The position numbers were made by a program, and so were the translations under genes. Below the pieces are notes generated by a model. That model searched no databases. It was not told the origin of the DNA and saw nothing but the letters and a program-made list of their open reading frames with translations. 32,173 nt of DNA from Phycisphaerales bacterium (lineage in GTDB: Bacteria > Planctomycetota > Phycisphaerae > Phycisphaerales > UBA1924): contig JAUXUZ010000513.1 in assembly GCA_030680655.1 (NCBI GenBank), positions 1 through 32,173 of the forward strand, written 5' to 3'. Positions 1-32,173 of this stretch are shown here, piece by piece. Every line of letters begins with the position of its first letter. Positions within the stretch are counted from its first letter, which is position 1.

Positions 1-176
1 GGCTTGGTTCATCATGCGCAGGTACTCCGTGGGGCCGGGTGGCCCTTGCCTCAACGGGCGTTGGTAATAAGTATATCCGATAAACGGACAAGTAATTCAC
101 GAAAAACGGTGATTCTGAGCCCGCCAAGGACAGCCGAAAGAGGCCGCGGAGATCAAAAAAACGACACCAGTGGCCT

Positions 177-205
177 TTGACAAGACGATAAAAGGACCAT
201 ATTGT
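177..205 (+). promoter_or_regulatory. Putative sigma70-type promoter of the cbb3 operon (TTGACA, 17 nt spacer, TATTGT)
   Basis: TTGACA at 177-182, TATTGT at 200-205, 17-nt spacer, about 30 nt upstream of the ccoNO ATG. Confidence 0.5.
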
Positions 206-234
206 CGCGTTCAAAGATGACTTGAGGAGCAGGT

Positions 235-2613
235 ATGGGTGCGACTGGAACGACGGTCATTCGTGCAACGGGCGAGCCTTCGGCGGCGACAGGGGGAGGC
301 GAAGCGGGAGTTGCCGAAGGGGGTTTTCCCGTTGAACGGTTCGTCTACGACGACAAGATCGTCAGGGCGTTCATGCTGATGACGCTGGTGTGGGGGCTGG
401 TCGCCTTCCTGGTGGGCATCATCATCGCCGTGCAGCTGGCGTTCCCGGCGGCCAACCTGGGACTCTCGTTCACCTCGTTTGGGCGCCTGCGCCCGCTGCA
501 CACCAACGCGGCGATCTTCGCGTTCGCCGGGAACGCGATCTTCGCGGCGATCTACTACAGCACCCAGCGGTTGTGCAAGGCGCGGATGTTCTCCGACAGG
601 CTCAGCTGGCTCCACTTCTGGGGCTGGCAGGCGGTGATCGTGTCGGCGGCGTTGACGCTGCCGCTGGGGATCACCCAGGGCAAGGAGTACGCCGAGCTTG
701 AGTGGCCCATCGACTTGCTGATCGCGGTCGTGTGGGTGGGGTTCTTCGGCGTCAACTTCTTCGGCACGCTGGCGCGGCGGCGCGAGCGGCACATGTACGT
801 GGCGCTGTGGTTCTACATCGCGACGATCGTGACGGTCGCGGTGCTGCACGTGTTCAACAACATCTGGGTGCCCGTCGGCTTTGTCCACCTGCTCAACACC
901 GGCGAGTTTCTCAGCGCCGAGGTGTTCATGAAGTCGTACCCCGTGTACGCGGGCGTGCAGGACGCGTTCATGCAGTGGTGGTACGGGCACAACGCCGTAG
1001 CGTTCTTCCTGACGACGCCGTTCCTGGGCATGATGTACTACTTCATGCCCAAGGCGGCCAACCGCCCGGTCTTCAGCTACCGGTTGAGCATCATCCACTT
1101 CAGGTCGCTGGTGTTCATGTACATCTGGGCCGGCCCGCACCACCTTCATTACACGGCCTTGCCCGGCTGGGCGAGCACGCTCGGCATGCTCTTCAGCGTG
1201 ATGCTGTGGATGCCCAGCTGGGGCGGGGGCATCAACGGCCTGCTGACGCTGCGCGGCGCGTGGGGGCGGGTGACGGCCGATCCGGTGCTGAAGTTCTTCG
1301 TCGTCGGCGTGACGTTCTACATGATGTCGACCTTCGAGGGGCCGATGCTCTCGATCAAGACGATCAACGCGCTCTCGCACTACACAGACTGGACGGTCGC
1401 CCACGTGCACGGCGGCACGCTCGGCTGGAACGGGTTCATGGTCTTCGGGATGATCTACTACCTGATGCCCCGCCTGTTCCAGACGCAGGTCTACAGCCAG
1501 CGGCTCGTCGGTGCGCACTTCTGGATCGCGACGATCGGCATTCTCCTGTACGTCATCCCGATCTACGTGGCTGGGCTGACGCAGGGGCTCATGTGGCGCG
1601 CGTTCGACGAGAGCGGCGTGCTGAAGTACCCGGAGTTTGTCGAGACCGTCTCGGCGGTCATCCCGTTGTACTGGGTGCGCGTTGCCGGGGGGCTGCTCTA
1701 CTTCGCCGGGGCGGTGATGTGCGCGTACAACATGCTCCTGACGTGGCGGGCGCGTCCGGCCCGGTTCAAGGAGCAGGTCCACGAAGCGCCGTCGCTGCGG
1801 TTTGTGCCCATCGTCGATCCCCGCCGCCCGGTGAGCGAGTTGACATCGAACGTCGAGTGGGGCAAGGCGTTTGACGTCTGGTCGACGGGCTGGTGGCACC
1901 GCATCTGGGAGCGCAAGCCGCTGCGGTTTACGCTGTTTGTGGCCGTCGCGGTCGGCGTGGCGTCGTTGTTTGAGATGATCCCTACGTTCCTGATCCGCTC
2001 GAACGTGCCGACGATCGCTTCGGTGAAGCCGTACACGCCGTTGGAACTGGCCGGGCGCGACATCTACGTCGCGGAGGGGTGTTACAACTGCCACTCGCAG
2101 ATGATCCGCCCGATCTACGCTGAGACCAAGCGGTACGGCGAGTACTCAAAGCCGGGTGAGTTTGTCTACGACCACCCCTTCCAGTGGGGCAGCCGGCGGA
2201 TCGGCCCGGATCTTGCGCGCGAGGGCGGTGCGAGGTCGGACCTGTGGCACCTGCTGCACCTGCGGGCACCGGCCGACACCATGCAGGGATCGATCATGCC
2301 GCGGTACCCGTGGCTTATCGCAACGGACCTTGACTTTAAGGCCGTTCAGGCACGCGTGAACGCGATGGCGATGCTCGGCGTGCCGTACGGCAAGGCCGTG
2401 CTCGACGGGGCGGCCGAGAAGATGGCACGCGAGCAGTCTGCGGCGATCGCTCAGCGGATCCGTGAGCAGGGCGCGGGCTCGCTGCCGGGCGATGTGCCGG
2501 CGGACATTGAGAACAAGCAGGTGATTGCGCTGATCGCGTACCTGCAGCGGCTCGGCACGGACATCTCGTCGCCCACCGGTGCGGCTGCTCCTGCCCCGGC
2601 CACCACCAAGTAA
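235..2613 (+). CDS. ccoNO: cbb3-type cytochrome c oxidase, fused subunits I and II (CcoN-CcoO)
   Basis: 792 aa; CcoN-like multi-TM part with conserved His motifs (HLHYTALPGW, HVHGGTLGWNG), then CcoO-like part with haem c motif CYNCHSQMIRP and GPDLAREGG. Confidence 0.95.
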   Translation: MGATGTTVIRATGEPSAATGGGEAGVAEGGFPVERFVYDDKIVRAFMLMTLVWGLVAFLVGIIIAVQLAFPAANLGLSFTSFGRLRPLHTNAAIFAFAGNAIFAAIYYSTQRLCKARMFSDRLSWLHFWGWQAVIVSAALTLPLGITQGKEYAELEWPIDLLIAVVWVGFFGVNFFGTLARRRERHMYVALWFYIATIVTVAVLHVFNNIWVPVGFVHLLNTGEFLSAEVFMKSYPVYAGVQDAFMQWWYGHNAVAFFLTTPFLGMMYYFMPKAANRPVFSYRLSIIHFRSLVFMYIWAGPHHLHYTALPGWASTLGMLFSVMLWMPSWGGGINGLLTLRGAWGRVTADPVLKFFVVGVTFYMMSTFEGPMLSIKTINALSHYTDWTVAHVHGGTLGWNGFMVFGMIYYLMPRLFQTQVYSQRLVGAHFWIATIGILLYVIPIYVAGLTQGLMWRAFDESGVLKYPEFVETVSAVIPLYWVRVAGGLLYFAGAVMCAYNMLLTWRARPARFKEQVHEAPSLRFVPIVDPRRPVSELTSNVEWGKAFDVWSTGWWHRIWERKPLRFTLFVAVAVGVASLFEMIPTFLIRSNVPTIASVKPYTPLELAGRDIYVAEGCYNCHSQMIRPIYAETKRYGEYSKPGEFVYDHPFQWGSRRIGPDLAREGGARSDLWHLLHLRAPADTMQGSIMPRYPWLIATDLDFKAVQARVNAMAMLGVPYGKAVLDGAAEKMAREQSAAIAQRIREQGAGSLPGDVPADIENKQVIALIAYLQRLGTDISSPTGAAAPAPATTK

Positions 2614-2628
2614 CGAAGGGAGTCCCCC

Positions 2629-2835
2629 GTGCGATTGAGCGACATCATGGGCAACATGGACCTTGCGATCTACCCGACACTCGCCTTGGTGCTGTTCGCC
2701 GGCGTGTTTGTGCTGGTGACGGCCAGGGCGCTGCGGACGGACCGGCGGACCCGCGCCGGTTGGGCGCGCCTGCCGCTCGAGGTGGAGGGTTCAGCACAGG
2801 CGGACCGCTCGACGGCCCAGGAGACATCACGGTGA
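2629..2835 (+). CDS. ccoQ: cbb3-type oxidase small subunit (CcoQ/FixQ-like), GTG start
   Basis: 68 aa, single TM helix, placed between ccoNO and ccoP. Confidence 0.7.
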   Translation: MRLSDIMGNMDLAIYPTLALVLFAGVFVLVTARALRTDRRTRAGWARLPLEVEGSAQADRSTAQETSR

Positions 2836-3470
2836 GCAACGAAGCAAGCACAACGCGGGCCGCCGCGCCGGACTCGCTGACCGGGCACGTCTACGACGGG
2901 ATCCAGGAGTACGACAACCCAACGCCGGGGTGGTGGACGATGATCTTCGCGCTGTCGTTCGTCTGGGCGTGCTTCTACTGGGTCAGGTACGAGTTGAACA
3001 CCACACCGCCGACGGTATTTGGTGAATGGGAGGACGACGTCGCGGAGGCGAACAGGGCGATGTTCGCGAAGCTCGGGGATCTGAAGGGGGACGAGCAGAC
3101 GCTGCTGTCGATGGGGCGCAACGCCGATTGGATGCCCGTGGGAGCGAGCATCTTCAAGGCGAACTGCGCCGCGTGCCACGGGCGACAGGGCCAGGGTGAC
3201 GTTGGATCGAACCTGACCGACGACGCTTTCAAGAACGTCAAGGTGATCACGGACATTCCCAGCGTCGTTCGCGCCGGGGCGAACAACATGGCGATGCCGG
3301 CGTGGCGGGGCCGGTTGACCGAGAACGAGATCATCCTCGTCAGCGCGTACGTCGCGTCGCTCCGCGGCACGAACGTCCCGGGACGGGTACCGGAGGGCAC
3401 GGTGATCCCCGCGTGGCCCGCGCTGGTTTCACCCGCCGCTCCGGTCATGCCGACCGGCGCCGCCAAGTAG
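2832..3470 (+). CDS. ccoP: cbb3-type oxidase subunit III (CcoP), short mono-haem form, GTG start
   Basis: FixP N-terminal motif (HVYDGIQEYDNPTPGWWTMIF) plus one cytochrome c domain (CAACHG ... MAMPAW); start at 2832 overlaps the ccoQ stop (GTGA) and gives 213 codons. Confidence 0.88.
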   Translation: MSNEASTTRAAAPDSLTGHVYDGIQEYDNPTPGWWTMIFALSFVWACFYWVRYELNTTPPTVFGEWEDDVAEANRAMFAKLGDLKGDEQTLLSMGRNADWMPVGASIFKANCAACHGRQGQGDVGSNLTDDAFKNVKVITDIPSVVRAGANNMAMPAWRGRLTENEIILVSAYVASLRGTNVPGRVPEGTVIPAWPALVSPAAPVMPTGAAK

Positions 3471-3496
3471 ACGCGGGCGAACTTTCAGGAGATGCA

Positions 3497-4948
3497 TTGG
3501 AGAGCCTGCTACAGCCCGAAGCGAGAGTCCTCTCGACGCTCAACAGCGATGGCTCGCGCCGCTGGCTGACGCCGCGTCCTTCGCGGGGCCGCTTCTGGCA
3601 CCGCCGCCGGGCGGTGGCGTACGGGTTGATCACTCTCTTCGTCGGGCTCCCCTACCTGCGGATCAACGACAAGCCGGCCGTGCTGCTCGACATCGTCCAC
3701 CGCGAGTTCACGCTCTTCGGCCGGACGTTCCTGCCCACTGACACGCCGTTGCTGGCGCTGCTGATCGTGGGCGTCTTTGTGGCCGTGTTCTTTGCGACCG
3801 CGGTCCTGGGCCGGGTGTGGTGCGGCTGGGGGTGCCCGCAGACGGTGTACCTTGAGTTCGTGTTCCGGCCGCTGGAGCGGCTGCTCCAGGGCGAGCCGGG
3901 CAGCCCGCGCAAGCCCGCGGCGTGGCTCGCTCCGTTGAAGTTGCCGATCTACCTGTTCCTCTCGGCGTTGCTGGCGCACACGTTTCTCGCCTACTTCGTC
4001 GGCATCGAAACGCTTCTTGGTTGGGTGCAGCAGTCGCCGCTGCGGCACCCGGTCCCCTTCATGGTGATGGCCGTCACAACGGGCCTGATGATGTTCGACT
4101 TCGCGTTCTTCCGCGAGCAGATGTGCATCATCGCCTGCCCGTACGGGCGAATGCAGTCGGTGATGCTCGACCGAGGCTCGCTTGTTGTTGGCTACGACCG
4201 CTCGCGCGGCGAACCCCGCGGCAAGGTCAAGCGTGGCGACGTGCGGCTGAAGATCGCAGGCGCCGACGAACCCCGCGCGGTCGGAGACTGTGTCGACTGC
4301 CTGCGCTGCGTGACGACCTGCCCCACGGGGATCGATATCCGCGACGGGCTGCAGATGGAGTGCGTGGCGTGCACACAGTGCATCGACGCCTGCGACGATG
4401 TGATGACAAAGCTCAAGCGCCCGACGGGGCTGATCCGGTACGCCTCTCAGCGGTCGATGGAGGGCAGGCCGGGCACGGCGTTCAGGCCGCGCGTCCTGAT
4501 CTACAGCGTCATGCTGCTGGTGATCATCGGGGCGCTGGCGACGCTGCTGCTGACCGCCTCACCCGTTGACGTTCGGCTGCTGCGCGGGCGCGGCCAGCCG
4601 TACTCCATCGGCACCGACGGACGGGTAATGGGCACGGTGCAACTGAAGCTGACCAACCGGACCGATCGGCCGGCCGCCTACTCGGTTCGCGTGATCCAGC
4701 CTGTGGGCGGGGAGGTGCACCTGGACGAGAACCCGATGTCCGTTGAGCCCGGCCAGATGCGCACGCAGGGCGGCTCGGTTGTCCTTGGGCGCGATGAGTT
4801 CGGCGCACTGGGGACGTGCCCGGTTCAGATCGAGATCACCGACGCGAGCGGGAGCACAAAGCGCGTGTCGTTCACCGCGCTGGGGCCGGCGGGAACCGGC
4901 CGATCAGTCGAGCCCTCGACGCCAATTCGAGAGGGAGGCCGGAAATGA
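3497..4948 (+). CDS. ccoG: cytochrome c oxidase accessory protein CcoG (FixG/RdxA), TTG start
   Basis: CGWGCPQTVYLEFVFRPLER, CVDCLRCVTTCPTGIDIRDGLQMECVACTQCIDAC; AGGAG 5 nt before TTG at 3497. Confidence 0.92.
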   Translation: MESLLQPEARVLSTLNSDGSRRWLTPRPSRGRFWHRRRAVAYGLITLFVGLPYLRINDKPAVLLDIVHREFTLFGRTFLPTDTPLLALLIVGVFVAVFFATAVLGRVWCGWGCPQTVYLEFVFRPLERLLQGEPGSPRKPAAWLAPLKLPIYLFLSALLAHTFLAYFVGIETLLGWVQQSPLRHPVPFMVMAVTTGLMMFDFAFFREQMCIIACPYGRMQSVMLDRGSLVVGYDRSRGEPRGKVKRGDVRLKIAGADEPRAVGDCVDCLRCVTTCPTGIDIRDGLQMECVACTQCIDACDDVMTKLKRPTGLIRYASQRSMEGRPGTAFRPRVLIYSVMLLVIIGALATLLLTASPVDVRLLRGRGQPYSIGTDGRVMGTVQLKLTNRTDRPAAYSVRVIQPVGGEVHLDENPMSVEPGQMRTQGGSVVLGRDEFGALGTCPVQIEITDASGSTKRVSFTALGPAGTGRSVEPSTPIREGGRK

Positions 4949-5499
4949 CGCCTCTTCCGATTTCCCCGGCGCGAGACACCTCTGGTTCTGGCAAGGGCTG
5001 GCCCGCGATGATCATCGGGCTGCTCTCGCTCAACGTCTGCATCGTCGCCGTCACCGTCGTGTGCGCAACACGCGACGCCTCGTTTGCGATCGAACCCGAC
5101 TACTACCAGAAGGCCGTCGAGTGGGACCGTTCGGCGCGCGAGCGCGACCGCGGTGTTGCGCTCGGCTGGGGCGTGTCCGTTGAGCGAGCCGACCCGCGCG
5201 AGGGTGCGCTCTTGCCCGTGCTCCGCGTCAGGGTCTCCGGGTCATCGGCCACCGGCGGCGGCGGTGCGCCACTCGACGGTGCCGAGGTACGGTGCGAGGT
5301 GTTCGCTCAGGCCAGGTCGGGGCAGCGATTCAACGTGGTCGCTATGGGAGTGGGGGGTGGCGTGTACGAGGCCGAGGTTCCGCTGACCCGCGGCGGAGTG
5401 TGGGAGGTGCGCGTGAGGGTCAAGCGCGGACCCGATGCGATGGCCTGCGTCCGCTCGCTGCTGGTGCCCGGCGCCGCGACCGAAGGGGGGGAGCGATGA
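4945..5499 (+). CDS. FixH family protein
   Basis: N-terminal TM then 'IEPDYYQKAVEWD', a FixH hallmark; ATGA overlap with ccoG. Confidence 0.82.
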   Translation: MTPLPISPARDTSGSGKGWPAMIIGLLSLNVCIVAVTVVCATRDASFAIEPDYYQKAVEWDRSARERDRGVALGWGVSVERADPREGALLPVLRVRVSGSSATGGGGAPLDGAEVRCEVFAQARSGQRFNVVAMGVGGGVYEAEVPLTRGGVWEVRVRVKRGPDAMACVRSLLVPGAATEGGER

Positions 5500-6263
5500 C
5501 CGCGCTGTTCATCGCGGTGCTGTCGGCGAGCCTGCTGGGCAGCTTGCACTGCGCGGGCATGTGCGGCGCGTTTGTCGTGCTGGCCGTGAGCGGGGATGGG
5601 TCCGCCGCATCGCGACCGTGGTCGCTCCAGATGGCCTACCACGCGGGTCGCTTGCTGACATACGTCGTCCTCGGTTTTATTGCCGGAACGATTGGCGCAA
5701 CGCTGGACCTGGGCGGATCGCTGGTGAGTGTTCAGCGCGTTGCCACCGTCGCAGCGGCCGTCACGCTCGTGGTGTTCGGTCTGCTCACGCTGCTCCGGGT
5801 GCTGGGCCTTCGCCGCGCAACGCACGCCGCCCCTGCCTGGATGGCGCGGCTGGCTCAACGCGGGCACAGGGCGGCATGGCTGCTCGCCCCGCTCCCTCGG
5901 GCGCTCGCGATCGGTCTGCTGACCACGCTCCTGCCGTGCGGCTGGCTCTACGCGTTTGTGGTGACGGCCGCGGGCACGGCACACCCGGCTACCGCGGCGG
6001 CGGTGATGGGTGTGTTCTGGCTCGGCACGCTCCCGGTGATGGCGACCATCGGCGCCGGCGCACGTCGGCTGAGCGGCCCGCTCGGCGCGCACGCGCCGGT
6101 GCTGATGGCATCGCTGCTGATCGTGGTGGGCCTGTTCACCCTCGTACACCGGGCAAACCTGATCGGGCTTCCGTTGCCAGCGGGTTCGGAGGTATCCAAC
6201 GAGTCGGGCCAGCCCCTCGTGCCGAGCGCCAGTTCACCACTCCCATGCTGCGATGACCACTGA
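5496..6263 (+). CDS. Sulfite exporter TauE/SafE-like multi-TM protein typical of cbb3 clusters
   Basis: MTALFIAVLSASLLGSLHCAGMCGAFV; multiple TM helices; ATGA overlap with fixH-like gene. Confidence 0.85.
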   Translation: MTALFIAVLSASLLGSLHCAGMCGAFVVLAVSGDGSAASRPWSLQMAYHAGRLLTYVVLGFIAGTIGATLDLGGSLVSVQRVATVAAAVTLVVFGLLTLLRVLGLRRATHAAPAWMARLAQRGHRAAWLLAPLPRALAIGLLTTLLPCGWLYAFVVTAAGTAHPATAAAVMGVFWLGTLPVMATIGAGARRLSGPLGAHAPVLMASLLIVVGLFTLVHRANLIGLPLPAGSEVSNESGQPLVPSASSPLPCCDDH

Positions 6264-8757
6264 GACACTGCAACTTGAGGCGGTCGCAGCGCCGATCACG
6301 CGGGCGGCGTGCGTGGCGTGCACGCACTGCGGGCTTCCGGTCCCACGGGGGCTTGTCCGCGCATCGGTGGATGTGCAGTTCTGCTGCGGCGGGTGCGAGG
6401 GTGCCTACGGGGTCATCAATTCGTGCGGGCTCGGCGGTTACTACGAGCTGATGGCCCGCACGGGCGACCACGGGCTGCGCTCGCTCAGGGTCAGTGAGGC
6501 CTTTGCGGAGTTCGACGACCCCGCTTTCGCCGCCGCGTACATCCGGCCCGCCGAAGCGGAGGGCCCTGTCGGAGCGAAACGGCTCGACCTTGTGCTCGAG
6601 GGCATGCACTGCGCCGCGTGCGTTTGGCTTCTAGAGCACCTCCCGCGCATCGTTCCCGGCGTTCTCTCGGCCACGGTCTACATCGGGCGTTCGACGGTGA
6701 GCGTCGCGTTCGATCCCCAGCGGGTCGCCCCGTCACGGATCGCCGGCGCTCTGGCAACGCTCGGCTACACGCCGCACGCTCCCCGCGGGAACGCGGCCCG
6801 CGACGCGGTGCGGGTCAGCGATCGGAAGCAGCTCGTGCAGATCGCCGTCGCCGGCGCGTGCGCCGGCAACGTCATGCTCTTTTCGTTCGCCCTCTACGGC
6901 GGGTTCTTCGGTGGCTCAATGTCCGCGACGATCGAGGGCGCGTTCCGGTGGCTCTCGCTCGTAGTTGGCTGCGCCAGCCTCGCCGGGCCCGGGAGGGCGT
7001 TCTTCAAGGGCGCGTGGGCGTCGATCCGCGCCGGCACACCTTCAATTGACGCGCCGATCGCACTCGCGCTTCTTGCCGGTGGTCTGATGGGGCTGTTCAA
7101 CACCGTCTTGAACCGCGGCGAGATCTACTTTGATTCGCTCACCATGCTTGTCTTCCTGCTCCTGGTGGGGCGGTTCTTTGGGGCTCGGCAGCAGCGGATC
7201 GCGGCCAGCAGCGTCGAACTGCTCTTCTGCCTTACCTCAGGCAGCGCTTGGGTTGTCGATCCACATGGCGGTCTGCGCCGGGTGCCGATCGAGGCGATCG
7301 CGGCGGGCGACGCCGTGGAAGTGCGCCCCGGTGAGAGCGTGCCAGTAGACGGCCGGGTAACCAGCGGTCGAACCAGCATCGATCAGGCGATGCTCACGGG
7401 AGAATCGAGGCCTGTGTGGATCGGTGAGGGCGGCGATGTGCTCGCTGGCACGGTGAACCAGTCGGCAACGATCCGCGTGCGAGCGACCGCGACGGGGCGC
7501 CAGACGCGCGCTGGGCGGTTGATGGAGCTCGTCGAGCGGTGCGCCACGCGACGCCCCGCGATTGTGCGATTCGCCGACTCGATCGCGCGGCCGTTTGTGG
7601 TCGTCGTCTCGATCGTGGCGGTGGCGGTCGGCGCTGCCTGGTGGTTTGTCGATCCGGCCCACGCGGTCGATCACGCGGTTGCGCTGCTCATCGTCACCTG
7701 CCCTTGTGCGCTCGGCTTTGCTGCGCCGCTCGCCGTCCACGCGGCGATCGGGCAGGGTGCACGCAGCGGCATCCTGATAAAGGACGGTGAAGTGCTCGAG
7801 CGCCTGGCCAGACCCGGCCTGATCCTGCTCGACAAGACGGGCACACTGACGGAAGGGCACCTCCGCGTGGTTTCTGCGGCGGGTGATCGCCGGGCGATGC
7901 ACCTGGCCGCCGCACTTGAACGCGAAGCGACCCACCCGATCGCCGCCGCGCTGCGCGAGGCCTACGAGACTGGGCTGACTGCTTCACGCGTCGAGCAGAC
8001 CGATCAGGGGGGCATCTGCGGCGAAGTTGACGGCCACCGTGTGGCCGTTGGCAACGAGGCCTTTGTGATGGGTCGGTCGGGACATGCTCTCCCCCGGGGT
8101 CTTGCAAACGTGATCGAGCAGGCACGGGCCGACCTCCAGACGCCCACGCTCATCGCTCTCGACGGGGTGCCCTCCGCCGTGGTTGTGCTGGGCGATCGCC
8201 TGAGGAGCGATGCGGCGGAGTCGGTCGCGGCGCTCAAGGGCGCGGGGTGGCGCGTCGGCATCCTCTCTGGCGATGAACCCGCGATCGTCGCCGGCCTGTC
8301 GGTTCGGCTCGGTCTCGATCCTGCCGACTGCAGTGGGGGCGTGGGCCCCGAGGAGAAGGCGGCGTACGTGCGGCAACGCATGACCGCTGGGCCGGTGGTC
8401 ATGGTGGGCGATGGCGTCAACGACGCCGCGGCCCTGGCAACAGCGACGGTGGGAATCGCGGTGCACGGCGGCGCCGAGGCGAGCATGGCCGCGGCCGACG
8501 CGTATGTGGCGCGGCCGGGTTTGGCGCCGATCGTCACGCTGGTGCGATCCGGCCCGCGGATGATCGCCACCGTCAAACGCATCTTCGCGGCGTCGCTGGC
8601 GTACAACATTGCCGCGGGGTCGCTCGCGGCAGCGGGCCTGATTCACCCTGTTGTTGCCGCCGTGCTCATGCCCCTCTCGTCGCTCACGGTGGTCGCTATC
8701 GCGCTACGTTCCAGGGTGATCGACGATCACGGCACCTTGAGAGAAGGAGGCGCCTGA
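6253..8757 (+). CDS. ccoI: Copper-translocating P1B-type ATPase (CcoI/FixI-like)
   Basis: N-terminal Cys-rich metal-binding motifs (CTHCGLPV, FCCGGC), GMHCAACV HMA domain, CPCALGFAAP, DKTGTLTEG, GDGVNDAAAL. Confidence 0.94.
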   Translation: MTTETLQLEAVAAPITRAACVACTHCGLPVPRGLVRASVDVQFCCGGCEGAYGVINSCGLGGYYELMARTGDHGLRSLRVSEAFAEFDDPAFAAAYIRPAEAEGPVGAKRLDLVLEGMHCAACVWLLEHLPRIVPGVLSATVYIGRSTVSVAFDPQRVAPSRIAGALATLGYTPHAPRGNAARDAVRVSDRKQLVQIAVAGACAGNVMLFSFALYGGFFGGSMSATIEGAFRWLSLVVGCASLAGPGRAFFKGAWASIRAGTPSIDAPIALALLAGGLMGLFNTVLNRGEIYFDSLTMLVFLLLVGRFFGARQQRIAASSVELLFCLTSGSAWVVDPHGGLRRVPIEAIAAGDAVEVRPGESVPVDGRVTSGRTSIDQAMLTGESRPVWIGEGGDVLAGTVNQSATIRVRATATGRQTRAGRLMELVERCATRRPAIVRFADSIARPFVVVVSIVAVAVGAAWWFVDPAHAVDHAVALLIVTCPCALGFAAPLAVHAAIGQGARSGILIKDGEVLERLARPGLILLDKTGTLTEGHLRVVSAAGDRRAMHLAAALEREATHPIAAALREAYETGLTASRVEQTDQGGICGEVDGHRVAVGNEAFVMGRSGHALPRGLANVIEQARADLQTPTLIALDGVPSAVVVLGDRLRSDAAESVAALKGAGWRVGILSGDEPAIVAGLSVRLGLDPADCSGGVGPEEKAAYVRQRMTAGPVVMVGDGVNDAAALATATVGIAVHGGAEASMAAADAYVARPGLAPIVTLVRSGPRMIATVKRIFAASLAYNIAAGSLAAAGLIHPVVAAVLMPLSSLTVVAIALRSRVIDDHGTLREGGA

Positions 8758-8963
8758 TGGAGGTGCTTGTCATCGTGTTGCCGATCGCACTCCTGATGGG
8801 CGCGGGGTCGTTGTGGGTGTTCGTGCGCTGCGTGCGTTCAGGGCAATACGACGATCTCGACACGCCGCCGCTTCGGGTGCTCAGCGACGAGAAGCGGGTC
8901 GGTAGCGACGGGGGGCGAGGGAGTGACGAGCAATCAAGCGGGCGCGGCTGCTCCGAAAGGTAA
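8757..8963 (+). CDS. ccoS: cbb3-type cytochrome oxidase assembly protein CcoS
   Basis: MEVLVIVLPIALLMGAGSLWVFVRCVRSGQYDDLDTPPLRVL is the CcoS pattern; TGATG overlap with ccoI. Confidence 0.9.
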   Translation: MEVLVIVLPIALLMGAGSLWVFVRCVRSGQYDDLDTPPLRVLSDEKRVGSDGGRGSDEQSSGRGCSER

Positions 8964-8972
8964 GCCCGCAGG

Positions 8973-8994
8973 GGTTCGAGGCTCGAGTCGAACC
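8973..8994. other. Inverted repeat GGTTCGA-N8-TCGAACC between ccoS and the dockerin-like ORF
   Basis: 7-bp perfect arms at 8973-8979 and 8988-8994. Confidence 0.5.
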
Positions 8995-9008
8995 GACCTG
9001 GCGCGCGA

Positions 9009-9365
9009 GTGAACTTCGTGGGCGCGGGCCTCGCGGCGGCGCGGGCCATGGCGCTGGTGCACGATGTGGGCAGCAGCCCGGCGGACATGGGGCGGCAGGC
9101 GGGCGTGCTCGGCGGCTATGGCCTGCTGGCCAACAACGATTTCATCGGTCTCTTCTTTGAGGACGCGCCGCTCGCTGATGTCGGTCGCCAGGGCGGCATC
9201 GCGCCTGGTGACGGGGTGTTCGATAGCAACGACTTCGTCGTGTGTTTCGACGCCTTCGTTACCGACGCGCTTCGAGCGTCTGCCAGCGTGCAAGCGGCGA
9301 GGGACCGGGATACAGGACAAACCCCGAAAACGCCTAATGCCAACTGCATAATGCAGTTGCTTTAA
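9009..9365 (+). CDS. Small protein with two dockerin-like (EF-hand-like) repeats; free-standing module or remnant of a larger gene
   Basis: ADMGRQAGVLGGYGLLANNDFIGLFF and ADVGRQGGIAPGDGVFDSNDFVVCFDAF align with the C-terminal modules of the three downstream proteins; GTG start with no clear Shine-Dalgarno, so start is uncertain. Confidence 0.55.
   Translation: MNFVGAGLAAARAMALVHDVGSSPADMGRQAGVLGGYGLLANNDFIGLFFEDAPLADVGRQGGIAPGDGVFDSNDFVVCFDAFVTDALRASASVQAARDRDTGQTPKTPNANCIMQLL
9341..9359. repeat. 19-bp palindrome CAACTGCAT-A-ATGCAGTTG
   Basis: Perfect 9-bp arms around one central base; lies at the 3' end of the 9009 ORF. Confidence 0.7.
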
Positions 9366-9505
9366 AGGGTTTTCCCTCGGGAATCCTTGACAAGTGCTCA
9401 GGCATCGTGTCCACTCACAGGTAAGGCCGCGCCGCCATTCCGAGGGATCGGCATTCTGCCGGTCGAGGTGCGCCGCAATCACGTGCTCGCAAAGGGAGAA
9501 GTGAC

Positions 9506-11020
9506 ATGATGTCGATGAATGTGAAGAAGGGTCTGTTCGCTGCAACCGCCGCCGCCACGCTCTGCGCTGGTGCCACCGCGGACGTGGTCATTGTTCTGCC
9601 GTCGGGCAACTTCGGTGCTGGTCAGGACTTCAGCATGACGAGCCCGCCGCTCAGCGGCACGCTCACCGGCATCATCTTCTCATACGAGTACTCCAACGCC
9701 GCCGGTGCATCGTGGGCCGCCGACATGGCCGCCACAGTCGGCGCGAGCCAGTGGGGCTACTTCAACCGGTTCTGCAACGGGGCCAGCATCAACGAAGGCG
9801 CCACCGGCGCTCCGAACAATGGCACGCCGATCAATTTCACGTCTGCCACGCTCCCGATCGGATCGCCCGTCACGTACACCAACGAGACGGTACTTGTCGG
9901 CTGGGGCAATAGCTGGAACGGCGGCTCAGGCACCATGGCCAACGTCACCCTCACGCTCGTCGGCGTGAGCGTCGGTAACGGACCGACCAACCCCACCGGT
10001 CTTGGCGCGTCCACGAACTTGGGGAGCGGCTCGGTCCTTCTCACCGTCACGACCTTCGGCGGCATCAATCCCGCCAGCACGGGCATCTCCGTCAACGGCG
10101 ACCTGTCGGCGCTGGGCGGCGGCGGCTCGGTGGCGTTCTTTGACAACGGCACCAACGGTGACGTGACGGCCCTTGACGGCGTGTTCTCGTACACAACCAG
10201 CGTCGGCAGCCTCGCCGATGGCGACGCGTATTCAGTGGGCTTCACCGTGTCTGACGCTGAATCGCGATCCTCAAGCGGCGCGATCAACGGGACAGTTGAC
10301 CTGGCGGGCCAGACGCTCGCGACGGCGGCTGTTCCGAGCGGCGCCGGCGCGCTGGATGCGATCTCGGGCTTCTTCGGGCCCAACGACGTCGACATTTACA
10401 AGATCAATATCTGCGACGCCGCGAACTTCTCGGCGACAACCTTCGGCGGCACCACCGCCGACACGCAGTTGTTCCTCTTCAACACCGACGGCTTTGGCGT
10501 CGTGGCTAACGACGATGTACCAGACGGTCTTCCCGGCGACGCCACGCTGCAGTCAACCATTACCAGCGCCCTGATCCCCGGCAACGGTGACTACTACTTG
10601 GCGGTGACCCGCTACAACACCGATCCGGTCGATGCCGGCGCGGCTCTGATCTGGGCGAACACCCCCTTCAACACCGAGCGATCGCCCGACGGCGCCGGCG
10701 CGGGGAACCCCCTCGCGGCCTGGACCGGCGCATCGGCCGGCACCTCGACCTACACCATCGCGTTCACAGGCACGTGCTACCCGTCGAGCGGCCCGATCTG
10801 CGGCCTGGCCGATGTGGGCGGCGTCGGCGGTGCGCCGGGCGCTGACAACCACCTGGACAACAACGATTTCGTTGTGTTCATCGACTACTTCTTCTCGCAG
10901 AACCCGATCGCCGACCAGGGCTCAACCGGCGGCGTTGCGGGTGCCGACGGGGTGTACGACAACAACGACTTCATCGTCTTCATCGATAACTTCTTCAACG
11001 CCCCGGCCTCGTGCCGCTGA
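9506..11020 (+). CDS. Secreted modular protein A: signal peptide, variable N-terminal domain, Ig-like segment, PPC-like domain, C-terminal dockerin-like module
   Basis: Signal-peptide-like N-terminus (KKGLFAATAAATLCAGATA); NDVDIYKINICD...GDYYLAVTRYN PPC-like domain; terminal CGLADVGG...DNNDFVVFIDYFF...DNNDFIVFIDNFFNAPASCR. Confidence 0.9.
   Translation: MMSMNVKKGLFAATAAATLCAGATADVVIVLPSGNFGAGQDFSMTSPPLSGTLTGIIFSYEYSNAAGASWAADMAATVGASQWGYFNRFCNGASINEGATGAPNNGTPINFTSATLPIGSPVTYTNETVLVGWGNSWNGGSGTMANVTLTLVGVSVGNGPTNPTGLGASTNLGSGSVLLTVTTFGGINPASTGISVNGDLSALGGGGSVAFFDNGTNGDVTALDGVFSYTTSVGSLADGDAYSVGFTVSDAESRSSSGAINGTVDLAGQTLATAAVPSGAGALDAISGFFGPNDVDIYKINICDAANFSATTFGGTTADTQLFLFNTDGFGVVANDDVPDGLPGDATLQSTITSALIPGNGDYYLAVTRYNTDPVDAGAALIWANTPFNTERSPDGAGAGNPLAAWTGASAGTSTYTIAFTGTCYPSSGPICGLADVGGVGGAPGADNHLDNNDFVVFIDYFFSQNPIADQGSTGGVAGADGVYDNNDFIVFIDNFFNAPASCR
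10775..11020 (+). repeat. Dockerin-like C-terminal module, copy A (246 bp)
   Basis: Same length and nearly the same sequence as 12689-12934 and 14698-14943. Confidence 0.9.
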
Positions 11021-11051
11021 ACCGCGGCTGACTTGAACCCGTCCCCCGTTG

Positions 11052-11088
11052 CGCCCCGCGCGGCTCCGGCTGCGCGGGGCGTTTTCTT
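11052..11088 (+). terminator. Rho-independent terminator of gene A
   Basis: CGCCCCGCGC - GGCTCCGGCT - GCGCGGGGCG followed by TTTTCTT. Confidence 0.88.
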
Positions 11089-11107
11089 GCGGCCAAGAGA
11101 GGAATTT

Positions 11108-11124
11108 GCACTACGCAGTAGTGC
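11108..11124. repeat. Inverted repeat GCACTAC-GCA-GTAGTGC
   Basis: Perfect 7-bp arms; overlapping alternative pairing CTACGC-AGTAGT-GCGTAG at 11111-11128. Confidence 0.6.
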
Positions 11125-11240
11125 GTAGGGCGGGTAGTGGGCAGATGATTAAGTTTAAATTAGCCTTCTAATTGCCGCACGGGCATGGCCATTCGTCGTT
11201 TCTTGAGTTCTACTTGAGCGTCCGGTGCGGCGTGTGTCGC

Positions 11241-11260
11241 GCGGCGGTATTCACCGCCGC
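11241..11260 (+). promoter_or_regulatory. Leader hairpin of gene B (GCGGCGG-TATTCA-CCGCCGC)
   Basis: Perfect 7-bp stem upstream of the start; counterpart in the gene C leader at 13129-13148. Confidence 0.5.
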
Positions 11261-11311
11261 GGCTCCTCTCTGGAGTCGCTGCCCGGTTTCGCTTGTAACA
11301 GGGAGAAATGA

Positions 11312-12934
11312 ATGAAAACGAGACTTATGGCCCTTGCTCTGGCTGCGTGCGCAGGAACCGTGTTCGCCAGCCCTCGCGAGTCGCAGGTTGCGCCGACGCC
11401 GCTTGATAGCGACGATCCGGGTGGGACGTTCAACATGACGTTCGCCAACAGCGACGGCGGCGGCGCATATACGGCCTTCCGCGTTCGCTTCACTGGCATG
11501 CTGACGTCGAACGTCGGGGGAACGTACGCCCAGGAAGTCGCTATCGATGTCACGCCCCCGGGTGGCGCGGTGCAGACGTTCCTTCTCGGAGCAGGCTTTA
11601 CCTACTCGACTCAATCCTTCGATATCGTGCGCACCCTCGCCGCCCCGGTCGCGACCGGTGGCACATGGACGTTTGCCTTGCGTGAGACCTATGACGACGC
11701 GGCCGGCATTCCCGATTCGACCGTCTCAGACCTGGTCGTCACGCTTGACGACGCGGCTGCTGAGCCCCCCACGCACACCAATCTCGGCACGCTGGTTGAC
11801 GGCGTGCCCGTCTCACAGGAGGTTGTCCTCGAAGCGGGCGAGGTGAAGTGGTTCAAGGTCACCACCGCCGAAGCCTCCGAGGCGGCGCACCGCAAGCTCG
11901 ACATCAACACGCTCGCTTCGACCTTTGGCGGCGACAGCGAGATCGGCGTCTACACCAGCACCGGCACCGGGCTCTTCGCCAACGACGACGCGGGCGGCGG
12001 GCTCTACAGCCAGCTCACCTTTGGTGAAGAAGGAGCGGCCGGGACGCTCGCTGCCGGCACGTACTTTGTTGCCGTCAGCTCGTACAACGCGACGTTCCTT
12101 GTTGCCGACTGGACCGTAACGAGCACGGGTCCCGGCGGCACGTTCCAGCTTACCCTGGCTCAGACCGTCTTTACGCCTCCCGTGGGCATCTGGAGCGAGT
12201 CGGCTGACGGTGGCGGCGACGCGGGCCAGGAACTCGCTAGCGCGCAGGTTGTGAGCGGCACGGGCGACCTTCCCCGAATCACCGGCTCGTTCGGTGTTGA
12301 CGATGTCGACATCTACAAGATCAACATCTGCGACACCGTCAGCTTCAGCGCCAGTACTGCTGGCACAGCGCCCGTCCTTGACACACAGTTGTTCCTGTTC
12401 AATGCGGACGGCACCGGCGTCGTGATGAACGACGACAACACCCTCGGCGGCGGCGGCCTCTGGTCGGCGCTGGACAACACCACCGGCTTCATCGCCGCGG
12501 CCGGTGACTACTACCTCGCCATCAGCCGCTACGACATCGACCCCACCAGCGGTGGGCTTGAGATCTGGGCCGACACCCCCTTCGCGGCCCAGCGTCAGCC
12601 CGACGGCGCCAACGCCGCCGGCATCCTTGACGGCTGGATCGGTGCCAACGCGGCCACCGGCAACTACCGCATCGACTTCACCGGCACCTGCCGCGTCGGC
12701 GCGGGACCGGCCTGCGGTCTGGCCGATGTGGGCGGCGTCGGCGGTGCGCCGGGTGCTGACAACCACCTCGACAACAACGACTTCGTCGTCTTCATCGACT
12801 ACTTCTTCACCCAGAACCCCATCGCCGACCAGGGCTCGACCGGCGGTGCGCCCGGCGCTGACGGCTCGTACGACAACAACGACTTCATCGTCTTCATCGA
12901 CAACTTCTTCAACGCCCCCGCCTCGTGCCGCTGA
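11312..12934 (+). CDS. Secreted modular protein B: signal peptide, possible P-domain-like N-terminus, two PPC-like domains, C-terminal dockerin-like module
   Basis: MKTRLMALALAACAGTVFA signal peptide; WKYF-type PPC-like segment VKWFKVTTAE...LFANDD; second PPC-like VDIYKINICD...; CGLADVGG...DNNDF repeats ...ASCR; GGGAG just before the ATG region. Confidence 0.88.
   Translation: MKTRLMALALAACAGTVFASPRESQVAPTPLDSDDPGGTFNMTFANSDGGGAYTAFRVRFTGMLTSNVGGTYAQEVAIDVTPPGGAVQTFLLGAGFTYSTQSFDIVRTLAAPVATGGTWTFALRETYDDAAGIPDSTVSDLVVTLDDAAAEPPTHTNLGTLVDGVPVSQEVVLEAGEVKWFKVTTAEASEAAHRKLDINTLASTFGGDSEIGVYTSTGTGLFANDDAGGGLYSQLTFGEEGAAGTLAAGTYFVAVSSYNATFLVADWTVTSTGPGGTFQLTLAQTVFTPPVGIWSESADGGGDAGQELASAQVVSGTGDLPRITGSFGVDDVDIYKINICDTVSFSASTAGTAPVLDTQLFLFNADGTGVVMNDDNTLGGGGLWSALDNTTGFIAAAGDYYLAISRYDIDPTSGGLEIWADTPFAAQRQPDGANAAGILDGWIGANAATGNYRIDFTGTCRVGAGPACGLADVGGVGGAPGADNHLDNNDFVVFIDYFFTQNPIADQGSTGGAPGADGSYDNNDFIVFIDNFFNAPASCR
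12689..12934 (+). repeat. Dockerin-like C-terminal module, copy B (246 bp)
   Basis: Same length and nearly the same protein sequence as copies A and C. Confidence 0.9.
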
Positions 12935-12966
12935 TCCGCGGCTGAGCTGAGACAGTCTTCCTTTGG

Positions 12967-13003
12967 GCCCCGCGCGGCTTGTGCCGCGCGGGGCTCTTTG
13001 TTT
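12967..13003 (+). terminator. Rho-independent terminator of gene B
   Basis: GCCCCGCGCGGC - TTGT - GCCGCGCGGGGC followed by TCTTTGTTT. Confidence 0.9.
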
Positions 13004-13031
13004 GGCGGCAAACGTACGGGATTTGTTTGGA

Positions 13032-13061
13032 GCATTCGGTAAAGAATTCCTCATCGAATGC
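13032..13061. promoter_or_regulatory. 30-bp interrupted dyad upstream of gene C (GCATTCG-N5-GAATTC-N5-CGAATGC)
   Basis: Perfect 7-bp outer arms and a palindromic centre with equal spacers. Confidence 0.45.
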
Positions 13062-13128
13062 GACCTAGGGGTATTGCTACCGGGCCGGTCCTGTGGTCTA
13101 GTAGAGAGGTTCGTGCTGGTGGGATCAC

Positions 13129-13148
13129 GCGGCGGTACTCATCGCTGC
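13129..13148 (+). promoter_or_regulatory. Leader hairpin of gene C (GCGGCGG-TACTCA-TCGCTGC, with G-U pairs)
   Basis: Same arm and near-identical loop as the gene B hairpin; differences in the 3' arm keep pairing through G-U wobbles. Confidence 0.45.
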
Positions 13149-13182
13149 GGCCAGTGCGGTAGTTCTCAAGGGAGGCCTCATC

Positions 13183-14943
13183 ATGCAATCGAAGATGTTT
13201 GTACTCGCGTTGGCGGTCGCTGCGGGAAGCGCGTTCGCTCAGAACTCGATCGTGGACAACATCGCCGGAACGTTCGTCGATATATCGACAATGGGGAGCG
13301 TCAACAGCCTCGTTGCGTTTGATTCTGACGACGCCAGCTACGCGTTTACCAGTTCAGTGACCAACGGGATCTTCGCGTCAACGACGGTCCGCGTCTGTAC
13401 GAACGGTTACGCCCAGTGGGGCGGCGCGACGGGGGGGACGGCCTATTTCAATGGCGCGATCGCCAGCGGCACGGCCAGCCCGATGGCACCTGTTGATAGC
13501 CAGTGCCTCATGCCGCTTTGGGATGACCAGTACGTGCGTCCCGGTGGAGGGGCCAACCTCCACTGGATTGAAGGACCGGCGTCAAGCTTTGGCCTGCCTT
13601 CAGCGGCCGGCAACGTGCTGATCATCCAGTGGACGAACGTCGAGCACTACTTTACCTCGACGGGGCTGGCGACGTATCAGATCCAGGTGTTCCAGAACCC
13701 ACTCGGCGGGAGCGTCGCCGCGCAGATGCTCTACCAGAACGTGAACTTCGGCAACGCCGCCTGGGACAACGGGGCAAGCGCGACCATTGGCTTTGCCTCG
13801 GGCACGACCGGCGGCGCTGCGTCAATCAACAACGTGCAGTGGGCGTTCAACAGCGCTGGGAGCGTCAACAACGGCGACGTGTTGAGCCTGCTGATCCCCA
13901 CCGCCTCGGTGCCGCCGTCAGGCGTCGGCTCGTCTGTTGCGGCCGGTTCGAGCGTGCTGCTGCGCGTGAGCACCGCGTCCGGCTTTAACCCCAGCAGCTC
14001 GAGCATCACGGTGACCGGCAACCTGAGCACGAGCATGGGTGGGCCCGCGTCGGTCGCGTTCCAGGATGATGGCCTGAACGGTGACGTCACCGCCAGCGAC
14101 GGCACGTATTCCTACCTCGCTTCATACCCGTCGGGCACCACGGACGGAACGGCGTTTACCGTCCCGTTTACGGTTACGGACAATCTCGCACGCAGCAGCA
14201 GTGGCAGCATCAACTTCACTGCCGATACGGCCGGTGATCTTCCTGCGATGGCGGCGGTCCTGCCTGGCAGCGGCGACCTCTCGTCGATCACGGGTGTGCT
14301 GGGCGCCAACGACGTGGACATGTACAAGATCAACATCTGCGACATGGCGAACTTCAGCGCCACGACGCAGAACACGGCGCCGACGATCGACACCCAGCTG
14401 TTCCTGTTCAACGCCGACGGCACCGGCGTGGTCATGAACGACGACAACCCCGCAGGCACCGGCGGTCTGTGGTCGCGCATCGACAACACCACCGGGTTTA
14501 TTGTGGCCAACGGTACGTACTACCTGGCGATCAGCCGCTACGACATGGACCCCACCAGCGGGGGTCTTGAGATCTGGGCCGACACTCCTTTCGGCGCTCA
14601 GCGTCAGCCCGACGGCGCTAACTCAAGCGGCATCGTGGACGCTTGGAACGGGGCCAACGCCAACACCAACGGCTACCTGATCGAACTGACGGGCACGTGC
14701 TACCCGTCGAGCGGGCCGATCTGCGGCCTGGCCGACGTCGGCGGCGTGGGCGGTGCGCCGGGCGCTGACAACCACCTGGACAACAACGACTTCGTCGTGT
14801 TCATCGACTACTTCTTCAACCAGAATCCCATCGCCGACCAGGGCTCAACCGGCGGGGTTGCCGGCGCCGACGGCGTGTACGACAACAACGACTTCATCGT
14901 CTTCATCGACAACTTCTTCAACGCCCCCGCCTCCTGCCGCTGA
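13183..14943 (+). CDS. Secreted modular protein C: signal peptide, nidogen-like N-terminal domain, Ig-like segment, PPC-like domain, C-terminal dockerin-like module
   Basis: MQSKMFVLALAVAAGSAFAQ signal peptide; NVLIIQWTNVEHY...TYQIQVFQNP...ATIGFASG nidogen-like; NDVDMYKINICD...; CGLADVGG...DNNDF repeats ...ASCR; GGGAGG upstream of ATG. Confidence 0.9.
   Translation: MQSKMFVLALAVAAGSAFAQNSIVDNIAGTFVDISTMGSVNSLVAFDSDDASYAFTSSVTNGIFASTTVRVCTNGYAQWGGATGGTAYFNGAIASGTASPMAPVDSQCLMPLWDDQYVRPGGGANLHWIEGPASSFGLPSAAGNVLIIQWTNVEHYFTSTGLATYQIQVFQNPLGGSVAAQMLYQNVNFGNAAWDNGASATIGFASGTTGGAASINNVQWAFNSAGSVNNGDVLSLLIPTASVPPSGVGSSVAAGSSVLLRVSTASGFNPSSSSITVTGNLSTSMGGPASVAFQDDGLNGDVTASDGTYSYLASYPSGTTDGTAFTVPFTVTDNLARSSSGSINFTADTAGDLPAMAAVLPGSGDLSSITGVLGANDVDMYKINICDMANFSATTQNTAPTIDTQLFLFNADGTGVVMNDDNPAGTGGLWSRIDNTTGFIVANGTYYLAISRYDMDPTSGGLEIWADTPFGAQRQPDGANSSGIVDAWNGANANTNGYLIELTGTCYPSSGPICGLADVGGVGGAPGADNHLDNNDFVVFIDYFFNQNPIADQGSTGGVAGADGVYDNNDFIVFIDNFFNAPASCR
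14698..14943 (+). repeat. Dockerin-like C-terminal module, copy C (246 bp)
   Basis: Protein sequence differs from copy A at one visible residue (N for S before QNPIADQ). Confidence 0.9.
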
Positions 14944-14974
14944 TCGTCGGCTGACTTGAACCCGTCCCCCTTTG

Positions 14975-15010
14975 CGCCCCGCGCGGCTCCGGCTGCGCGG
15001 GGCGTTTCCT
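14975..15010 (+). terminator. Rho-independent terminator of gene C
   Basis: CGCCCCGCGC - GGCTCCGGCT - GCGCGGGGCG followed by TTTCCTT; stem-loop identical to that of gene A. Confidence 0.85.
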
Positions 15011-15038
15011 TGTGGCTGAAGACCGGTGCGCCATGCGG

Positions 15039-16511
15039 TCAGGGGGTCGGGCCGACGCCCATTGCCGTGAGAATCGCCTCGAGGTTGTCGGCGACCTTCA
15101 CCGGAGGGTTCGCCCATGCTCCATCCGGCCGATTGGCGGGCAGCGGTTGCGGTGCGGCCTTGGTTGTCAGGCCGGTGTGGTAACCGACGGTGATGTCAGG
15201 GTCCTTGAGCGCGTGGCCGGTGAGGATGCACGCGACGGTCTGGTCCGGCCTGATCAGGCCCTGCTGCAGCAGCATGTGGGCGCCGGCCACGCTGGCCGCG
15301 GAGGCCGGCTCGCAGCCGAAGCCGAACGCGCCGACCATGGCCTTGTAGTGCCTGATCGTGTCGTCGTCGACCGCGCGAACCACTCCCCCTGACGGGTCAT
15401 GTGCCGATGTCCCGCGCCCGTCCATCACTTCGAGCGCGCGGAGCGCCTTGGTGAGGTTCACGGGCCGGTTAATCTCGATCGCGGTGGCGATCGTGCTGGC
15501 CCGCTCGCCGGCGGTGTCCATCCTTGCGTACTCCTGCTCCACCTTTGCCGCGCCTCCGTCGTGGAAGTAGGCCCCCCCGTTCCAGCGGACGCCCAGCGTG
15601 TTGTACACGGTATCGAGCGTCCTGGCGCCGGTCGCGTTCACGACCGCCAGACGCGGCACCCGGTCAACAATGCCCAGCGCCAGCAGTTCCATGAACGCCT
15701 TGCCGAACGCCGAGCAGTTGCCCAGGTTCCCACCCGGCACGATCACCCAGTCTGGCACCTTCCAGTCGAGCCCTTCCATCACGCGGTACATGACTGACTT
15801 CTGTCCCTCGAGCCGGAAGGGGTTGACAGAGTTCATCAGGTAGACGCCGGCCTTTGGGATGTTCTCGGCGATGTGCCGGACGCGTGCCAGGCACGCGTCG
15901 AAGTCGCCCGCCACCTGCAGCGTCAGTGCGCCGTAGTCGAGCGCCTGCGCGAGCTTGCCGTAGGCGATCTTGCCGTCGCCGATGAAGACGACCGCCTTCA
16001 TGCCCACCTGCGCCGCGTAGACCGCCATGCTCGCGCTGGTGTTGCCGGTGCTGGCGCATGCGCACACCTTCGCGCCGACCATCCGAGCGTGCGTAAACGC
16101 AGCGGTCATGCCGTTGTCCTTGAACGAGCCGCTCGGGTTCAGCCCTTCATACTGAAGGTAGAGCCCACCCCCGGCCCTCCCAGAGGCCGCGAAGCCGAGT
16201 TGCGCCCCGAGCAGGTCGGCCCTCTGCAGGACTGTCCTCCCTTCACCGATGGTCGCGATCTCCTCGGGTGATGAGAAGAATGGCATCAGCCGGCGGAAGC
16301 GCCAAACGCCGGAAGAGTCGGGGTTCCCGTAATCAAAGCGGGGCGTGTGGGCGATCGAACCGAGCGGGCCGCGCACGTCGCCTGCGAATGTGTAGTGCAC
16401 GTCAAGCAGGTTGCCGCACGAGCGGCAGGCGACGAGCGTGTCGGAGATCGGGTAGGTCGCACCGCAGCGCGGGTCGGTGCAGCGCTGGAGGGCGGCTGTC
16501 GTGGTGGGCAT
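15039..16511 (-). CDS. thrC: Threonine synthase
   Basis: 490 aa PLP-fold enzyme with N-terminal zinc ribbon (CTDPRCGATYPI...CRSCGNLLDVHY), NPSGSFKDNGMTAAF, STGNTSASMAVYAA. Confidence 0.92.
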   Translation of the reverse strand: MPTTTAALQRCTDPRCGATYPISDTLVACRSCGNLLDVHYTFAGDVRGPLGSIAHTPRFDYGNPDSSGVWRFRRLMPFFSSPEEIATIGEGRTVLQRADLLGAQLGFAASGRAGGGLYLQYEGLNPSGSFKDNGMTAAFTHARMVGAKVCACASTGNTSASMAVYAAQVGMKAVVFIGDGKIAYGKLAQALDYGALTLQVAGDFDACLARVRHIAENIPKAGVYLMNSVNPFRLEGQKSVMYRVMEGLDWKVPDWVIVPGGNLGNCSAFGKAFMELLALGIVDRVPRLAVVNATGARTLDTVYNTLGVRWNGGAYFHDGGAAKVEQEYARMDTAGERASTIATAIEINRPVNLTKALRALEVMDGRGTSAHDPSGGVVRAVDDDTIRHYKAMVGAFGFGCEPASAASVAGAHMLLQQGLIRPDQTVACILTGHALKDPDITVGYHTGLTTKAAPQPLPANRPDGAWANPPVKVADNLEAILTAMGVGPTP

Positions 16512-16544
16512 GGGCGAGGGTAGCTGGGGTGCCGCAGAGTGAGG

Positions 16545-17216
16545 TCACGCGGGCGGCGTGCCCGCCACGAAGGGCCCCCAGACCGACGGCACCTCGAGCG
16601 CTGCCGCCAGCATCGGGCGGAACTCCGCGAGCCGGTGCTCAACAACCCCGAACCTGCGCATGTGGTCGTTTGCGAACTGCGTGTCGAGCATCACAAAGCC
16701 GCGACGCCGGAGGTGGTGCCAAAGGTGCACCAGGCACACCTTGCTCGCTCCCGTTGCGTCATCTTGCGCGCTGCCCCTCTCCGTGAACTTGCTCTCGCCG
16801 AAGAACACACCGCCGATGTGAACGCCGTACAGGCCGCCGACCAAGCGCCCGGTCCGGTACGCTTCGACGCTGTGGGCGTGCCCGGCCGCGTGCAGGCGGT
16901 CGTACGCGTCGATGATCCAATCGTTGATCCATGATCCCCCCCGAGGCTGGTCTGCGCATGCGCGGATCACCCTTCCGAATGCGCAGTCGCTGCGGACTTC
17001 GAACCGCCCGGATCTCACCAGCGCTCGCAGCGACCGCGGCACGTGCAGGCATCCATCACTCAGCGGGAGCACGGAGCGCGGGTCGGCCTCGTAGAACGCC
17101 ACTTTGCCGCGTCGGCCGTCGGCCATAGGGAACATGCCCTGCGACCAGGCACGCAGCAGCATGGGCACCGGGTCAGGTTGTCCAGGTTCCGCGCCCGATG
17201 GGGTTCGCTCGGCCAC
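16545..17216 (-). CDS. aat: Leucyl/phenylalanyl-tRNA--protein transferase
   Basis: WSQGMFPMADG, WINDWIIDAYDRLHAAGHAHSVEAY, LVGGLYGVHIGGVFFGESKF, LDTQFANDHMRRFG. Confidence 0.93.
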   Translation of the reverse strand: MAERTPSGAEPGQPDPVPMLLRAWSQGMFPMADGRRGKVAFYEADPRSVLPLSDGCLHVPRSLRALVRSGRFEVRSDCAFGRVIRACADQPRGGSWINDWIIDAYDRLHAAGHAHSVEAYRTGRLVGGLYGVHIGGVFFGESKFTERGSAQDDATGASKVCLVHLWHHLRRRGFVMLDTQFANDHMRRFGVVEHRLAEFRPMLAAALEVPSVWGPFVAGTPPA

Positions 17217-17241
17217 GGCCGACCGTAGCCACAGAGCGGCG

Positions 17242-17940
17242 TCAGGGTTGTGTGCCAGCGCCGGCGAGCGCTGCGGCGCTCAGGGCCGCCGCGGTGAGCA
17301 GGTCGTGCTCGCGCTCTGTGATCACACCCTGCTCGAGAAGCCGGTCGATGCGTGCAATCTGCTCGGCGAGCACCGTTGCGGACGCAGGCTGGGGCTTCGC
17401 GGTCGGCGTGGGCTGCTGCACGATCGGTGGTGTGGCAACGGCGGGCACCGCTGCGACTTTGACAGGTGATGGACTGCTCGTGACGGGGGGCGCGCCGGTG
17501 ACAGCCGCCACAGTCGTCCCGACCGTCGGCACAGCGGACTCGAGTTGAACGGTCAGGCGGTCCGGGTAGAGTTCAAACGCCGCTCCGCTGGCCGAGTCGA
17601 GTGCGGCCGCAAGTAGATTGGAGTTACTCGCGTCGGCGTTCCCTCGCTGGCTTGTCAGCGTTGTGGTCACGTCTTTGTACCCGTCCTTGCTCAGCCGCAC
17701 GGTGTGCGAGTGCCCGCGTGCGAGCATGATAAACGTCGGGGTGGTGCGGGCTGGGTATCCGGCAATACTGACCTTTGCTCCCGCCGGGTCGGACCTGATC
17801 TCAACCATCTGCTTGTTCCCCTGCAGAACAGTCTGGCTGGTCGCCAGTGGCAGGGCGACCTGGGTCGCCGCAATCGGGATCGCCAGCTGGCAGGCCGCCA
17901 GCGGCAGGAACAGGAAGAGAAGGGGGATGATGCGCAGCAT
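17242..17940 (-). CDS. PEGA-domain lipoprotein with SHOCT-like C-terminus
   Basis: Lipobox LPLAAC; VEIRSDPAGAKVSIAGYPARTTPTFIMLARGHSHTVRLSKDGYK (PEGA); IARIDRLLEQGVITEREHDLL (SHOCT-like). Confidence 0.75.
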   Translation of the reverse strand: MLRIIPLLFLFLPLAACQLAIPIAATQVALPLATSQTVLQGNKQMVEIRSDPAGAKVSIAGYPARTTPTFIMLARGHSHTVRLSKDGYKDVTTTLTSQRGNADASNSNLLAAALDSASGAAFELYPDRLTVQLESAVPTVGTTVAAVTGAPPVTSSPSPVKVAAVPAVATPPIVQQPTPTAKPQPASATVLAEQIARIDRLLEQGVITEREHDLLTAAALSAAALAGAGTQP

Positions 17941-18064
17941 GGGTGCCTCCGGTCGTGCGCCTTATCGGCGGCCCGGGAGGGGGAGATAACCCAGTGGGCG
18001 CAGGGCCCACCCGCTTGCTGAAGTTGTGCTTATCGGGCCGTTGAGTCTTGCGCGGCGGACCCGA

Positions 18065-18934
18065 TCACCAGCCGTTCAGGGCAGCGAGGATGCTCGCGGC
18101 GTTGAACAGCGCGTGCACAACGATCGGCGTGACGACGGAGCCGGTGCGGGCGAAGAGCAGCCCGAGGCAGACTGAGAGGGAAAAGAGCAGCGAGGCGGCG
18201 GCCCAGAACGACCCGGCGGGGATCGCGCCGGCGTGCATGACGGTAAAGAGCGCCGATGTGAACACGACCGCCGGCCAGGTGGCGCGGGTCAGCGTCATGA
18301 GCCCCCGCTGCAGCAGCGCCCGGTAGCAGACCTCTTCGATGATCGGCGCACCGATCACCGCTGCCGCGATCAGGAACCAGCGCCACTGAGGCTCGTTGGT
18401 CGGCTCGACGATGCGCTTGAGCAGGCTGTGAGCGGTACGGTCAACCGGCTGGCCCAGCACCTCGCTGAGCTTGGTTGCAATGACGCCAATGGCGAACACC
18501 ATCGGCAGCACCAAAAACGCCCAGAGCATTGCGCTGCCCGCGATGGCCGGCAGCCGCGACGGCGAAGGGTCGAAGGGTTGGAGCACCAGTCGGCGTGACC
18601 ACCAGGCGATCGCCACGACGGCGGGCATGCCCATCAACATCGCGAGCACCACCGTGTGCGCGACCATCTCCAGAGGAGGCTCTATCGGCCCACCGGGGAT
18701 GGCGCGGAACGCCGCCTGGCCCGAGAGCACCGAGGCGATCCAAGCCAGCAGGATCGAGACTGAGTACGCGGCGAACGCGCCGAGCAGGAGTGGGGGCGCG
18801 AGTTCGCCCGCCTGCCCCGGCTTCCGCGGCACAAACGACGGGAGTTCGGGCGAGAACAGCCGCAGCCGCACCGCCAGCGCTGCGGCGAGCGCAGCGGCGA
18901 TGATCAACCCGAGTAGGGGGAGAGATGCTGTCAC
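18065..18934 (-). CDS. CPBP family intramembrane metalloprotease
   Basis: EEVCYRALLQRGL, FTSALFTVMHAG, PIVVHALFNAASI; multi-TM. Confidence 0.85.
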   Translation of the reverse strand: MTASLPLLGLIIAAALAAALAVRLRLFSPELPSFVPRKPGQAGELAPPLLLGAFAAYSVSILLAWIASVLSGQAAFRAIPGGPIEPPLEMVAHTVVLAMLMGMPAVVAIAWWSRRLVLQPFDPSPSRLPAIAGSAMLWAFLVLPMVFAIGVIATKLSEVLGQPVDRTAHSLLKRIVEPTNEPQWRWFLIAAAVIGAPIIEEVCYRALLQRGLMTLTRATWPAVVFTSALFTVMHAGAIPAGSFWAAASLLFSLSVCLGLLFARTGSVVTPIVVHALFNAASILAALNGW

Positions 18935-19145
18935 GAGGAAGAACCGGGGGCCACCAGCGTAGGTGTTTGTTGGGGGGCGCGAGAGAAACTGCAGGGTTTA
19001 GACGGAGTTTGGTCACAAAGAACGATGCGGGGCTGCATCCAGCATACCACACCGCCGAACACCCTTTGGGCGGGCCCGGTCCCGCCGTTCTACCATCGGT
19101 CAAATGCCCGGTTCTCGGGCCATCACCGGCTTTCAGGAGCTGTCT

Positions 19146-20123
19146 ATGCGGTTGCCAATATGGATGGGGATGCTGTCGGTCGCGGGCGTGGTGTGGGCGG
19201 CCGGCACGGCCAACGCGCAGGTTGACCCAGCGGCCAAGAAGGCGCTGGACGAGTCGGCCGACGCCATCAAGAACATGGGGCCCTGCACCTTCACGGTCAA
19301 GATGGGCACCGAGGGGCTGGGCAAGTTCGGCCTCAGCGCCGAGATGCAGGTGAAGCTCATCCGCGGCTCCGGCAAGAACGGGCACAGCTTTCAGATGCTC
19401 GGCGAGTTCAACTCACCCGGCGGCAAGCCGGAGGACATCAAGGTCAACTCGGCGTACATCGAAGCGAAGATGGGCGAGTGGATCGATGAACCCGCCAAGA
19501 CCCTTTTTATCCGCCCGCTGAGGGCCGTCAAGGCCGACCCGGCTTCGAAAGAGGTGCTTTCCAAGGTGCAGACCCCCAGCAAGGCCTTTGAAGTGCTCTT
19601 CCTTGAGAGTGACCCGTTCAAGAGCGAACTGGCCGCGCCAGAGCTCACGATGGAGAAGGCGGTTGCGGTCAACGGCGAAGAGTGCCAGGTGGTGAAAGCA
19701 ACGCTCGCCGGTGGTTCGGCGTATCGCATGGTCTACATCTCGGCGCTCGACAAGCTGCCGCGCAAGTACGAGCAGTACATGGGCAAGCCGGGCGGCCTGC
19801 AGCAGATCCGGCACTTCGAAGTCAAGGACCTCAACACCGAGACGAAGTTGACGGTGGCGGACATTCACCTCAAATTGCCCGCCGGCTTCAAGACCGACAA
19901 GGTCGATCTGCCCCCCCCGCCTCCCCCGCCCCCGCCCGCGCCTCCGGCCGGCCAACGCGGCGACAGCAAGGACAAGGAGAAAGGGGAGCCCGAGAAGGAG
20001 AGCGACAAGGAAAAAGAGAAGCGGTTGGAGGAGCAGCGCGAGAAGATCAAAGAGAAGCAGCGCGGCAAGGCCCCCGAGGAGCCCTTCGTTCCACAGTCTG
20101 CTCCCCCGGGTAAGGCGGGCTGA
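19146..20123 (+). CDS. Secreted LolA/DUF2092-like protein with poly-Pro linker and charged C-terminal tail
   Basis: Signal peptide MRLPIWMGMLSVAGVVWAAGTANAQ, AGGAG upstream; YISALDKLPRKYEQY; PPPPPPPPPAPP then Lys/Glu-rich tail. Confidence 0.75.
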   Translation: MRLPIWMGMLSVAGVVWAAGTANAQVDPAAKKALDESADAIKNMGPCTFTVKMGTEGLGKFGLSAEMQVKLIRGSGKNGHSFQMLGEFNSPGGKPEDIKVNSAYIEAKMGEWIDEPAKTLFIRPLRAVKADPASKEVLSKVQTPSKAFEVLFLESDPFKSELAAPELTMEKAVAVNGEECQVVKATLAGGSAYRMVYISALDKLPRKYEQYMGKPGGLQQIRHFEVKDLNTETKLTVADIHLKLPAGFKTDKVDLPPPPPPPPPAPPAGQRGDSKDKEKGEPEKESDKEKEKRLEEQREKIKEKQRGKAPEEPFVPQSAPPGKAG

Positions 20124-20137
20124 GGTGCACGTTGTTT

Positions 20138-20161
20138 GGCGATCGCCAGGCGGCGATTGCC
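20138..20161. repeat. Hairpin GGCGATCGCC-AGGC-GGCGATTGCC between the two tandem LolA-like genes
   Basis: 10-bp stem with one G-U pair and a 4-nt loop; no T-tract follows. Confidence 0.5.
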
Positions 20162-20210
20162 GAGGTCTTGATCAGGATTGATCGGCAGGGGGGTTTCTTT
20201 AGGAGTGTCC

Positions 20211-21542
20211 ATGCGTTTGAGCATCAAGTTGGCGGCGGCGAGTGCATCGTTGATCCTGTCGTGGTCTGCGTTTGCGCAGCCCGTCGTCGCACCGGCCGGG
20301 CAACCGGGCGGCGCGGTGGAGTTGAGCGATACGCCAAAGGACGACCCCGAGGCTCGGAAACTGCTTATCGAGAGCGTCGCCGCGATCAACAAGATGGGTC
20401 CGATCAGCTTCAAGGGCCGCTACGCCTCCGCCGGCGCCGCGATGGTGATCGACGGCAACGCCGACGTTCGCTTCGTGCGCAACAACGCCGCGCCGCAGGA
20501 GTCGCTGTTTTGGAGCAAGGGCCGCCTGCAGATGCCGGCCCTCGACAAGCCCGACTTCCATGTCTCCCGCTACACTGATGACAAGGGTGCCAAGCGCACC
20601 GCCTGGCAGGACGATCTGGCGAAGGCTGTCTTCGACCGGCCCGAGGGGCCCGGCCCCGATGGCAAGGAGACCGAGGGCGGGCGTCAGCTCGGCCTGGTCC
20701 TGCGGAGCATGCTGCTGCCGGCGATGATCTCGAACACCCCCTTCGCCGACGAGCTCAAGGAGAGCCACGCCGGCGGGGACGTGATCAAGGCACCGTGCAT
20801 CTTCCTCGCCGACGAGGTGATCGGCGGCGAGCCGTGCAGGGTCATCAGCGTCATCTTCAAGCAGGGCTCGGCGATGCGCAAGATCTGGGTCAGCCCCAAG
20901 GACAAGCTGCCGCGCAAGTACGAGCAGTTCCGCAACGGCCTCTCGCGCTACTGGGAGCTCGACGGGCTCGTCGCCCTTGATGCGTCCAAGGCCGCCGAGG
21001 CCGCCCGCATGCCGACCCCCGACGGCTACCGGCTCGATCAGAGCAACGTCGGGGGTGTTCAGGCACCGGTCGTGACCTCTCCGAGCGCCCCCGGCGTGCA
21101 GCCGGCTGTCACCAGCGGTGGGCCCCAGAACGGGCAGCTTGCGCCCGACTTTGACCTCAAGGCCGCCGGCGGATCGAACCTTACACTCGCCGGGCTGAAG
21201 GGGCAGACCGTGGTCGCCACCTTCGGCGGCAGCGTCTTCCCGCAGAGCTGGAGCAACCAGTCGGCGGCGGCGACTTCACTGGCGGGAAAGCCCGTCAAAG
21301 TGCTCGCGCTCGCCTGCCGCGAGAGCGACCCGGCCCGGGCCACCAAGGCCTTTTCAGACGCTCACGGCGCCGGTCAGCTTCTGCTCGACGCCGACGCCAC
21401 GGCCACTCTCTACAACGTGCGGGGCTTTCCCAGCACCGTCGTGATCGGTCCCGACGGGAAGGTCGCCGCGTTCTTTGAAGGTGTCGTGTCCGAAGCGGAT
21501 CTCGCCGCGGCGGTAGCCGCCGCATCTGCTCCCGCTCACTGA
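20211..21542 (+). CDS. Secreted DUF2092-like protein fused to a redoxin/thioredoxin-fold domain lacking the CxxC motif
   Basis: Signal peptide MRLSIKLAAASASLILSWSAFAQ; WVSPKDKLPRKYEQF; APDFDLKAAGGSNLTLAGLKGQTVVATFGGSVFPQSWSNQS...YNVRGFPSTVVIGPDGKVA. Confidence 0.82.
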   Translation: MRLSIKLAAASASLILSWSAFAQPVVAPAGQPGGAVELSDTPKDDPEARKLLIESVAAINKMGPISFKGRYASAGAAMVIDGNADVRFVRNNAAPQESLFWSKGRLQMPALDKPDFHVSRYTDDKGAKRTAWQDDLAKAVFDRPEGPGPDGKETEGGRQLGLVLRSMLLPAMISNTPFADELKESHAGGDVIKAPCIFLADEVIGGEPCRVISVIFKQGSAMRKIWVSPKDKLPRKYEQFRNGLSRYWELDGLVALDASKAAEAARMPTPDGYRLDQSNVGGVQAPVVTSPSAPGVQPAVTSGGPQNGQLAPDFDLKAAGGSNLTLAGLKGQTVVATFGGSVFPQSWSNQSAAATSLAGKPVKVLALACRESDPARATKAFSDAHGAGQLLLDADATATLYNVRGFPSTVVIGPDGKVAAFFEGVVSEADLAAAVAAASAPAH

Positions 21543-21569
21543 TTGCTCTTCACCACAGGACTGCTTGAG

Positions 21570-21594
21570 CCCCTCCAACTGGAGGGGTTTTTTT
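21570..21594 (+). terminator. Rho-independent terminator after the redoxin-like gene
   Basis: CCCCTCC-AACT-GGAGGGG followed by seven T. Confidence 0.9.
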
Positions 21595-22510
21595 ATGGGC
21601 GGTTGCGCCGCCGCGCGGCCAGGGCGATGCCCAAAGCCAGCGCGCCGGTCGCTCCCGGAGTCGGGATCACGCTGTCAATCCACGCGGCATGGGCGCCGCC
21701 GATCAGCACATCCGCCGCGCCCGTTCCGTAGCCAAACGGCGCGGCCGCCCCGGCACCGGTTGTGAACGTAAACGAGTGCACACCCGCGAGCAGCCACGAG
21801 CCCCCCATCAGCACGAACGAGCCACCGCCGCTGTCGCCGGTCGCCGGAGAGCCCTCCATGGCCGTCGCATCGGTGCTTCCAAAGCGGTTGAAGACGCTGG
21901 TGGCCGGCGCATCAAAGTCCATCAACGCCAGCGATGAGGACCACGACGGGTAGACCGACGAGGCAGGAGCGTCGAACGTGTTGGTAACGGCACGGAGCGT
22001 CCCGGGCGGATCGATCAGGCCGATTGAGCCGAAACCGAACGCGCCGTACCCGGTCAGCACAAGCTCCGAGCCGAGCGGCACCGCCCCGCTCAAGCGCGCA
22101 GCGGGTGTGACCGACGTCACAGGTGCGGTCAGTTGCACCAGCGCAAGGTCTGTGCCCGCCGTGAAGTTGCTGCCCGTCCAGCCCGGGTGGACCGCGATCG
22201 CCGTGACGCCGCGGCTCTCGCCGTTGATCGAGACAGAGATCGACGCAAGCGAGAGCGGCGCCCCGCCACTGCCGGTCACGACGTGGGCCGCCGTGAGCAC
22301 CCAGCCCGGCGCGATCAGCGTGCCCGAGCCGATCCCCCCCGCGATCGAGAGCCGGACGGAGCCGGCGAACGCGGGTTGCGCTGCCAACGCCCGCGCGGCG
22401 GCATCGCCCGCATCGTCACGGATGACCGAAGCGGCCGCCCATCCGGCGGTCGATCCAAGCAGCAGCACGGTGATGAGAGTTGGCGACGCCATCGGCAGCT
22501 TGTTCAACAT
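21593..22510 (-). CDS. Trypsin-like serine protease with PEP-CTERM-like C-terminal sorting signal
   Basis: Catalytic motifs LTAAHVV, GTDLALVQL, GDSGGGSFVL; C-terminus VIPTPGATGALALGIALAARRRNRP; start chosen at the ATG preceding a signal peptide. Confidence 0.85.
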   Translation of the reverse strand: MLNKLPMASPTLITVLLLGSTAGWAAASVIRDDAGDAAARALAAQPAFAGSVRLSIAGGIGSGTLIAPGWVLTAAHVVTGSGGAPLSLASISVSINGESRGVTAIAVHPGWTGSNFTAGTDLALVQLTAPVTSVTPAARLSGAVPLGSELVLTGYGAFGFGSIGLIDPPGTLRAVTNTFDAPASSVYPSWSSSLALMDFDAPATSVFNRFGSTDATAMEGSPATGDSGGGSFVLMGGSWLLAGVHSFTFTTGAGAAAPFGYGTGAADVLIGGAHAAWIDSVIPTPGATGALALGIALAARRRNRP

Positions 22511-22578
22511 ACAACACGCCCGGCCCCGGGGCGACCAATCGTGCCGATAACCAACGGGGATTGAGGGGGTCTGCGCCG

Positions 22579-23586
22579 TCAGTGCGAGGCCATGGCCAGG
22601 TTCTTGCGGATGATCTCCAGCGCCGCATCCAGGTAGGCCTTGTTCCCTTCCCGCTCGATCAGCGCCGGTGCGCACGAGGCCGTCAGCACGCGCCTCACCG
22701 CCGCCAGCCGCCCGTAGTCGCCCTCGCAGTTGAGCCCGAGTTCGCGCCGGTGCAGCGCCAGCTCTTTCAACGGGTTCACGCCGCACATCGCCCCCGGGTT
22801 GCCCCAGTACACGCGCTCAAAGTACAGCGAGTCTTCGATCCAGTGCCCCGCGTGCACCAGCGCCAGGTCGATCAGCACGACGCGCCCGTGCTCGTCGCGC
22901 ACCGCGTTTCCGCCGTGCAGATCGCCGTGGCACCAGTCCACCTTGGATCGAGCCTCCCAGCGGGCCAGCAGGGCGGGGAGCACCCGGTGCACGGCCTTCA
23001 GCTCGTTGTTCCAGACCTGGGCGTCGTGTGGCGAGAGCACCGTTCCGCGGTGCAGCGCATCACGTGACCGGCGCATCATCATTTCCCAGTCGGTCCGTCG
23101 GGGCTGCCGCGCCGAGGCGTCCTCGACCTGCGGGCACAGCTGCTGGAGCCTTGCGCACGCCTCAAGCACCCCCCGCACGGTCCCCTCGTCCATCGAGTTG
23201 CCGATGGTCTTGCCGGGCAGCCGCTCGATCACGAGCCACGCCAGGTCGTGCCCGCCGAGCTCCAGGCCGCACTTGAGCACCCTTGGCGTCACCGGTCGCT
23301 CGTCTTGCTCTTGCAGCGCCGCGAGGCGCGTCGTCCACTTCCATTCCTGATAGCCCACCGGCAGCTTGACGATCACGGGCGCTTCGCGTCCGTCGTCACC
23401 GCGGAGCACCGCCGATGCGGTCGTCCCCCCTCCACGCTGCTGGTCAGAGCGGAACCACGTCAGGTTGCTGAGGCGCCCATCGCCGCCGCACTCGCGCACC
23501 AGCGCCGGGGCGAGCGCTTGCGCCAGCGGCGTGTGCCCGCGCGACGGCGGGGGTGCGGCGTGATGTCCGGCAGACTCTCCGGCCAC
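22579..23586 (-). CDS. Aminoglycoside phosphotransferase (APH)-like kinase family protein
   Basis: WCHGDLHGGNAVRDEHGRVVLIDLALVHAGHWIEDSLYFE. Confidence 0.82.
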   Translation of the reverse strand: MAGESAGHHAAPPPSRGHTPLAQALAPALVRECGGDGRLSNLTWFRSDQQRGGGTTASAVLRGDDGREAPVIVKLPVGYQEWKWTTRLAALQEQDERPVTPRVLKCGLELGGHDLAWLVIERLPGKTIGNSMDEGTVRGVLEACARLQQLCPQVEDASARQPRRTDWEMMMRRSRDALHRGTVLSPHDAQVWNNELKAVHRVLPALLARWEARSKVDWCHGDLHGGNAVRDEHGRVVLIDLALVHAGHWIEDSLYFERVYWGNPGAMCGVNPLKELALHRRELGLNCEGDYGRLAAVRRVLTASCAPALIEREGNKAYLDAALEIIRKNLAMASH

Positions 23587-23639
23587 GCTGGGAGCATACC
23601 ACCCGCCGCAGCGAGTGCCAATGCCGCCACCGAAAACGA

Positions 23640-24479
23640 TCAGGCCGGCTCAGCCTCGATCAGCTCCAGCAGCTGTACAAAGGCCTGAGGCGAGAGCTCC
23701 TCCGGCCTCTGCGTGGCGGACACGCCCGGGGGCAGCGGGTGGTCGCGTCCGAGGATCGAACCGAGCTGCTTCCGGCGCTTCGAGAACGCGCGCTGGCACA
23801 GCGCCGCCAGGCCCGCGCCGTCGCGCGTCAGCGGGTCGGGGCGGCGTCGCACAACGACCATCGCGCTGGTCACCTCCGGCCGGGGCCAGAAGCACTCGGG
23901 CGGCAGCGACGCCACCGTCTCGACCGTCCCCAGCGCCTGCGTCACCACGCTCAGCAGGCCGTACTCCTTGCACGCAGGCCGCGCGCCCATCCGCTGGGCG
24001 ACCTCCTTCTGGATCGTCACCGCCTGCGACGAGCACCGCGGGTGATCGATCAGCAGGTTCAGCATCAGGGGCGTTGCCGCGCCGTAGGGGAGGTTGGCGA
24101 CCAGCTTGAACGGCGTATCGCCGATCGCCGCGGCGGCCGTTTTGTTCAGCACCTTGCCCTTGTCGAGGCAGTCACCCTGCACCAGGCGGAACCGCTCGCC
24201 ACCGCCGTAACCCATCGCGGGCATCCGTTCACCCAGCATCGCCGCGAGCGAGTCGTCCAGCTCGCACGCAACGACGTTGCACCCACGCTCCAGCAGCGCT
24301 TCGGTCAATGTGCCCGTCCCCGGGCCGACCTCGAGCACGAGCTCGCCGGGCTTGACCTCGGCGGCGTCGAGCAGCTTGCCGAGCAGGTTCTTGTCGATCA
24401 GGAAGTTCTGGCCCAGTGCGTGGCGCGGGTGAAGCCCGCGTTCTTCAAGCATCGCTTTGATCTGCGCGAGCGTCTGCAC
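23640..24479 (-). CDS. rsmA: 16S rRNA (adenine-N6,N6)-dimethyltransferase RsmA/KsgA
   Basis: ALGQNFLID, LEVGPGTGTLTEALLERG, VANLPYG. Confidence 0.94.
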   Translation of the reverse strand: MQTLAQIKAMLEERGLHPRHALGQNFLIDKNLLGKLLDAAEVKPGELVLEVGPGTGTLTEALLERGCNVVACELDDSLAAMLGERMPAMGYGGGERFRLVQGDCLDKGKVLNKTAAAAIGDTPFKLVANLPYGAATPLMLNLLIDHPRCSSQAVTIQKEVAQRMGARPACKEYGLLSVVTQALGTVETVASLPPECFWPRPEVTSAMVVVRRRPDPLTRDGAGLAALCQRAFSKRRKQLGSILGRDHPLPPGVSATQRPEELSPQAFVQLLELIEAEPA

Positions 24480-24554
24480 GGGTCATTGTTGGACCGTCGC
24501 CCGACCTTCGCAGGCCGGGATGGCCGGGGTCCATGACGCCCTGGTGAGTGGAGC

Positions 24555-25442
24555 CTACCACACCCCATCGAGGATCTGCTCCAGCGCGTGCCCCACGCCA
24601 CCCTCTTCGCTCCGCAGGGTCGTCCGCTTGCTCACCGCGGCCACCTCGGGCGTTGCGTTTCCCATCGCGATCCCCAGCGCCGCACCCTCGATCATGGTCA
24701 GGTCGTTGTGCTGGTCGCCGATGGCCGCGACACGCTCCGGAGGCACGTTCATGCGCTGGGCGAGTCGCTGCAGCGCCATCCACTTGTCGGCGTGGTGATG
24801 AAACAGCTCGACGATGTGCACGCTCTCGATCCCCTGGTCGCGGCGCTCGTCGGGCAGGAGCACGCCCTTGAAGTGCTGGATCTGGGAGCGCCCGTCGAAC
24901 CTTGCCCGCAACGTCGTCGCCAGCGAATCGATCGGCCGGTTCGCCAGGTATGCGCCCACGCGAACGGTGTCGCGCGGGTGCGGGTCGTCCTTGACGTGCG
25001 TGACGTGGCGCGTCCGTACCTTCATCCGCTCGAACCACCAGCTGCTCGCCCGGTCGATCGTGCCCGGGCCGTTGGGCGCGACGATCAGGTAGTCGTAGCC
25101 GGTCACGGCGGGGTCTTTCAGCAGCAGCGCCGGGTGGTTGTGCGACTGCAGGTGCTCGACCGCCTCGCCGACGATCAACTCGTCGAGGGCGAACCGCTCG
25201 AGCGTGCCGCCGGTGAGTGGACAGGCCACCATCGCGCCGCCGCTGACGATGACAGGGTCGACGCTCCCGATCCGCTCAACCGTTGGTGTCGTCTCGATCA
25301 ACGCCCGACCGGTGCAGAGCGTGACGCAGATCCCCGCCGCATGGGCGGCGCGGATCATCTCAATATTGCGGGGATGGATCGAACCGTCCGGTCCGATCAG
25401 TGTGCCGTCCAGGTCGACGGCGATGAGGTCGTAGCGGTGCAT
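24555..25442 (-). CDS. Cof-type HAD hydrolase
   Basis: DLIAVDLDGTLIGPDG, TLCTGRA, GDQHNDLTMIEGA. Confidence 0.9.
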   Translation of the reverse strand: MHRYDLIAVDLDGTLIGPDGSIHPRNIEMIRAAHAAGICVTLCTGRALIETTPTVERIGSVDPVIVSGGAMVACPLTGGTLERFALDELIVGEAVEHLQSHNHPALLLKDPAVTGYDYLIVAPNGPGTIDRASSWWFERMKVRTRHVTHVKDDPHPRDTVRVGAYLANRPIDSLATTLRARFDGRSQIQHFKGVLLPDERRDQGIESVHIVELFHHHADKWMALQRLAQRMNVPPERVAAIGDQHNDLTMIEGAALGIAMGNATPEVAAVSKRTTLRSEEGGVGHALEQILDGVW

Positions 25443-25491
25443 CGGGGCATCCTACGGGTTCGTGAGGGACGGTGGGGGGCCCGTTGGACGC

Positions 25492-27081
25492 TCAGCCGAT
25501 CACGATCGAGTTCTTGCCGTGCCGCTTGGCTTCCAGCAGCGCTCCATCGGCCACGGCCAGCACCCGCTCTGGGGTCAGGCCGTCCCACGGGAACGTCGCC
25601 AGGCCGCCGCTGATCGTCAGACGTCCGACCGCTTCTGGCCCAAGGCGGGGGAACCGGTGCGACTCGATCGCCGCCTGGAACCGAGCGGCGGCGCCCTGCG
25701 CCGTCGTCGGGTGCTTGCTGCCGGGCGCCCGTGGCCCGTGCGGCTCGAAGAACACCACGGCGAACTCATCGCCGCCGATCCGGCAGACGCGGTCCTCGTT
25801 GCGAACAAGCGAACGCAGCAGGCGAACCGTCTCGGTCAGAATCTGGTCCCCCGCCGCGTGCCCGTAGCGGTCGTTAAACGTCTTGAAGTTGTCAACATCG
25901 AGCATCAGCACCGAGAGGTCGTGGCGCTTCCGCCCGGCCTGCTCCATCGCCGCGGGGAGGAATCGGTCGAAGAACCTTCGGTTGTACGCGCCGGTGAGTG
26001 CGTCAGTCAGCGCGCTGCGGCAGGCCTGCGCGTGCGCCTGGCGCAGCACCAGCCAGCCGCCGAGCCACGAAGCGCCGTCGGCGAGCTGGTCGGGCCGAGC
26101 GGTCGAGCTCGTCAGGTGCCCGACCACCTCGTCGCCCACTCTCACCGGCGCTCCCGCGGGCGTGTGTGTTGCCGCACCGGCGGACGCAAGGAAGCTCACG
26201 TCGGGAGCGGCCATCCGGTGCCTCAGCAGCGCGACCGCCGCCGGCAGCGGGTTGCGCCCCGCCGTTACCTGCACCAGCACATCCCGATCGTCGATCGTCG
26301 AACGCAGCGGGACGTCGATCGGGCCCTCTACCGAATCGAGCGCCATGCCCTGCAGGTCAAGGGCGATCGGGTCGCCGAGCAGGTCCGCCGGTGCCTCGGT
26401 CGGGCGGCCCGCCGGGCCTTCACCGCCAGCACCAACTTCGTTCATGCGGACCGCTGAGCCAATCGGACGCGGCACAATCGGCTGGCGAGCCGCGGGCGTC
26501 ACGACGACCACCGGACGGGTCGCGGCCGGCTGCTCCGGGGCGGCCTGTGCACGCGCGGGTGTACTCGCGTGAGGGGCGCGAACCTGTGGCGGGATCGCGC
26601 TGCCGACGATGAACCCCTGGGGGACCGCGCCGCCCTCAGTGTCGAGCATCAGCCCGGGCGTTGCCTGCCGGTAGGCGGGGCCTTCGTTCGCACCGTTGCG
26701 GCCGTTCGTCCCCGCGACGGCGGGCAGACGGCGCAGCAACTCACGCAGCGACTCCGCGGAAGCCTCGGGACGGATCACGCCGTCAAAGCCGTGCTGGCTC
26801 GGCGCAGTCGCGGTGCTCACGATCACGCGGACGCGCGGGCAGATCATCCGCAGCGAACCGACCATGTCGGCGGCGTCCACCATCGACTCGACCTCCGGCC
26901 CGATGATCACCACCGCGTCGGCGGGGGACTGATCGTCGATCGGCTGGCTCAACTCTCCGACGAGCTCCACCGGCGTCTTGACGCGAAGCAGTTCGATCGC
27001 CGGGTCGCGGCGCAGCGTGGCGTCAAGCCCCGTCCGCCCCGCCAGAATGACACGTAGTGACGCCTCCTGCACCTGACTCAA
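25492..27081 (-). CDS. GGDEF-domain diguanylate cyclase with receiver-like N-terminus
   Basis: DALTGAYNRRFFD, LDVDNFKTFNDRYGHAAGDQIL, RIGGDEFAVVFFEPHG; RNED five residues before GGDEF matches an I-site. Confidence 0.92.
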   Translation of the reverse strand: MSQVQEASLRVILAGRTGLDATLRRDPAIELLRVKTPVELVGELSQPIDDQSPADAVVIIGPEVESMVDAADMVGSLRMICPRVRVIVSTATAPSQHGFDGVIRPEASAESLRELLRRLPAVAGTNGRNGANEGPAYRQATPGLMLDTEGGAVPQGFIVGSAIPPQVRAPHASTPARAQAAPEQPAATRPVVVVTPAARQPIVPRPIGSAVRMNEVGAGGEGPAGRPTEAPADLLGDPIALDLQGMALDSVEGPIDVPLRSTIDDRDVLVQVTAGRNPLPAAVALLRHRMAAPDVSFLASAGAATHTPAGAPVRVGDEVVGHLTSSTARPDQLADGASWLGGWLVLRQAHAQACRSALTDALTGAYNRRFFDRFLPAAMEQAGRKRHDLSVLMLDVDNFKTFNDRYGHAAGDQILTETVRLLRSLVRNEDRVCRIGGDEFAVVFFEPHGPRAPGSKHPTTAQGAAARFQAAIESHRFPRLGPEAVGRLTISGGLATFPWDGLTPERVLAVADGALLEAKRHGKNSIVIG

Positions 27082-27662
27082 CGCTGATCTCCCTTCGCGT
27101 TCCCGTCCCCGTCGAAACCCTTTGGCCCGTTCCGGCCGAGCAACATCGCCAGTTCGTCGGCGCTGAGTACATCAGAGGCCGACGACGTGTGCTCAGTGAT
27201 AGGCAGACTCGGCCCGATCGGGCGCGGCGCATCGTCACCGGTCAGTCGCAGGTGCGGCTTGCCGATCGCCCGCGCGGGCGCCGGCCTGGGCTCTGGCGCG
27301 GGCCGCTCGGGGGCGCCCCAGTTCACAAGGTCCTGGTCCTCCACCATGCGAAGGACCTGCGCACCCCCCGGCTCGTAGGCGTACACCACCACGCCCGGCG
27401 CGTACTTCCGCAGGGCGAGCGCAAGCTGCGCTGCGCCGGTCAGGCGCTGCGGCTCGCACATCACCAGCAGCGTCCCCGCGCCCATCACGCACGCGTGGGC
27501 CATGGCCCAGAGGTCGCTCTCGACCACAAGTGGTTCTACACCGCGCTTCCGCAGGCTCTCCAGCAGCGAGGCGGCCGCATCCGCACCGGCAGCGCGCGCC
27601 ATCCATACGACAGCCCTAGGCGTTGCCTGCTGCCTGCTGTCGGATTCGCTGCGCGCGCCCAT
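27078..27662 (-). CDS. Hypothetical protein, possibly Rossmann/CheY-like; overlaps the start of the GGDEF gene by 4 bp
   Basis: 195-codon ORF, alternating alpha/beta pattern (AVVWMARAAG...VVESD...LLVMCEPQ...VVVYAYEPGG). Confidence 0.65.
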   Translation of the reverse strand: MGARSESDSRQQATPRAVVWMARAAGADAAASLLESLRKRGVEPLVVESDLWAMAHACVMGAGTLLVMCEPQRLTGAAQLALALRKYAPGVVVYAYEPGGAQVLRMVEDQDLVNWGAPERPAPEPRPAPARAIGKPHLRLTGDDAPRPIGPSLPITEHTSSASDVLSADELAMLLGRNGPKGFDGDGNAKGDQR

Positions 27663-27754
27663 ACCACGCCCTTCGAGGAAGGAAGTTACCGGTCGTCTGA
27701 CCTACGCGCAAAGTCTACCTCAAAGTTCGGACGATGGTGGGGTATTACCGGACC

Positions 27755-28915
27755 TCAGGCCTCATTCTGTGCAAGAAACCGGGCAACAACCTCCGCCCCG
27801 TCGGCTGGAGGCAGCCCGGCAGCCCTGCTGGCGAGGTCGGCCAGGCGGTTTGGGTCGAGCAGCAGCCCCTCGATTACCCGCCCCGCCTCCGCGAGGTTGG
27901 CGCCTGCGTCGATGCGATCGGTGCAGACCACGGCTGCGCCCCGCTCGACCAACGGACGTGTGTTGTGCTGCTGGTGGTTGTCGGCGTGATACGGATAGGG
28001 CAGGAAGACGCAAGGCACACGATTGCACCAGGCCTCCGCGACGCCCCCCGCTCCCGCCCGCGAGACCGCCAGGTCAGCCGCGCCCCACCAAAGACCCATC
28101 TGCCTGGTGAACGGCGTGACCACCGCCTGAATGCCCGCGTTTGCGTACGCGCCAATCAGTTCATCCGCGCCGTCGTTTCCGCACTGGTGAATCACCTGCC
28201 ACCGGCGGTCGGTGAACGAGTCGGGATGCGACTGGGCGATCGCCACCATGAGCGTGTTGATCGACGTTGCGCCGAGGCTCCCGCCCGTGACCATCAGCAC
28301 AGGACGATGCTCGTCGATCCCCAGTGCGCGTCGGCACGCTCCCTTGTTGCCGGGTGCCGCAGCGGCCGCCCGCACGATCGGGCTGATCAGTTGCCACGCG
28401 GGATGGGCGGCGTCCGCGTAGGTCGTAAACGCCACGCCGGTGCAGCGCCGGGCAATCCAGTTGTTCGCCTTGCCCGGGGTGGCGTCGATATTGACAAGCG
28501 TGACCGGCACACGCTCAACGCGTGCGGCCTGCACCGCGGGAGCCGCGACAAAGCCGCCCAGCGCGACCATCCGCACCGCTCCACCCTCGCTGCGAGCAGC
28601 ACGGATTGCGCCGCGCGCTGCGCGCACCGATCCCGGCCAGTTGCTGATGAACTTCCAGAGTGCCCGGGGGCGCACACCGGCCGGTTTGGCCGAAAGCGCG
28701 GTAAAGGCGACGCCCTCCGCCTCCAGCACCCGCCGGTCGATGTCGCGGTCGGAGCAGAGAAAGAGTACCTTCGCGTTGGGCAAAATGGCCCGGAGCTTTT
28801 CGGCGATCGCCAGGCCCGGGTAGAGGTGCCCGCCTGTGCCGCCGCCGGCGAAGATGAACGTGGGTGTTGTTGCGGTTGGCGCGGGTGGGGGGATGTCAGT
28901 AGATGGCATGCGCAC
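27755..28915 (-). CDS. murG: UDP-N-acetylglucosamine--N-acetylmuramyl-(pentapeptide) pyrophosphoryl-undecaprenol GlcNAc transferase
   Basis: FAGGGTGGHLYPGLAIAEKL, VTGGSLGATSIN, SRAGAGGVAEAWCNRVPCVFLPYPY. Confidence 0.95.
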   Translation of the reverse strand: MRMPSTDIPPPAPTATTPTFIFAGGGTGGHLYPGLAIAEKLRAILPNAKVLFLCSDRDIDRRVLEAEGVAFTALSAKPAGVRPRALWKFISNWPGSVRAARGAIRAARSEGGAVRMVALGGFVAAPAVQAARVERVPVTLVNIDATPGKANNWIARRCTGVAFTTYADAAHPAWQLISPIVRAAAAAPGNKGACRRALGIDEHRPVLMVTGGSLGATSINTLMVAIAQSHPDSFTDRRWQVIHQCGNDGADELIGAYANAGIQAVVTPFTRQMGLWWGAADLAVSRAGAGGVAEAWCNRVPCVFLPYPYHADNHQQHNTRPLVERGAAVVCTDRIDAGANLAEAGRVIEGLLLDPNRLADLASRAAGLPPADGAEVVARFLAQNEA

Positions 28916-28918
28916 GCC

Positions 28919-30214
28919 TCAGACAGAAAGCGGCTCGCACGCGCCAGCGGCCATTGCCCGGTCGGCCCGGTCCGTCGTGTTGGCGGTGGTTTCCTGCGGT
29001 TGCTCCGCTGTGCTCTCCGTGCCTGTACTGGCGGCGAAGGTCGATGCGATGCGGTCCATGTTGATCAGCAGGCCAAGCGAAGCCGCCGTCAGGATCCATC
29101 CCGTGCCGCCTGAGGAGAGCAGCGGCAGCGCGATCCCCTTTGTCGGCGCCATGCCCGTTACCACCGCCATGTTGATCACCGCCTGCAGGCCAACGGTCGA
29201 GACCACACCGAGCCCGATCAGTTTCAGGATCAGCGGCTTCTGCCGGCTCACGATCGAGAGCCCGGCCCACACGATGGCGCCATAGAGCACCGCGACCAGG
29301 AGTGCGCCGGGAATCCCCATCTCCTCGCAGATGTTGGCGAAGATGAAGTCCGTCTCGGTCTCGGGCAGGTAGCCGAACTTGTTCAGCCCGTTGCCTAGAC
29401 CGCGCCCAAACCCCTCACCGCTGCTCACCGCGACCATCGACTGGATCATGTGGTACCCCTTGCCCTGCGGGTAGAGGTAGGGGTTGATGAACGAGGTGAT
29501 CCGCTCAAGGCGGTAGGGGCTCGTGATCACCGCGGCGACAAAGGCCAGCGCGCCGACCGGGATCGCCGCCGCAAAGTGCCAGATCTTCGCCCCGGCGGCC
29601 ATGAACATCGTGGCGGCCACCAGCACGATCAGCACGGCGGTCCCAAGGTCTTCTTTGACAATGACGGCGCACACGATCGCCACGGCCGCCAGCCCGGGTA
29701 CGACACCCTTCCAGAGGTCGCTGATGCGTTCGCGCCCGCCCTGTCCGCTCCCGATCCGCCAGCAGTACCATGCGACGAGCCCGATCATCGCCCACTTGGC
29801 GATCTCAGAGGGTTGAACGGAGAGTTCCCGCATGCCGGGAATAGGCACGTTCAACCAGCGGTTTGCGCCGTTAACGTGCCGCCCAAAGCCGGGGATGTAC
29901 ACAAGCAGCAGGCAGCAGATGACAAGGCCGGCACCGATCCACAGCGGCTTGAGCGTCCACCCTCCCCAGCGATCGTCGATCGGACCGGTCGCAACCGGGT
30001 TGTTGACCCCCGGGGCGAGCCGCAGAAGCGGAAGCCGCGCCGTCAGGATCATCGCGAGTACGGCAAGGACGGCGTACACGCTCGACCGGCTGGTCAGCAC
30101 GCTTTGAATTGAGACCGGGCGGCCGACGTCCATCAGCGAGCTGTTGACCATCACCACGCCCAGGCAGAGCAGGCCGAGGACCGAAAGCGCAACAACGTGA
30201 CCGGGTTTGAGCAT
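28919..30214 (-). CDS. ftsW: SEDS family peptidoglycan polymerase FtsW
   Basis: GANRWL, QPSEIAKWA, KEDLGTA, GYHMIQSMVAVSSGEGFGRGLGNGLNKFGYLPETETDFIFANICEEMG; directly upstream of murG. Confidence 0.94.
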   Translation of the reverse strand: MLKPGHVVALSVLGLLCLGVVMVNSSLMDVGRPVSIQSVLTSRSSVYAVLAVLAMILTARLPLLRLAPGVNNPVATGPIDDRWGGWTLKPLWIGAGLVICCLLLVYIPGFGRHVNGANRWLNVPIPGMRELSVQPSEIAKWAMIGLVAWYCWRIGSGQGGRERISDLWKGVVPGLAAVAIVCAVIVKEDLGTAVLIVLVAATMFMAAGAKIWHFAAAIPVGALAFVAAVITSPYRLERITSFINPYLYPQGKGYHMIQSMVAVSSGEGFGRGLGNGLNKFGYLPETETDFIFANICEEMGIPGALLVAVLYGAIVWAGLSIVSRQKPLILKLIGLGVVSTVGLQAVINMAVVTGMAPTKGIALPLLSSGGTGWILTAASLGLLINMDRIASTFAASTGTESTAEQPQETTANTTDRADRAMAAGACEPLSV

Positions 30215-30457
30215 CTGGGCTCAAGTATCGGCGCGGTGCTGGGCGCGGGAGCAGAAGTGGCCTCGCATCAACGGCCTGGCCTCTTGTCAGTGCCCGAGCC
30301 GGATTCTGTGGCTTGGCGTTTCGTCGGCCGGCTGCTCCCCTCCGCCGCGTCCGCTCCATACACTCCCTCCCGGGCGCGGCTTTGCACTGTCCGGCTTGTG
30401 TTCGGTCCTCTTTCATCCCCTGGCGCACGTGCCCTTATTCACGGAAGACCACCCAGC

Positions 30458-30769
30458 ATGCTCATCCTCGTTGTCGGCAAGCACATGGACGTGACCGAGG
30501 CCATCAAGACCTACACCGAAGGCAAGTGCGCCAAGCTGGTTAAGCACTTTGACGGGATCCAGCAGATCACCGTGCGCGTCGAGCAGCAGCCCCACGGCAA
30601 GGGGTTCGTCGCCGAGGTGAACTGCGACGTTGAGAAGCACGCGGACTTCATCGGGAAGGCCGACCACGCCGACCTGTACGCCGCGATCGACGATTCCATC
30701 AGCAAGGTTGACCGCCAGATCGTTGCCTTCAAGGAACAACTCAAGACGGGCAAGCACCACGCCCACTGA
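30458..30769 (+). CDS. hpf: Ribosome hibernation promoting factor (short HPF/RaiA type)
   Basis: VVGKHMDVTEAIKTYTEGKCAKLVKHF...KGFVAEVNCDVEKHADFIGKADHADLYAAIDDSISKVDRQI; 103 aa. Confidence 0.92.
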   Translation: MLILVVGKHMDVTEAIKTYTEGKCAKLVKHFDGIQQITVRVEQQPHGKGFVAEVNCDVEKHADFIGKADHADLYAAIDDSISKVDRQIVAFKEQLKTGKHHAH

Positions 30770-30837
30770 CCCGATCCAGTGATCGTTCTCCTCCCCGACC
30801 CTTCAGCGGCACCCGAGACAAAGCGAGGTTCCCTGCG

Positions 30838-31308
30838 ATGAAACTCACCGAGATCGTCTCTTCCGGGGCGATCATCGCCAACCTGAACGCCAAGGACCGC
30901 GACGCGGCCGTCGTCGAGCTGATCGATGCGCTGATCGCCGCCGGTTCGGCGCGCCAGGAGGCGCGGGAAGAACTGATCGCGATCCTCCTGGAGCGAGAGC
31001 GCAAGAGCACCACCGGGTTCGGAGCCGGCATCGCGGTCCCCCACGCGAAGCACAAGAGCGTGCGACGCGTGTGCGCAGCGGTGGGCCTCTCGCCGACTGG
31101 GCTCGATTTCGCGAGCATCGATCTTCAGCCGGTCTACAGCGTCGTCCTCCTGCTCTCGCCCGACGACAAGCCCGAGGAGCATCTTCAGGCGATGGAGGCG
31201 GTCTTCAAGGTCCTCTCCCAGGAGACGTTCCGCCGACTCCTCCGCCAGGCCTCGACGCCCGACGAGGTCAAGGCGCTCCTGGAGGAGATCGACGCCCAGC
31301 ACGTGTAA
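30838..31308 (+). CDS. PTS EIIA component (PtsN/fructose type)
   Basis: STTGFGAGIAVPHAKH active-site His; EIIA fold pattern. Confidence 0.9.
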   Translation: MKLTEIVSSGAIIANLNAKDRDAAVVELIDALIAAGSARQEAREELIAILLERERKSTTGFGAGIAVPHAKHKSVRRVCAAVGLSPTGLDFASIDLQPVYSVVLLLSPDDKPEEHLQAMEAVFKVLSQETFRRLLRQASTPDEVKALLEEIDAQHV

Positions 31309-31405
31309 GTGAGGGCGTCGGCGACGGGTGTCCGGCTACGCAAGGGGTCGTCCGCGCCGCCCGCTTCGTTCTTCGAATCATCTTCAACCGCCCGGTCTTT
31401 CCAGC

Positions 31406-31678
31406 ATGCCCACCTGCCGCGCCATCGTGACCATCGTCAACCGGCTCGGGCTGCACGCCCGCCCGGCGATGGTGTTCGTTGACGCCGCGAACCTCTTCCA
31501 GTCGGTCGTCACGGTCAAGCGTGACGATCAGGAGGTTGACGGCAAGAGCATCATGATGATGATGCTGCTCGCGGCCACGCAGGGCACGCAGCTTGAGCTT
31601 GTCGCCGACGGGGAAGACGCCGAGGCCGCGATCGCTCGGCTCACCGCCCTCGTCGCGGCGGGGTTCGACGAAGAGTGA
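31406..31678 (+). CDS. HPr family phosphocarrier protein
   Basis: NRLGLHARPAMVFVDAAN (His site) and VDGKSIMMMMLLAATQGT (Ser region). Confidence 0.92.
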   Translation: MPTCRAIVTIVNRLGLHARPAMVFVDAANLFQSVVTVKRDDQEVDGKSIMMMMLLAATQGTQLELVADGEDAEAAIARLTALVAAGFDEE

Positions 31679-31781
31679 CAAGCGTCCGCGTCTCTTCGGT
31701 CGGATCACGTGACGTTGATCGCACCGCGGGATAGCATCGCTCGGGTCAGGCCACGCCCGGCCGCTTCAGCAAGGAGACCCC

Positions 31782-32173
31782 ATGTCTATCCGCTCCGGCA
31801 GCCTCGCCCGTATCGCCCTCGCCCTGCTCGCCTGCACCGCCCTGGGTGCCTGTGCCACCGCCCCGGCCCTGCAGAGTGAACGCGACGCCCTTGTGACTTC
31901 AGCCGACGCCGCGGTCGCCAGGGCCAAGTCGGCCGATCCGTCGATGGCGACGATCCTCGGCGCGGCGGACACCTACGCCGTGTTCCCCACGATCGGCAAG
32001 GCCGCGATCGCCATCGGCGGCGCGTACGGCAAGGGCGTTCTCTACGAGAACGGGGCGTTGGCGGGGTACTGCGACCTCGTTCAGGCCTCGATCGGGCTGG
32101 CGCTTGGGGCGCAGTCCTACACAGAGATCATCGTGTTCAAGTCGCCCGAGGCCCTCGAGCACTTCAAGGCCGG
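31782..32173 (+). CDS. SYLF/YSC84-like lipid-binding lipoprotein (truncated by window edge)
   Basis: Lipobox ALGAC; ADTYAVFPTIGKAAIAIGGAYGKGVLYENGALAGYCDLVQASIGLALGAQSYTEIIVF. Confidence 0.85.
   Translation, partial: MSIRSGSLARIALALLACTALGACATAPALQSERDALVTSADAAVARAKSADPSMATILGAADTYAVFPTIGKAAIAIGGAYGKGVLYENGALAGYCDLVQASIGLALGAQSYTEIIVFKSPEALEHFKA

Follow-up and report, generated by a model that had tools for sequence, protein, structure and literature searches.

Three consecutive genes on the forward (+) strand of the window, the whole 32,173-nucleotide stretch of DNA that was analysed, encode secreted proteins that start with a signal peptide and end in a two-repeat module. Protein 1 (504 aa; 9506..11020) carries a choice-of-anchor X region and an FDP/PPC-like domain ahead of the module, and it is followed by protein 2 (540 aa; 11312..12934) and protein 3 (586 aa; 13183..14943), both recognised by their signal peptide and a match to the NF041540 profile. 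The modules, delimited by the same profile and by alignment, occupy 10799..11017, 12713..12931 and 14722..14940. That the three genes end in one common module of equal length, as the preliminary description had it, was borne out by the NF041540 match in all three and by a protein identity of 91-99% among the modules; the length itself, given there as 82 codons, was 73 residues from the Cys to the C-terminus in each, or ~78 including the shared lead-in.

The three N-terminal parts had been described as completely different, which proved incorrect. A homologous FDP/PPC-like domain of ~150 residues was found directly N-terminal of the module in all three proteins. In protein 1 (10298..10783) it was recognised by alignment, its match to PF04151 (E 0.0016) lying below the gathering score, and in the two downstream proteins the FDP_fam profile (NF038127, cut-off 29 bits) placed it at 12281..12688 (40.2 bits) and 14284..14625 (30.7 bits). 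Proteins 1 and 3 also have the choice-of-anchor X region (NF041940, cut-off 25 bits) in common, at residues 210-233 of protein 1 (10133..10204; 25.1 bits) and residues 292-317 of protein 3 (14056..14133; 26.3 bits). Over the C-terminal ~640-730 bp, the three genes shared 73-83% DNA identity.

In the profile search, the three genes scored 52.5, 48.3 and 49.6 bits against a curated cut-off of 29 bits (E 1e-12 to 5e-14, far above chance), and the module is thus a real member of the NF041540 (dockerin_GC) family, as the name "GC-type dockerin" in the preliminary description had suggested. Like the window modules, members of this family are C-terminal, have two repeats and end in Cys. The family is already named in NCBIfam with neither function nor partner attached to it, and the term "GC-type dockerin" was not found in papers by our literature search; the extended loops and the genome-specific dialects reported below are new here. 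When the copies were counted, as had been suggested beforehand, 119 matches (114 above the cut-off) were obtained in the genome assembly of the window, which is 87% complete, and none in 14 control genomes. The window thus holds only 3 of ~115 copies, and the cluster is no special locus. A search for further relatives returned only 3 loci in genome contigs and 0 in viral contigs.

All 63 hits were single modules in their ORF. Of 59 distinct ORFs, 58 had a module ending 0-6 residues from the end of the frame, the sole exception being a relic in the window. The window modules terminate in ...NAPASCR, and a terminal Cys was present in 54/59 modules. By a crude rule, 37 of the 42 module proteins whose start is complete begin with a signal-peptide-like stretch, compared with 17 of 37 other long ORFs. 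The cysteines that flank the module are gained or lost as a pair, with few exceptions: among 56 modules (those cut by contig ends and the relic left out), 51 had both, 3 had neither, 2 had the last only and none the first only (hypergeometric p about 4e-4). Two related proteins from different genomes that were paired by their front domains (L026 and L191, 66% identical) each had neither Cys, and the last Cys alone was seen in 5 of 100 modules of other genomes as well as in the 2 of this one.

In the window modules, the loops follow the pattern D-x-G-(about 7 inserted)-D-[GN]-x-x-D-N-N-D and did not match the canonical DxNxDGxxxxxD; in this genus, each loop is lengthened by some 7 residues, a long insertion that falls between its positions 3 and 5. 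Modules of other genera (G095, G262) showed canonical DxDxDG loops, those of G095 reading CRADLDGDGELT..DFL..ADLDGDGSLTILDFL..GC, and at three loci of G262 (C38:47514, C62:137093 and C33:14415) both NF041540 and Pfam Dockerin_1 matched. The window proteins had no match to PF00404, which was matched by 1 of 55 module proteins of the same genome. The module resembles the type I dockerin (PF00404) in its two apparent loop-helix repeats, and sister-genus modules match both models; it differs from the type I dockerin in the flanking Cys pair, the strict C-terminal position, the loop insertion in the genus of the window and the absence of any detected cohesin counterpart. An AlphaFold2 model of the module was poor and placed helices at 26-38 and 60-72 with no more than low confidence (pLDDT 61.8); a Foldseek search with this low-confidence model returned no match, and a sequence search found no solved structure matching the module.

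In front of the modules, mixed domains were observed, including proteases, PQQ enzymes and lectin-like folds. In relatives, FDP front domains are followed at the C-terminus by exosortase-like tails, by PEP-CTERM or by dockerins; PEP-CTERM/exosortase and choice-of-anchor tails can take each other's place behind one kind of front domain, as the GC module can. Good support for a shared attachment tag that can be exchanged comes from these sister proteins with other anchors, together with the very mixed fronts and the single, strictly C-terminal copy per ORF. PF07589 (PEP-CTERM) had 0 matches in the genome of the window and 30-123 in most genomes of families f2 and f3, which had suggested that the GC dockerin replaced PEP-CTERM. 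This was rejected, as an exosortase-like tail of its own, PTPGA...RRRR, occurs in the family to which the genome belongs (36 in this genome, all matches separate from the modules), and exosortases were found in 40/41 genomes.

Within each genome, the modules were found to evolve in concert. A tree was made of 158 modules taken from 7 genomes, the other genomes being represented by their best-scoring modules and not by a random sample; it showed 7 changes of genome label, where the minimum is 6 and shuffling gave a mean of 91. For 154 of the 158 modules, the nearest neighbour belonged to the same genome. In each of the 7 reciprocal-best pairs, whose front parts were 38-66% identical, all modules of a protein's own genome were closer to its module than that of its counterpart was; counterparts were defined as reciprocal best matches within the set of fetched loci, and some of the weaker pairs may therefore be paralogs. 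Dozens of module positions switch with the genome, and gene-specific marks (a missing Cys pair, a spacer longer by one residue) are kept between counterparts. The tags of one genome thus change together, each species having its own version, which points to probably one common partner.

We consider it somewhat better than even (a probability of about 0.55) that this cysteine-clasped dockerin variant serves at the C-terminus as an attachment tag, with a single co-evolving partner in each genome. The module would be built of two loop-helix repeats, a disulfide probably clasping the ends, with a long insertion, in the genus of the window, within each putative calcium loop. In each genome some 115 secreted proteins, most of them unrelated, bear the tag once, at their extreme end, and a single common partner would capture them and display them at the cell surface. 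No partner emerged from the cohesin searches or the neighbouring ORFs described below; it would be no recognisable cohesin and would vary between species, so that the whole tag set would change in step.

The common partner might instead be a secretion or anchoring machine (type IX- or exosortase-like) that reads the module as a C-terminal sorting signal and then cuts it off or attaches it. The strict C-terminal position of a single copy, the very mixed cargo, the genome-wise concerted change of the modules and the exosortase-like tails on relatives of the same front domain are all consistent with such a signal, which we nevertheless regard as unlikely. PEP-CTERM/exosortase tails are short, hydrophobic-plus-arginine and processed by an enzyme, whereas the module, in two repeats, looks like a folded dockerin, canonical in other genera, and the module proteins end in it without a PEP-CTERM-like transmembrane tail; moreover, exosortases occur in 40 of the 41 genomes whether the module is present or absent, and thus the exosortase is not the reader. 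A conventional cohesin-dockerin complex whose cohesins are too divergent for detection appears improbable as well. Its model would be the "planctosome" of Nemodlikiaceae, for which peptidases on a cohesin scaffold with few components were proposed (PMC6461901). As in that system, non-cellulosomal dockerins of Phycisphaerae go together here with reprolysin-like cargo (an M12B reprolysin-like peptidase match in 2 of 55 module proteins), and canonical dockerin loops occur in the sister genera. However, the planctosome model has cohesin domains and few components (PMC6461901), whereas here ~115 proteins are tagged and the searches for a cohesin partner were negative for the genus: Pfam cohesin had 0 matches in the genus and none in 38 of the 41 genomes, and a custom profile built from six cohesins of the examined genomes also gave 0 in the genus. 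One triple-cohesin ORF was observed in G256; its contig measures 3.6 kb and also bears a nuoB-like gene next to it, and the ORF may be contamination.

An enzyme scaffold that breaks down polysaccharides in the manner of a cellulosome, with which the locus had at first been compared, is highly improbable and already largely refuted. Membership of the dockerin family is all that speaks for it; with mixed front domains and no glycoside hydrolase or cellulase family among those listed for the 55 module proteins, no classical cohesin in the genus and no scaffold gene seen on inspection of 23 long neighbouring ORFs, the comparison with a cellulosome finds no support. We also give little credence to a partnerless cap that stabilises the C-terminus and owes its sameness within a genome to old duplication and gene conversion. 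Some module pairs do share excess synonymous codons (27 with z above 3, about 2 expected), and together with the small overall excess these show some recent duplication or conversion; the copies in the window and in C371 agree at 88-94% of protein positions and at about 90% of DNA positions. Most pairs, however, lack such an excess (mean synonymous identity 0.682 vs 0.657 shuffled), and the gene-specific marks survive between counterparts even though so many module positions differ from genome to genome. Recent wholesale copying therefore does not chiefly account for the sameness within a genome, though older conversion may have played a part.

The reading as a tag for one partner can tentatively be taken further, to a proposal that we find possible but on balance doubtful: a cohesin-free display of up to 100 or more unrelated secreted proteins per species by one fast-changing receptor, in which tags and receptor co-evolve as a species dialect by parallel substitution and not by gene conversion. 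Should one partner drive more than 100 unlinked modules in step, nature would provide a clean example of one-to-many co-evolution, and the way in which these bacteria display a large part of their secretome would be explained as well. The dialects would offer a direct route to the partner, since it must vary from one species to the next in the way the modules do. A dockerin clasped by a disulfide would also be of use as a part for engineering.

Upstream of the three genes, the small ORF at 9009-9365 had been counted as a member of the cluster, and this could not be upheld. The region 8997..9260 (+) resembles the end of another dockerin gene on another contig (G000:C16:473-745, locus L021; 85% DNA identity over 273 bp), relative to which it has a 9-bp deletion. 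The acidic loop residues were lost (DGLLDNYD to YGLLANND), the flanking Cys is absent, the homology ends before the C-terminal Cys, and the NF041540 score of 23.9 bits is below the cut-off. Judged from these sequence features, the small ORF holds a decayed module relic and is no independent small family member.

The three consecutive secreted proteins of the window, encoded on the forward strand at 9506-11020 (504 residues), 11312-12934 (540 residues) and 13183-14943 (586 residues), scored 52.5, 48.3 and 49.6 bits, respectively, against NF041540 (cut-off 29 bits), confirming in all three the dockerin-like C-terminal module proposed in the preliminary description; the name 'GC-type dockerin' suggested there is indeed borne by this model (NCBIfam title 'GC-type dockerin domain-anchored protein'). 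The module family is already named, and the novelty lies in its behaviour, not its existence; none of the papers searched uses the name. The stretch from Cys to protein end measured 73 residues in all three proteins. The parts in front of the module, thought to be wholly different, share an FDP/PPC-like domain that occupies the roughly 150 residues preceding it (NF038127, 40.2 bits in the second protein), and the first and third proteins also have a choice-of-anchor X region in common. The small ORF at 9009-9365, previously taken for a further carrier, is a relic of the module: across 273 bp its DNA is 85% identical to the final part of another dockerin gene, located on contig C16. It has suffered a 9-bp deletion, lacks the acidic loop residues and the clasping Cys, and scores under the NF041540 cut-off. 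Directly upstream (235-8757) lie an ordinary ccoNO fusion of cbb3 oxidase, ccoG and a copper-type P-ATPase. The module subtype of the window genes, ending NAPASCR, also occurs in two proteins on a different contig of this genome (C371; L018:4093-7499), whose modules share 87-94% identity with the window copies.

The anatomy of the module was determined from 59 distinct ORFs from 28 genome stretches and the window. Each carried one module, ending 0-6 residues from the frame end in all but the relic, and both repeats read A-D-x-G-x-x-G-G-x-x-G-x-D-G-x-x-D-N-N-D-F-[IV]-V-F-I-D-x-F-F, with acidic loop positions at least 81%, mostly >95%, conserved. Compared by eye with the classical dockerin loop, D1-x-N3-x-D5-G-x-x-N9-x-x-D12, the repeats of this genome carry some 7 extra residues between positions 3 and 5. 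The classical loop occurs in its plain form in modules of two genera (G095 and G262), with Cys at both ends as here, and in G262 the same places match both Pfam Dockerin_1 and NF041540; on these sequence grounds the module probably derives from a dockerin, although in the Pfam scan the copies of the window fell short of Dockerin_1. Structure prediction gave low-confidence models (pLDDT 61.8 and 42.9), and no match was obtained by Foldseek with the poor module model or by a sequence search of solved structures. Elsewhere in this genome, one 286-residue frame (C504:497-859) holds a Dockerin_1 match with a GC-dockerin match right after it.

The profile search and per-genome count called for earlier gave 119 NF041540 matches, 114 above the cut-off, in this genome (3.4 Mb, 593 contigs, 87% complete) and none in 14 control genomes. 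In an even draw across the phylum, high counts were confined to its own family, f1. Among 41 relatives searched, most f1 and all f87 genomes carried from 16 to >110 copies and a minority of f1 genomes 3-12 each; no copy was present in f2, f3 or f89, which belong to the same order. Further related loci were located in an uncultured Phycisphaerales MAG (one) and on a Chloroflexi-binned contig (two; L035 and L037, JACPOP010000032.1), which is possibly a misbinned Phycisphaerales contig; one protein there (L037:3368-4108) ends in half a GC dockerin, a single repeat with Cys on either side (GCRADLGQGGGLPGADGQLNNNDFIVFIEYFLSYTGCP).

To compare modules within and between genomes, 158 were taken from seven genomes, four in the same genus, those of the other genomes being best-scoring matches and not a random sample. 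The nearest neighbour came from the same genome for 154 of the 158; mean identity was 0.56-0.72 within genomes versus 0.22-0.60 between them. Five genomes formed exact clades in the FastTree tree, which required 7 genome-label changes (minimum 6, shuffled mean 91). When reciprocal-best counterparts of this genome and G247 or G248 were compared, front parts were 38-66% identical but modules only 0.32-0.44, against 0.56-0.66 among paralog modules of this genome, every one of which was nearer than the counterpart's in 7/7 pairs. Synonymous codon agreement was 0.682 against 0.657 when shuffled within amino acids, although a synonymous-identity z > 3 was reached by 27 of 1653 module pairs; gene-specific marks (missing Cys pair, longer spacer) were retained between counterparts. 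The small overall synonymous excess and the retained marks argue against recent copying as the main cause. The pattern is consistent with selection by a single shared partner in each genome; old conversion events may have contributed. The nearest precedent, the planctosome idea, relies on cohesins (PMC6461901), whereas neither Pfam nor a profile built on six cohesins of these genomes detected any in this genus. A triple-cohesin ORF in G256 (L012, contig C283) sits on a 3.6-kb contig adjoining a nuoB-like gene and in our judgement may be contamination.

Excluding the relic and two modules truncated at contig borders, both Cys were present in 51 modules of this genome, neither in 3, the last only in 2 and the first only in 0; in six other family genomes, both occurred in 95/100 and the last only in 5/100. 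Two related proteins from two genomes, with front parts 66% identical, each lack both. A disulfide clasp between the module ends would be the simplest explanation of this pairing.

By a simple rule, starts resembling signal peptides were counted in 37 of 42 module proteins whose start is complete, against 17 of 37 other long ORFs. Most front parts of 55 module proteins scanned had no family match. The remainder included reprolysin-like peptidases, glucose/sorbosone-type PQQ dehydrogenases, MauG-like di-haem enzymes, and phytase-like, PA14, beta-helix, FG-GAP and several choice-of-anchor domains; no glycoside hydrolase was among the families listed. FDP proteins end in PTPGA...RRRR exosortase-like tails in relatives and this genome (L046), and in PEP-CTERM (L054) or GC dockerins (L043, L050) in relatives, so the module behaves like one of several interchangeable C-terminal tags. 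It coexists here with 36 exosortase-like tails and does not replace them. In L054 (G077), a dockerin-like unit is followed directly by the PEP-CTERM tail in the same protein. The PEP-CTERM-like tail PTPGAAALLGLGGLAxxRRRR, for which the tail models of NCBIfam and Pfam gave no name in the scanned proteins, was seen on contig C317 of this genome (L046) and in relatives (L038, L047, L056, L059 and L062), with 36 matches in this genome and 9-53 in other family members.
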